Assembly (NCBI GenBank): GCA_937921935.1
Contig: CAKZWQ010000005.1
Span: 1 to 64,000 of the forward strand
Length of the DNA: 64,000 nucleotides
Reading direction: 5' to 3'
Source: an uncultured Gammaproteobacteria bacterium
Lineage (GTDB): Bacteria; Pseudomonadota; Gammaproteobacteria; Steroidobacterales; GCA-2729495
Below the pieces are notes generated by a model, which did no database searches, was not told the origin of the DNA, and saw nothing but the letters and a program-made list of their open reading frames with translations. A program made the position numbers and the translations under genes. Shown piece by piece: positions 1 to 64,000 of this stretch (its first letter is position 1; each line of letters starts with the position of its first letter).

Positions 1-1
1 C

Positions 2-403
2 ATCCTGTCCCGTCCGGTGGACTGGGCAAAGCTTGGACTGCTGATTCTCAACGACGGCCGGCTGGGTGATGAGCAGTTGTTACCGGCCGGCTGGGTGCGC
101 GAAATGGTGCAACCGGCCGCTACCTGGGACGGCTATGGCTATCAGATCTGGCGCGGCGTGCTGGATCAAAGCGGCGGCAACCCCACCCCGCAGACCTGGT
201 GGGCTGCGGAAGGCTTTGCCAGCGACGATGTGGTGCATTTCCTGGGGCATGGTTACCAGCATGTCTGGGTGATTCCCCACCTGGACCTCGTCGTCGTGCG
301 GGCGAATCGTGTCTGGCCCCGGGAGCCTTGGGATCAGACTCGAATTCCCAACATGCTGATCCGGGGTCTTGAGGAAGCGGCGGCAGAGCCTGGTAGCAGC
401 TAG
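2..403 (+). CDS. Serine hydrolase / beta-lactamase-family protein, C-terminal part (truncated by window edge)
   Basis: Open frame from window start; ...RPVDWAKLGLLILNDGRLGDEQLLPAGWVREMVQP... typical of class C beta-lactamase-like hydrolases. Confidence 0.75.
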   Translation: MLSRPVDWAKLGLLILNDGRLGDEQLLPAGWVREMVQPAATWDGYGYQIWRGVLDQSGGNPTPQTWWAAEGFASDDVVHFLGHGYQHVWVIPHLDLVVVRANRVWPREPWDQTRIPNMLIRGLEEAAAEPGSS

Positions 404-422
404 CGCAATCTGCGCCTGGGCC

Positions 423-863
423 TTAGTCGAAACTCTGGCTCGCTTTTTGTCGGCTGAAGCGCAGTACGTCTGCCCCCGATTCATCCACAAAAAAGAGCAA
501 GTCCGTGAGGGCATCCAGGCGATAGCTGCGCGTGGCTTCCAGGGCGGCGAAAAAATTCTGCTCCTGGTTCATCAGGGATTCCGGACAGGCCATGCGGGTG
601 CTGCCGATGGGGCCAAAGCTCAGATTGCTGTCCACCAGGGTGTATTCACCGAAGTAGCGATTGCAGCCGCCATTGCCTGCGGCCCGCCCTTGCTGGTCGA
701 AACGAATGGTGGATTGGGCTATATCCATGACCCCGCGGCCGCCAATGTCCTCGGCCAGCCACTGGCTGCCGGCCAGGGGCGGAGCAGGCGGTGCTTTCGG
801 TTCACTGGCGCAGCTCATGAGTAAGCAGGCGAGCAGGGGGATAAATCTGTTTTGTATTGTCAT
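423..863 (-). CDS. META/HslJ-like domain lipoprotein
   Basis: Lipobox (LLMSCAS) and GNGGCNRYFGEYTL / TRMACPE motifs of META-domain proteins. Confidence 0.75.
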   Translation of the reverse strand: MTIQNRFIPLLACLLMSCASEPKAPPAPPLAGSQWLAEDIGGRGVMDIAQSTIRFDQQGRAAGNGGCNRYFGEYTLVDSNLSFGPIGSTRMACPESLMNQEQNFFAALEATRSYRLDALTDLLFFVDESGADVLRFSRQKASQSFD

Positions 864-885
864 GGGCGAATTGTAGTGCCCCGCG

Positions 886-1983
886 TCAGACTTCGCCCGC
901 GATGGGCCGACCGTCCAGGGCGATGCTTTTCACCAGCGCGAAGACTGGCTGCCCGGTGATCAGCCCAAGCTCGCTGGCTGATGCCCGCGTAACCCGGGCA
1001 CGCAGATGATGGCCATCCATGTCCAGCAAAACTTCCGCGTAGGCTGAGTCGTTCTCGGTATCAACGGAAAGAATTCTCGCCTCGAGCACATTGCGAATAC
1101 TGGTGCTCTCGGGTCGACGGGTGGCCAGGGCCACATCCCGGGCACGCACGCGCAGGCGCACTTCGCTGCCCACGGCTTGCGTCACAGCCGGGACGCTGAT
1201 TTGCTGGCTGCCAATGCTCAGCCGGGTGAGGGCAAATTCCGGAATCTGGCCGGCGACGGTGGCGCGCAGCAGCGCGCCAGTGGCGCCGCCACCGGTGAAG
1301 TCGGGCAGATCAAGGCGTTCAAGAATGACACTGGTTTCATCCTGCGCTGTCCAGCGGCCGTGGCTCATGAGGATGGTGCGATCCGCAACGCGCGCCACTT
1401 CCTCAATGGCATGGGTGACATACAGCACGGGGATGCCAAAGCGTGCCGGCAAGCCTGCGATCTGGTCCAGCAGGCGTGCGCGGCGATCCAGGTCCAGGGC
1501 AGCCAGGGGTTCGTCCATCAGTAACAGGCGCGGTCGGGCCAGCAAGGCGCGACCGATGGCGACGCGCTGGGCTTCTCCGCCCGACAGGGATTGCGCCTGT
1601 CTTTCCAGCAGGTCCTCCAGTTCTAAAGCTCCGACGACTTCTGCCTGGTCAGGGCCCGGGCGTTCCGGGTTGGCCCGCTTGGCGGCGTAAGCCAGGTTGC
1701 CGGCTACGTTCAGATGCGGAAACAGACGCACATCCTGAAACAGCAGGGTCGCGCCGCGCCGCCAGGCCGGCAGATGCCGGGTCGGTTGCTGCCAGGCCTC
1801 GCCGGCATAGTGAATGTGTCCGCTTGCGCGGCGCTCCAGGCCCGCGATGATGCGCAGCAAGGTGCGTTTGCCGCTGCCGCTGGGGCCGAGGAGCGCTGTG
1901 ACGCCGGTCAGTTCCGCCGCCTCGTCAATGCGCAAGTCGAAGTCGCCCAGGCGCAGACGGATTTCTATTTCCAGACGCGCCAT
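886..1983 (-). CDS. modC: Molybdate-type ABC transporter ATP-binding protein with C-terminal TOBE domain
   Basis: LSGGEAQRVAIGRAL signature, LLLMDEPLAALD Walker B, TOBE-like C-terminus; start ATG at 1983 overlaps modB stop. Confidence 0.8.
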   Translation of the reverse strand: MARLEIEIRLRLGDFDLRIDEAAELTGVTALLGPSGSGKRTLLRIIAGLERRASGHIHYAGEAWQQPTRHLPAWRRGATLLFQDVRLFPHLNVAGNLAYAAKRANPERPGPDQAEVVGALELEDLLERQAQSLSGGEAQRVAIGRALLARPRLLLMDEPLAALDLDRRARLLDQIAGLPARFGIPVLYVTHAIEEVARVADRTILMSHGRWTAQDETSVILERLDLPDFTGGGATGALLRATVAGQIPEFALTRLSIGSQQISVPAVTQAVGSEVRLRVRARDVALATRRPESTSIRNVLEARILSVDTENDSAYAEVLLDMDGHHLRARVTRASASELGLITGQPVFALVKSIALDGRPIAGEV

Positions 1984-2651
1984 CAGCCCACCCTCGGTGC
2001 GGCCCGGCGATTCAGGCCGTAGACCAGTAACAGGGTGAGAAAAGAAAAGGCGAGTAACAGGGCCGACCACTGGTGGGCCTGGGCATAGTCCAGTGTCTCG
2101 ACCTGTTCATAGATGGCGATGGAGATGACCTGGGTGCGGCCAGGAATATTGCCACCCACCATCAGCACCACGCCGAACTCACCCACTGTATGCGCAAAGC
2201 CCAGGACTGCTGCCGTCAGAAAACCCCGGGCAGCCAGGGGCGATGCAATGCTAATGAAGGCATCCAGCGGCCTTGCGCCCAGGGTTGCGGCAGCTTCCAT
2301 GGCCCCCCGACCCTGACCCTGGAAAGCCGTCTGCAAGGGCTGGACCACGAAGGGCAGGGAGTAGAACAGCGAGGCGATCACTAGCCCGCTGAACGAAAAA
2401 CTGAGGGTGTCGCCCGTGAGCTTTAGCCAGAAGGCGCCCAGGCCCGCCTGGGGGTTGAATAACAGCAGCAGGTAAAAGCCCAGCACCGTGGGCGGCAGCA
2501 CCAGGGGCAGGGCGGTCAAAGCCTCCACAGCCGGCACCAGCCGGGCGCGGCTGTGAGCCAGCCACCAGGCCAGCGGCGTCCCCACCAGCAGCAGGATCAC
2601 CGTGGTCACGGTGGCCAGGCGCAGGGTGAGCCAGATGGGCGTCAGGTCCAT
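1983..2651 (-). CDS. modB: Molybdate-type ABC transporter permease
   Basis: MDLTPIWLTLRLATVTTVILLLVGTPLAWWLAHSR..., HTVGEFGVVLMVGGNIPGRTQVISIAIYEQVE ModB signature. Confidence 0.9.
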   Translation of the reverse strand: MDLTPIWLTLRLATVTTVILLLVGTPLAWWLAHSRARLVPAVEALTALPLVLPPTVLGFYLLLLFNPQAGLGAFWLKLTGDTLSFSFSGLVIASLFYSLPFVVQPLQTAFQGQGRGAMEAAATLGARPLDAFISIASPLAARGFLTAAVLGFAHTVGEFGVVLMVGGNIPGRTQVISIAIYEQVETLDYAQAHQWSALLLAFSFLTLLLVYGLNRRAAPRVG

Positions 2652-3853
2652 CAATGCGCGGCCGGCAGAGTATTCAGGAAGTTTTCAATTTCGTTCAGGA
2701 TCGAACGGCTGTCGCCGACGAACCACCAGTGATCATCACCTTCCAGCAATTTAAAACGGGCGCCTGGAATTCGGGCAGCAATATCCTCGCCGGCCCGGGC
2801 CTTGGAGATGAGATCGCCGCGCCGGTGCAGGACCAGTGTAGGTGCCTGGATGTTGGGCAGTACCGGGCGCACATCGATGTCGCGCAAGGCTTCGAGAATG
2901 CTGCGTACGCTCGCCGGGGTCGCTGAACTGCGGAGATAGCGCGACCATTCATCGCGTACCTGGGGATTCAGGGCAATGTTGGGAGCGAAAAACTCCAGGG
3001 AAGCCGGCTCGCCCCAGGCGCCGATAAATTCATTCAGCCACGCGTCGTATAAGCGGCGGGAACGGGCCCAGGGGTAATCTTTGCTGCGTACGCCTTTGGC
3101 AAATGCGCCGTACATGATCACGGCCGCCGTTCGTTCCGGGTGTTCAGCGGCAAACAGGGCGGTGGCGGGCCCGCCCTCCGACACGCCGAAGAGAATCGCT
3201 TTCTCTACGTCAGCGGCATCCAGCACGGCCAGCATGTCCGTGACGGTGTTCTGAATGGTGGGCGGATAACCCACGCGCTCGGACAGGCCCATGCCGCGCT
3301 TGTCAAAACTGATCAGGCGTCGGGTGGTCGCGAGGCGCTCGTCGAAGCGTGACAGGGGAGCTATGCGGTAGCGCATGTCCAGGTGGGACACGAAGCCGGG
3401 CACGAACAGCATGGCTGGTGAACCTTCGCCCAGATAACGCCACGCGATGTGCAGGCCGTCGCTTTGTACGAAATTCACGGGTGAGAGGTCGGCGGGCTCT
3501 GCCGCCTGGTCGGAATTAGCGGCAGTTTGAGCATTAAGAAGTCGGGCTACGAAGCGGTAGCCACGTTTCGGGACGGTTTTGATCACCTCTTGCCGATTAG
3601 TTTCATCCGCCACGGCTTTTCGGGCTTTCATGATGGTTCGGGACAGGGCAGCTTCCGTCACGATGACACCCGGCCATAGGGTGTCCAGCAGTTCATCATG
3701 TCCCACCACCCGGTCACGCTGCTCCAGCAGATATACCAGCAAGTCAAAGGCTTTGGGTTCAATATTGCGCGACTGTCCGCGCACCCGCAGCTCCCTGCGA
3801 GCTGTATCCAGTTCACAGTTGCCGAAGCGCCAGTTTTTCTCAGGTTCGGCCAT
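2651..3853 (-). CDS. OmpR/CadC-type winged-helix DNA-binding domain fused to alpha/beta hydrolase
   Basis: N-term WRFGNCELDTARRELRVRGQ...PKAFDLLVYLLEQ...TVPKRGYRF wHTH; C-term alpha/beta hydrolase with GVSEGG elbow, RRGD Asp and DDHWW His. Confidence 0.85.
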   Translation of the reverse strand: MAEPEKNWRFGNCELDTARRELRVRGQSRNIEPKAFDLLVYLLEQRDRVVGHDELLDTLWPGVIVTEAALSRTIMKARKAVADETNRQEVIKTVPKRGYRFVARLLNAQTAANSDQAAEPADLSPVNFVQSDGLHIAWRYLGEGSPAMLFVPGFVSHLDMRYRIAPLSRFDERLATTRRLISFDKRGMGLSERVGYPPTIQNTVTDMLAVLDAADVEKAILFGVSEGGPATALFAAEHPERTAAVIMYGAFAKGVRSKDYPWARSRRLYDAWLNEFIGAWGEPASLEFFAPNIALNPQVRDEWSRYLRSSATPASVRSILEALRDIDVRPVLPNIQAPTLVLHRRGDLISKARAGEDIAARIPGARFKLLEGDDHWWFVGDSRSILNEIENFLNTLPAAH

Positions 3854-3880
3854 GGTCAGAAAATGGTCATGAAAAGGTCA
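3854..3880 (-). promoter_or_regulatory. Three TGACC direct repeats at exact 11-bp spacing, adjacent to start codon of the wHTH-hydrolase gene (candidate operator)
   Basis: Minus strand TGACCTTTTCA TGACCATTTTC TGACC|ATG; GGTCA on plus strand at 3854, 3865, 3876. Confidence 0.55.
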
Positions 3881-3967
3881 CGGCTGCGTCAGGACCCCTT
3901 GTCATTGCAGGAGCACAGTATCTCCACGGGCCAAGCCCCGTTGCCATTGACCTAGGAGGAATCTGAA

Positions 3968-4285
3968 ATGAATGCTGCCACACTTTGTCGAGTCGCCGGA
4001 TTTTGTTTGGCCCTGGGTCTGACCCTGCCGGCGCAGGCCATGGAGCCCCCCGCCGCCAGTTACCGGGTGGAACTGGCCCGCTGCCTGGCTGCCCTGCGAG
4101 GCGATCTGGAGGACGAGCGGACTACCAAGCTGCGCCATACCGTTCGAGGCATAGAAAAGCACGGCATCTGGTTCGAGTTCCAGATCGATTCCGAGGTGTT
4201 CCAGGACAACCAGCCAACCGTAACCCGGGCCGTGAAAACCCGGTGCCGGGCGAATCGCCGGGCGGGCGCTGCGCAAATCAGCTAA
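3968..4285 (+). CDS. Small secreted hypothetical protein
   Basis: Signal peptide MNAATLCRVAGFCLALGLTLPAQA; good RBS (taggaggaa). Confidence 0.65.
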   Translation: MNAATLCRVAGFCLALGLTLPAQAMEPPAASYRVELARCLAALRGDLEDERTTKLRHTVRGIEKHGIWFEFQIDSEVFQDNQPTVTRAVKTRCRANRRAGAAQIS

Positions 4286-4296
4286 GCAAAAAAGGG

Positions 4297-4365
4297 GCCG
4301 GTGGCGCCAGGGCGGATAGATGCCCGACGCCACCGGCAAGAACCGGCGCGGGGGGACACGCCGGT
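4297..4365. terminator. Two consecutive hairpins between convergent genes (candidate bidirectional terminator, no U-tract)
   Basis: GCCGGTGGCG (4297-4306)/CGCCACCGGC (4328-4337) and ACCGGCG (4342-4348)/CGCCGGT (4359-4365). Confidence 0.4.
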
Positions 4366-4375
4366 GGGGGACTGG

Positions 4376-4855
4376 TTAATCAGGGCTGTTGGTGTCTGCG
4401 CCGTGGCGCGCCTGGTGGCGCTTGCGAGCGCCGGCCCGCATCTCTTCCCGACTCACATAACCATTGTTGTCGCCGTCCAGGCGCGCGAAGCGTTCATTCA
4501 CATTGGCGTGGCCGTGAGCCGGCAGGCTGCCCATCTCATCAATGGACAACTGACCGTCCCCGTCGCTGTCCAGGTCTTCGAATTTCGGTCGATGTTCCCG
4601 CATGCGCTGTCTGGCCTGGCGCATTTCTTCCTGCGTGAGATAGCCGTCGGCATCCGTGTCCAGCCGGGCAAAGCGTTCTTCGGCGCTGCGGCCGCCGCGA
4701 CTGGGTATCTGCGCCATTTCAGCGGCTGAGAGGCGACCGTCACCGTCCGTATCCCTATCCGCAAATCCCGGGCCGTGGCGATGCTCAGCCCCATGGGCCT
4801 GGCTGATCATCAGGCAGGCGAGCAGGGCAAGGTGAAAACAGGTGGCTTTTTGCAT
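4376..4855 (-). CDS. Exported EF-hand protein with four EF loops
   Basis: DTDGDGRLS, DTDADGYLT, DSDGDGQLS, DGDNNGYVS loops; signal peptide. Confidence 0.85.
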   Translation of the reverse strand: MQKATCFHLALLACLMISQAHGAEHRHGPGFADRDTDGDGRLSAAEMAQIPSRGGRSAEERFARLDTDADGYLTQEEMRQARQRMREHRPKFEDLDSDGDGQLSIDEMGSLPAHGHANVNERFARLDGDNNGYVSREEMRAGARKRHQARHGADTNSPD

Positions 4856-4963
4856 GCTTTTCTCCGCTTGAGCGGGCTGCTTTTGCCCGCGTTTCTGGAG
4901 ACATTAACGCGGCCGGGCCTGGCCGGTTGACAGCCCGACAGGTCAGCTTAAGCGTGCGGGGAC

Positions 4964-6229
4964 TCAGGCGGAGGCGGCGAGCTCTTGCTTGGGCAGCGAG
5001 ATCTTGTGATCCGTGCTGTAGAGGTAGTCATTGAAGACGTGCTCTGCCGTGAGCAGCTGATAGCTGCCATCGGGTAACTGGTGGCTGGTGTCCTTCAGGC
5101 GGTAAACGTAGTGCCCGCAGGTCCACACATTGTGCTTGCTGAAGTGGTAGCAAATGCAGATCTTGTCTGTGACGGGCAGTTTTTTGCCAGCCTCGTCCAC
5201 CGGGGTGTTGTCCCAGGCAGTGATATAGGGACAGTTACCGGTCTTGTCCAGGGTATAGCCCAAGGGTTCGCACTGGGGCTTGATGTTAGAGCCCAGGGCC
5301 GGACTGTTCTTCAGCAGCCGCATCAGGTAACCGGTGGCGGACACGGAGGATACGTCCACCATGTCTTCTGTGGCTTCAAAATAGGCTTGTTTAACTTTCT
5401 TGGGCAGACCGCATTCTTCCGTCACTGTAAAGCGGGTAGCAACCTGCACGCCGCCAGCCCCCAGCTGCATCATTTCCACGGCATCGGTGCCGGTGAAAAC
5501 GCCGCCGGCCGGGATCACTGCGATATCAAGGTTTTCCTCGCGCACAAAGTCGATGATCTCTTTGACGATGTCTTTGAGGTGATACTCCTGCCAGTCTTCG
5601 CCGAAGCCCAGGTGGCCGCCGGCCAGGGGGCCTTCCACGATCACATAATCGGGCTTGCGGTCCAGACGCTTGCCGCTACGAAGGAAAATTTTCAGGGCCC
5701 GCAGGCTCGACACGATGATGCCGATTTTGACCTCGTGGAAGCGCGGATTGTCCTTCATGAGTTTGAGGCTGCCGTTATGCAGACCAGCCGACAGGGTCAC
5801 GCCGTCGATGCCGCCATCAAGGGCAGCCTTCAGGCGGGTGCTCAGGGTTTCCGAGGGGGCCCCCATCTGCAGCTTCTCCATCACATTGATGTGGATGGCA
5901 CCGGGCCCACGCTTTCGCTCCATGGTGTGCGCCACGTAGCGGCGCTGAGCCTCGTAGAGCTGCTCGTAGTCAAAGCGCACGGAGGTTTTGTCAATGCCGT
6001 CGCGGCTCGCGCGGTTCTTCAGGGACTTCGCTTTGGTGTATTTGGTCGAGAAATACCGGTCCGAGACGAAGGGCGCCATGGCATCGGAGATGTGGCCAAT
6101 TCCACCCAGTCGGCACGCCTCCAGGGCGAGCTCAGCGGTGGATATGTCTACACCCATGCCTCCGACCATGATGGGCACATATTCGGAGGAACCAAGGGTT
6201 AGACGGAAATCGTCGAGACGGGCGCTCAT
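4964..6229 (-). CDS. Nitronate monooxygenase / NPD-like flavin oxidoreductase
   Basis: GGMGVDISTAELALEACRLGGIGHISDAMAP, IPAGGVFTGTDAVEMMQLGAGGVQVATRF. Confidence 0.85.
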   Translation of the reverse strand: MSARLDDFRLTLGSSEYVPIMVGGMGVDISTAELALEACRLGGIGHISDAMAPFVSDRYFSTKYTKAKSLKNRASRDGIDKTSVRFDYEQLYEAQRRYVAHTMERKRGPGAIHINVMEKLQMGAPSETLSTRLKAALDGGIDGVTLSAGLHNGSLKLMKDNPRFHEVKIGIIVSSLRALKIFLRSGKRLDRKPDYVIVEGPLAGGHLGFGEDWQEYHLKDIVKEIIDFVREENLDIAVIPAGGVFTGTDAVEMMQLGAGGVQVATRFTVTEECGLPKKVKQAYFEATEDMVDVSSVSATGYLMRLLKNSPALGSNIKPQCEPLGYTLDKTGNCPYITAWDNTPVDEAGKKLPVTDKICICYHFSKHNVWTCGHYVYRLKDTSHQLPDGSYQLLTAEHVFNDYLYSTDHKISLPKQELAASA

Positions 6230-6321
6230 TGAAGGGTGATTGTATCACGCACTATTGCGTTTCCGGCGCCTCGGCGGGCCTCCTGGGAGCGTTTTCTGGG
6301 GGTCCTGACCGGCCGGGACGG

Positions 6322-6780
6322 CTAATTGACCTGCGCTGAAGGGTCCAGCAGATCGGGTTCCTTACCCAGGCGCAGCTCCATCTCCAGCTCCTGGACCCTG
6401 GCCTTGAGCCCGTCATTCTCGCGGCGCAGCTGATCCAGCTGGCTTTCCATGTCCGTGCGCCCGCCAAGATGGTCATGGAGCATGCCCTGGCTGGTCTTGA
6501 ACTCCTTCTGGGACCTCGCCATGGCGGCTTCCAAGTCCTTGGCGCGCGTGGCGCTCAGGGCCAGTTCTTCGCTGGCTTTTTCGGCGGCCGCCTGTGTGTC
6601 CGCCAGTTTTTTTCGCAGCACCTTGCCCTCGGCCAGCAATTCGCGGATCTCGGTATCCCGGGGATCTTCATACTCGGCAATGACCCGCTCGCGGGCCACC
6701 TGCCAGCGCGTATAGCGCATGCCTGCGAAAGCCCCTCCAGCACAGGCGGCCAGGGCGAACAGGAACCACAGAATTGACAT
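6322..6780 (-). CDS. Membrane-anchored coiled-coil hypothetical protein
   Basis: N-terminal TM then heptad-rich region. Confidence 0.6.
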   Translation of the reverse strand: MSILWFLFALAACAGGAFAGMRYTRWQVARERVIAEYEDPRDTEIRELLAEGKVLRKKLADTQAAAEKASEELALSATRAKDLEAAMARSQKEFKTSQGMLHDHLGGRTDMESQLDQLRRENDGLKARVQELEMELRLGKEPDLLDPSAQVN

Positions 6781-7057
6781 AAACTGAAGCCCTTCTCCGA
6801 GCGGTAACCCAGTCTAGTGAATCCCCCGACGCAGGTCACGGTCGTGGGTCCCGGTATGTGGTGCCTGGCATGGCCGTAAATCCCACTATCCAGTCCTCGG
6901 GGACGGCGGCCCCGGCTGTCTTGGTCGTCCGCGAGCCGACCAGACACTTCGGCCAGCGGGCTCGCAGCGCGAATTGTCAGGTGGCGTGAAGGGGCGCCTG
7001 ATTCAGTAGCTCGCGGGTCGACGCATCGCTATCATCCGGCCGCCATTTTTTGGGGCT

Positions 7058-7607
7058 ATGCCAATGTTCCGGGCTTTCTCAGGTCATGCTGCACTGCTGG
7101 CGGGGATTCTTCTGGTCGCTGATAGTCAGGCGGCCGAATTGAAACTGATGGACGAGATCGTCGTCAGTGTGCAGAAGCGCGAACAGACGACGCGCGACGT
7201 GCCCCTTTCTGTTTCTGCTTTCGACGGTGAATTTCTGCGGCGCCTGAATGCCAGAGACTTTCGTGACCTGGTGAATCTGACGCCGGGTTTCAACGGCCGA
7301 ACCGCCGACAGTTTCAGTGACGCACTGGCCATCCGGGGTGTTTCCTCCAACAGTTTTGGTATTGGCGGAGACGGTTCGGTTTCCATTTTCGTGGATGGTG
7401 TGTACGAAGGGCGTAACGGTGGCGCCACCATCAGTTTTCTGGATGTGGATCGCAGCGAGGTGGTGCGCGGACCGCAAAATACCTTGTTCGGGCGCGATGC
7501 TATCGCCTGAGTTTGGCTATGGGCTGGTCAACACCAGAGTCAGGCCGGCCCAGGCGCGTGTATTCGGTGCTCGTCTGGACTACCGCTTCGGCGATATCGG
7601 TTCCTGA
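7058..7607 (+). pseudogene. TonB-dependent receptor remnant: signal peptide and plug joined out of frame to terminal beta-strand
   Basis: Plug EIVVSVQKREQTTRDVPLSVSAFDG...VVRGPQNTLFGRDAIA* then other frame FGYGLVNTRVRPAQARVFGARLDYRFG*. Confidence 0.8.
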
Positions 7608-8614
7608 ACTTCGATACGGAAGCCGGCCGGTGTTTGCAGGCTGATCATTGGGCCCACGCCGTAAATCGTATCCAGTGAACCGTGATCCTGGTAGGCGATT
7701 CCGTGCTCATCCAGGTGGCGGCGCAAAGCTGCCAGGTCGGCCACTTGCCAACCGGCATGCAGCGTCCCGGTTGCGGGCGGGCGGGCCCGATCAAAGCGGT
7801 CCTCGCCGCCCGTGCGCTGGTACTCGATGACTTCAATACGGCCCATGGGGTCGGCCTCGTCGCCCAGCACGCGAAAATCGATGCCGGCACCGGTCGGCAA
7901 GCCCACCATGCGTTCTATCTCCGGCCCGGCCAGCAAATCCTCCGTGATCTGTTCCAGGCCGAGAATGTCGGCGTAGAAACGAGTTTCTGAGTCGGCATCG
8001 CCTACCACGATAATCAACGGCCCGATGGCCGCGTAGCCGGCCGGACTGTGCCGGTAATCTGTGTCCAGGATCTCCAGCAGCACGATGTTCGTGAAATCGT
8101 GACCGGGCATCTGGACTTCCCGGAAACTTGTGCCGCCGGGCGCCGGCATCTCTGTCCACGGCGCGCGAAATTCATAGCCCGCAGCGAGCATTTCTTCATA
8201 ACGAGCGGGCAGGTCCCGGGCGTAGACATCGAGATTTTTCGGTAGCCGGTCAAATACCTCGGCCCCGTCGCGCACAGGCGCGCCCGGACGCGCGAATTCC
8301 ACCAGGTGCAGAGCGCCCGTGCTCAGGCCCGGGGTGCGCACCAGGGCTTGTCGACGGATGCTGTCAGCGGGTAGGTCCCAGAGGCTGGCGAGGGCGGCAT
8401 CCGGCCCCTCTCGGGTGGCGCTGATTTGCAGGGCGAACTGATCCCGCCAGAGCTGCAGGGCGGCGTCGAGGTCGGCTACCCCGACGGTCACATAGCTGAA
8501 TGCCCCCAGTCTGGGGGCAGGCTCGGCGTCTTTTTCCAAGGGCAGGGGTTCTCCCTGGCAGGCCGCCAGCAGGGCGGTAACCGTGACCAAGGTCAGGCGA
8601 AGCGTCGTCAGCAT
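7580..8614 (-). CDS. VOC (glyoxalase-like) two-domain lipoprotein
   Basis: FSYVTVGVADLDAALQLWRDQF..., second VOC-like half; lipobox ALLAAC. Confidence 0.75.
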   Translation of the reverse strand: MLTTLRLTLVTVTALLAACQGEPLPLEKDAEPAPRLGAFSYVTVGVADLDAALQLWRDQFALQISATREGPDAALASLWDLPADSIRRQALVRTPGLSTGALHLVEFARPGAPVRDGAEVFDRLPKNLDVYARDLPARYEEMLAAGYEFRAPWTEMPAPGGTSFREVQMPGHDFTNIVLLEILDTDYRHSPAGYAAIGPLIIVVGDADSETRFYADILGLEQITEDLLAGPEIERMVGLPTGAGIDFRVLGDEADPMGRIEVIEYQRTGGEDRFDRARPPATGTLHAGWQVADLAALRRHLDEHGIAYQDHGSLDTIYGVGPMISLQTPAGFRIEVQEPISPKR

Positions 8615-8641
8615 GGTTCTGCAGCGCTCCACAGGAATGAA

Positions 8642-8715
8642 TGGGCCCTGCAGGACTCGAACCTGCGACCTGGCGATTATGAGTCGCTCGCTCTAACCAA
8701 CTGAGCTAAGGGCCC
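8642..8715 (-). tRNA. tRNA-Met (anticodon CAT)
   Basis: Cloverleaf GGGCCCT TA GCTCAGTTGGTTAGAGC G AGCGA CTCATAA TCGCC AGGTC GCAGG TTCGAGT CCTGC AGGGCCC A; CCA not encoded. Confidence 0.95.
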
Positions 8716-8745
8716 CGCAAGACGCGAAGTGTAACCGAGGCGGCT

Positions 8746-9363
8746 TCAGCCTGGCAGGATGGCAGGGCAGGGCTGCACCTTGCCCCCGCGGGCCAGGTAG
8801 TCGTAGCGGCGACTATGGTGCAGTAGTCCGATGGAGTAGCCGCAGATCTGCCCGTTGGTGTTGCAGTCGATCTCGCAGCCTCTTAACTCATCTCCGTCGC
8901 GCAGAGCCCGCACGCCCATAACAGTGATGTCTGCCATGGAGGCTGGCAGGCGTGAGGCAAGATCGGCCCGGGCAATGGCTGCAAGTTCTGTCACGGAGGC
9001 CCGACTGGCCGATGGCTGGGGCGGCGAGCGCCCTTTGCGACGATGACAGATCTTGGCCGCGGCGCCGGCGACCCGGACGTCGAAGCGGCGGCCGTCGGCT
9101 TCGACGATGACCTGGTGGCCCGGCGTAATCACCTGCTGATAAGCCATATCAGGCTCCGGACAGTCGAGACTGGAATCGGCGAAGTTGCGGGCGGCAATAC
9201 TGATTACTGCGACCTGGGCGACAGGCAATTCCAAGCGCCGGGCTACCGCGGCCCGCGCTCGCTCTTCCGGCGTTATCGGCCCGGCAGCGGGCGGTGGTGG
9301 GTCGCCACAGGCCACCACGCCGCCGAGCAGCATCAGGCCGATGACAAGTCGCCAAATGGACAT
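8746..9363 (-). CDS. Hypothetical lipoprotein
   Basis: Lipobox LLGGVVACGD. Confidence 0.6.
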   Translation of the reverse strand: MSIWRLVIGLMLLGGVVACGDPPPPAAGPITPEERARAAVARRLELPVAQVAVISIAARNFADSSLDCPEPDMAYQQVITPGHQVIVEADGRRFDVRVAGAAAKICHRRKGRSPPQPSASRASVTELAAIARADLASRLPASMADITVMGVRALRDGDELRGCEIDCNTNGQICGYSIGLLHHSRRYDYLARGGKVQPCPAILPG

Positions 9364-9439
9364 GCAATCACTCTAAACGACAGCAAGGGGCGGGGGTAGG
9401 GCGTCCGCAGTCGGCCTGTGCCAGAATGCAGACTCGCAC

Positions 9440-9820
9440 ATGGTTACTGGCAGCAGTTCAACAGCGCAGCAGCGGTGCGCAGTAGCCGAGGTACTTGCTC
9501 GGCTGCGTGCCGAGTTACAGCGTCTCGACCTCTGGGAGGTCTCGCCCCCGGCCGCCGATCGCCTGGGGAGTGTACAACCCTTTAGCTGGGATACCTTGAT
9601 GTTCCCGCAGTGGCTGCAGTGGCAGTTCCTGCCGCGTATGTCGGCTGCCCTGGACGGACAGGAACTCTGGCCCAGTGACAGTGCGATTCATCCTTATGCA
9701 GAAGAATGTCTGGCCGGCCGTGCCGATGATGTGCGTGAGCTGCTGTTCCTTATCCAGACCCTGGATGAACTGATCTGCGGCGCCGGTGCGGCGCCCATGG
9801 TGAGCAGCGGTCGCCACTGA
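9440..9820 (+). CDS. yqcC: YqcC-family protein
   Basis: LRAELQRLDLWE...PFSWDTLMFPQWLQWQFLPRM. Confidence 0.85.
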   Translation: MVTGSSSTAQQRCAVAEVLARLRAELQRLDLWEVSPPAADRLGSVQPFSWDTLMFPQWLQWQFLPRMSAALDGQELWPSDSAIHPYAEECLAGRADDVRELLFLIQTLDELICGAGAAPMVSSGRH

Positions 9821-9875
9821 ACTCACAGCCTACCGCCGGCGGCAGCGGCGCCTGAGTCGGCCGCTGCTGTGGTTC

Positions 9876-10793
9876 GTGTGTGCTTCGGTCAGTCTGGCCA
9901 GTCTGATTGCCCTGGCCAGTCGCTGGAACTGGGTCGCGGAATTGTTCTCTCACTTTCGGCTTCACTACCTGCTGGCCCAGGGTGTCCTGTTTATTGTTTT
10001 CCTGAATACACGTCGCTATCTGTGGCTGCTGGCCACCGTGCTGCTCGCGCTGCCTAACGCCTGGTATGTGATGCCGTACTTGTCGCCCCTGGTCACGACC
10101 TCCGCTGTTGCTGCACCTGCGGATGCAGGCCCCCAGATTGTTACGGTGAATCTGAACTTTCGTCTGCGTCCGCCCGCGCAGATCCTCGACTACCTGCAAC
10201 AGACCCAGGCCGAAGTCCTGGTGCTGTCGGAGTACACGCCGGCCTGGGCCCGGGTGCTGGAGCCGGCCCTGTCAGCCTGGCCCCATCGCCTGACCCGCCC
10301 GCGCACTGATGCTTTCGGTCTGGCGGTCTTTTCCCGCCAGCCATTTCTGTCAGCGCAGGAGCTGCCCCTGGGCGCGTCGGGCAGCGAAAACCTGCAGCTG
10401 GTTCTGCCCCTGGCAGGTCGTGAGATCGAGTTGTATGCCGTGCATCTGTTTCCGCCCACGTCGCCAGTCCGAGCGGCCGCGCGCAATGAGCAGTTGTCGT
10501 CCCTGGCCGCATTGCTCGCCGAGGCACCGCAGCGGCCCCGGCTGGTGACCGGGGACTTCAACCTGTCTCCTTTTTCGCCCTATTTTCCGGCCCTGCTCCA
10601 GGCAAGCGGCTTGACGGACGCCCGACGAAAGGAGGGGCTGCACATTACCTGGCCGGCCAGCCCCTTGCCCCTGTGGATCGCGATTGACCACTGTCTGGCA
10701 GATCCTGCTGCCGGTGTAAGCCGGGTAAAGACGGGCCCGGACATCGGTTCGGATCATTTCCCCCTGGAGATATCACTTGCGGCAGGCAGCTGA
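9876..10793 (+). CDS. Endonuclease/exonuclease/phosphatase-family membrane protein (start uncertain)
   Basis: Two TM segments then EEP motifs VNLNFRLR, SEYTP, VTGDFNLSPFS, GSDHFPL. Confidence 0.8.
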   Translation: MCASVSLASLIALASRWNWVAELFSHFRLHYLLAQGVLFIVFLNTRRYLWLLATVLLALPNAWYVMPYLSPLVTTSAVAAPADAGPQIVTVNLNFRLRPPAQILDYLQQTQAEVLVLSEYTPAWARVLEPALSAWPHRLTRPRTDAFGLAVFSRQPFLSAQELPLGASGSENLQLVLPLAGREIELYAVHLFPPTSPVRAAARNEQLSSLAALLAEAPQRPRLVTGDFNLSPFSPYFPALLQASGLTDARRKEGLHITWPASPLPLWIAIDHCLADPAAGVSRVKTGPDIGSDHFPLEISLAAGS

Positions 10794-10842
10794 TCGGACC
10801 ATCGTCGCCGACGGCGCCAACCCTTAAGCGGAGCAGCAATCG

Positions 10843-12339
10843 ATGATGGATTTCGTGAGTGAAGTACTGGCCTTGCTGGTCTATCTGTTCGTGTTTGCGG
10901 TAGGTCTGGGCGTGCTTGCCTTGCTGGTCGTCTACGTCGTGGACGTCACGCAGACTGAGCACGCCATCCGGCGAAATTATCCGGTCATCGGCCGCTTTCG
11001 TTATGTGTTCGAGGAAATCGGTGAATTCTTCCGTCAGTACTTTTTTGCCATGGACCGTGAGGAAATGCCCTTTAACCGGGCAGAGCGTTCCTGGGCCTAT
11101 CGGGCGGCCAAGGGTATAGACAACACCGTGGCGTTTGGCTCTACCCATGATCTGAAGCGCACCGGGACGGTGGTCTTCGTCAATACCCCGTGGCCTACCC
11201 TTGATCAGGATGCGGTGTCGACGGCGCCTGTCACTATTGGCCCTGACTGCAAGACGGCTTACACCACGGACCGGGTATTTCATATTTCGGCCATGAGCTT
11301 CGGCGCTATTTCCAGGCCCGCCGTGCTGGCCCTGTCCCGCGGCGCAAAAATGGCTGGTTGCTGGCTGAATACGGGGGAGGGCGGCTTGTCCGACTATCAC
11401 CTGGAAGGCGGTGGCGACATCGTCTACCAGATCGGCACCGCCAAGTACGGGGTGCGCACGCCGGATGGCCAGCTGGACCCGGAGCGCCTGCGGGCCGTGG
11501 CCGCGCACGAGCAGGTTCGTATGTTCGAACTCAAGCTCAGCCAGGGGGCCAAGCCCGGCAAGGGCGGGATTCTGCCCGGAGCCAAGGTGACTGAAAAAAT
11601 TGCTGCTATCCGTGGCATCCCGGTCGGGGAAGATTCCATCAGTCCGAACCGGCATCCGGATATTGGCTCGGCGAATGACTTGCTCGACATGATTGCCCGG
11701 GTGCGCGAGGTCACCGGTAAACCCGTCGGTTTCAAATCCGTGATGGGCGCTTTCGGCTGGTTGGAAGACCTGCTCTGGGAGGCGCGCTCGCGGGGCACCG
11801 AGTACACACCGGACTTTATTACGGTGGATTCCGGCGATGGCGGGACAGGGGCCGCGCCCATGACCTTGATGGACAGTGTCGGTTTGCCCGTGCGCGAGAG
11901 TCTGCCCCTGGTTGTCGATGCCCTGCACAAGAGCGGCCTGCGTGATCGGGTTCGGGTGATCGCCAGTGGCAAGCTTATCAATCCGGAAGGCGTGGCCTGG
12001 GCCTTGTGCGCAGGCGCGGACTTTGTGGTGTCAGCGCGCGGCTTTATGTTTGCCCTGGGCTGTATCCAGGCCATGAAGTGCAATCAGAATACCTGTCCCA
12101 CGGGAATTACCACCCACGACAAGAAACTGCAGCGCGGTCTGGATCCCACCATCAAGGCTAACCGGGTCATGCACTATCAGCAGAACATGGAGAAAGAGGT
12201 GGGCGTCATCGCCCATTCCTGCGGCGTGCGGGAGCCCAGGCGACTGCGCCGTAATCATTGCCGAATTGTTTTGCCCAATGGCCGGACCCAGCCGCTGGAC
12301 GAGATTTTCCCCTATCGGCAAGCGCCGCCCGCAGCCTGA
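10843..12339 (+). CDS. FMN-binding glutamate synthase-family protein
   Basis: AMSFGAISRPAVLALSRGAKMAGC, NTGEGGLSDYH, ITVDSGDGGTGAAP, CNQNTCPTGI. Confidence 0.9.
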   Translation: MMDFVSEVLALLVYLFVFAVGLGVLALLVVYVVDVTQTEHAIRRNYPVIGRFRYVFEEIGEFFRQYFFAMDREEMPFNRAERSWAYRAAKGIDNTVAFGSTHDLKRTGTVVFVNTPWPTLDQDAVSTAPVTIGPDCKTAYTTDRVFHISAMSFGAISRPAVLALSRGAKMAGCWLNTGEGGLSDYHLEGGGDIVYQIGTAKYGVRTPDGQLDPERLRAVAAHEQVRMFELKLSQGAKPGKGGILPGAKVTEKIAAIRGIPVGEDSISPNRHPDIGSANDLLDMIARVREVTGKPVGFKSVMGAFGWLEDLLWEARSRGTEYTPDFITVDSGDGGTGAAPMTLMDSVGLPVRESLPLVVDALHKSGLRDRVRVIASGKLINPEGVAWALCAGADFVVSARGFMFALGCIQAMKCNQNTCPTGITTHDKKLQRGLDPTIKANRVMHYQQNMEKEVGVIAHSCGVREPRRLRRNHCRIVLPNGRTQPLDEIFPYRQAPPAA

Positions 12340-12351
12340 GGCCGCGGGCGG
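12325..12351. terminator. GC-rich hairpin between convergent genes
   Basis: CCGCCCGC (12325-12332) / GCGGGCGG (12344-12351). Confidence 0.5.
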
Positions 12352-12367
12352 GGCTATCGATCTTCGC

Positions 12368-14176
<1,809 letters not shown>

Positions 14177-14276
14177 CCGGTGGACCTCAATTGTTTGCGT
14201 AAAAAAACGCGTTATTCTACACCAATGGCTGGCAGATCAATGCCTTAAATGCGCCAATTGGACATAATCCAGTGCC

Positions 14277-16061
14277 TTAATCTTCGCTGCGCCGGATGCC
14301 CCGCAGCTCTTCACGTTCAGCTTCGCTCAGGGGCCCGGCAGCGGCTTTCTCGACCAGTTCCGCCAGGCGCTGGTCGCGGCCGCGGGCCATGATCCGGGCC
14401 AGGCAGTCCGCAAACTCCCGGGCCGCCGGCTCCGCCTCCAGCAACAGTTCCTCCGTCAGCAGCTGCTGCAGGTGGGGTCCCTCGGGACGTTCCCTGAATC
14501 GCTCCAGCAGGCCCGCGCAGCTCAAATCCGGCTGGGCCCGCAACATACGCAGTATTTCGGCCAGCAGGGGTGCGCCGCGCTGGGATTCTTCGGCCAGACC
14601 CGTCGGCACGCTCACGCTGCCGGCCACGGCCGGGTAGTTCAGCACAATCTGGATCGCCCGCCGCACCAGGCTGGGTCGATTGCCGCCGCGACCCATGGGG
14701 CGACGGGGGCGGGGGCCTGGCGTCGCTGGCTGGGCTGCGGCGCCAGCCACCAGGGAACTTAAGCGTTGCGCCGGCAACTGCAGTTCTCCGGCCAGGCGAT
14801 CAGTGAGTAAATCACGATAGATGCCCTCGGGCACCACGGCCAGCAAGGGTTTAGCGAGTTCTGCCAGGCGTGCCAAGCCCTCTGTCGTGGTGATGTCTGC
14901 CTGATTTTTCAATGCCTGTAACAGATAGTCTGACAAGGGCAGGGCCTCCTCAAGCCGGGCCCCAAGGCCTGCCGCCCCTTCCCGGCGAACCAGGGAGTCT
15001 GGGTCATCGCCGTCGGGCAGGAACAGGAAGCGGACCTGCCGCCCCTCACGCATCTCCGGCAGGGTGTTTTGCAGCGCCCGCCAGGCTGCTTCTCGTCCGG
15101 CCCGGTCACCGTCAAAACAAAAAACGACTTCCTGGGTGGCCCGGAACAGGCGTTTGAGGTGCTCGGCCGTGGTGGCGGTGCCCAGGGTCGCAACCGCATT
15201 GTGTACGCCGGACTCGGCCAGGCTAACGACATCCATGTAGCCCTCCACCACCAGTATCCGGTCCAGGCGTCGCGAGGCCCGGCGTGCATCGAACAGGCCG
15301 TAAAGCTCACGCCCTTTATGAAAAACGGCGGTTTCGGGGGAATTCAGATACTTGGGTTCGCCCTCGCCCATGACGCGCCCGCCAAAGGCCACCGTGCGAC
15401 CTCGCGCATCGCGAATGGGAAACATGATGCGATCACGAAAGCGGTCGTAAAAGCCGCCACTTTCCCGGGTTGCGATGAGTCCGGCTGACTGCAGTTCGCG
15501 TCGGGTGGTCTCCGAATCTCCCAGGGCGCGCAGCAGGAAGTCCCAGCCGGCCGGGGCATAGCCGATACCAAAGTCTCGTGCGGTTTCGCCTGCTACGCCC
15601 CGCTGTTTCAGATATGCCACGGCATCGGGATGCTCGCGCAGGGCCTGCTGATAAAGCTTGGCGGCGCTGCTGAGGATTTCGAATACCGGGGCCACGGGTG
15701 AATGGCTGGCGCCGCTGTCTTCGCGCGGCACCTCAAGGCCCAGATGTTGCGCCAGCTCTTCGATCGCATCGACGAACTCCAGGCGATCGAACTCCATCAG
15801 GAAACCCAGGGCCGTCCCGTGCGCGCCACAGCCGAAGCAGTGATAGAAGCCCTTGTCCGGGCTGACAGTGAACGACGGGGTCTTCTCTGAGTGGAAAGGG
15901 CAGCAGGCTTTGTACTCACGCCCGGCCTTTTTGAGTTGCACGCGCATACCCACCACCTCGGCAATATCTGCACGGGCGACGAGTTCGTCTATGAAGTCCT
16001 GGGGTATCCGGCCAGCCACTGCGTTCTTGTTATCCGTGCCGCTCGATGCAGCACTTTTCAT
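14277..16061 (-). CDS. dnaG: DNA primase
   Basis: Zn-finger CPFHSEKTPSFTVSPDKGFYHCFGCGAHG, TOPRIM VVEGYMDVVSL. Confidence 0.98.
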   Translation of the reverse strand: MKSAASSGTDNKNAVAGRIPQDFIDELVARADIAEVVGMRVQLKKAGREYKACCPFHSEKTPSFTVSPDKGFYHCFGCGAHGTALGFLMEFDRLEFVDAIEELAQHLGLEVPREDSGASHSPVAPVFEILSSAAKLYQQALREHPDAVAYLKQRGVAGETARDFGIGYAPAGWDFLLRALGDSETTRRELQSAGLIATRESGGFYDRFRDRIMFPIRDARGRTVAFGGRVMGEGEPKYLNSPETAVFHKGRELYGLFDARRASRRLDRILVVEGYMDVVSLAESGVHNAVATLGTATTAEHLKRLFRATQEVVFCFDGDRAGREAAWRALQNTLPEMREGRQVRFLFLPDGDDPDSLVRREGAAGLGARLEEALPLSDYLLQALKNQADITTTEGLARLAELAKPLLAVVPEGIYRDLLTDRLAGELQLPAQRLSSLVAGAAAQPATPGPRPRRPMGRGGNRPSLVRRAIQIVLNYPAVAGSVSVPTGLAEESQRGAPLLAEILRMLRAQPDLSCAGLLERFRERPEGPHLQQLLTEELLLEAEPAAREFADCLARIMARGRDQRLAELVEKAAAGPLSEAEREELRGIRRSED

Positions 16062-16095
16062 CAGTCTAGCATCGCGCTGCCGCGCAGGGTGGGGC

Positions 16096-16542
16096 CTAGC
16101 CGAGGAGCCGTGTCTTGACGAGTTGACTGACCTGCGCCATGTCGGCCCGCCCCTGCACCTTGGCGCGCAGCGCATTCATGACTTTGCCCATGTCCTTGGG
16201 GCTGCTGGCACCGGTTTCGGCCAGGGTATCGATAATCAGCTGCTCCAGGGTTTCATCATCCAGGGGCTCGGGCAGGTAAGCTCGGAGCATGTCGGCTTCC
16301 TGCAGTTCCTTCTCGGCGAGTTCCGGTCGCTTGGCATTGGTGTATTGCTCCGCCGATTCGCGCCGTTGCTTGACGAGTTTCTCAACGATGCGCAGGGCGT
16401 CGGACTCGCTGATGTCGGTGCGCGAATCAACCTCGTGCTGCTGGATGGCGGCCAGCAGCATGCGCAGGGTTTGCACCTGTTGTTTGAGCCCGGCGCGAAG
16501 CGCCGTCTTAACGTCTTCCTGGAGTTGTTCTTTCAGGGCCAT
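16096..16542 (-). CDS. yqeY: GatB/YqeY-domain protein
   Basis: MALKEQLQEDVKTALRAG...LPEPLDDETLEQLI...MGKVMNALRAKVQGRADMAQVSQLVK. Confidence 0.95.
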   Translation of the reverse strand: MALKEQLQEDVKTALRAGLKQQVQTLRMLLAAIQQHEVDSRTDISESDALRIVEKLVKQRRESAEQYTNAKRPELAEKELQEADMLRAYLPEPLDDETLEQLIIDTLAETGASSPKDMGKVMNALRAKVQGRADMAQVSQLVKTRLLG

Positions 16543-16561
16543 GACTGGCCAGAGACATGCG

Positions 16562-16777
16562 CTAGTAGAGGCGCCGGCGCAGGTTGGTGTCGCGGGCGAC
16601 CCGCTTAGCCTGCCGTTTTACGGCGGCGGCCTTCTTGCGCTTGCGTTCCTGGGTAGGCTTCTCGTAGAACTCCCGACGACGGACTTCCGTCAGGACGCCG
16701 GCTTTTTCGCAGGAGCGCTTGAAACGCCGCAGGGCGGCGTCAAAATTCTCGTTCTCTTTTACGCGAACGCTAGGCAA
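16562..16777 (-). CDS. rpsU: 30S ribosomal protein S21 (TTG start)
   Basis: (L)[64 protein letters not shown] before TTG. Confidence 0.95.
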
Positions 16778-16846
16778 TGTGTATTTCCTCGGAACCAAAA
16801 AACCGGCCTGAGCGCCGGATGGGCCGCGAAATATAGCCGCTGAAAC

Positions 16847-17899
16847 ATGGAATTGCAAAAAAACCTGAGCAAATCGACGGGCCCGGTCCTGGGGATCGAA
16901 TCCAGCTGTGATGAGACGGCGGCCGCTGTCTATGACCCGGAGCGGGGCCTGCTGGCCCATGCCGTTTACAGCCAGATAGAGCTGCACGCGCCCTATGGCG
17001 GGGTCGTGCCGGAGCTGGCATCACGGGATCACTTGCGGCGTCTGCTGCCGTTGACAGAAAAGGTCCTGGCCGAGGCCGGCCTGTCGGGGCCTGAGCTCGG
17101 TGCCGTGGCTTATACCGCCGGCCCGGGCCTGATCGGTGCGCTGCTGGTGGGGGCGACCACCGGCATGGGGCTGGCCATGGCCTGGGGTATACCGGCCCTG
17201 GGTATTCATCATATGGAGGCCCATTTGCTGGCACCCTTGCTGGAGTCAGACCCGCCGGAGTTTCCCTTCGTCGCCCTGCTGGTTTCCGGCGGCCATACCC
17301 TGCTGGTGGATGTCCGTTCCTTTGGCGTCTACGAGGTTCTGGGTCAGACCCTGGATGATGCGGCCGGTGAGGCCTTCGACAAGACGGCCAAGCTGCTCGA
17401 TCTGCCCTATCCAGGCGGCCCGGCCCTGGCCCGGCTGGCTGAAGCTGGCGATCCTCAGCGTTTCCGTCTGCCGCGGCCCATGCTCAAGCGTCCGGGGCTG
17501 GACTTCAGTTTCAGCGGCCTGAAGACGGCCGTTATGCTGCAGGTGCGCGAACTGGAGAAACAGGGTGGGCCGGGGGAGGTGGACCGGGCTGACCTGGCCG
17601 CTTCGTTTCAGGCGGCGGTGGTCGACACCCTGGTGGCCAAGAGCCTGCGGGCCATCGAGCAGACCGGCCACCAGCGCCTGATTATTGCGGGCGGGGTTGG
17701 CGCTAATCAGTCGCTGCGAGAGCAGTTGCATCTGGCCTTGGATGCCCGCGGCGCGCGCGTCTACTATCCTCGCAGCGCATTTTGCACGGACAATGCCGCC
17801 ATGGTGGCCCTGACGGGTGCCCTGCGGCTGGCTGCCGGTGCCACGCCAAGCCTGTCAGTAGAGGCCAGGCCGCGCTGGGAACTGGGCGCCCTCGGTTAA
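16847..17899 (+). CDS. tsaD: tRNA N6-adenosine threonylcarbamoyltransferase TsaD
   Basis: [39 protein letters not shown]. Confidence 0.98.
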
Positions 17900-17922
17900 A
17901 GACCCGGGTTAAAGGAAGCTAT

Positions 17923-18276
17923 TTGGATACGATTTTTCTTAAGGACCTGCGGATTCCGGCTGTGGTCGGTATCTGGGACTGGGAGCGCGCGGTGCCCCAG
18001 GTGATCAGTATCGACCTGGAAATGGCCGGTGACGTGGCCGCTGCCGCGGCCAAAGATCATATCGATGCCACGCTGGACTATAAGGCTGTCACCAAGCGGG
18101 TCATCGCCTTCGTGGAGGCCTCGCGCTTTCAGCTCATAGAAACCATGGCCGAAGAGATTGCCAAGATCATCCGCGGCGAATTCGACGTGACCTGGGTCAA
18201 AGTGACCATCCACAAGCCTTATGCCATACGCGGCTCCCGCGACGTGGGAATTCAGATCGAACGCGGCAGTCGTTGA
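17923..18276 (+). CDS. folB: Dihydroneopterin aldolase (TTG start)
   Basis: DTIFLKDLRIPAVVGIWDWERAVPQ...VTIHKPYAIRGSRDVGI. Confidence 0.93.
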   Translation: MDTIFLKDLRIPAVVGIWDWERAVPQVISIDLEMAGDVAAAAAKDHIDATLDYKAVTKRVIAFVEASRFQLIETMAEEIAKIIRGEFDVTWVKVTIHKPYAIRGSRDVGIQIERGSR

Positions 18277-18788
18277 TGAGCACCGCGCCTGTCGATGTTT
18301 ACGTCAGCGCCGGCAGCAACATACAGCCCGAGGAAAATCTGCAACTGGCGGCCCGGGAACTGACCCGGCGTTTCGGCAGCCTGCGCGTATCCCCCGTCTA
18401 TGAAACAGCTGCTGTGGGCTTCAGCGGGGATGCATTTCTGAACTGTGTGTTCGCCTTTGTCAGCGAGCTGCCGCCGGTCGCGGTGGTGGCAGTCCTGGAG
18501 GAGTTGCACGAACTGGCGGGTCGCGTGCGGGGCGCCGGGTCCTTTTCTCCCCGGACCCTTGATCTGGATCTGTTGCTTTACGGCGACCTGATCATGCCTG
18601 AGCGACCGGTGCGAGTGCCCCGTGATGACATCACGCAGTACGCCTTTGTGCTGCGTCCCCTGGCCGATCTGGCGCCGGCTCTTCGCCATCCGGTGCTGGG
18701 CGTGACCATCGCTCAATTATGGGCTGAATTTCCCGGGCGGGATGAGCCTATGGAGCGCGTCATGCTGCCCCTGGACAAGGCAGTCTGA
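18276..18788 (+). CDS. folK: 2-amino-4-hydroxy-6-hydroxymethyldihydropteridine pyrophosphokinase
   Basis: YVSAGSNIQPEENL...RTLDLDLLLYGD; TGATG overlap with folB. Confidence 0.95.
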   Translation: MSTAPVDVYVSAGSNIQPEENLQLAARELTRRFGSLRVSPVYETAAVGFSGDAFLNCVFAFVSELPPVAVVAVLEELHELAGRVRGAGSFSPRTLDLDLLLYGDLIMPERPVRVPRDDITQYAFVLRPLADLAPALRHPVLGVTIAQLWAEFPGRDEPMERVMLPLDKAV

Positions 18789-18789
18789 G

Positions 18790-19545
18790 TTACCAGCCGA
18801 TGCTGCGGCCGCCGTCCACCGCGATGATCTGGCCGGTCACGTAGTGTGCGTCGCGGACCAGGTAGAGCACACAGTCGGCTATGTCCTGGGGCTCGCCGGC
18901 CCGTCGCAATGGTATTTGTTTCAGGATGCTGTCCCGGGTCTTGTCCGTCATGCCATCCTCCGGCCAGAGAATCGCGCCCGGGGAAACGCCATTAACGCGC
19001 ACCGCCGGGGCCAGGTCCCGCGCCAGGGTGCGGGTCAACATGGCCAGCGCTGCTTTGGCCGGACCATAAATGGTGTGATGTTTGAGGGGCCGCGTGGAAT
19101 GAATGTCGACAATATTCACGATGCAGCCGCTGTTGGCTGCCAGTTGCGGTGCGGCGGCCTTGCTCAGAAACAGGGGCGCCTTGAGATTGGTCCCCATCAG
19201 GTCTTCCCAGTGATCCGCGGTAATGTCTTCCAGGGGCGTGGGATAAAAAGTCGACGCGTTATTGACCAGGATATCCAGCCGGCCCGTTTGCTCGAGAGTT
19301 GCGCTGACGATTCCGTCGAGATCTTCGGCAACCAGCAGGTCACCGCGCACGATGATGGCCGAGTCAGCGCGCAGGCTGTTGAGTTCGGCTGCCAGGTTTT
19401 CAGCCGGCTCTGCCGAACCGCGATAGTGGATGGCCACGCCCGCGCCCGCGCTATGGAGCGTGCGCGCGATGGTGGCACCGATGCGCTTGCCGGCGCCGGT
19501 GATCAGGGCCCAGCGGCCCGCGAGTGTGTGTTGAGCTGTTTCCAT
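18790..19545 (-). CDS. Pteridine reductase-type SDR (FolM-like)
   Basis: ALITGAGKRIGATIARTLHSAGAGVAIHYRGS, NNASTFYPTPL, VSPGAILWPE. Confidence 0.85.
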   Translation of the reverse strand: METAQHTLAGRWALITGAGKRIGATIARTLHSAGAGVAIHYRGSAEPAENLAAELNSLRADSAIIVRGDLLVAEDLDGIVSATLEQTGRLDILVNNASTFYPTPLEDITADHWEDLMGTNLKAPLFLSKAAAPQLAANSGCIVNIVDIHSTRPLKHHTIYGPAKAALAMLTRTLARDLAPAVRVNGVSPGAILWPEDGMTDKTRDSILKQIPLRRAGEPQDIADCVLYLVRDAHYVTGQIIAVDGGRSIGW

Positions 19546-19610
19546 TGGGTGCGATCTGAGCCTGCGTCGCGAAGGCCGGTACGATAACCGCCCAGCGAAG
19601 CCAATGCATC

Positions 19611-20756
19611 ATGCCTTCATCATTTGATTTACCCGAGCCTGGCCCTCAGGCACAGGCTGCAAGCCGTTCCCTCAGCGAGCTGATTCGCCGCCGCGTGGTC
19701 GCAGCCGGCGGGTGGTTAAGTTTCGCCGACTATATGGAGCTGGCTCTTTACGCCCCGGGGCTGGGTTATTACAGCGGCGGCGCCCGGGTTTTCGGTGCTG
19801 CGGGCGATTTCGTGACCGCGCCGGAACTCAACGCCGATTTCGCGCAGGCGGTGGCGCGCGCGGTTGCCCCGGTACTGCGTGACGGCGACACCATCCTGGA
19901 GCTGGGTGCCGGTACCGGTGAACTGGCTGCCGACCTGCTCACTGCCTTGCGGGAAATGCGCGGGCCTGCAGTGCACTATCAAATCCTCGAGCGCAGCGGT
20001 GAGTTGCGCGACCGCCAGGCCCGTCGCCTCGGTGATTTCGATGTGCAGTGGCTCGATGCCCTGCCTGCGCCGGGCTTATGCGGCGTCATCCTGGCCAATG
20101 AAGTGCTGGATGCCTTGCCGGTCACCTGTTTCCAGTCCACGGCTGCCGGTGTGGCTGAACGGGGTGTGACCGCGGGGAAGGGTGGCCTGGAGTGGGCGCT
20201 GCGGCCGGCGGATGCCGCGGTGCGCGAGCAAGTCAGTCGCTGCCAGGCCAGCGCGGGCTCGCCGTGGCCGGCAGATTACCGCTCCGAGTTCTGTCCGTCT
20301 GCGGCCGCCTGGGTGCGGAGTCTGGCCGAGGTCCTGGAGCGCGGGCTGCTGCTGTTTTTCGACTATGGCCTGCCGGCGCGCGAGTACTACCATCCCGATC
20401 GCCGCGACGGGAGCCTGCTTTGTCACTATCGGCAGCGGGCCCATGAGAACCCTTTTTTCTGGCCAGGCTTGCAGGACATCACGGCCTGGGTCGACTTCAC
20501 GGCCGTCGCCGCGGCGGGCATCGACGCCGGTCTTCAGCTGACGGCCTATACAACCCAGGCGCACTTTCTGCTGGCCAATGGCGTGCTGGACGGACCGCCT
20601 GATGCAGACCCTCTGCAACAGGCCAGGCGGGCATCGGCTTTACGCCAACTGCTGCTGCCCGGTGAGATGGGCGAGAAGTTCAAATTGCTGGCCCTGGGGC
20701 GGGATCTGGCGCCGGAGCCGCTGGCGGTGGGCCGTGATCTGCGACATCGTTTGTAG
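19611..20756 (+). CDS. Class I SAM-dependent methyltransferase, MidA/NDUFAF7 family
   Basis: FADYMELALYAPGLGYYSGGARVFGAAGDFVTAPE, LELGAGTGELAADLL. Confidence 0.92.
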   Translation: MPSSFDLPEPGPQAQAASRSLSELIRRRVVAAGGWLSFADYMELALYAPGLGYYSGGARVFGAAGDFVTAPELNADFAQAVARAVAPVLRDGDTILELGAGTGELAADLLTALREMRGPAVHYQILERSGELRDRQARRLGDFDVQWLDALPAPGLCGVILANEVLDALPVTCFQSTAAGVAERGVTAGKGGLEWALRPADAAVREQVSRCQASAGSPWPADYRSEFCPSAAAWVRSLAEVLERGLLLFFDYGLPAREYYHPDRRDGSLLCHYRQRAHENPFFWPGLQDITAWVDFTAVAAAGIDAGLQLTAYTTQAHFLLANGVLDGPPDADPLQQARRASALRQLLLPGEMGEKFKLLALGRDLAPEPLAVGRDLRHRL

Positions 20757-20810
20757 CTAGGCAGGCGATGCTTCGGTTAGGGTTGCCGCCGGCAAAGGTG
20801 CGGAGTTCGC

Positions 20811-21611
20811 GTGGATAGTTTGCAAGCCATCATTCTGGCGCTGGTTCAGGGGCTGACGGAATTCCTGCCCGTATCCAGCTCCGCGCACCTGATTCTCGTG
20901 CCGCGTCTGCTGGGCTGGCCTGATCAGGGCCTGGCCTTTGATGTGGCTGTGCATCTGGGCACGCTGATGGCGGTAGTTTTCTATTTTCGGCACGAGCTGA
21001 TCACCATTATTAGTGCGTGGACTCTCTCCCTTGCCCGCCGGGAGCATGATGCCCGGGCAGCACAGCTTGGCTGGACCTTGGTGGCCGCGACGCTGCCGTT
21101 GATTGCCGCCGGTTTCCTGCTGGAAGAACTTATCTCTACAAGCCTGCGTTCGCCCCTGGTGATCGCGGCTGCCACGGCTTTATTCGGTGTGCTGCTGTGG
21201 GTTGCTGATCGGCGGCCTGATCAGGTTGCCCGGCTCACCGCCGTCGGCTTTAAAGCGGGCCTGTTGATTGGCGTAGCCCAGGTATTCGCTCTGATACCCG
21301 GTACCTCGCGTTCCGGTGTCACCATGACGGCCGGGCTAGCCCTTGGTCTGGACCGCGAGACTGCTGCCCGGTTTTCTTTCCTGCTGTCGATTCCGGCGAT
21401 TGCCGGCGCCGCGGTCCTGGAGCTGGTTGAACTGGCCCAGAGCAGTGGGCCTGTCCCCTGGTCAGAGATTGCGCTGGGTCTGGTGGTGGCGGCTATCAGC
21501 GCGTGGCTGTGTATCCGGGTGTTCCTTGCCGCGATTGAGAAAATCGGCATGTTGCCCTTCGTGTTTTATCGCCTGGCCCTGGCCGTGGTGATCGTGCTGC
21601 TTTTTATCTGA
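20811..21611 (+). CDS. uppP: Undecaprenyl-diphosphatase (GTG start)
   Basis: LQAIILALVQGLTEFLPVSSSAHLIL, PGTSRSGVTMTAGL. Confidence 0.97.
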   Translation: MDSLQAIILALVQGLTEFLPVSSSAHLILVPRLLGWPDQGLAFDVAVHLGTLMAVVFYFRHELITIISAWTLSLARREHDARAAQLGWTLVAATLPLIAAGFLLEELISTSLRSPLVIAAATALFGVLLWVADRRPDQVARLTAVGFKAGLLIGVAQVFALIPGTSRSGVTMTAGLALGLDRETAARFSFLLSIPAIAGAAVLELVELAQSSGPVPWSEIALGLVVAAISAWLCIRVFLAAIEKIGMLPFVFYRLALAVVIVLLFI

Positions 21612-21662
21612 TTGTTTGAGGTCCTTAGCTGAGCCAAGCGCGTCGATGGCGTGGCTTGCAAC

Positions 21663-22880
21663 TTAGTCGCCCAGGGCGGCAATGGCGGCGCAACGGGCTT
21701 CCCGTAGCGCGTCACCCACGGCCGGGCCTGCCAGGTTTTTGTTTGGCAGGTGTTCAACCCGCACCGCCGCTGCCGCCGCACGGGCGCGCCGCAAGCGCTC
21801 TGCCTGGGGATAGGGCCGCTCCTCAAAGCCTGTCCGGCCCCGGGCATCTGCTTCGCAGGCCAGCAGAAACTCGGCAAACATCTCGGGGCGTCGCAAGGCG
21901 TCCACGCCCTCCAGAAGTTTCAGGGTCGTGGCGGGGCGCAGTTCCGCAGCCCGGTGGCACAGGGTGTGATAACAGGCGACATGCTCGGCCAGTTCGCGAT
22001 AGCGCCGGGGCACACCCAGGCGCTTGGAAACCAGCCGCACCAGTTCCAGACTGCGCCGCTCGTGATCAGGATGACTGGGCCAATGCGCCTGCGCCGTGGT
22101 GCCTTTGCCCAGATCGTGCATCAGCACGGCGAAGCGCACCTGGCGGCTGGTGCCCATGCGCGCAGCCTGCTGCAGGGCCAGCATCACGTGCACGCCGGTA
22201 TCTACCTCAGGGTGGTGTTTCGGGGGCTGGGGTACACCGTACAAGGCTTCGAGTTCCGGATAGAGCACTGCCAGGGCGCCGCAGTCGCGCAGTACCGCAA
22301 AGAATACTTCGGGATGCTCGCTGCCCAGGGCCCGGTCTGTTTCTTTCCAGACGCGCTCCGCTACCAGGGCTGAGGTTTCCCCGGCCGCTACCATGGCGCT
22401 GAGTAGTTCGCGCGTTTCATCCGCGATGCGAAAGTTGAATGGGCGAAAGCGGGCCGCAAAACGAGCCACGCGCAGGATGCGCACGGGATCTTCCCGGAAT
22501 GCATCGGAAACATGTCGCAGCACGCGGTCGGCAATGTCGCGCTGACCGCCGTAAGGGTCGATCAGCTGGCCATCCTCAGCTTCGGCAATCGCGTTAATGG
22601 TGAGATCCCGGCGCTGCAGATCCTCTTCCAGAGTCACCGTTGGGTCGGCGCAGACCTCGAAACCCAGGTAGCCCGGACCTGTCTTGCGCTCCGTGCGCGC
22701 CAGGGCGTATTCCTCGCCGGTATCCGGGTGCAGGAATACCGGAAAGCTGCGACCGACACGCCGATAGCCGGCCGCTTCCAGTTCGGCCGGGGTGGCGCCC
22801 ACCACGACCCAGTCCCGCTCGGCTGTCATTTCTCCGAGCAGACGGTCGCGAACGGCACCACCAACGAGATAAGTCTGCAT
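21663..22880 (-). CDS. cca: CCA-adding tRNA nucleotidyltransferase, multifunctional
   Basis: [29 protein letters not shown] region [11 protein letters not shown]. Confidence 0.97.
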
Positions 22881-22930
22881 GGCTTCATTCTAGTGAATCC
22901 CGCTTGGCCGCGAAGCGCCTTCCTGTAACC

Positions 22931-24064
22931 ATGGCCGGCATGCGTCGGCGTTTATGGCAACTGGCCCTGTTAGTTCTTGGCTGCTGGACTCTGTCCGGCT
23001 GCGGTCTGGGCTATTACTGGCAGGCTGCCCGGGGACACCTGGAGCTCATGGATCAGCGCGAACCGGTTGCGCAAGTGGTCGCTGATCCCGCTACACCAGC
23101 CAGTACCCGCGATCAGCTTGAATACGCGCAGGCGGCTCTGGCCTTTGCCCACAGCGAGCTGGGCTTGCCCGACAACGGCAGTTACCAGCAGTACGCCGCT
23201 ATCGACCGGGACGCGGTGGTCTGGAATGTAGTGGCGGCGCCGGCCTTTTCCCTGGAGCCGCGCGTGTGGTGTTTTCCCGTGGCGGGTTGCGTGAGCTACC
23301 GCGGCTATTTCAAACAGGCCGCGGCCGAGGATTTTGCCCGCGGATTGCGCGAGCGTGGTGACGACATCTATGTGGGCGGGGTGAGAGCCTATTCCACCCT
23401 GGGCCGCTTCGCTGATCCTCTGACCAGCCCCATGCTGACATTGGCGGACTATCGACTGGCCGGACTCCTGTTTCATGAGCTGGCCCATCAGCAGGTCTAT
23501 TTGCCGGGGGATACCGTCTTCAACGAGTCCTTTGCCAGTGCCGTGGAACAGGCCGGCATGCGGCGCTGGCTGACAGCCCGCGAGGAGACGGCCGCGCGCT
23601 GCGATTATGAGCGCTGGCTGAGCCGTCGGGACAAGGTGCGGCAAATTCTGGCGCGCAGCCGGGCCAGGCTGTCAGCCCTGTATCTGGACAGCGCTGAGCC
23701 TGCGGTGACCAGGCAAGCCAAGGCTGCGGCGCTGCAGTCTCTGCGGGATGACTATCAGGCCTTGCGTGACCAGTGGCCCGGGCCGCCCTATTTCGATGGC
23801 TGGTTCGGCGCCGGGCTGAATAACGCGAGCCTGGCGGCACTGGCGGCGTATGATCAGTGGGTGCCGTCATTTTTCGCTTTGCTCAAGCGCCATGACGGTG
23901 AGCTGCCGGCTTTCTATGCGGCTGTCCAGGTACTGGCTGATGCGGATGCCCAGGTGCGCGAGGCAGAGCTTGCCGCCCTGGCCCGGGATCAGATCAGTCA
24001 GCCGGCACCGCTGGATAATTGCGCGACGAAGCAGGCGGCAAGCCAAGACAAGCCGCCAGGTTGA
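22931..24064 (+). CDS. Predicted aminopeptidase (COG4324-like lipoprotein)
   Basis: Lipobox TLSGC; LFHELAHQQVYLPGDTVFNESFA. Confidence 0.88.
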   Translation: MAGMRRRLWQLALLVLGCWTLSGCGLGYYWQAARGHLELMDQREPVAQVVADPATPASTRDQLEYAQAALAFAHSELGLPDNGSYQQYAAIDRDAVVWNVVAAPAFSLEPRVWCFPVAGCVSYRGYFKQAAAEDFARGLRERGDDIYVGGVRAYSTLGRFADPLTSPMLTLADYRLAGLLFHELAHQQVYLPGDTVFNESFASAVEQAGMRRWLTAREETAARCDYERWLSRRDKVRQILARSRARLSALYLDSAEPAVTRQAKAAALQSLRDDYQALRDQWPGPPYFDGWFGAGLNNASLAALAAYDQWVPSFFALLKRHDGELPAFYAAVQVLADADAQVREAELAALARDQISQPAPLDNCATKQAASQDKPPG

Positions 24065-24965
24065 GCTCAAGGGAGCGCGGCCGAATACCGAGCTCCGCGC
24101 AGCCGTTGCTGCGGCAGATACTGGGTACGCTCAGGGACCGGTAGTTGTCCAGGGTGAAAAGCTTGCCCGGCAAGCGTTCCAGTATTCGCGCCTGCAGCCT
24201 TGCCAGGCTATCCGGCAGGCCAATGATCAGGCGTTTCTTTCCCGTGACCTCGCTGATCATCTGCACCAGTTCCCTCAGGCTGTAGGCTTCCGGCCCGCAA
24301 ATTTCGAAGGTTCGGCCATCGGTGGCCGGGTCATCCAGGGCTTTGGCCACCGCCAGGGCGACGTCATCCACATGCACCGGGGCAAAGCGAGCATCGGGAC
24401 AGGCCAGGGGCATGGCCAGGGGCATAAGGCCCAGCAAGTCGGCAAAGCGATTCAAAAACGAATCACCGGGGCCGAAGATCACCGACGGCTGCAGAATGGT
24501 CCAGCGGAGTTTTTCGGCGTCGGCAATATGCTGTTCAGCCACGCCCTTTGACCGCAGGTAATGGCTGGGGCCCTGTTTGGCATCAGCCTTTAGCCCGCTG
24601 ATCTGAACCAGTTTGTCTACCTTAGCTGCTTCGCAGGCAGTGACAAGTTTACGGGCCAGTTCCGCGTGAGCGTGCATGAAGCCCTGACCGTCAAACCCGC
24701 TTTCGTTGAGAATGCCCACGAGGTTCACGGCAGCATCGCAGCCGTTTAGCAGTTGCGCCAGGGTAGCCGGGTCATGCACGTCAGCGCTCAACAGGCGCGC
24801 ATCAGGCAGCACCTTGAGGTGCCGTGCCCGCTCTGGATGGCGCGTTGGCAGGCGCAGTTGATACCCGGCGGCAGCCAGATGGGCCGCCACCCGCGAACCG
24901 ACGAAGCCGGTCCCGCCCAGCACGCAAAGGGTGCGGGCGGACCGGTTTAGGGCTGCCTCAGGCAT
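23994..24965 (-). CDS. NDUFA9-like NAD(P)-binding / epimerase-family protein
   Basis: LCVLGGTGFVGSRVAAHLAAAGYQLRLPTRHPERA. Confidence 0.88.
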   Translation of the reverse strand: MPEAALNRSARTLCVLGGTGFVGSRVAAHLAAAGYQLRLPTRHPERARHLKVLPDARLLSADVHDPATLAQLLNGCDAAVNLVGILNESGFDGQGFMHAHAELARKLVTACEAAKVDKLVQISGLKADAKQGPSHYLRSKGVAEQHIADAEKLRWTILQPSVIFGPGDSFLNRFADLLGLMPLAMPLACPDARFAPVHVDDVALAVAKALDDPATDGRTFEICGPEAYSLRELVQMISEVTGKKRLIIGLPDSLARLQARILERLPGKLFTLDNYRSLSVPSICRSNGCAELGIRPRSLELNLAACLGLPPASSRNYPAVPAD

Positions 24966-24976
24966 GGCCCGTTTTG

Positions 24977-26350
24977 TCAGCGGACCTGCAGCAAGAGGTT
25001 TCTGCTGCCACGCCGGATACCCACGATCAGCACGTCCTGACCATCCGCGCGTGTCTTGAGCTCCTCGGTGGACCGCACGCGCACGCGATTGACTGTGACG
25101 ATCAGATCGCCTTCCTCAAGCCCGCGCATCGCCGCCGGGCTGCCCGGCTGCACGCCATCTATGCGCACGCCGCCATTGCCCAGTCCGGGGATTTCCTCGC
25201 TGAAATCGACGATTTCCGCCCCGGCCAGGGCCGGATGAATGTCTTCAGCAGAAATTTGCACGGTGGAGCTCAGCTCGGTGAGAGTCGCGGTGAAGCGTTT
25301 GCTATTGCCGTCGCGCAGTGCCTCGACCTTGACCTGATCGCCGCTGCGTCGCAGGCCGATGGTCGTGCGCAAATCGTTGGCACTGCCAATGGTCTCGCCA
25401 TCGACCTTGGTGATGACATCACCGGCCTGGATGCCGGCAGCTTCTGCAGCGGAGTCGACCGTAACTTCTTCCACCAGGGCGCCTTCCACATCTGCATCCA
25501 TGCCATAGGCTTCGGCCGTGTCGGCATTAAAATCACTGATGCGAACACCCAGCAGTCCACGCCGTACCTCACCGAATTCAATGAGCTGGGCCATGATGGA
25601 TTTGGCAATGTTGACTGGAATGGCGAAACCGATGCCGATGTTGCCGCCGCTATTACTGAAAATGGCGGAGTTCACGCCGATGAGTTCGCCACTCAGGTTA
25701 ACCAGTGCACCGCCCGAGTTGCCCGGGTTGATGGAAGCGTCGGTCTGAATGAAATCCTCGTAGCCGTCACGGCTGATGCCCTGCCTGCCCAGGGCACTGA
25801 CGATGCCCGATGTCACTGTGTGCTGCAGGCCGAAGGGATTACCAATGGCCAGCACGAAATCACCTACCTGAAGGCGTTCCGAATTGCCCAGGGCCATGGA
25901 CGTCAGATTCTTGGTTTCGGTAACCTGCAGGACCGCGATATCGGTGCCTGGATCCGAGCCGATGATGGTGGCCTCCAGGACCCGGTCATCGATCAGCGTA
26001 ACTTCGATCTTGTCTGCGTTCTCCACTACATGGTGATTGGTGATGATGTAGCCCTTCGCCGCATCAATGATGACGCCGGAGCCGGCACTGCGGACCGGGC
26101 GTTGCTGGCGTTGCTCAGGCACACCAAAAAAGCGGCGGAAGAAGGGATCCTGCATGAGCGGGTTGGGCTGCGCCTCGCGCGTACCCTGGGTCGCGATATT
26201 GACCACCGCGGGGGACACTTCGCTGACCAGCGGGGCCAGGCTGGGGACGTCCTGGTCGCCGACCTTCAGGGGTAAGGCCGCCCAACTGGCTGCTGCCAGC
26301 AGACCGGTGATGGCGAAAACGGCGCAGTGTGAGAAACGTAGCTTCGTCAT
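24977..26350 (-). CDS. DegP/DegQ-family periplasmic serine protease with two PDZ domains
   Basis: TNHHVV / GTDIAVL / GNSGGAL triad; two PDZ-like domains. Confidence 0.95.
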   Translation of the reverse strand: MTKLRFSHCAVFAITGLLAAASWAALPLKVGDQDVPSLAPLVSEVSPAVVNIATQGTREAQPNPLMQDPFFRRFFGVPEQRQQRPVRSAGSGVIIDAAKGYIITNHHVVENADKIEVTLIDDRVLEATIIGSDPGTDIAVLQVTETKNLTSMALGNSERLQVGDFVLAIGNPFGLQHTVTSGIVSALGRQGISRDGYEDFIQTDASINPGNSGGALVNLSGELIGVNSAIFSNSGGNIGIGFAIPVNIAKSIMAQLIEFGEVRRGLLGVRISDFNADTAEAYGMDADVEGALVEEVTVDSAAEAAGIQAGDVITKVDGETIGSANDLRTTIGLRRSGDQVKVEALRDGNSKRFTATLTELSSTVQISAEDIHPALAGAEIVDFSEEIPGLGNGGVRIDGVQPGSPAAMRGLEEGDLIVTVNRVRVRSTEELKTRADGQDVLIVGIRRGSRNLLLQVR

Positions 26351-26554
26351 TGTTAAAGGCTTCCCAAAAAATTGATTCGTTGAGGCCGAGAATCATAGCG
26401 GTTCAGCGGCAGTGCGGGGGTTCGGACCGTGGCCTGAAGATTCAGTTCCCGGTTAACGGCATTTCCTGATGCCGGCTGGTCCGGGCCTGGCCATGGCGCA
26501 CCGGACACGGGGATTAGCTGTGGAAAAACTGGGGTTAACCGGGGGGTAGCCTGA

Positions 26555-26570
26555 ACACAAGATGTAGTGG
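26555..26570. promoter_or_regulatory. Candidate distal NrdR-box-like site
   Basis: ACACAAGATGTAGTGG resembles NrdR consensus acaCwAtATaTwGtgt. Confidence 0.3.
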
Positions 26571-26691
26571 TCAGAGGAGGGGTCGACCGCAGGGCAGTCA
26601 GCCAAATATTTTTTGCTGACAATTGGCGAAAGTATTCATAAGCTTTTGTTTATAAAGAATTAATAGCTAAAGCGGCAGACCCGGGAAGTCC

Positions 26692-26720
26692 TTGACAGAA
26701 AATTCCCGGAAGCATAATCT
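26692..26720 (+). promoter_or_regulatory. Sigma-70 promoter for nrdJ
   Basis: TTGACA (26692-26697), N15 CATAAT (26713-26718) or N17 TAATCT (26715-26720). Confidence 0.55.
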
Positions 26721-26729
26721 AGCTGGCGT

Positions 26730-26749
26730 TGGCACAAGATCTTGTGCCA
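26730..26749. promoter_or_regulatory. 20-bp perfect palindrome, NrdR-box-like
   Basis: TGGCACAAGATCTTGTGCCA; core GCACAAGATCTTGTGC matches NrdR consensus. Confidence 0.65.
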
Positions 26750-26918
26750 GCCATTTTCAACAGACAGCCGTATCGGCCACGGGTCCCGAGGGGAACACTC
26801 GAGGTCGCAGGGAACGATTGTCTGCGGAAAAAGGGGCCGGACAGGGGTGAGTTCACTTACATAAATGGGCCGCCTTCGGGTTAGGCGGAACCTTCGAATC
26901 AGGGGAAAAATCGTCGCA

Positions 26919-29900
26919 ATGAAAAGTGCAGCGCAGATGGATCGGGTCAAAGTGTCAACCATCGGCTTCCAGGAAGCCTCCATGGATATCTGGGACAAGA
27001 AGTACCGCCTCAAGTCGAAGGTGGGTGAGGTCGTCGATGAAACCATGGACGACACCTATAAACGCGTGGCCCGTGCGCTTGCCGAAGTTGAGCCTGATGC
27101 CCAGCAGGATCAGTGGTACGAGTCTTTTCTCTGGGCCTTGCGCAGCGGCGCGGTGCCGGCCGGGCGAATTGTTTCGAATGCCGGGGCGCGGCATCACAAG
27201 CCCGCCACCTCGACGATCAACTGCACGGTGTCTGGCACGGTGCAGGATTCCATGCACGACATTCTCGATAAGGTGCATGAGGCAGGTTTGACCCTCAAGG
27301 CAGGGTGCGGAATCGGCTACGAGTTTTCCACGCTGCGGCCTAAAGGGGCTTATGTCAGCGGAGCAGGGGCCTATACCTCGGGTCCCCTGTCTTTCATGGA
27401 TATCTACGACAAGATGTGCTTCACCGTGTCTTCGGCCGGCGGTCGACGTGGCGCACAAATGGGCACTTTTGATGTGGGCCATCCGGACGTATTGGACTTC
27501 ATTCGTGCCAAGCGTGAAGACGGTCGCCTCCGGCAGTTCAATCTGTCCCTGCTGGTTACTGACGAATTTATCAATGCGGTCCGCGCCAACAGTGAATGGG
27601 CCCTGGCTTTTCCCATCGATAAGCGGGAACTGGACAGCGGCAATATCGATCTGACTGATCCTGACCAGGTCCTCTGGCGCGACTGGCCCATGGATGGCTA
27701 CGTCACCAACGAAGAGGGCAAGGTTGCCTGCCAGGTTTTCCGTCGCCTGCCGGCGCGCCGGCTGTGGGACATGATCATGGCCTCCACCTATGACTTCGCA
27801 GAGCCCGGCTTCGTGTTGGTGGACCGGGTCAACGAGATGAATAACAACTGGTTCGACGAAAACATTCGGGCCACCAATCCTTGTGTCACGGCTGATACCT
27901 GGGTGCAGACGGCCGACGGGCCGCGCCAGGTGTCGGCACTGCTGGGCAAGCCTTTTACTGCGGTGCTTGATGGTCAGGCATTCGAATCCGGCGCCGAGGG
28001 TTTCTTCCTGACGGGGACCAAGCAGGTCGTGCGGCTCGAAACAGCGGGGGGCTATGGTCTGCGTCTGACAGCCGATCACCGCATTCGCCGGGTTGCTCGC
28101 TTCGATGCTGATACCACCGAGACGGACTGGTGTGCGGCAGGCGATTTGCAGGCGGGCGATCGCATCATGTTGAACGATCATCGTACCCGTGCCGCCTGGC
28201 AGGGCGCCTTCGGCCAGGAGGAAGGCTACCTGCTCGGCCTGCTGCGGGCCGGCGGCGGCCACCTTGAGAATCAGGATGCCAGCATCGTGCTGGGCACCGC
28301 CGCCCTGGCAGCCAATGGCGCTGTGGCGCCGCTGGCGGAGGCCGCCCAGGTGTTGATGACGACTGCCCAGTCAGCTGCCCGGGTCCTGGTCAGCGATCCG
28401 GCGCACGTTGCCTGGGAACAGCCGGCCGAGCGCGGCGATCGGCATCTGAATGTCCCCGGTCTTGGGCGCGTTGCCCGAGCTTTGAATATGACAGGTGATC
28501 TTGATGAACTGACAGCGTCGATCGAAGGGACTTCCAGTCGTTTCTATCAGGGTTTCCTGAAAGCTGCCTTTGACCTGCGTGCCGAACTGGTTAGCGAGGG
28601 TGCGGCCGGTCCCGCGGTTCGTTATACCGACCTGAATGATGAGGCCTTGCCGGCCATGCAGCGCATGTTGCTGCGTCTGGGCATCGTGACTCGTCGCAGT
28701 GGTCAACGCACATCGGCCGTGACGGGAGGCTGTCTGTGGATCAGCGGTAGCAATCTCGCCGTCTTCGCGCAACAGATTGGTTTCACGGATCCGGTGCGCG
28801 CAGCGCGGCTTGCTGAAGCCCTGGCTCATCCGTCCGTGGCCCAGGCCCGGGAGCGCTTCGTGGCCCGGGTGAAGTCCGTGACGCCAGATGGTTCAGCAGA
28901 GGTTTATGACTGCCAGGTGCCGGGGGTTAATGCCTTTGACGCGAATGGCATCTGGGCCCATAACTGCGGTGAGCAGCCCCTGCCACCCTACGGTTCATGT
29001 CTGCTGGGCTCTATCAATCTGACCAAGTTTGTCACGGACCCCTTCGGCGACAAGGCTCGCTTTGATTGGGAAGAGTTCCGCAAGGTCGTCAAGATTTTCA
29101 CCCGGATGCTCGACAACGTGGTGGAAATTAACGGCCTGCCCCTGGAGGGGCAGCGCAAGGAGATTTTCCGCAAGCGGCGCCATGGTATGGGGTTCCTCGG
29201 TTTGGGCTCGACCCTGACCATGCTGCGCTTGCGCTATGGCGCCGACAACGCAGTGGAATTCACCGAGTCCGTGGCCCGGGAACTGGCCGTGGCGGGTTGG
29301 GAGAGTGCACTGGACCTGGCCCGTGAGAAAGGCCCGGCGCCCATCATGCTGGAAGAGTTCCGCGTGACCGGTGAAATGCTCCGCCGCCGGCCGGAAATGG
29401 CAGCCGATGGCTGGCAGATAGGCGACATGATTCCCGGGCGCGTCCTGCATACACGCTATAGCCGCTACATGCAGCGGCTGGCCGAGGTGGCGCCGGAACT
29501 GGTCAAGGAGCTGGAGCGCACGGGGGCCCGTTTCTCCCATCACAGTTCCATTGCGCCGACGGGGACAATTTCCCTGTCGCTGGCAAACAATGCCAGTAAC
29601 GGCATCGAGCCCAGCTTTGCGCACCATTATTTCCGGAACGTTATCCGCGAAGGCCGCAAGACCAAGGAAAAGGTCGATGTATTTTCCTTCGAGTTGCTGG
29701 CCTATCGCGAGCTGGTAAACGCCCGGGCACTGCCGGGGTCAGACAAGGCAGAAGAACAACTGCCTGAATATTTCGTCGCTGCTGATGACATCAGCCCGCG
29801 TGAGCACGTGGATATTCAGGCCGCGGCGCAAAAGTGGGTGGACTCATCCATTTCCAAGACCGCCAATGTGCCGACGGAATTTGAATACGAAGAATTCAAG

Positions 29901-30146
29901 GATATTTATCTCTACGCTCATGAGAAAGGTCTGAAGGGTTGCACCACTTTCCGCTTCAATCCGGAAGCGTTTCAGGGTGTCCTGGTAAAAGAAGAGGACT
30001 TGAAGAACACCAATTACACCTTTGTGCTGGAAGATGGCAGTGAAGTGCAGGTGCGCGGTGACGAAGAGATTGAATACGACGGTGAAACGCACACGGCGGC
30101 CAATTTGTTCGATGCGTTGAAAGAAGGTTATTACGGCAAATTCTGA
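26919..30146 (+). CDS. nrdJa: Adenosylcobalamin-dependent (class II) ribonucleotide reductase, catalytic part, intein-interrupted
   Basis: STINCTVSGTVQDSMHDIL, NP[intein]CGEQPLPPYGSCLLGSINL, SSIAPTGTISL. Confidence 0.93.
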   Translation: MKSAAQMDRVKVSTIGFQEASMDIWDKKYRLKSKVGEVVDETMDDTYKRVARALAEVEPDAQQDQWYESFLWALRSGAVPAGRIVSNAGARHHKPATSTINCTVSGTVQDSMHDILDKVHEAGLTLKAGCGIGYEFSTLRPKGAYVSGAGAYTSGPLSFMDIYDKMCFTVSSAGGRRGAQMGTFDVGHPDVLDFIRAKREDGRLRQFNLSLLVTDEFINAVRANSEWALAFPIDKRELDSGNIDLTDPDQVLWRDWPMDGYVTNEEGKVACQVFRRLPARRLWDMIMASTYDFAEPGFVLVDRVNEMNNNWFDENIRATNPCVTADTWVQTADGPRQVSALLGKPFTAVLDGQAFESGAEGFFLTGTKQVVRLETAGGYGLRLTADHRIRRVARFDADTTETDWCAAGDLQAGDRIMLNDHRTRAAWQGAFGQEEGYLLGLLRAGGGHLENQDASIVLGTAALAANGAVAPLAEAAQVLMTTAQSAARVLVSDPAHVAWEQPAERGDRHLNVPGLGRVARALNMTGDLDELTASIEGTSSRFYQGFLKAAFDLRAELVSEGAAGPAVRYTDLNDEALPAMQRMLLRLGIVTRRSGQRTSAVTGGCLWISGSNLAVFAQQIGFTDPVRAARLAEALAHPSVAQARERFVARVKSVTPDGSAEVYDCQVPGVNAFDANGIWAHNCGEQPLPPYGSCLLGSINLTKFVTDPFGDKARFDWEEFRKVVKIFTRMLDNVVEINGLPLEGQRKEIFRKRRHGMGFLGLGSTLTMLRLRYGADNAVEFTESVARELAVAGWESALDLAREKGPAPIMLEEFRVTGEMLRRRPEMAADGWQIGDMIPGRVLHTRYSRYMQRLAEVAPELVKELERTGARFSHHSSIAPTGTISLSLANNASNGIEPSFAHHYFRNVIREGRKTKEKVDVFSFELLAYRELVNARALPGSDKAEEQLPEYFVAADDISPREHVDIQAAAQKWVDSSISKTANVPTEFEYEEFKDIYLYAHEKGLKGCTTFRFNPEAFQGVLVKEEDLKNTNYTFVLEDGSEVQVRGDEEIEYDGETHTAANLFDALKEGYYGKF
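27882..28964 (+). other. Intein coding sequence (361 aa) within nrdJa
   Basis: Cys1 CVTADTW; block B LTADHRI; degenerate DOD GYLLGLLRAGGGHL and RFYQGFLKAAFD; C-terminal EVYDCQVPGVNAFDANGIWAHN|C; in frame. Confidence 0.95.
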
Positions 30147-30150
30147 TTCA

Positions 30151-30169
30151 CCGCCGCTGGTCGGCGGTA
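30151..30169 (+). repeat. Hairpin between nrdJa and nrdJb
   Basis: ACCGCC GCTGGTC GGCGGT. Confidence 0.45.
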
Positions 30170-30188
30170 TACAGGCAGGACAGGACTA

Positions 30189-30908
30189 ATGGCAGAGATA
30201 AAAATTCGCAGCAAGATCGTAGACTATCGGGTTGAGACGGGTGATGCCGCTAATGCAGAGGCGAAGGCGGCGGAACGGCCGCCCACCGTTATCGAGACCA
30301 GCGCTGACGGCAAGGTCGTGCGCATGCACGAGAAGCTCGAGCGGCCTGAGATGTTGCTGGGCTCCACCTACAAGGTGAAGACCCCGGTTTCTGATCACGC
30401 CATGTACGTGACGATTAATGACATCGTGCTGAATCCGGATACAGAGTTTGAGCAGCGTCGGCCCTTCGAGATTTTTATCAATTCCAAGAACCTGGATCAC
30501 TACCAGTGGATTGTGGCGTTGACTCGAATCATGTCAGCCGTTTTTCGCAAGGGTGGGGACGTGACCTTTATCGTTGATGAACTTAAGGCGGTTTTTGACC
30601 CGCGTGGCGGCTACTGGCAGCCCGGCGGTAAATTCATGCCCTCCATCATTGCTGAACTCGGCCATATCGTAGAAAAGCATCTGCAGTACATCGGGCTGTT
30701 GCCGGAAAGTGGTCTGGATGAACACCAGCAACGTCTGGTCGAGGCCAAACGGATGGAGTTCGAACAGCAGGCCAAGCAGCAGGATGCCTTTGCCAAAGGT
30801 GAATTTCCCGCGGGCGCCCAGCTCTGCGGAAAATGCAGTGTCACTGCCGTGGTGATGATGGATGGCTGCATGACTTGCCTGAATTGCGGCGAGTCGAAGT
30901 GCGGCTAG
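30189..30908 (+). CDS. nrdJb: NrdJb, C-terminal Cys-rich subunit of split class II RNR
   Basis: AEIKIRSKIVDYRVE...; CGKCSVTAVVMMDGCMTCLNCGESKCG. Confidence 0.9.
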   Translation: MAEIKIRSKIVDYRVETGDAANAEAKAAERPPTVIETSADGKVVRMHEKLERPEMLLGSTYKVKTPVSDHAMYVTINDIVLNPDTEFEQRRPFEIFINSKNLDHYQWIVALTRIMSAVFRKGGDVTFIVDELKAVFDPRGGYWQPGGKFMPSIIAELGHIVEKHLQYIGLLPESGLDEHQQRLVEAKRMEFEQQAKQQDAFAKGEFPAGAQLCGKCSVTAVVMMDGCMTCLNCGESKCG

Positions 30909-30990
30909 CCGCCGCCTGATTGGCGGCAGGCTGCCGCAGACTTTTCAGGTTTCGGCTCAGCTGCCGAGGAGTTGACGAAACCCTTGCTGC

Positions 30991-32409
30991 TTACTGCGCG
31001 GGGGCCTCATAGGTATCTGCCAGCCAGCTGTTGACTTCCTGCACGTCGGTTTCATTCAGCGTGCCCGCGGCTTCCTTCAGCAGCAAAACATTTAGAATGT
31101 AGTCGTAGCGGCTGCGCGCGTAGTTGGTTTCCGCCAGGAACAGCGTGCGACGGGCGTCCAGTACGTCCACCGTTGTGCGGGTGCCCACTTCGAAACCGGC
31201 TTCCGTGGCCTGCAGTGCCGTGTTGGCTGACTTCAGAGCTTGTCGCAGCGCCTTCACCCGGGAGATTTCCGAAATCACGCCCAGGTAAGAGTCGCGCGTC
31301 TGGCGTTCTGCTGCCCTGGCCGTGCGCTCCAGAACTTCCAGGGAGGCGCGGCGGCGGAATACCGCCTGTCTTGCGGCCGCAGTTGTGGCGCCGCCGGTAT
31401 AAATGGGCACGGAGAATTGCAGCTGGATCAATTCATTGGTGGTGTCATTCAGTGTGTCGATCCGCGACTTATCGATTTCCGGCGGATCCGTGCCCGGGAT
31501 CACGCCGGTATTGCGGCCGCCGCCTTCGATGTCCGAAACCCGGCGCTGGGCCAATAAACTGAGGGTCGGCAGATAACCCGACCTCGCGATACGGACGTCA
31601 TCCCGGGCAATATCCACGCCGATGTCGGCCGACATCAGGGCCAGATTCTGCTGCAGGGCGATTTCTACCCAACGATTTTCGTCCTGGGGTTCCGGGCTGA
31701 TCAGGGGAATTTCTTCTTTAGGGCTGTCCAGGTCCGGCGTGTACTGGCCGGTGATCTCGCGCAAGACCTCACGGCGATTGGCCAGCACTCGCTTGGCGGT
31801 GATTTCAGCCGCCACGGCTTCGTCATAACCGGCCTGGGCTTCCTGGACGTCGGTAATGGCGATCAGGCCGACTTCGAAGCGCTTTTCTGCCTGCTCAAGC
31901 TGGCGACCAATGGCTTCCTTGGCCGCCTGCTCGGATTCGAGGGTGTCCTGGGCGGCGAGGACATCGAAGTAAGCTGTGGCCACGCGCGTGATCAGGCTCT
32001 GCCGCGCCGCCTGGTAATCCGCCTCGGCCTGGGCGGCTTCCTTGTCGGCTTGGCGCACTCGCAACCACTGATCAGCCCTGAAAAGCGATTGCGTCAGGTC
32101 CACGGTCCAGCCCCAGCCGTCGGAGGTGGTGTCGCTGATGCTCGGTTGGACGACGGAGCCCACACCCCGAATAGCCCGGATATTGTCTTTCTGGTCACTG
32201 TAGGTCCAGCCCGCATTCACCTGCGGGAGCAGGGCAGCAATAGCCTGGGGTTTGTTCTGCAGAGTCGCCAGGAGATTCGCTTCAGCTTCTCGCAACTCTG
32301 GGTCACTGATCAAAGCCTGCCGGTAGATGTCTTCCAGGTCAGCAGCAACCGTCATCTGGCAGGCAATCAAGCTAGCGAATAAAGCGGACAGCCGGGGGAG
32401 TCGTCTCAT
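30991..32409 (-). CDS. tolC: TolC-family outer membrane efflux/secretion protein
   Basis: Signal peptide; DLEDIYRQALISDPELREAEANLLAT; outer-membrane efflux repeats. Confidence 0.92.
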   Translation of the reverse strand: MRRLPRLSALFASLIACQMTVAADLEDIYRQALISDPELREAEANLLATLQNKPQAIAALLPQVNAGWTYSDQKDNIRAIRGVGSVVQPSISDTTSDGWGWTVDLTQSLFRADQWLRVRQADKEAAQAEADYQAARQSLITRVATAYFDVLAAQDTLESEQAAKEAIGRQLEQAEKRFEVGLIAITDVQEAQAGYDEAVAAEITAKRVLANRREVLREITGQYTPDLDSPKEEIPLISPEPQDENRWVEIALQQNLALMSADIGVDIARDDVRIARSGYLPTLSLLAQRRVSDIEGGGRNTGVIPGTDPPEIDKSRIDTLNDTTNELIQLQFSVPIYTGGATTAAARQAVFRRRASLEVLERTARAAERQTRDSYLGVISEISRVKALRQALKSANTALQATEAGFEVGTRTTVDVLDARRTLFLAETNYARSRYDYILNVLLLKEAAGTLNETDVQEVNSWLADTYEAPAQ

Positions 32410-32530
32410 CTTCAAACCTTGAAATCGATATATATAGCGCCGATACAGGGCTCGGCGGGGCTCGCGACGCGACATGCTAACCCAGAGTGGCATCCGGATG
32501 TCAGGGGACCGACTCTCCGGCCGGGCGGGG

Positions 32531-33196
32531 CTAGAACTGGAATATTGGCTGCTGCAGCGCGTTCAGCAAGGCCGGTACGGCTGTCTCGAACAGCCGCTCG
32601 CGCTGCCAGTCATGTTCACCGGTACGGCGAATCCGCCAGGCCTGCATGAGCTGGCCGTCGCCAATAATCTGAAACATCCGGCCGCCCTGGGTCAGCCAGT
32701 CATCAAAACGCGAGTCCGCCGCGGGCAGCGAGCCGGTCAGGGCGATAACGTCGACCGCCGGCGGGCTCAATTCGTAAACGTCACCAATCACGACTTCGCA
32801 GTTGGCTATGTCCATGGCCTGCAGATTTTCCCGCGCAGCCTCGGCCAGTTCGGGAAAAATTTCCACGCTGCTTACCTGGGTGCTCAGCCGGGCCAGGCAG
32901 GCACTGACATAGCCGCTGCCCGTGCCGACTTCCAGCACATGATCTGTTGGCCGTATTTCCAGGGCCTGCAGTAGCTGGCCTTCCTGCAGAGGGGTCATGG
33001 TGAACTGCCCGCAGGGCAGGGGTATCGGTGCATCGGCAAAGGCCAGTGACCGATGGGACGCTGGTATGAAGGCTTCCCGGGGAACAGTTTGCAGTACCTC
33101 CAGAATGCGGGGGTCCATCACAGAGCCCGCACGCAGCTGCTGCTGCAGCATCACTTGTCGTGATTCGTCGAGATTCATGGGGTTGATTGCTTGCAT
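32531..33196 (-). CDS. Protein-L-isoaspartate O-methyltransferase family protein
   Basis: REAFIPASHRSLAFADAPIPLPCGQFTMTP; VLEVGTGSGYVSACLARL. Confidence 0.88.
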   Translation of the reverse strand: MQAINPMNLDESRQVMLQQQLRAGSVMDPRILEVLQTVPREAFIPASHRSLAFADAPIPLPCGQFTMTPLQEGQLLQALEIRPTDHVLEVGTGSGYVSACLARLSTQVSSVEIFPELAEAARENLQAMDIANCEVVIGDVYELSPPAVDVIALTGSLPAADSRFDDWLTQGGRMFQIIGDGQLMQAWRIRRTGEHDWQRERLFETAVPALLNALQQPIFQF

Positions 33197-33362
33197 GCCG
33201 GGGGTATCCGCGAGCAGATGATCCTAACTGCTGCGCATTATGGTTAATACCGGGGTTTCGGGTCGAGGCCCTGGGCTATCCTAACAAGGCCGGTCGGTCC
33301 GCGAGTCTGGCGCGCCGGCGGCGTCACTCGCGGTTTCGACTGATCCGTTCCGAGTGAAGTTC

Positions 33363-35678
33363 ATGAGCGAAGCCTGGCTGATCTATGTGCTGATTGCGAT
33401 TGCCGCCGGCTTCGCACTCCTCGCCCTGTGGTTGTGGCGTTCCCGGCGGGCGGATCTGGCGCGGCTGCAGACCCTGCAGGCAGAGCTTGTGGATGCGGCC
33501 CAGAACGCGACCTTCGGCCGCCGCGTCTCCCTGGACCGGGTGCCCGGCGATTTCGCTGCCCTGGGTACCAGTATCAACAGCCTGTTCGATGCCCTGCAGA
33601 GCAAGGACGCGGAGCTGCACCAGCGCGAGTCCTTGTTTCAGGACCTGGCCAACACCATGCCCGAGATCGTCCTGGTGCACCGGGATCGTGTTCTGTTTGC
33701 CAATGAGGCCGCTTCCGCCGGACTGGGTTTGCCGCCTGAAGGTCTGGAGGGACGGCCCGTCATTGATCTTGTGCGGCCGGCCTATCGCGCCATGACCCGC
33801 AAGATGATCACCAGCCTCATGGCCAACGAGCCCATGCCCGAGCGCCCGGAGATCCAGCTGGTCAGCGCCGGCGAGCAGGGTATCTGGGTTGAACTGAGTA
33901 GCGCCCGGATCGATTTCCGTGGTCAGGAGGTCTTGCTGACCATCGCCCGGGATATCAGTTATCGAAAAAATATCGAGGCCAGCCTCGGGCGCAGCAAGCA
34001 GCAGGCCCAGGTCACGCTGGAGTCTATTGGTGAGGGCGTGATCACCACTGATACCCACGGCGTTATCGACTATATGAATCTCGCCGCGGAGAAGCTCACA
34101 GGGGTGAAACGGGAGACGGCCAGCGGCAAGCAGCTGTCGGAACTGGTCAGCCTGGTGGATGAGTCAGATCGTCGCAGCCTCGGGGACCCCGTTTCACGGG
34201 CCCTGACGGACCGGCGCCGGGTGGGCGTCGGTCGCCGTGCCCTGATGATCCCGGCCGACAAGGAGCGCGAGCTCTCTATCGAGATGACGGCCTCACCCAT
34301 TAAGGGCCCTGATGAACAGGTGGCCGGCGTGGTCGTGATCATGCACGACGTGACAGAGATTCGCGGTCTGACCCAGAAGATGAGTTACCAGGCGGCGCAT
34401 GATGCCCTGACCGGCCTCGTCAACCGGCGGGAATTCGAGCGCCGGGTAGAGGAATCCCTGCGCACCGTGCGCAATGATGCGGTTTCCCATGTGCTTTGTT
34501 ATCTGGACCTGGATCGCTTCAAAGCCGTTAATGACACCTGCGGCCATCTGGCCGGTGACAACCTGCTGCGTGAGATTGCCGGTCTGATCAAGGATGAAGT
34601 GCGTGGGTCAGATTGCGTCGCGCGCCTGGGCGGCGATGAATTCGGGCTGCTGTTGATTCGATGCCCTTTGGAAAAGGCGCGCCAGATTGCCGATGACGTG
34701 TGTAATGCGGTTCGCGATTACCGCTTCGTGTGGCAGGACAAGATTTTCACTGTCGGTGTCAGTGTTGGCCTGGTGCAGATCGGTCGGGAAAGCGGCTCTA
34801 TCAAGGACCTGCTGGCGGCAGCCGATTCTGCCTGTTATGTGGCCAAGCAACAGGGCCGGGGTCGGGTGCATGTCTACTCGGCAAAGGATGAAGCAGCGGC
34901 CCGTCAGCGCGGCGAGATCCGCTGGTTGCAGCAACTGCAAAATGCCCTTAAAGACGGGGGCTTTGAGTTATTTACCCAGCCGGTGATATCCATGGCGGGC
35001 CGGGTAGCCGTCGGGCCAGCCGCCGAAGTGCTCCTGCGCATGACTGATGATCAGGGTGCCCTGGTGCCGCCGAGTGACTTTCTCAAGGCCGCCGAACGTT
35101 ATCACCTGATGGGACAGATCGACCGCTGGGTTGTGCGCGCGACCCTGGCCGCCGTGGGCCAGGGCATGATTCGTTTGCCCGATGATCGCAGCTGCAGCAT
35201 CAATCTTTCCGGCCAAACGCTGGGGGATGAAAGCTTTCTGGAATTTGTCGTTGAATGCCTGGATCACAGCCAGGTTGCGCCGTCGAAGATCTGTTTTGAG
35301 ATAAGCGAACGCGCCGTCATGTCTGACTTAAGCCATGCCCGCCGCTTCATTGGCGTGCTGCATGGGATTGGCTGCTGCTTTGGACTGGACGACTTCGGCA
35401 GTGGCATTGGTTCCCTGGCAAGCCTGAGGGAACTGTCCATCGATTATCTGAAGATCGATGGTGCCTACACCCACGATTTAGCCAGCGACAGTGTCAATCG
35501 GCAGGTCGTAGGCGCCATTAGCCGTTTGTCACGCACCATGGGCTTCCGCGTGGTCGCGGAGCAGGTAGAAGAGCAGGTGGACTTCGATGCCTTGCGCGAA
35601 CTGGAAGTGGACTTCGTGCAGGGCTATTTCGTGGAACGGCCATCGCCCCTGGGCGGCGGACAGGCAAGCGCCTCCTGA
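33363..35678 (+). CDS. PAS-GGDEF-EAL domain cyclic-di-GMP protein
   Basis: N-term TM; RLGGDEF with RGSD I-site; EVL, DDFGSG, YLKIDG, VQGYFVERP. Confidence 0.93.
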   Translation: MSEAWLIYVLIAIAAGFALLALWLWRSRRADLARLQTLQAELVDAAQNATFGRRVSLDRVPGDFAALGTSINSLFDALQSKDAELHQRESLFQDLANTMPEIVLVHRDRVLFANEAASAGLGLPPEGLEGRPVIDLVRPAYRAMTRKMITSLMANEPMPERPEIQLVSAGEQGIWVELSSARIDFRGQEVLLTIARDISYRKNIEASLGRSKQQAQVTLESIGEGVITTDTHGVIDYMNLAAEKLTGVKRETASGKQLSELVSLVDESDRRSLGDPVSRALTDRRRVGVGRRALMIPADKERELSIEMTASPIKGPDEQVAGVVVIMHDVTEIRGLTQKMSYQAAHDALTGLVNRREFERRVEESLRTVRNDAVSHVLCYLDLDRFKAVNDTCGHLAGDNLLREIAGLIKDEVRGSDCVARLGGDEFGLLLIRCPLEKARQIADDVCNAVRDYRFVWQDKIFTVGVSVGLVQIGRESGSIKDLLAAADSACYVAKQQGRGRVHVYSAKDEAAARQRGEIRWLQQLQNALKDGGFELFTQPVISMAGRVAVGPAAEVLLRMTDDQGALVPPSDFLKAAERYHLMGQIDRWVVRATLAAVGQGMIRLPDDRSCSINLSGQTLGDESFLEFVVECLDHSQVAPSKICFEISERAVMSDLSHARRFIGVLHGIGCCFGLDDFGSGIGSLASLRELSIDYLKIDGAYTHDLASDSVNRQVVGAISRLSRTMGFRVVAEQVEEQVDFDALRELEVDFVQGYFVERPSPLGGGQASAS

Positions 35679-35687
35679 GCCAGACAT

Positions 35688-35717
35688 AAAAAAACCCCGG
35701 CAGTGCCGGGGTTTTTT
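35688..35717. terminator. Bidirectional Rho-independent terminator
   Basis: AAAAAAACCCCGGCAGTGCCGGGGTTTTTT. Confidence 0.95.
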
Positions 35718-35740
35718 CGTTGCTTGCTTTTGTTTTTCGA

Positions 35741-37903
35741 TCAACCCAGCAGGATGCCGCCGTACTGGACGAAAAACGGTGCGAACACCAGGCTGAGGAT
35801 GGCTTGCAGCTTGATCAGGATGTTCAGGGACGGGCCCGAAGTATCCTTCAGCGGGTCACCCACCGTGTCACCCACGACTGCGGCCTTGTGCTCCTCGGAA
35901 CCCTTGCCACCGTGGTTGCCGGCTTCGATGTATTTCTTGGCGTTGTCCCAGGCGCCACCGGAGTTGGAGGCACTGATGGCCAGCACGCCGCCGGCGACCA
36001 GAGAGCCTGCCAGCAGGCCAGCCACTGAGGAGACGCCGAACATGAAGCCCGCCAGGATCGGCGAGCCCATGATCAGGACGCCCGGGGCGATCATCTCGCG
36101 CAGGGCTGCCTTGGTGGAGATGTCCACGCACTTCTCGTAATCCGGCTGACCCGTGCCTTCCATGATGCCCGGAATGTCGCGGAACTGGCGGCGCACTTCC
36201 TCGATCATGTCGAAGGCGGCCTTGCCCACGGACTTCATGGTCATGGCGGTAAACAGGAAAGGCAGCACCGCGCCGATGAACAGGCTGGTGTAGACCAACG
36301 GGTCCAGCAGGTCCACGCTCACCAGGTCACGACCGGCGCTTTCCAGCAGGCTGTTTGAGGCGGTGATGAAGGCCGCGAACAGGGCCAGCGAGGTCAGGAT
36401 GGCCGCGCCGATGGCGAAGCCCTTGCCGATGGCCGCCGTGGTGTTACCGGCGGAGTCCAGGATGTCGGTTCGACGCCGGACTTCGCTTTCCAGGCCCACC
36501 ATCTCGGCGATGCCGCCGGCGTTGTCCGCCACCGGGCCGTAGGCGTCGATCATCAGGGCGATGACCAGCGTGCCCAACATGCCGAGGGAAGCGATGGCCA
36601 CGCCGTACATGCCGGCCAGGCTCCAGGAGGTGGCAATGGCGATGGCGATACAGATGTATGGCAGCACGGTGGATTTGTAACCCAGCGCCAGGCCGTAAAT
36701 GATGTTGGTCGCCACGCCTGTCTCGGTGGACTTGGCCACTTCCTTCACCGGCGCGTACTTCTCGGAGGTGTAGTAACCGGTCAGCAGGCCGACAGCCAGG
36801 CCGGCGATCAGACCAGCCAGGAAGCACCAGTAAACGCCCAGCCAGGTATAGCTCTCACCGTTGAGAACGAATTTCTCCGGAATCAGGTAAAAGGTGAAGA
36901 ACAGCATGGCGACAGCCATCAGCGCGCTGGAGTAAATCAGCAGCTTCATCAGGGCCGGGGCCACGTCTTCTTCCTTCTCCACCTTCACCAGCAGCTTGGT
37001 CAGCAGGCTGATCGGAATGCCCACGGCGCTGATCAGAATCGGGTAGAGCAGGGCGTTGGGGTCGCCGGCGAATGCGATCGCCGAGATGACCATGGCGGCA
37101 CAAGTGGACTCGGCGCAGGAGCCAAACAGGTCGGCGCCCATGCCAGCCACGTCACCCACGTTGTCGCCCACGTTGTCGGCGATTACGGCGGGGTTGCGCG
37201 GGTCATCCTCGGGAATGCCCTGTTCCACCTTGCCCACCAGGTCGGCGCCTACATCCGCCGCCTTGGTGAAGATGCCGCCGCCCACGCGGGCAAACAGCGC
37301 GATAGTGGAGCCGCCCAGGCCGAAGCCGGCGATGACTTCCATCAGCACATACTTGTTGTGCTCACCGATGTCGGCCAGGGCCCAGTTCATGAACAGGTAG
37401 ATCAGCACCAGGCCCAGCACAGCCAGGCCCACCAGGGCGAAGCCCATGACTGCGCCGGAATTGATGGCCACCTTGAAGGCCGCCCCGATGTCCTGCTTGG
37501 CGGCGACTGTGGTGCGGGCGTTGCCCTGGGTCGCGACCTTCATGCCGATGTAGCCTGAGGCCACGGAAATGAGAGCGCCGAACAGGAAGGCAATGGCCGT
37601 GTACCAACCGCTGACGCGGCCTGTGACCTCGGTGTGGCCGACGTCGTAGACGGTGTAGTTGACCAGCAGGCCAATCACGACAGCGAAGGCCAGCATGAAC
37701 AAGAACAGCACCCGGTACTCGGCCTTCAGGAAGGCCATGGCTCCCTTTGCGATGGCGCCGTGGATGTAGGTGAGCCGCTCGGCTTTGTCAGCTTCCAGGC
37801 CCATGGTCAGCGGAATGCTGGTGACTTTCTTCATGTAAAAGAAGGCGATGGCCAAGCCCAGCACACCCAGTGCCGTGCTGACCCAAATTGTGATTCCCGA
37901 CAT
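35741..37903 (-). CDS. hppA: Membrane-bound proton/cation-translocating pyrophosphatase
   Basis: [44 protein letters not shown]. Confidence 0.97.
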
Positions 37904-37927
37904 CTAGCTATCTCTCCAAAAGGGTCG

Positions 37928-37987
37928 TTAAATGATCGCGAGCAGGCCGGCGCCCACACTAAGCAACAGGGCAAGATCGCCTTCCAT
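37928..37987 (-). CDS. Putative 19-aa hydrophobic micro-ORF upstream of hppA
   Basis: ATG..TAA encoding MEGDLALLLSVGAGLLAII; SD AAGGAG 7 nt before ATG; 24 nt before hppA ATG. Confidence 0.5.
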   Translation of the reverse strand: MEGDLALLLSVGAGLLAII

Positions 37988-38104
37988 GCTTGTCTCCTTC
38001 CGACGGAAAGGTCTGGCAGGACGATGGGTAGTCCTGCTATAAGTATTTGATTTAGTTTGCGTTATCTGCCGACAGGCAGAACCCCACACGCCAAGCGCCG
38101 GCGA

Positions 38105-39367
38105 TCATAGCACAAAGGCAGACGCCAATTTTTTGGCGACCGGGACAAGCTTGAGCTGTGCATAGTCCGGTAATCCATTGCGGTAGGGCGGATAGTCCTC
38201 GCCCCGAATCAGGGGCTCCAGGTACCGTCGGCAGGCAGCGGTTATGCCGAAGCCATCCTTGGTGATGTAACGACCGGGCATCATCTTTTCGCGATTGGCG
38301 ACCCGGCTCAACGGCGCGCTGGTGATCTTCCAGCGGTAGGGTTTATCCGACGTGCGTGTGATCGCCGGCATGATGGAATTTTTCCCGGCCAGGGCGAACT
38401 CCACGGCGGCCTTGCCGACCGCATAAGCTTGTTTCACATCTGTGGCCGAGGCGATATGCCGGGCTGAGCGCTGCAGGTAGTCAGCAATAGCATAGTGATA
38501 CTTCAGGCCCAGCTCGTCGCGCACCATTTCAGCGATGACCTGGGCAGCTCCGCCGAGTTGCTTGTGACCGAAGGCATCCACCGTGCCGGCATCCGCTATA
38601 AAGCGGCCATCCTTGTACTGGGCCCCTTCACTGACCACCACCACGCAGTATTCGTTGTCGCGCACGCATTGTTTAACGCGCCGAAGAAAAGCCGCCTTCT
38701 TGAACGGAACTTCCGGGAACAGGATGACGTGGGGGGCCTGGTCCGGGCCCTGGCCGGCCAGCCCGGCTGCCGCGGCTATCCAGCCAGCATGCCGCCCCAT
38801 GACCTCGAGAATGAAAACCTTCGTTGAGGTGCGAGCCATAGAGGCCACATCCAGAGCCGCCTCCCGGGTGGAGACAGCCACGTATTTGGCCACGGAGCCG
38901 AAGCCCGGGCAGTTGTCGGTGATGGGCAGGTCGTTATCCACGGTCTTGGGTACATGGATTGCCTGCACGGGAAACCCCATTTTTTTCGACAGCTGCGAGA
39001 CCTTGTAGCAGGTATCGGCCGAATCGCCCCCGCCGTTATAGAAAAAATAGCCGATGTTGTGAGCCCGGAAGACATCGATCAGGCGCTCGTACTCCGCGCG
39101 ATGTTCTTCAAGGCTCTTCAGCTTGTAGCGCGCTGACCCGAAAGCCCCGCCAGGGGTGTGCCTCAGGGCCGCAATGGCGCGGGCGCTTTCCTTGCTCGTG
39201 TCGAACATATCCTCGGTGAGGGCGCCGATGATGCCGTTGTTGCCTGCATACAGCTTGCCAATCTCGCCACGATGCTGACGTGCTGTCTGGATGACGCCGC
39301 AAGCTGACGCGTTGATGACCGCGGTCACGCCGCCAGATTGAGCATAAAAGGCATTTGGTTTGGCCAT
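38105..39367 (-). CDS. pfp: 6-phosphofructokinase, PPi-dependent type
   Basis: NGGGDSADT and PKTVDNDL (PPi-type residues at positions separating PPi- from ATP-PFKs). Confidence 0.88.
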   Translation of the reverse strand: MAKPNAFYAQSGGVTAVINASACGVIQTARQHRGEIGKLYAGNNGIIGALTEDMFDTSKESARAIAALRHTPGGAFGSARYKLKSLEEHRAEYERLIDVFRAHNIGYFFYNGGGDSADTCYKVSQLSKKMGFPVQAIHVPKTVDNDLPITDNCPGFGSVAKYVAVSTREAALDVASMARTSTKVFILEVMGRHAGWIAAAAGLAGQGPDQAPHVILFPEVPFKKAAFLRRVKQCVRDNEYCVVVVSEGAQYKDGRFIADAGTVDAFGHKQLGGAAQVIAEMVRDELGLKYHYAIADYLQRSARHIASATDVKQAYAVGKAAVEFALAGKNSIMPAITRTSDKPYRWKITSAPLSRVANREKMMPGRYITKDGFGITAACRRYLEPLIRGEDYPPYRNGLPDYAQLKLVPVAKKLASAFVL

Positions 39368-39490
39368 GTCGGGATCCCTGATCGAAGTGGCGCGAACATA
39401 CCACAGCAGTTTATCGATTCAGAATGTTTGACCTGCCCGGGCTCTGGCGTTAGCGTTCTTTTCTTAATCTGGTTTTATAAGTTGCACGGC

Positions 39491-40135
39491 ATGCGAATCG
39501 TTTTCCTGGGAGCGCCGGGCTCCGGCAAAGGCACGCAGGCACAAAAATTGGTGGCCGACTTTGGGGTTGTGCAGATTTCGACCGGCGATTTGCTGCGAGC
39601 GGCTGTCGCATCGGGTAGTGAACTCGGTCAGCGGGCGAAGGCCGCCATGGACGCCGGCGCCCTGGTCTCCGATGACATTGTGCTGGGCATGATTCGCGAG
39701 CGGTTGCAGGAGCCAGACACTCAGGCCGGCTTTATCCTGGATGGCTTTCCGCGCAACCTGAGCCAGGCGGCTTCCCTGGATAAAGTGCTGGGGGAAATTG
39801 CCCGGCCCCTGGACGCGGTCTGCCTGCTGGATGTGGATTTCGACATCCTGATGAAACGCCTGACCGGTCGGCGGACCTGCTCGGTGACAGGCAAGCTGCT
39901 GAATGTGTATTTCTCGCCCCAGAGTGAGCTGGACGCCTGCCAGGCGGCCGGCGGCCAGCTGGTCCAGCGGGCCGATGATAATGAACAGACCATTGGCAAG
40001 CGCCTGACCGTCTATCGTGAGCAGACCGAACCCCTGGTCGGGTTCTATCGCGATGCCGGTTTGTTGCGCGAAGTAGCCGGTGATGGTGCGATGGCCGACG
40101 TCTATGCGCGGCTGAAATCCGCCCTCGGCGTCTGA
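39491..40135 (+). CDS. adk: Adenylate kinase
   Basis: MRIVFLGAPGSGKGTQAQKL, DGFPRNLSQA, LID RRTCSVTGKLLNVYF. Confidence 0.97.
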   Translation: MRIVFLGAPGSGKGTQAQKLVADFGVVQISTGDLLRAAVASGSELGQRAKAAMDAGALVSDDIVLGMIRERLQEPDTQAGFILDGFPRNLSQAASLDKVLGEIARPLDAVCLLDVDFDILMKRLTGRRTCSVTGKLLNVYFSPQSELDACQAAGGQLVQRADDNEQTIGKRLTVYREQTEPLVGFYRDAGLLREVAGDGAMADVYARLKSALGV

Positions 40136-40167
40136 GCCAGCCTGGGACGCCTCGGCGGCGGCAGCCC

Positions 40168-41277
40168 TCAGACAGCCGCCAGCAAATGCTCGCCTATGAC
40201 TTCCCTGCGCCACCCGGAAGTCGCTCGTTGCTCCAGCTCACCCCGCAGAATGCCTGCCAGTTCTTTACGCGTGGCCAGAACTTCCGGGGCAACACCCAGG
40301 CCTTCGGCATGATCCCCGACCAGTCGGGCAAGATTCTTGAGGGCCGCTTTGTCAGGCGGTTCCGGGCGCGCGGCCCGTTGCAGATCCACCTCACCCTGAT
40401 TCAGGGCGGTATTCGCCTGGGCCAGCGCAGCCAGCAAGGGGCCGCTTTGGCGGCGGGCAATGGCCGGCGGCAAATCGGGTATCCGGGCCAGGTCTGCGGC
40501 GTCTTCAGGGTCGGCACTGGCGAGGTTAAGCAGTGCCTTGTCTGACAGCACCCACTGGCGCGGCCGATCAATACTGACCGCGCGTTCCTCTCGCCAGGCC
40601 GCGAGTTGCCTCGCGCGGACCTGCACCGGCACCGGCAGAAAATGCAGGCCACCCAGTCGCTCCCAGGCTGCCATCGGGTCCGTACGATAAAGACTCGGGT
40701 CCAGCATGGCGGAACTGTCTTCGGCGGCCCACTCATAACGGCCCGCTGTCTTGAGTTGTTCTTCGAGTCGGTAATAAAGCTCGAGCAAATAGACGACATC
40801 GTCGAGGGCATATCGCAACTGCGTCTCACTCAGCGGGCGCCTGGACCAGTCCGTGCGGGTTGCGGACTTGGCCAGCTCTACACCCAGGATTTCCGCGACC
40901 AGGGTGCCGTAACCTGCCTGCGGCGGATGGCCAAGCAGACCGGCACCAATTTGCGTATCAAAGATCCGGTTAGGCAGGACTGACAGGTTGGTTTGCAGGG
41001 CTTCCATGTCCTGTTTCGCCGCATGAAAAAGTTTCAGGCCCGGGCTGTCCCGCAATAGCCCGATTACCGGTGCGTAGTCCGCATCTGTGAGCATGTCGAC
41101 CAGCGCATCGGTATCGGTGGCCGCCAGTTGCAGCAGGCACAGCTGCGGCCGATAGGTGTTGGTGCGATTGAACTCGGTATCCAGGGCAATGACGGCCTGG
41201 TCTGCGAAGCGCGCCTGCAAGGCAGTCATTTCGTCCGACGTGACGAGGGGGGCAGGGGTGCTTGCTTCAGTTGGCAT
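40168..41277 (-). CDS. rnd: Ribonuclease D
   Basis: ALDTEFNRTNTYRPQLCLLQLA; RNase D exonuclease motifs and HRDC-like C-terminus. Confidence 0.93.
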   Translation of the reverse strand: MPTEASTPAPLVTSDEMTALQARFADQAVIALDTEFNRTNTYRPQLCLLQLAATDTDALVDMLTDADYAPVIGLLRDSPGLKLFHAAKQDMEALQTNLSVLPNRIFDTQIGAGLLGHPPQAGYGTLVAEILGVELAKSATRTDWSRRPLSETQLRYALDDVVYLLELYYRLEEQLKTAGRYEWAAEDSSAMLDPSLYRTDPMAAWERLGGLHFLPVPVQVRARQLAAWREERAVSIDRPRQWVLSDKALLNLASADPEDAADLARIPDLPPAIARRQSGPLLAALAQANTALNQGEVDLQRAARPEPPDKAALKNLARLVGDHAEGLGVAPEVLATRKELAGILRGELEQRATSGWRREVIGEHLLAAV

Positions 41278-41341
41278 AAGCGGCGAGTGTAGAGGATCAT
41301 CCTTGCTTTAGGCCACGGCGTAGCTAGTTCTCTATCAGCTG

Positions 41342-41863
41342 ATGTTCGAACTATTCAAAGTTTTCGGCAGTATCGTGTTGCGACGACTCGGGCCCGAGGA
41401 TCTGCCCTCATCCGGTTTTCTGCTTGGGCTGACCGCCGTCATTTATGTGCTGGCCCAGGTGCCCGTGGCGCTTCCCGCCTTTGGCACCCCCGGTAACGCA
41501 GCTTATGCGCTGGCTATCGATCTGACCCTGCTGGTCACGTGCCTGTGGGCACTGCTGCGTGTCACTGGCTTTGGCAGCCGCTACCAGCAAACCCTGACCG
41601 CTTTACTGGGTGCCAGTGCTTTATTAAGCCTTTTATCTATCCCCTTTACCCTGTGGCTCTTGTCCTCTGCCGATGCACCCGTCGGCTCCACGGCCTTTCC
41701 CAACGCTATGATTCTGGCCATTATTATCTGGTCGCTGGTGGTGAACGGGCATATTCTGGGGCGGGCTTTGTCACGTTCCTTTGGTATTGGCTTGTTGATC
41801 GCCATCGCCTATTTTTTCCTGCAGAGCACACTGTTGTCTGAGTTTATTCCGGCGGATCCCTGA
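41342..41863 (+). CDS. Multi-pass membrane hypothetical protein
   Basis: Several TM segments; ATGA overlap with mpl. Confidence 0.65.
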   Translation: MFELFKVFGSIVLRRLGPEDLPSSGFLLGLTAVIYVLAQVPVALPAFGTPGNAAYALAIDLTLLVTCLWALLRVTGFGSRYQQTLTALLGASALLSLLSIPFTLWLLSSADAPVGSTAFPNAMILAIIIWSLVVNGHILGRALSRSFGIGLLIAIAYFFLQSTLLSEFIPADP

Positions 41864-43221
41864 TGCACGTTCATATTCTTGGTATTTGCGGCACCTTCAT
41901 GGGCGGCGTTGCCGCCCTGGCTCGTGCAGCAGGGCATCGGGTGACGGGTTCCGACCGCGGCGTCTACCCGCCCATGAGTGACCAGCTCAAAGCGCTCGGT
42001 GTAGAAGTTACCGAGGGCTATGGCGCCGAGCAGCTGACGCCGGCCCCAGATGTGGTGCTGGTGGGCAACGTTATGACCCGCGGCTTGCCGGTTATCGAGG
42101 CCTTGCTGAACAGTCGTATTCGGTACACCTCAGGTCCGGACTGGCTGGCGAGTACGGTATTGAGGGATCGCCACGTGCTGGCGGTCGCTGGCACTCATGG
42201 CAAGACTACGACCTCGAGTTTGCTGGCCTGGATTCTTGAGCATAGCGGGCGTTCCCCAGGGTTTTTGATTGGCGGTGTGCCAACGGACTTCGGCGTTTCG
42301 GCTCGGCTGGGTGACGGCGAAGCCTTCGTCATTGAGGCTGACGAGTACGACACGGCCTTTTTCGACAAGCGGGCGAAATTTCTTTTGTATCGGCCCCGTA
42401 CAACCATCGTGAATAATCTTGAGTTTGATCACGCGGATATTTATCCGGATCTGGCTGCTATTCAGCGACAGTTTCATCAGCTGATTCGTGCTCTGCCCGG
42501 CGCCGGTCGCCTGATTGTGCGCGGCGGTGATCCCAACATCGATGAACTGCTGAAGCAGGGCTGCTGGACCCCGCTGGAAAGCTTCTCCAGCGATCCGGCC
42601 GCCGGCGCCGACTGGACGGGCGATGCCCACGGCAGCGTATTCAGGCTCCGGCAAGGGTCTAAAACGATTGGTGAAGTCGAATGGGGGCTCACGGGGAATC
42701 ACAATGCTGAAAATGCGACTGCAGCCCTGTTGGCTGCCCGCGAGCTCGGCGTCAGCCCGGCCGATGCGCTGACAGCCATCGGCTGTTTTGCCGGTGTGAA
42801 AAGGCGTCTGGAATTACTGGGTGATTTCGGCGGCGTGGCCTTGTTCGACGATTTTGCTCACCATCCCACGGCCATTGCCCGCACCCTTTCCGGCATGCGG
42901 GCACGGGATCCGGGCGGACGCGTGCTGGCGGCCCTGGAGCCAAGATCTAACACCATGCGCATGGGCTGTCATCGTGCAGAGCTTGGCGCTGCTCTGGCTA
43001 CAGCGGACCACGTGTGGGTGTTGCGACCGCCTGAGCTGGACTGGGATCTGGATGCTGCCCTGGCCGACTATCAGACCATTGAAGTTTGCGACAGCGTGGC
43101 TGAGATTGTTGCCGGCGTCGGCAGTGTCGCCGTCCGGGGCGATCAGCTTGTTGTCATGAGTAATGGGGGTTTCGGCGGCATTCACCAGCTGTTGTCGCAA
43201 TCGCTGGACGCGCCCGGCTGA
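41863..43221 (+). CDS. mpl: UDP-N-acetylmuramate:L-alanyl-gamma-D-glutamyl-meso-diaminopimelate ligase
   Basis: MHVHILGICGTFMGGVAALARAAGHRVTGSD, GTHGKTTTSSL. Confidence 0.95.
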   Translation: MHVHILGICGTFMGGVAALARAAGHRVTGSDRGVYPPMSDQLKALGVEVTEGYGAEQLTPAPDVVLVGNVMTRGLPVIEALLNSRIRYTSGPDWLASTVLRDRHVLAVAGTHGKTTTSSLLAWILEHSGRSPGFLIGGVPTDFGVSARLGDGEAFVIEADEYDTAFFDKRAKFLLYRPRTTIVNNLEFDHADIYPDLAAIQRQFHQLIRALPGAGRLIVRGGDPNIDELLKQGCWTPLESFSSDPAAGADWTGDAHGSVFRLRQGSKTIGEVEWGLTGNHNAENATAALLAARELGVSPADALTAIGCFAGVKRRLELLGDFGGVALFDDFAHHPTAIARTLSGMRARDPGGRVLAALEPRSNTMRMGCHRAELGAALATADHVWVLRPPELDWDLDAALADYQTIEVCDSVAEIVAGVGSVAVRGDQLVVMSNGGFGGIHQLLSQSLDAPG

Positions 43222-43237
43222 GTGTATAGTTGCCAGC

Positions 43238-43852
43238 GTGGTTGATCAGGCTAGTCAGATTGTGACCGACACCATCCCGCTGTTCCCGTTGCGGACCGTG
43301 CTGTTTCCCGGTGGACCGTTGCCTTTGCGGGTTTTCGAGCCGCGTTATCTGGACATGGTCAGCAGCTGCATGAAAACCGAAACCCAGTTCGGCGTCATGC
43401 TGATTCGGGACGGCTCCGAAGTGGGTGAGGCTCGCCTGATGGAGGTGGGTACGCGGGCGCGTATCACCGACTGGTATCAAGGTAGCGACGGCATCCTGGG
43501 TGTAACCGCCATGGGTACCGAGCGTTTCACGCTGCAGCGTGCAGAGCGGCAGGCTGACGGCTTGTACCTTGGCACGGTGACGGCATTGCCGGCCGATCCT
43601 CCGGCGCCGCTGCCCGAGGATTACCGGTCCCTGGCCAGCCTGCTGGAAGCGGTGATTGAGGACCTGGGCAAGCTCTATGAGCCGGTACCCAAGCACTATG
43701 ACGATGCCGGTTGGGTTGCCGCCCGCTTCGCCGAGATACTGCCAATCGAACTGGAGCAGAAGCAGCAATGCCTGGAGATGGAGGATCCCATCGAGAGGCT
43801 GGAATTTATTCGTCCGCTCTTGCGCTCAATCCGCCAGGAGCCATCCCAGTAG
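43238..43852 (+). CDS. LON substrate-binding domain protein (GTG start)
   Basis: [29 protein letters not shown]. Confidence 0.9.
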
Positions 43853-43892
43853 CCCCAAGCTTCGACGCGGCCGCCTGTCGCTCACAGCCACT

Positions 43893-44072
43893 ATGACCCA
43901 AACGCCAGAATTCAAAACCTATCGCTGCCTGATTTGCGGTTACGACTACGATGAGCGGGCGGGCATACCCGAAGCTGGTATTGCGCCGGGAACGCGCTGG
44001 GAAGATATACCCTTGTCCTGGCGATGTCCGGACTGCGGTGCCGGCAAAGAAGACTTCGAAGTCGCGCTTTAG
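43893..44072 (+). CDS. Rubredoxin
   Basis: [47 protein letters not shown]. Confidence 0.95.
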
Positions 44073-44935
44073 CGCGCGAGCCGACGGGCCGGATAGCCGG
44101 CATCTTCCAGCATGGCCAGCACACTGTCTTCGCCCAGCAGATGGGCCGAGCCGACCAGGACCAGGTAGTTGCCGCCGTCCTTTGCCAGTTCTTTAATCTG
44201 GATGGTCCAGGCCCGATTGCGGTCAACCAGCAGACGCTGATAGACCTGCGGCTGATCGGCCAGGGAGCGAGTGGTCTCCCGCTCCAGGGCCTCCAGATCG
44301 CCGTTGCGCCAGGCATCCAGGGTAGCGTCGATCATGGTCTGCGCATCACCCGCTTCTTCGATGGTGCTTAGCAAAAACTTTTTCTGGGCCTGGGGAGCCA
44401 TGGAATCCAGGGTGCCCAGCTGGTCAGCGAGGGTTTCCAGACCCTGGACTTCCTTGCCCTCCTCGCTAGCGCGCCGGGACCATTGCTGTTCAAGCCCGAG
44501 ATTGGGGTCCAGTCCCAGCTGCTGCAGCCGCATCTGCGTAATCTGCAGTGCTGCAAACCAGGGCTCAAAGGGGCGCAGCATATCCAGCGGGACGTCTATT
44601 TCAGCGGCGCCGGCTTTGGCCTTGGCAAAGTCGCGTTGACCCAGTAATGCTTCCAGGTCGCGGCCCTGGGGGTCCATAGCCAGTTGCGCGATGATGGCCT
44701 GGGCCTGCATGGCGTCCAGATCATCCATATCCAGTTCCATCACCAGCACATCGGCTTCTTCGTAGGCCTGTTCCATAGCCGCGGGCAGCGGGTAGTCGCT
44801 GGCGCGCAGGAAGTGAATGGAGCCGAGCAGGCGAACCTGTCCGCGGGTGCCTTCCAGTTCCCAAAGGGGAATGCCGCTGGCGACCTGGCCCAGCAGCAGG
44901 AAAATAATCAGGGCAAGACCGCGGCAGGCACTCAT
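44069..44935 (-). CDS. TraB/GumN-family protein
   Basis: [38 protein letters not shown]. Confidence 0.88.
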
Positions 44936-45699
44936 GCTTCAGGCTCCAGCCAGACCACGTCGGAGTCGATTCTGCCGTTGGCGTAAAGATCGAGCCAACG
45001 AAAGCCGGGAGGCCGGTTATCCACTGCGAAGTCGTCACTGTTAGGGAGAAACTGCAGGCAGGTGGAGGGTGAGCTCAGGTAGCGCACGTCCTGGCGACGG
45101 CGATCAGAGGCCTGGTGAACATGCCCCCAGACGACGCCGCGTACCTTATTACTGCGGTCAATGATATCCACCAGTTCTTCGCCGTTGCGCAGGCCCACAC
45201 CGTCCAGCCAGCGACTGCCCATGGGCAGCACCTGATGGTGAACGCAGATCAGATAGTGGCTGCTGTGGCCGCTGTTCAGAATGCCTGCGGTCCGATCGAG
45301 TTCGGCGGGGGAGAGCAGACCGGCATCTTCGCCGGCGCGATGACTGTTCAGCAGAATAAGGGACCAGTTGCCAAGTTGCACATCGCCGCCAACCTGAAAG
45401 GGCGGCTCAGCGAGCACTTCGCACATGGTGGCCGGCGCATCGTGATTGCCGGGCAGGCAGTAGACAGGCATGTCATGGCCGCTGAGGAGTTCGTGCAGGC
45501 GCTCGTAGCCGCCGCGGGTTTCGTCCTGCACCAGGTCACCGGTTAGCAAAATGGCGTCCGGCCTGTCCCCGTTGCCCATGGCTCGAGCGAGGACGGCGCG
45601 CATGGTTTCATCGGTGCGCACACCGCGCATGCGACCGGCGGGCGAGGCATGCAGATGGGTGTCAGTGATGTGCAGCAGTCGCGCGACGCGTTGCGACAA
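44932..45699 (-). CDS. CpdA-like metallophosphoesterase (cAMP phosphodiesterase family)
   Basis: LLHITDTHLHA, LLTGDLVQDET, CLPGNHDAP, VWGHVHQ. Confidence 0.88.
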   Translation of the reverse strand: MSQRVARLLHITDTHLHASPAGRMRGVRTDETMRAVLARAMGNGDRPDAILLTGDLVQDETRGGYERLHELLSGHDMPVYCLPGNHDAPATMCEVLAEPPFQVGGDVQLGNWSLILLNSHRAGEDAGLLSPAELDRTAGILNSGHSSHYLICVHHQVLPMGSRWLDGVGLRNGEELVDIIDRSNKVRGVVWGHVHQASDRRRQDVRYLSSPSTCLQFLPNSDDFAVDNRPPGFRWLDLYANGRIDSDVVWLEPEA

Positions 45700-45772
45700 G
45701 GTATCGGTCCTGAGGCTCGGAGCGTGCGGCGACTATAGCGCAGCCGCGCCCGCCCTGGGGCGGGCGCAGGTC

Positions 45773-47188
45773 TCAATACCGGTAATGGTCAGGCTTGTAG
45801 GGTCCGTCCACGGGCACGCTCAGGTAGTCCGCCTGTTCCTGAGAAAGCTGGGTCAGGTTCACGCCCAGTTTGGATAAATGCAGCCGCGCGACTTTCTCAT
45901 CCAGGTGCTTGGGCAGGACGTAAACTTCGTTGTTGTACTGGTCAGCGTTCTGCCACAGTTCCATCTGCGCGATAACCTGATTGGTAAACGAATTGGACAT
46001 CACGAAGCTGGGGTGTCCGGTGGCGCAACCCAGGTTAACCAGCCGGCCTTCCGCCAGCAGAATAATGCGTTTGCCGTCGGGGAAGATGATGTGATCAACC
46101 TGATCCTTGATGTTTTCCCACTGGTAATCTTTCAGGCTCGAGACGTCGATTTCATTATCGAAGTGGCCGATGTTGCAGACTATGGACTGATCCTTCATGC
46201 GCTCCAGGTGGCTGTGATCGATCACGTTGTAGTTGCCCGTCGCGGTGACAAAGATGTCCACTTCAGGACAGGCCTGATCCATGGTGACCACGCGGTAGCC
46301 TTCCATGGCAGCCTGCAGTGCGCAGATAGGATCGATTTCCGTTACCCAGACGGTCGCGCCGAGGCTGCGCAGTGACTGCGCGCAGCCCTTGCCCACATCC
46401 CCATAGCCGGCGACCAGCGCGATTTTGCCGGCGATCATCACGTCTGTGGCTCGCTTGATACCGTCGACCAGAGATTCGCGGCAACCATACAGATTGTCGA
46501 ACTTGGACTTGGTGACAGAGTCGTTCACGTTAATGGCGGGGAAGGGCAGGTCGCCTTCCTTCTGCATCTGGTAGAGACGATTCACGCCCGTGGTGGTTTC
46601 TTCGGTGACACCACCGATGGCGTCATACAGAGCGCTGTAGAAGCCGGGCCGGGTGCCCAGGCGCTGTTTGATGGATTTAAACAGGGCGACTTCTTCCTCG
46701 CTGCCCGGGTTGTCCAGCACGGAGGGATCTTTTTCAGCCTTGGTGCCCAGGATAACCAGCAAGGTGGCATCGCCACCGTCATCGAGAATGCGATTCGGCG
46801 GGGCATCGGGCCAGTCAAGTATGCGATGGGTGTATTCCCAGTATTCATCCAGCGTTTCGCCCTTGTAGGCAAATACCGGGATGCCGCGCTCGGCGATGGC
46901 CGCAGCAGCGTGGTCCTGCGTTGAGAAAATATTGCAGGAGGCCCAGCGAACCTCGGCACCCAGTTCCACCAGGGTTTCAATCAGCACAGCCGTTTGAATG
47001 GTCATGTGCAGGGAGCCCGCGATGCGCGCGCCGGCCAGGGGCTTTTTGTCGGCGAATTCCTTACGCACGGCAACCAGGCCGGGCATTTCGGTCTCGGCGA
47101 TGGCGATTTCCTTGCGCCCCCATTCAGCCAGGCTCATGTCAGCGACTTTGTAGTCGGGCTGTATAACGTCGGCGGCTTTAGTGCTCAT
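45773..47188 (-). CDS. ahcY: Adenosylhomocysteinase
   Basis: [17 protein letters not shown]..., [22 protein letters not shown]-terminus. Confidence 0.98.
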
Positions 47189-47237
47189 TTAGTTCATTGC
47201 TCCAGAATAATTGGCTTGGATCGCGTTAGCGCTGCCC

Positions 47238-48410
47238 TCAGGCAGCAGCGGCACCACGCAGGGCTTCTGCTCTATCAGTTCGTTCCCAGCTCAGGTCCAG
47301 ATCTTCGCGACCGAAATGGCCGTAAGCGGCAGTGGGACGATAAATGGGTCGCTGCAGGTCCAGCATTTCGCGAATACCAAAGGGCGTTAAATCAAAGACT
47401 TCACGGACCAGTTGCACCAGCCGATCTTCGGCCAGCGTGCCTGTGCCGAAGGTTTCTACGGCAATAGAGGTCGGTTCGGCGACACCGATGGCATAGGACA
47501 ACTGAATCTCGCAGCGCCGGGCCAGGCCGGCGGCGACGAGATTCTTTGCCACGTAGCGCGAGACGTAGGCGGCCGAGCGGTCAACCTTCGACGGGTCTTT
47601 GCCCGAGAAGGCACCGCCACCGTGGCGAGCCATGCCGCCGTAGGTGTCCACAATTATCTTCCGGCCAGTCAGGCCGCAGTCACCCAGGGGGCCACCGATC
47701 TCAAAACGGCCCGTGGGATTGATGTGATAGCGGGTGTCCTTGCCGAGCCAGCCCGTCGGTTCCAGCACAGGCTTGATGATGCTTTCCATCACGCCCTCAT
47801 GAAGATCTTCGTTACTGACCTCGGGACTGTGCTGCGTGGACAGGACCACAGCGTCAATGGCCACTGGTTGCCCGTCTTCGTAAACGAGGGTGACCTGGCT
47901 TTTCGCATCGGGACGCAGCCACGCCAGCTCGCCGTTTTTGCGGGCTTCCGCCTGCCGCATCACCAGCCGATGGGCCAGGGTGATGGGGGCGGGCATCAGC
48001 ACGTCGGTTTCATCCGTGGCGTAACCAAACATCATCCCCTGGTCGCCGGCGCCCTGGGCGCGTTCCTCGTTGCGATCCACGCCCTGATTGATGTCTGAGG
48101 ACTGCTTGCCCAGGGCGTTCACCACGCCGCAGCTGGCGCCGTCGAAGCCCATGGCGGAATCGTTATAACCAATATCCAGCACCACCTCGCGCACCAGGTC
48201 CTCGAGGCCGAAGAAGACATCTTTGGCGTGCGTCTTGATCTCACCGGCAAGCATGACAAAACCCGTTTTGACGAGGGTTTCCGCGGCCACGCGCGCTTTG
48301 GGGTCGGCCGCCAGGAAGGCGTCGAGGACGGCATCCGAGATCTGATCGCAGACCTTGTCAGGGTGGCCTTCGGATACAGATTCGGAGGTAAAAAGACTGC
48401 GGCTGCTCAT
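47238..48410 (-). CDS. metK: S-adenosylmethionine synthase
   Basis: [57 protein letters not shown]. Confidence 0.98.
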
Positions 48411-48444
48411 GCTCGCCTACCTTGCTGGCTTGAAAGAACCGGCG

Positions 48445-48450
48445 ATTATA
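48445..48450 (-). promoter_or_regulatory. Candidate -10 element for metK
   Basis: Minus-strand TATAAT about 34 nt upstream of metK ATG; no clear -35 seen. Confidence 0.35.
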
Positions 48451-48561
48451 ACGACGTCTTTTGCTTCCTGCCTGAGTCTGTTGCGGCTAATGACCGAAAA
48501 CGCGACAATGCGCGCCCTCCCGCCGCCACAATAAAGACAGGCGCCCCAAGCGCTGAGGCCC

Positions 48562-50589
48562 ATGGCAACAAGACCCAGTAATGCAGTTTCCGCCCCGTCC
48601 CGGCGCGCCCGCGCGAATGCGCTGCGTGCCCTGGCGATGGACGCCGTTCAGCAGGCTAACTCCGGTCATCCCGGCATGCCCATGGGTATGGCCGATATCG
48701 CCGAGGTGCTCTGGAACGATTTCCTTTGTCATAACCCGGCCAATCCGCGCTGGCCGGACCGGGACCGCTTCGTGCTGTCCAACGGTCATGGCTCGATGCT
48801 CCTGTATGGATTGCTGCATCTGAGTGGTTATCCGCTGGAAATGGAGGAGCTGCGTCGCTTTCGCCAGTTTGGTGCCCGCACGGCCGGCCACCCGGAGTAC
48901 GACCTGGATATCGGCGTTGAAACCACCACGGGTCCTCTTGGGCAGGGGATTACGAACGCGGTGGGCATGGCCCTGGCTGAACAGACCCTGGCCGCCGAGT
49001 TCAATCGCCCGGGTTTCCCGGTGGTCGATCACTACACCTATGTGTTCCTGGGCGACGGCTGTCTGATGGAAGGCATTTCCCATGAAGCCTGTTCCCTGGC
49101 CGGGACTCTGGGCCTGGGCAAACTCATCTGTCTCTACGATGACAACGACATTTCCATCGATGGCGACGTATCCGGCTGGTTTGGGGACGATACTCCCGGC
49201 CGCTTTGCCGCCTATGGCTGGCATGTGGTGCCGGATGTGGACGGGCATGATCCCGACGCAGTCCGGCTGGCCCTGGAGGCTGCCCGGGCCGATGCCCGCC
49301 CCAGCCTCATTTGTTGCAAGACAGTAATCGGTTGGGGCTCACCCAACAAACAGGGCACGGCCGCCACTCACGGCGCGCCGCTGGGTGCAGAAGAAATTGC
49401 CGCGGTGCGCAATGCCATTGGCTGGACCTCGCCGCCCTTCGACATTCCGGCCGCCATCAGCGAGGCCTGGAATGCCACCGCCGCCGGCGCGGCCAGTGAA
49501 GCTGAGTGGCAGGAACTGGTGGCAGGCTATAGCCGCGCCCACCCGGAGCTGGCCGAGGCTTTCCAGCGGCGCCTGTCCGGTCAACTTCCGGTCGGCTGGT
49601 CTGACTTCGCTGACCAGGCCCTGGCTGGTATCGCCGCGGCGCCCGTCAAAGAAGCCACGCGCAAAGCGTCCCTGCGCGCCCTGAATGCCCTGGCGCCCGG
49701 TTTACCGGACTTGATCGGCGGTTCGGCCGACCTGACCGGTTCCAACCTGACGCTGCATGACGGTTCCCAGGCGATCACGGCCAAGCAGCCGGCAGGTAAC
49801 TACATTTTTTACGGCGTGCGCGAATTCGGCATGGCGGCCATCAACAACGGCATTGGTCTGCATGGCGGTTTTATCCCTTACGGCGGGACCTTCCTGACGT
49901 TCTCGGACTATTCCCGCAATGCCTTGCGCATGGCCGCGCTCATTGGTGCCCAGAACATTTCCGTGTTCACGCACGATTCCATCGGCCTGGGCGAAGACGG
50001 GCCAACTCATCAGCCCGTAGAGCATGTGGCCAGCCTGCAGCTGATTCCTAACATGCGGGTCTGGCGGCCCTGCGACAGTTTCGAGACCATCGTGGCCTGG
50101 CGTGATGCTATCGAGCGGCGTGATGGCCCCACCAGTCTGGTGCTGACTCGCCAGGGATTGCCGCCCCAGACTCGCAGCCCTGAGCAATGCGCCGACGTGC
50201 GGCGCGGCGGCTATGTGCTGGCCGGCTCCGGCTTACCCGATCTCATCATCATTGCCAGTGGCTCTGAGGTCGAACTGGCCATGGGTGCCGCCCAGGCTCT
50301 GGAGGCGCAAGGGCATGCCGTGCGGGTGGTGTCCATGCCAAGCCGGGACCTGTTCCTGCAGCAGCCCGAGGATTACCAGGAGGCCGTACTGCCGGCGACG
50401 GTCACCCGTCGTATTGCCGTGGAAGCGGGCAGTACGCATCTTTGGCATCGTTTTGTCGGCCCCTCAGGTCGCATTATCGGTCTGGATCGGTTCGGAGAAT
50501 CCGCGCCGGCATCAGAGTTATTCGAACACTTTGGTTTTACCCCGCAGCAGGTCGCTGCGCTGGCTCTTGAATTGCTGAGCGCTGACTGA
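48562..50589 (+). CDS. tkt: Transketolase
   Basis: [33 protein letters not shown]. Confidence 0.98.
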
Positions 50590-50617
50590 CCTGAAGATTG
50601 TCCCAGGAGACACCAAC

Positions 50618-51628
50618 ATGCCCGTGAAAATCGCGATCAATGGTTATGGCCGCATTGGCCGGAACGTGCTGCGCGCCCTCTATGAGAGTGGCCGCACCGA
50701 CGAACTGCAGATTGTGGCCGTCAATGATCTGGGTGATGCCCAGACCAATGCCCACCTGACCCGATTCGATACCGCCCATGGTCCTTTTCCGGGTGAAGTT
50801 AGCGTCGAGGGCGATAGCCTGATCGTGAATGGTGACCGGATTCGCGTCTGCGCCGAGCGCGACCCCGGCAAGCTGCCCTGGGGTGAACTGGGCGTGGATG
50901 TGGTGCTGGAGTGCACGGGCTTTTTCCAGTCGCGGGAAAAATCTGCACCGCATATTGCGGCCGGCGCGAAAAAAGTCCTCATCTCTGCGCCTGCGGGCAA
51001 AGACTTGCCGACGATTGTCTACGGCGTCAATCACTCGGTGCTTAGCGCCGACGATCAGATTGTTTCCAATGCGTCCTGCACGACCAACTGCCTGGCGCCC
51101 CTGGTCAAGCCGCTGCACGATAGTATCGGCCTGGTGCATGGTCTGATGAACACCATTCATTCCTATACGAATGATCAGGTCCTCACGGATGTGTATCACA
51201 AGGATCTGCGGCGAGCCCGTTCAGCTACCCATTCCATGATTCCCACCAAGACCGGCGCAGCTGCGGCCGTGGGCCTGGTGCTGCCGGAACTGAATGGCAA
51301 GCTGGACGGTTTTTCGGTCCGGGTGCCGACCATCAATGTCTCGCTGGTGGATCTGACCTTTACTGCCGCCCGTGCGACCAGCGTCGAAGAAATCAACGAT
51401 ATCATTCGCAAGGCGAGTGAAGGGGAACTGGCCGGAGTCCTGGGTTATAACGATGGTCCGCTGGTCTCCGTGGACTTTAACCACAACCCGCTTTCTTCTA
51501 TTTACGACGCTACTATGACCAAGGTTGCCGACGGCACCCTGGTAAAAGTTTGCTCCTGGTACGACAACGAATGGGGTTTTTCGAACCGGATGCTGGATAC
51601 CACTCTCGCGCTGGTCAACGCTTCCTGA
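50618..51628 (+). CDS. gap: Glyceraldehyde-3-phosphate dehydrogenase (type I)
   Basis: [44 protein letters not shown]. Confidence 0.93.
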
Positions 51629-51647
51629 GCTCGCAGGTCTGAAGTCT

Positions 51648-52826
51648 ATGCCGATACTGCGGATGCAGGATCAGGCTTTGGCGGGTCAGCGAGTGCTGAT
51701 TCGTGAAGACCTGAACGTGCCCCTGAAGAACGGGGTCGTGGCCAGTGACACGCGTATTCGCGCGGCCCTGCCAACGATTGAGATGGCCCGAGACGCCGGC
51801 GCGGCCGTTATCCTGCTGTCTCACCTCGGCCGGCCCACGGAAGGGGAATTCGACCCCGCTTTCTCACTGGCACCCATCGCCGCCCGGCTGAGTGAATTGC
51901 TGGGCCAGCAGGTGCGCCTGATTCCGGATTGGCTCGACGGGGTGCAGGTTGCGCCAGGCGAGGTCGTACTGTGCGAGAACGTGCGCTTCAACGTGGGTGA
52001 AAAAGCCAACGATGAAGCGCTGGCTCGCCGCATGGCAGCCCTTTGCGATATCTATGTGATGGATGCTTTCGGTACCGCCCATCGCGCCCAGGCCAGCACC
52101 CACGGTGTCGGCGTGCACGCGCCGCTGGCTTGCGCGGGCCCGCTCCTGGTGGGCGAGCTCGATGCCCTGGGTCGCGCCCTTCAGGCGCCGGCCCGACCGG
52201 TGGTGGCTATTGTCGGTGGTTCCAAGGTATCCACGAAGCTTACCGTGCTCAAGAGTCTTGCCGGCGTGGTAGACCAGTTGATTGTGGGTGGCGGTATTGC
52301 CAATACCTTTATTGCCGCAGCCGGGCACGGGGTAGGCGAGTCATTGTGCGAGCCAGAACTGATCAACGATGCCGCAGCGCTCATGGAAGCTGCCGCCGAC
52401 GGCGCCAGTATTCCCATTCCCAGTGACGTGGTCGTGGCCCTGGAAGTCAGCCCGTCGGCTCCGGCCTATCAAAGGCCGGTGGACAAGGTCGAGGCCGATG
52501 AACTGATCGTGGACATCGGTCCGCAAACATCACAGCACTATGCACAATTGCTGGCCAAGGCCGGCACGATCGTCTGGAACGGGCCGGTCGGCGTATTCGA
52601 GATCGACCAGTTCGGCGAAGGCACCCAGCGCGTTGCCCAGGCGGTCGCTGATAGCCCGGCATTCAGTATTGCCGGCGGCGGCGACACCCTGGCAGCCCTG
52701 GAAAAGTATGGTCTGAGCGATCGGGTGTCCTACATTTCCACGGGTGGCGGCGCATTTCTGGAGTTTCTGGAGGGCAAGACCTTGCCGGCCGTAGAGATGC
52801 TCAGCGGCCGGGCTGCTGACACCTGA
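51648..52826 (+). CDS. pgk: Phosphoglycerate kinase
   Basis: [51 protein letters not shown]. Confidence 0.98.
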
Positions 52827-52902
52827 GCCCATCGCCCCCGCCATAGCCGCGAGGGCCGCAGTCCGCTAATCTGCCGCTGTTCCAACAGCCAGTCCCAACT
52901 TT

Positions 52903-54336
52903 ATGCGTCGCACGAAAATCATTGCCACCCTGGGCCCCGCTACCGACGGTATTGAGTCGCAGCGACAGTTGCTGCAGGCCGGCGTTGATTTGGTGCGCAT
53001 TAATTTTTCCCATGGCGACTGGGCACAGCACGAGGGGCGCGTGACCGAGGTGCGCGAGGCAGCCGAGGAGGCAGGTCTCTACGTCGCTATTCTGGGTGAC
53101 CTGCAGGGGCCCAAGATCAGGATTCAGCGTTTCCGTAACGGACCCATCACGCTGGAGGAGGGGCAGGAGTTTGTGCTGGATTCCTCCCTGGCGGCGGATG
53201 CCGGAGATGAACGTGCCGTGGGCGTTGCCTATGCGAGCCTGGCCAACGATGTTTCTCCCGGCGACACCCTCTTGCTGGATGACGGCCAGATCGTACTCAG
53301 CATAGGCGCCGTCGCCGGCCCGCGCATCGTCTGCACCGTGCAGGTCGGTGGTGTGCTTGGCGACAACAAGGGTATTAACCGGCAGGGTGGCGGACTGTCA
53401 GCCCCGGCTCTTACCGACAAGGACAAGGAAGATCTGCGACGTGCAGCCCGCCTGGACTTTGACTGGATTGCGGTGTCGTTTGTGCGTTCGGCGGCAGATC
53501 TCACTGAGGCCCGCCAGTGTCTGGAAGATGCCGGCAGTCACGCACGAATCGTGGCGAAGATTGAACGCACGGAGGCTGTTGATCACCTCGAAGCGATTAT
53601 TGACGCGAGCGACGCGGTCATGGTGGCACGGGGCGACCTGGCTGTGGAGACGGGCTATGCCGGTCTGACCGGCCTCCAGAAGCGCATCATTCGCACCACC
53701 CGACGCCGACACAAGGTATCCATCACGGCAACACAGATGATGGAGTCCATGATTCACTCTCAGGTGCCGACGCGGGCGGAAGTGTCGGATGTGGCCAATG
53801 CCGTCATGGATGGCACGGATGCGGTGATGCTCTCGGCAGAAACCGCGGTGGGTGAGTTCCCCGTTAAGGCGGTGGCTGCCATGGCGGAGGTCTGCATCGG
53901 CGCCGAGACCTACCATCAGTCGGCAGCGCCCATGAGTCGGCACCGCATGGAAGATCGCTTTGGCCGCGTCGACGAAGCCGTGGCTATGGCCTCCATGTAC
54001 ACCGCCAATCATCTGGATGTGCAGGCCATCATCGCCCTGACAGAGTCCGGTTCTACCCCCCTGTGGATGTCACGGGTCAGGTCCGATATCCCGATCTTTG
54101 CCCTGGCGCGCCATTCAGAAACCTTGCGACGGGTGGCCCTGTACAGGGGCGTTTATCCGATTGCCTTCGATGCCATGCACAGTGACCCGCAACGCCTGTA
54201 CCAGGATGTCTTTGAAACCCTCATTGGCATGGGCCGGGTCAGCCTGGGTGACCTGGTTATTCTGACCAAGGGCGACCAGGAAGGCGTGACCGGTGGCACC
54301 AATGCGCTGAAGATTCTGCACGTGACCGGTCAGTGA
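52903..54336 (+). CDS. pyk: Pyruvate kinase
   Basis: TKIIATLGPATDG, VRINFSHG, MVARGDLAVETGYAGL, TQMMESMI. Confidence 0.98.
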   Translation: MRRTKIIATLGPATDGIESQRQLLQAGVDLVRINFSHGDWAQHEGRVTEVREAAEEAGLYVAILGDLQGPKIRIQRFRNGPITLEEGQEFVLDSSLAADAGDERAVGVAYASLANDVSPGDTLLLDDGQIVLSIGAVAGPRIVCTVQVGGVLGDNKGINRQGGGLSAPALTDKDKEDLRRAARLDFDWIAVSFVRSAADLTEARQCLEDAGSHARIVAKIERTEAVDHLEAIIDASDAVMVARGDLAVETGYAGLTGLQKRIIRTTRRRHKVSITATQMMESMIHSQVPTRAEVSDVANAVMDGTDAVMLSAETAVGEFPVKAVAAMAEVCIGAETYHQSAAPMSRHRMEDRFGRVDEAVAMASMYTANHLDVQAIIALTESGSTPLWMSRVRSDIPIFALARHSETLRRVALYRGVYPIAFDAMHSDPQRLYQDVFETLIGMGRVSLGDLVILTKGDQEGVTGGTNALKILHVTGQ

Positions 54337-54421
54337 ATACGCGCAGGGCCAGCTTCCAATTGATCCCCCGGCAACCGCTAAGCTGTCCTGGCTAGTGCAG
54401 CCGTCCCGCCCGGGGTATCTA

Positions 54422-54448
54422 CGGGTCGCGTGCGCCGCCGGCGACCCG
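54422..54448. terminator. Strong hairpin downstream of pyk (possible terminator, no U-tract)
   Basis: CGGGTCGC (54422-54429) / GCGACCCG (54441-54448), 11-nt loop. Confidence 0.4.
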
Positions 54449-54513
54449 CGATGATGCAATACGCCTGAATTTAATCAGCCGGACCGGACCTGGCCGGCCG
54501 CCAGAGATGGACC

Positions 54514-55857
54514 ATGACCACAGATAATGCCAATTTCATACAACGCTTTATGAAGATGGCCTCGAAAATCGAGGCGCGGGAACTGAAGTCAGTCCTGCTG
54601 TCTTTCGCTTTCGTTTTAATCCTGATGTCGGCCTATTACATCCTTCGCCCGGTGCGGGATGCCATGGCCAGCGACTGGACGGATACGGAGGTCAGTTTTC
54701 TCTGGAATCTGAATTTCTTCATTAGTTGTGCCGTCGTTGCGATTTACGGCATTGCGGTGTCGAAGATTCGCTTCCGTGTTCTCGTTCCGAGTGTGTATGC
54801 GTTTTTTGGTATCAGCTTCGTCGCTTTTTTCTTCGCCATCAGCGCTATTGAAGATAGGGACTTTGTCGATAAGTCCTTTTACGTTTGGCTAAGCGTCTTC
54901 AGTCTGTTCCATATCTCCGTGTTCTGGAGCTTTATGGGGGACCTGTATACCAAGGAGCAGGCCAAGCGATTATTTGCATTTATTGCCGCGGGCGCTGCGG
55001 CGGGCGGTATCATCGGTCCAGCCATTGCGGCGATCTTTGCGCCCCTGGTAGGAAATGATCAGTTGATGCTGGTTTCTGCCGTGATGCTGGTGATTCCGAT
55101 CCCGATCATTTTGTTCCTCGAACGCCTCAAGGTCGTGGAACTGCACAATGAAGATGTGCATGCTGACCTGAGTTCTGCGCGAATCGGCGGCAATCCCTTT
55201 GCGGGTTTCAAGATGTTCGTGAGTAATCCCTATTTGCTCGCTATCGGTGGCTTCATCCTGCTTTATACCGCCGTCGGTTCCTTCGTCTATTTTGAGCAGA
55301 AGAATTTACTGGCTGAATTTGAGCGGCCGGAACGCGCCCAGATTCTTGCCATCGTTGATCTGGTCGTGAATGTGCTGACTTTTGTGATTGGTTTGTTTGT
55401 GACTGGTCGATTGGCTACGCGCTTTGGCATGGCGACAACCCTGGCCATGGTGCCTTTCTTTATTGCCGCCGGCCTGGTTGTGCTGGCCTTTGCCCCGATT
55501 CTGATGGTCGCGCTGGTGCTGCAGGTTGCCCGTCGCGTGGGTAACTACGCCATTACTCGCCCGGGTCGGGAGATGCTCTTTACCGCGGTAGACCGGGAGA
55601 CCCGTTTCAAGGCGAAACCCGTGATCGATATTGTGGTCTACCGGGGCGGCGACGCCATCAGCAGCATTGCCTTTGCTGGTCTGACGGATGGCGTTGGCCT
55701 GGGCCTGGGGGCCATGGCCGCCATCGGTGCAGGTATAGCCACCGCCTGGGGTGCCGTTGGCGCCTTCCTTGGCCGTAGCTTCAGCAATCTCGAGGATCAT
55801 CGGGTCGGTACCGGCGACCAGGGCGGGGCGGGCGCAGCCGCCACCAGCAAAGTTTAA
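54514..55857 (+). CDS. MFS transporter resembling ADP/ATP translocase (NTP/NDP antiporter) family
   Basis: Multi-TM; ILMSAYYILRPVRDAMASDW; SLFHISVFWSFMGDLYTKEQAKRLF. Confidence 0.75.
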   Translation: MTTDNANFIQRFMKMASKIEARELKSVLLSFAFVLILMSAYYILRPVRDAMASDWTDTEVSFLWNLNFFISCAVVAIYGIAVSKIRFRVLVPSVYAFFGISFVAFFFAISAIEDRDFVDKSFYVWLSVFSLFHISVFWSFMGDLYTKEQAKRLFAFIAAGAAAGGIIGPAIAAIFAPLVGNDQLMLVSAVMLVIPIPIILFLERLKVVELHNEDVHADLSSARIGGNPFAGFKMFVSNPYLLAIGGFILLYTAVGSFVYFEQKNLLAEFERPERAQILAIVDLVVNVLTFVIGLFVTGRLATRFGMATTLAMVPFFIAAGLVVLAFAPILMVALVLQVARRVGNYAITRPGREMLFTAVDRETRFKAKPVIDIVVYRGGDAISSIAFAGLTDGVGLGLGAMAAIGAGIATAWGAVGAFLGRSFSNLEDHRVGTGDQGGAGAAATSKV

Positions 55858-55869
55858 GTCAGCACCACT

Positions 55870-56400
55870 TTATTCGGTCGCGGCCATCAGGGTCTTCAAA
55901 TCACCCAGAACTTCTTCTGAGTGTGTGCCAGGGCTGACCTTGGTGTAGTGCTTGGCAAGCTTCCCGTCGGGATCAATCAGAAAGCTCTCGCGTGACGCCA
56001 TCCGAAAGCTGCCAATCTTTGTCAGCACGCCATAGGCCTGGGCGGTCTCGCCCCCGGCATCGGACAAAAGGCTGAAGGGCAGGCTGTACTTCTCGGCAAA
56101 TTCCGCATGGGAGGCCACATCGTCCAGGCTGACGCCGATAACCGTGGCGCCAATCTCTTCAAAAGCAAAGATATTGTCTCGAAAAGCGCAGGCCTCGGTG
56201 GTGCAGCCGGGCGTATCGTCTTTGGGATAGAAATACAGGGCGACCCAGCGGCCCTGGTATTGATCCAGGGTATGCCATTCGCCGTTCTGGTCCTGCAGGC
56301 GGAAATCTGGCGCCTGGCTGCCTTCAGGCGGCGAGGCATAGGCGGCGGCCGCGAACAGAAAAGCGGCTAAGAGCAAGGGCAGGCGGGGGCAAGTCTGCAT
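55870..56400 (-). CDS. Exported Bcp/PrxQ-type peroxiredoxin
   Basis: Signal peptide; FYPKDDTPGCTTEACAFRD. Confidence 0.93.
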   Translation of the reverse strand: MQTCPRLPLLLAAFLFAAAAYASPPEGSQAPDFRLQDQNGEWHTLDQYQGRWVALYFYPKDDTPGCTTEACAFRDNIFAFEEIGATVIGVSLDDVASHAEFAEKYSLPFSLLSDAGGETAQAYGVLTKIGSFRMASRESFLIDPDGKLAKHYTKVSPGTHSEEVLGDLKTLMAATE

Positions 56401-56485
56401 TTTTTCATCTCCTTGGCGATGCGCATCACAGAGCAGGCATTAAGTGGTGGTCGCTGGCCTGACCACCCGCTAACATTTCGTCAAG

Positions 56486-57754
56486 ATGGGGCGAATCGAT
56501 TCCAGCGGCGGGCAGCGCGCCTGGGCTCAGAATATCGGGCTCGTATTGCCAGGCGGCGGCGCTCGCTGTGCCTATCAGGTCGGCGTGCTCAAAGGTCTGG
56601 CGGAGATCTTACCCCGCCGAGCGCCCAGTCCCTTCCCCGTCATCAGCGGCACTTCCGCAGGCGCCATCAACGCCGTGGTTCTGGCTACCCGGGCTCGACT
56701 GTTCCGTCACGGGGTCGCAGATCTGGAGCGGGTCTGGGGTAATTTCCGCACCGACCAGGTATTTCGGGCCGATGCGGGCACGATGGCCAAGAGCAGCGCC
56801 CACTGGCTGTTCGCCCTGGTCTTTGGTGGTCTGGGCGTGCGCAACCCCCGTTCTTTGCTGGATAACGAGCCCCTGGCGCAACTGCTGGGGCGGAATATTC
56901 GCTTTGATGCGATTGGCGAGAGTATCCGCAAGGGCTACCTGGATGCGGTGGCGGTTACCGCCGCCGGCTATGGCTCCGCCCGTTCTCTGACTTTCTATGA
57001 GGGCCGCGAGGATCTGGAGCCGTGGGTGCGGGTCCGTCGCAAGGGTAAGCCCACAAATCTGGGCCAGCAGCACCTCATGGCCAGTGTGGCTGCCCCGCTG
57101 GTGTTTCCGCCCGTGCAGATTGGGCGGGAGTATTTCGGCGACGGGGCCATGCGTCAGGCGACGCCCCTGTCGCCTGCCGTGCGGCTGGGGGCCGAGCGGC
57201 TGCTGGTGATTGGTTGCCGGAACGAGGTACCCGATCCGGAGCCGGCGGCCGATACCGAGGTGCCGTACCCGAGTTTTGGCCGCATTGCCGGCTATATGCT
57301 GGATGCGCTGTTAATGGATGGCTTGTCCTCAGACCTGGAGCGCCTGACCCGCATCAACCTGATTCTTGACCAGATGCCCGGTCGGCAGATGTCGAGCGAG
57401 GCAGGGACCCTGCGTTTTATTGATGCCCTGATCATGTTCCCCAGCCGTGATGTGCGCGATGTCGCCCTGCGCTACATGCATGAAATGCCCCGCCCCGTGC
57501 GCTTGCTCATGCGTGGCCTGGGCGCCTTGAACTACGGCGGCCGGCAATTGCTCAGCTACCTGCTGTTCGAGGCCGGCTATACGCGCGCCCTGATTGAACT
57601 GGGTTACGAAGACGCCATGACGCGTCGGCATGAACTGCTGGCTTTTCTGGAAGGTGCACCCATGGACTCGCCCACGGGCATCGGAGGCTGGACCGATCTC
57701 AGTGAGGAATACTCTCAGCGCCTGCCGGTCCTGAAAATGCCGCCGGGTAGCTGA
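56486..57754 (+). CDS. Patatin-like phospholipase
   Basis: LPGGGARCAYQVGVLKGL; ISGTSAGAINA. Confidence 0.92.
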   Translation: MGRIDSSGGQRAWAQNIGLVLPGGGARCAYQVGVLKGLAEILPRRAPSPFPVISGTSAGAINAVVLATRARLFRHGVADLERVWGNFRTDQVFRADAGTMAKSSAHWLFALVFGGLGVRNPRSLLDNEPLAQLLGRNIRFDAIGESIRKGYLDAVAVTAAGYGSARSLTFYEGREDLEPWVRVRRKGKPTNLGQQHLMASVAAPLVFPPVQIGREYFGDGAMRQATPLSPAVRLGAERLLVIGCRNEVPDPEPAADTEVPYPSFGRIAGYMLDALLMDGLSSDLERLTRINLILDQMPGRQMSSEAGTLRFIDALIMFPSRDVRDVALRYMHEMPRPVRLLMRGLGALNYGGRQLLSYLLFEAGYTRALIELGYEDAMTRRHELLAFLEGAPMDSPTGIGGWTDLSEEYSQRLPVLKMPPGS

Positions 57755-57755
57755 A

Positions 57756-59105
57756 TCAGGTCAGGAACAGCGCGCCTAAGCCCAGAAAAGTCACGAAGCC
57801 CACCACGTCGGTGACTGTGGTCAGCACCACGGAACCGGCCAGGGCCGGGTCGATGCGCAAGCGGCGCAGGATCAGGGGAATAGTAATTCCGGCCACTGCT
57901 GCCACGACGAGATTCAGTGTGATGGCCGCGGAGATGATCAGGCCCACTTCCCAGGTACTGAAAAAGGCCACGGTGACCAGTCCCACGACCACGGCCCAGG
58001 CCAGGCCGTTAAGCAGCCCCACGGCTGTCTCTTTGGCCATCAGCCAGCGCGTGTTGGACTGTTCCACCCGCCCCAGGGCCAGGCCGCGAATCATCAGGGT
58101 CAGGGTCTGGCTGCCGGCGATGCCGCCCATGCTGGCCACAACGGGCATCAGCACTGCCAGGATCACGACCTGTTCCAGGGTGTCCTCAAACTGACCGACC
58201 ACTGCCGCCGCCAGAAACGCGGTGGCCAGATTAACGCCCAGCCACACGGCCCGCCGTCTCGCGCTGGCGACGACGGGGGCGAACATGTCGTCCTCTTCGT
58301 CCAGGCCCGCCATGCTGAGCACGGCGTGTTCGGCCTGGTCCTCGATGACATCGACCACATCATCAATGGTGATCTGACCGATTAGCCTGCCCTGAGCATC
58401 GACGACAGGTGCCGAGACCAGGTCACGGTTACTGAACTCTCTGGCCACCTCGTCAGCAGGGCTTTCGCAGGGAATCGGATACACGGAGGCGTCCATGACG
58501 GAGATAACGGTGTCCCCCGGATCCCGGGTGACCAGCCGAGACATATACAGGGCGCCCAGGTAGCGACCGTGGCGATCGACGACGAATACCGCATCGGTCT
58601 TGTCGGGAATATCGCCCAGGATGCGCAGGTAGCGCAGCACCACCTCCAGATTTACATCTGGCCGGACGGAGATGGTGTTGGGGTTCATCAGGCCGCCGGC
58701 GCTGTCCTCCGGATAGGCCAGGACATCCTGCAGTCGTTCTTTATCCTGGTCAGACAGGGACCGGATGACCTGCTGGGTAACGGCCTCGGGCAGATCGGCG
58801 ACAAAGTCAGCCAGATCATCCAGGTCCATGCCTTCCGTCGCCGCGACCAGGTCAGCCGCATTCATTTCATCGATGATGCCCGAGCGAACTTCATCGTTGA
58901 GTTCCAGCAGCACATCACCTTCGTCATCGTCATTGACCAGGTCCCAGACGATGGCCCGTTCCGAGGGCGGCAGGGATTCCAACAGATCGGCGATCTCGGC
59001 CGGGTGCAGCGCATGGACCAGCAGTCGCACCTGTCGCAGGGTGCCGCTCTCCAGAGCCTCGCGCAGCAGGCCTAGATCGGTCTTCCGGGTGCTCAGTGCA
59101 TCCAT
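57756..59105 (-). CDS. mgtE: Magnesium transporter MgtE
   Basis: LHPAEIADLLESLPPSERAIVW, CBS domains, five C-terminal TMs. Confidence 0.96.
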   Translation of the reverse strand: MDALSTRKTDLGLLREALESGTLRQVRLLVHALHPAEIADLLESLPPSERAIVWDLVNDDDEGDVLLELNDEVRSGIIDEMNAADLVAATEGMDLDDLADFVADLPEAVTQQVIRSLSDQDKERLQDVLAYPEDSAGGLMNPNTISVRPDVNLEVVLRYLRILGDIPDKTDAVFVVDRHGRYLGALYMSRLVTRDPGDTVISVMDASVYPIPCESPADEVAREFSNRDLVSAPVVDAQGRLIGQITIDDVVDVIEDQAEHAVLSMAGLDEEDDMFAPVVASARRRAVWLGVNLATAFLAAAVVGQFEDTLEQVVILAVLMPVVASMGGIAGSQTLTLMIRGLALGRVEQSNTRWLMAKETAVGLLNGLAWAVVVGLVTVAFFSTWEVGLIISAAITLNLVVAAVAGITIPLILRRLRIDPALAGSVVLTTVTDVVGFVTFLGLGALFLT

Positions 59106-59125
59106 GACGGCCGGCTACCCCCTGA

Positions 59126-60019
59126 CTAGTTGCCAGTCCGGGCCGGCGCCTGCACGGCCGTCGGCAATTCAGTGTGGCGAGTCAGTACATCGGCATACTG
59201 ACCGGCGAGGGCCCGGGCGATGCGCTCTGCCATGTAGACGGAGCGATGCTGGCCGCCGGTGCAGCCCAGGGCTACGGTCAGGTAGTTTCGGTTGAAATCC
59301 AGGTAGCGGGGAATCCAGCGTTGCAGGAAGCCCAGCACGTCCTCGTACATGTCCTGCACGGGCTCGCGGGCGTCCAGGAAATCAATAACGGCTTCGTCCA
59401 GCCCGGTCTGATCTCGCAGGCCCGGCTCCCAGTAAGGATTGGGCAGGCAGCGCAGATCGAAGACGAAATCCGCATCTGCCGGCACACCATGCTTAAAGCC
59501 GAAGGACTCGATAAGGATGGACAGGCCCGGCTGCGTCTTGCTGTGACCGATGCGTTTGCGCAGGGCATCCCGCAGTTCATAGACGCTCGTGCGGGTAGTG
59601 TCGATGATGAGTTCCGCGCTGTCGATGATGGGGCCCAGCAGACGACGTTCCCGGCGGATGGCCTCCTTAAGGCTGGAACCGTCTTCACTGAGCGGGTGTT
59701 TGCGTCGGGTTTCTGCGTAGCGCTTGAGGAGGATATCGTCGGCGGCCTGCAAAAAGACCACTTCGCAGTGCATGCCCTGGTCGCGCAGCTTGCGCATCAG
59801 TTCCGGAACCGAGGCCAGGTCATCTTTGCGGTTGCGTGCATCGACGCCCATGGCCAGGTTGTCGTAGCGGCCGGCTCCCGCGCGGCTGATCTCGGCAAGC
59901 ATGGTCTCCATCAGCATGGCCGGGACATTGTCGATGCAGTAGAAGTCCATGTCCTCAAGCAAATTCAGGGCCACGCTCTTCCCGGAACCGGACAGACCAC
60001 TGACAATGATCAGGCGCAT
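59126..60019 (-). CDS. rapZ: RNase adapter RapZ
   Basis: IIVSGLSGSGKSVALNLLEDMDFYCIDNVPAML; GCTGGQHRSVYMAERI. Confidence 0.97.
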   Translation of the reverse strand: MRLIIVSGLSGSGKSVALNLLEDMDFYCIDNVPAMLMETMLAEISRAGAGRYDNLAMGVDARNRKDDLASVPELMRKLRDQGMHCEVVFLQAADDILLKRYAETRRKHPLSEDGSSLKEAIRRERRLLGPIIDSAELIIDTTRTSVYELRDALRKRIGHSKTQPGLSILIESFGFKHGVPADADFVFDLRCLPNPYWEPGLRDQTGLDEAVIDFLDAREPVQDMYEDVLGFLQRWIPRYLDFNRNYLTVALGCTGGQHRSVYMAERIARALAGQYADVLTRHTELPTAVQAPARTGN

Positions 60020-60021
60020 GC

Positions 60022-60498
60022 TTACTGGTCCGCCCCGTTTTCCTGGGCCGCTGTCTGACAGCGGGAGAGCACGATAGCCGAGGCATCGGCGGGGGAGTTC
60101 GCACGCTCCAGCATCACAAGGCTATCAGGGAGTTTCAGCGCGCGCGCCAGCAAGGGCACTTCCTGAGCATCGGTTTCTGCGGGCAGCAGCAGTCCGAGCA
60201 GCACGGAAACGTCCCGGGCATCATCGGCATCGAATTCTACTGGCTCGCTCAACAGCAGCATGGCGCCCACGGGTTCCGTGATTCCGGCATCCTGACCGTG
60301 GGGAATCGCCACGCCATTGCCCAGGCAGGTACTGCCCAGGCGCTCGCGCTCATTTAACAGGCCGTAAATTTCGGTAGCCGTCAGTTCGCCTGGACCAGTG
60401 GCCAGCAGTGCGCTCAAAGACTCCAGGGCATCCTTGCGACTGCTTGCGTCTGCTTGACAGCGGATGCGATCCGCTGGCAAAAAATTTTGACCCAGCAT
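60022..60498 (-). CDS. ptsN: PTS IIA-like nitrogen regulatory protein
   Basis: ERLGSTCLGNGVAIPHGQ. Confidence 0.94.
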   Translation of the reverse strand: MLGQNFLPADRIRCQADASSRKDALESLSALLATGPGELTATEIYGLLNERERLGSTCLGNGVAIPHGQDAGITEPVGAMLLLSEPVEFDADDARDVSVLLGLLLPAETDAQEVPLLARALKLPDSLVMLERANSPADASAIVLSRCQTAAQENGADQ

Positions 60499-60507
60499 GC
60501 CCGGGCT

Positions 60508-60822
60508 TCAGGAACGCTTGTCGGCGTCCCGGGCATGATGGTCGGTGAGCTTTTCCTTATGTTTGATGATTTGCCGGTCGAGCTTGTCAACCATGCTGTC
60601 GACCGCAGCATACATATCATCTTGTACTGCATCGGCGAACAAGGAGCCCCCGGAGAGATTTACGCGGGCTTCAGCCTTATGGCGCAGCTTTTCCACAGTC
60701 AGAATGCAATGAATATGAGTCACATGATCAAAGTGTCGCTCAAGCTTCTGCAGCTTTTCGTTGATGTACTCCCGCATGGGCGGGGTAATTTCTACATGGT
60801 GACCGGTTAGATTTAGTTGCAT
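60508..60822 (-). CDS. hpf: Ribosome hibernation promoting factor (short HPF)
   Basis: MQLNLTGHHVEITPPMREYINEKLQKLERHFDHV. Confidence 0.96.
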   Translation of the reverse strand: MQLNLTGHHVEITPPMREYINEKLQKLERHFDHVTHIHCILTVEKLRHKAEARVNLSGGSLFADAVQDDMYAAVDSMVDKLDRQIIKHKEKLTDHHARDADKRS

Positions 60823-60863
60823 GACTGTGGTCCTCCTTTTTTCGTTAATTTGGGGCCGAACTG

Positions 60864-62270
60864 CTATCTCGCCGCCTGACGTTTCCGTTCGCTGGAGGGT
60901 GCGATACGCAGAGCCTCTCGGTATTTTGCCACTGTTCGGCGGGCAACATTCACTCCTTCGTTCACCAGCATCTTGGCCAGGGCGCTGTCGCTGAGAGGCT
61001 TGGCCGGGTTTTCCTGTCCGATCAGCCGCCGGATGCGGGCTTTGATGGCCGTGGAAGACTGGCTGGAGCCGTCCGTGCCGGCCAGCTGGCTCGAGAAGAA
61101 GTAACGGAATTCCACGACCCCGCGGGGTGTGTGCATGTATTTGTTCGCGCTGACGCGGGAAATGGTGGATTCATGCATGCCAACGGCTTCTGCTACGTCC
61201 TTCAGGATCATGGGTTTCATGCTTTCTTCGCCATGCTCCAGATAATCCGTTTGCCGCTCAACAATGCACAAGGCGACTTTCATCAGCGTGTCATCGCGAA
61301 TCTCCAGGCTGCGCACCAGGAAACGCGCTTCCTGCAGCTGCGCGCGCAGGGTGTCGTGGCTGCCACCGCCGCGCAACATGGCAGCGTAAGTTTGATTCAC
61401 CTGCAGGCGGGGCGAGTTGCTGCGGTTTAGGTCAACGACCCAGCGTCCATCCTGCTTGCGGACATAGACATCCGGCACCACATATTCAGGCGTGCTTGAT
61501 TCAATCGCCGCGCCAGGGTGGGGATGGCAGGCGCGGATTAGCTCCAGTGCGCCCTCCAGTTCCTCATCTAATGCCGCGTGCTCCCGGCGCAAAGCAGCGT
61601 GATCCCGATCGGCGACCAGATCCAGGGACTGCGCTGCAATGGCTAAGGCCAGTTCGCGTCCCGCCGTATCGTCGGCCAGGTGGCTAAGCTGGATGCTGAT
61701 GCATTCGGCCGGTGTTCTGGCAGCGATCCCGATGGGATCCAGCGTCTGCACCCGTGCCAGGGTCCGTTCCAGTTCCTCGCGAGTGAAGCCGGCTTCGCCG
61801 GCCAGTGTGGACTCGATGGACTCAAGGCTTTCCGTCAGATAGCCATCATCATTCAGGGCATCGATAATGGCGTGGCCCATGACGATTTCGCGGGGAGAGA
61901 AGTGCTCCATCTCCAGTTGCCACAATAGATGTTCGCGCAGGGATTCACCGCTGCGGTCTTCGATATCCGGCCGTCGGCCATCATCGGCCCAGACATCTGC
62001 CCGACTGTCGCGGGGCCCGGGTTCGTCCCAGGTATTGAATTCATCTGCTTCGCCGGCAACCACCTCCGGTGACTCGTCGGCGGGAGTGGCGACTTCGCCC
62101 TCGGGTGGCTCCTCGGCCTCGAGCATGACGTTCTCGGCAAGGGCCTGCTCAAGCTGGGTATTAAGTTCCATCACGGGCATCTGCAGCAGCTTCAAGGCTT
62201 GTTGTAGCTGCGGAGTCATGACCAGCTGCTGGCTGATTCGCAGCTGCAGTGACGGTTTCATTCCGCTCAT
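60864..62270 (-). CDS. rpoN: RNA polymerase sigma-54 factor
   Basis: SLQLRISQQLVMTPQLQQALKLLQ; RpoN box ARRTVAKYREAL. Confidence 0.97.
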   Translation of the reverse strand: MSGMKPSLQLRISQQLVMTPQLQQALKLLQMPVMELNTQLEQALAENVMLEAEEPPEGEVATPADESPEVVAGEADEFNTWDEPGPRDSRADVWADDGRRPDIEDRSGESLREHLLWQLEMEHFSPREIVMGHAIIDALNDDGYLTESLESIESTLAGEAGFTREELERTLARVQTLDPIGIAARTPAECISIQLSHLADDTAGRELALAIAAQSLDLVADRDHAALRREHAALDEELEGALELIRACHPHPGAAIESSTPEYVVPDVYVRKQDGRWVVDLNRSNSPRLQVNQTYAAMLRGGGSHDTLRAQLQEARFLVRSLEIRDDTLMKVALCIVERQTDYLEHGEESMKPMILKDVAEAVGMHESTISRVSANKYMHTPRGVVEFRYFFSSQLAGTDGSSQSSTAIKARIRRLIGQENPAKPLSDSALAKMLVNEGVNVARRTVAKYREALRIAPSSERKRQAAR

Positions 62271-62272
62271 GC

Positions 62273-63016
62273 CTAGAGCCTGAACTCTTCGCCCAGATAA
62301 ACCTTGCGCACTTCCTGGTTATTCAGAATCTCGTCGGGCGGACCTTCTGCGATAACCGAGCCTTCACTCAAAATATAGGCGCGCTCACAAATACCCAGAG
62401 TCTCGCGCACGTTGTGGTCGGTAATCAGCACACCGATGCCGCGGGCGGCCAGGTGGCGAATCGTGCGCTGGATATCCAGCACAGAGATAGGGTCTACCCC
62501 CGCAAAAGGTTCATCCAGCAGGACGAAACGAGGCTCGGCCGCCAGGGCCCGGGCGATTTCCACGCGGCGGCGCTCACCGCCGGACAGGCTCATGCCCAGG
62601 CTTGTGCGGACATGGCTGACATGCAGCTCATCGAGCAACTGCTCCAGCTGGCTCTCCCGATCTGCCCGCGCCAGGCCAGGGCGGGTTTCCAGGATCGCCA
62701 TGACATTTTTTTCAACACTCAGCTTCCTGAAGACCGAGGCCTCCTGGGGCAGGTAGCCCACCCCCATGCGGGCCCGATGATGCATGGGCATATAGGTAAG
62801 GTTCTGGCCGTCCAGGCTGATGCGTCCCGCATCGGCGGTAATCAGGCCCACCAGCATGTAAAAGGCCGTGGTTTTGCCGGCACCATTGGGTCCAAGCAGA
62901 CCCACAACTTCACCGCTGCGAATTTCCAGGGAAATCTGGTTCACAACCTGGCGTAGCTTGAAGCGCTTGCTCAGCCCCTCGGCCCGCAGCGTGCTGGGTT
63001 GTGTTTCAGGAGCCAT
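62273..63016 (-). CDS. lptB: LPS export ABC transporter ATP-binding protein
   Basis: [36 protein letters not shown]. Confidence 0.97.
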
Positions 63017-63629
63017 CTTGGTCGGCGGACGGCTGAATTTTCATTCTCACCTGACCTTGTTCATCACCATCGGCAATGATGAATTCACGGGTCAGGTCAT
63101 AGGCGATCCGCGGCCCGGAGACTTCGTTGGCGCCATCGCTAACCCAGGCATCGTCAGTCATACGGATCAGATTTGTTTCCAGGTCATATTCCATGATCCG
63201 GGCGCGTCCCTCGGTGAGCTGCTCTTGGCCTTCTCGTTCCTGCTCGAATTTGGCCGGCTGCCCGGTAAGGCGGGCCGACTGCAGGCGGTGATTAAGAAAA
63301 CGTACCTGTGCCGCGTCCGACCACGCACGGGTATTGGCGCTCTGAATTACCACGTTGCCAGTAAACATCCAGACGCTGTCGTCGAAGTCTAGCCCGGTGG
63401 CGATGGCCTGGTCGGCACTGATGCCCATTGCGCCCTGGCGAATGGTCAGATCAGTGAAACTGAGCCTGTCATTGCGCCGGTCGAACTCCGACGAGGCGGC
63501 GTCCAGGCTGATGGGTGCGCTGCGATCAAAGTTGATACCCAGCTCTTCCTGCGCAGCCAAGGAAGTAGCGGCCGCAACAAGGCAGACCAAGGGCCAGCAA
63601 TTTCTAAGGCGTGAACGTCCCTGTGACAT
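63006..63629 (-). CDS. lptA: LPS transport periplasmic protein LptA
   Basis: Signal peptide; [39 protein letters not shown]. Confidence 0.9.
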
Positions 63630-64000
63630 CAGCAATCAACTGCAACCGGTCTTCCTTGAGAAACACGCGCATGCCGGTAGCGAAAACCTGATCACCATCC
63701 AGATCGATGGTGACGTCACTATCGGTATATGCAACGAAGGTGCGCGGATCAAGTTCCAGATAATCCGTGAGAATGCTTGCCTTGGCACCGTCTGACTCAC
63801 GGGTTACTGCCACCACCTCACCCGAAAGCCTCAGGATATCACCCTCGGGCGGCATTCTGCCTTTATCTGCCCGCAGTTCCCAAGGGACCGCTGCGCGCGG
63901 CTCGTACTCAAAAGCCACGTCCACGAGTTCCACTTCGCCGTCGCCCTGCAGCAGCTCACGGGTGTTGATCCGGTAAAGGAGTTCGCCGTCATCGCCGGTG
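63604..64000 (-). CDS. lptC: LptC, C-terminal part (truncated by window edge)
   Basis: Frame open to window end; WELRADKGRMPPEGDILRLSGEVV...; adjacent to lptA. Confidence 0.85.
   Translation of the reverse strand, partial: TGDDGELLYRINTRELLQGDGEVELVDVAFEYEPRAAVPWELRADKGRMPPEGDILRLSGEVVAVTRESDGAKASILTDYLELDPRTFVAYTDSDVTIDLDGDQVFATGMRVFLKEDRLQLIADVTGTFTP

Follow-up and report, generated by a model that had tools for sequence, protein, structure and literature searches.

A divergent intergenic region of an uncultured gammaproteobacterium carries a run of short direct repeats, flanked on one side by the gene of a winged-helix (wHTH) regulator and on the other by a gene for a small secreted protein. 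Which protein would read these repeats, and which of the two genes would they serve? We followed up this locus in the 64,000-nucleotide stretch of contig CAKZWQ010000005.1 in which it was noticed (hereafter, the window), in the genome as a whole, and in related genomes of the same family and order. Taken together, the comparisons suggest that the array is the operator of the adjacent one-component regulator, which would activate the secreted-protein promoter with its hydrolase domain as the likely sensor. We assign this reading a probability of roughly 0.78.

The array contains four in-phase half-sites

The initial annotation had described three TGACC copies in 11-bp phase directly before an ATG on the minus strand, at window positions 3854–3880. 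This proved exact, but a fourth in-phase copy, TGACG at 3887–3891, had been overlooked, bringing the total to four. Read from 3891 down to 3851, the minus strand consists of TGACG, TGACC, TGACC and TGACC, separated by the spacers CAGCCG, TTTTCA and ATTTTC and followed by ATG. The array (3854–3891) thus has the form TGACG-N6-TGACC-N6-TGACC-N6-TGACC with an 11-bp pitch. Copy 1 (TGACG) lies nearest to the promoter of the secreted-protein gene; copies 2 (3876–3880) and 3 (3865–3869) make up the core pair TGACCTTTTNNTGACC; copy 4 (3854–3858) abuts the ATG of the regulator gene.

The array exceeds chance. Shuffled sequences give an expectation of 0.15 TGACC-N6-TGACC pairs per window, while two are observed, both within the array. 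The three-copy pattern has a single occurrence in the whole 3.04-Mb genome, as does the exact four-copy TGACS-N6 pattern, which is absent from the reversed control. When two mismatches were allowed, the three-copy pattern was found 8 times (a count that includes overlapping registers of the array itself) versus 6 for the reversed-pattern control. Since such relaxed matches stay near the control level genome-wide, no further targets were found in the genome.

The adjacent gene encodes a wHTH–hydrolase fusion

The proposed binder is a protein of 400 aa encoded on the minus strand at 2651–3853. Its N-terminus is a PhoB/OmpR-type wHTH domain (Trans_reg_C, PF00486, above cut-off), and its C-terminus is an alpha/beta hydrolase, the only domain besides the wHTH found with Pfam. 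All nine orthologues keep Ser225, Asp347 and His375, which, by analogy with the family, we take to be the catalytic triad. Neither a receiver domain nor a BTA domain following the OmpR-type domain was found in the Pfam search, and inspection of the linker (about residues 104–125) revealed no hydrophobic stretch that would make a membrane segment. Judging by frame length (225–263 aa), the four other PF00486 proteins of the genome look like response regulators, which leaves this protein as the sole Trans_reg_C protein of a different kind. In the literature searched we found no description of a regulator of this build and nothing relevant on wHTH–hydrolase fusions or TGAC arrays.

The regulator gene is followed by modB- and modC-like transporter genes with overlapping ends (886–2654); a modA-like gene was not noticed beside them. 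We considered a conserved operon of modBC with the regulator and rejected it, as the linkage is seen only in the source genus (three species) and is absent in the other genera inspected.

The array accompanies the regulator and the secreted-protein gene

Nine full-length orthologues of the regulator were found in the family. At eight of the nine, the secreted-protein gene is divergent to the regulator gene with the array in between, one half-site being degenerate in five of the eight. Failure of the repeats to persist upstream of orthologues had been named at the outset as an outcome that would speak against an operator; the array is kept at every one of the eight loci with the secreted-protein gene. 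Its pitch is conserved there as well, which supports the original interpretation of the 11-bp phasing as that of a probable PhoB/OmpR-type wHTH operator. The ninth orthologue (genome G021) has another divergent neighbour, and both the secreted-protein gene and the array are missing. In a congener (G016) this neighbour is present beyond the secreted-protein gene, and the array is also kept; the gene and the array have therefore gone together in G021, which could reflect one deletion covering both.

Across 40 family genomes, the core pair TGACCTTTTNNTGACC is present in 8, exactly those with both the regulator and the secreted-protein gene, and in 0 of the 32 others (Fisher's test, P-value 1.3e-8, which overstates independence given that the genomes are related). 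The orthologues are likewise related, so the conservation counts are not independent. This co-occurrence supports the earlier suggestion that the adjacent gene encodes the likely binder. An extra core pair in one genome (G028, C106:2698) precedes a lipoprotein-like gene in an orientation opposite to the model and was treated as chance.

The secreted-protein gene and its predicted promoter

The proposed target, on the plus strand at 3968–4285, encodes a protein of 105 aa whose start resembles a signal peptide and which has two conserved Cys residues. Searches of Pfam and NCBIfam gave no match to a known family. The structure model has a mean pLDDT of 83, and a fold search with the protein returned only insignificant NTF2/cystatin-like matches (best E-value 0.022). 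A Shine-Dalgarno sequence, AGGAGG, was located by inspection at 3954–3959. Just past the gene, at 4376–4855, lies a frame for an EF-hand protein that looks secreted and carries several calcium-binding motifs. In genome G008 (locus L059), a divergent homologue of the secreted protein stands 3′ of a TetR-like gene without a TGAC array, as if it had come under a different regulator.

To look at the region downstream of the arrays, 21 of them were aligned, with the last GTCA as the anchor. The best offset for a –10-like hexamer was a start 22 bp after the last GTCA, with A at –11 and T at –7 in 18 of the 21 arrays; in 2000 random rotations the observed score was never reached, and the same held for a reduced set of 15 loci. 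GTCANG was invariant (21/21), within an alignment that is itself anchored on GTCA. The predicted –10 hexamers are weak. At the locus studied here, the array is followed on the plus strand by GGACCC (3892–3897), the start of a conserved GGACTC-like stretch in the –35 region, then by the predicted –10 element CACAGT (3914–3919), 22 bp after the array, and by the predicted +1 A within a conserved CCA (3926). With +1 at 3926, the GTCA of copy 1 would fall at –38 to –35, which by prediction places the array at the –35 region of the target promoter. Control of the small secreted protein, raised initially as one of two options, gains support from this fixed 22-bp spacing to the predicted promoter.

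The repeats might instead be a minisatellite or a functionless chance repeat, and plain 11-bp TGACC minisatellites do exist in some genomes (G238, G376, G681 and G722). Minisatellites retain their spacers, whereas here the spacers differ and the half-sites are kept across orthologues; with the array conserved and the promoter spacing fixed, we consider this explanation the most improbable of those weighed.

A probable activator site of the secreted-protein gene

The distance between the array and the ATG of the regulator gene is 0 bp in the source genus (three species) and 51–67 bp in other genera. Contact with the start codon, emphasized in the initial annotation, is thus real at this locus but confined to one genus. 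Spacing to the divergent promoter is fixed, while the distance to the regulator ATG varies from 0 to 67 bp; this comparison makes an activator role at the secreted-protein gene the best interpretation of the array. Any part in controlling the operon of the regulator itself, the other option first raised, would accordingly be secondary or genus-specific.

The opposite assignment would make the array mainly an autoregulatory repressor site for the regulator gene, with the secreted-protein gene as a bystander. Divergent regulators commonly autoregulate, and in three species of the source genus the array does abut the ATG. Set against this are the variable spacing just described, the orthologue lacking the secreted-protein gene, which retains the GGTATCCTT box but has no array, and the arrays of genomes G120 and G155, which lie downstream of the regulator and ahead of the next gene. 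We regard a mainly autoregulatory site as unlikely and favor activation of the secreted-protein gene.

No Shine-Dalgarno sequence precedes the regulator ATG in the source genus. In other genera, a –10-like GGTATCCTT (conserved GGTAT[CT]CTT, loci L004–L009) ends 5–9 nt before this ATG, a position compatible with a regulator transcript that has no leader or almost none.

TGAC arrays adjoin one-component wHTH genes across the order

For other wHTH genes of the order, we analyzed 79 upstream regions. Among all 256 four-mers, TGAC topped the ranking by pairs at spacing 11, with 16 pairs versus a mean of 0.8 at other spacings. A recognition-helix pattern, [ST]E[STA][AS][LIV][ST][RK]A, chosen after inspecting the data, separates these regions: arrays are present with 8 of 8 proteins that have it, compared with 2 of the 71 others.

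Exact four-copy arrays were found at 12 places in 396 genomes of the order. Three of these are plain minisatellites and nine are not, and eight of the nine adjoin a one-component PhoB-type wHTH gene. Three of the eight belong to the locus type described above, three accompany a CadC-like gene to which a membrane-protein gene is divergent, and two (G120 and G155) separate the end of the regulator gene from a following gene of like orientation. The ninth array (G234) has no one-component wHTH gene nearby. Outside the order, most exact four-copy matches are tandem minisatellites; for the others, the 3 kb inspected contained no one-component wHTH gene.

Several array-linked loci differ in their targets or domain order. 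In several families, beside CadC-like regulators (L119–L122, L214 and L216), the target is a membrane protein, NnrU-like or isoprenylcysteine methyltransferase-like by eye, and at L115–L117 it is a GDSL-like secreted esterase. At L018 and L221 (genomes G098 and G155) the regulators have their domains in reverse, with the hydrolase ahead of the wHTH, and TGACG arrays precede the gene that comes next. One four-copy TTGAC array from beyond the order (L232, genome G519) stands after the apparent end of a histidine kinase gene.

Comparison with known direct-repeat operators

In the Pho box, a winged-helix fold binds direct repeats that follow one another head to tail in units of 11 nt (PMC4415409). 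The array shares this arrangement with the E. coli site, and the fold of the regulator matches PhoB chains. The differences lie in the core, GGTCA/CGTCA here versus CTGTCAT in E. coli, in the copy number, three to four here, and in the protein: PhoB is a response regulator with a receiver domain, and the regulator has a hydrolase and no such domain. One could still suppose a Pho-box-like site used by PhoB or another OmpR-family two-component response regulator, with the neighbouring regulator incidental: the 11-bp direct-repeat design is that of the Pho box (PMC4415409), and the genome encodes four response regulators with this wHTH. However, TGTCA-N6-TGTCA is at control level in the genome (3 vs 3), within the family the core pair goes with the one-component regulator and the secreted-protein gene, and it is one-component wHTH genes that stand next to four-copy arrays in the order. 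On the core letters and the co-occurrence pattern we reject the reading as a Pho box, and we consider a two-component system as the reader of the site very improbable, slightly more so than autoregulation.

At the afs box of Streptomyces, the OmpR-type domain of AfsR binds 11-bp direct repeats that overlap the –35 element; the upstream repeat spans –40 to –30, and the –10 element, CACTGT, is suboptimal (PMC10936776). The last GTCA of our arrays, at the predicted –38 to –35, is in the same phase as this upstream repeat. Unlike the array, whose copies are all upstream of about –35, the afs box includes another repeat at –29 to –19, and SARP regulators such as AfsR have a BTA domain where the regulator has a fused hydrolase.

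In NCBIfam, the regulator's wHTH matched CadC best; it also matched PDB entry 5ju7, and CadC/ToxR-like proteins share with the regulator an N-terminal OmpR-type wHTH without a receiver domain. They have a membrane segment between wHTH and sensor that inspection did not reveal here, and the reported ToxR site, TNAAA-N5-TNAAA (PMC8517210), differs from the TGAC array. The hydrolase domain is closest to that of LipJ-type hydrolase/cyclase fusions (E-value 4.9e-45, below the LipJ family cut-off) and also matched RsbQ, a hydrolase-fold protein whose name comes from sigma-B regulation. The output of LipJ and RsbQ is a cyclase or a phosphatase partner; in the regulator it would be the DNA-binding domain.

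The array would function much as a Pho box or an afs box does, yet it belongs to neither kind. With its 11-bp direct repeats and linked wHTH gene it can be classed, from its sequence, as a putative OmpR/PhoB-type wHTH operator. What is new relative to known direct-repeat operators of this type is the distinct core, the higher copy number, and the enzyme-fused one-component regulator.

Discussion

We propose that four direct half-sites with a GTCA core and an 11-bp pitch would serve as the operator for the adjacent regulator. Judging from the sequence comparisons and from how this fold is known to behave, several copies of the regulator would most likely line up head to tail along a single face of the DNA, each docking by its N-terminal PhoB-type winged helix. 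The promoter-proximal subunit would overlap the weak –35 region and recruit RNA polymerase to the secreted-protein promoter. The C-terminal hydrolase, its triad intact, probably senses a small molecule resembling an ester or a lactone; it may instead act as an enzyme. In the source genus the array covers the translation start of the regulator, so that feedback is possible there, and binding may repress or tune the regulator.

A broader picture, which we offer tentatively and hold to be somewhat doubtful, is that of a family of ligand-gated one-component activators. In these, an intact alpha/beta hydrolase would sense, and perhaps cleave, an ester or lactone, and the fused winged helix would form a filament of three to four subunits on TGAC arrays, switching on an undescribed family of secreted proteins; one TGAC operator code would serve quite different sensor domains within the order.

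For a wHTH–hydrolase regulator, a binding site, a promoter and a target gene can now be predicted. The arrays point to one operator code common to several sensor types in the order, and indicate that pairs of regulators and targets may be predictable from DNA alone in uncultured bacteria. The molecule sensed by the hydrolase domain thereby becomes a question that can be tested with a simple reporter.
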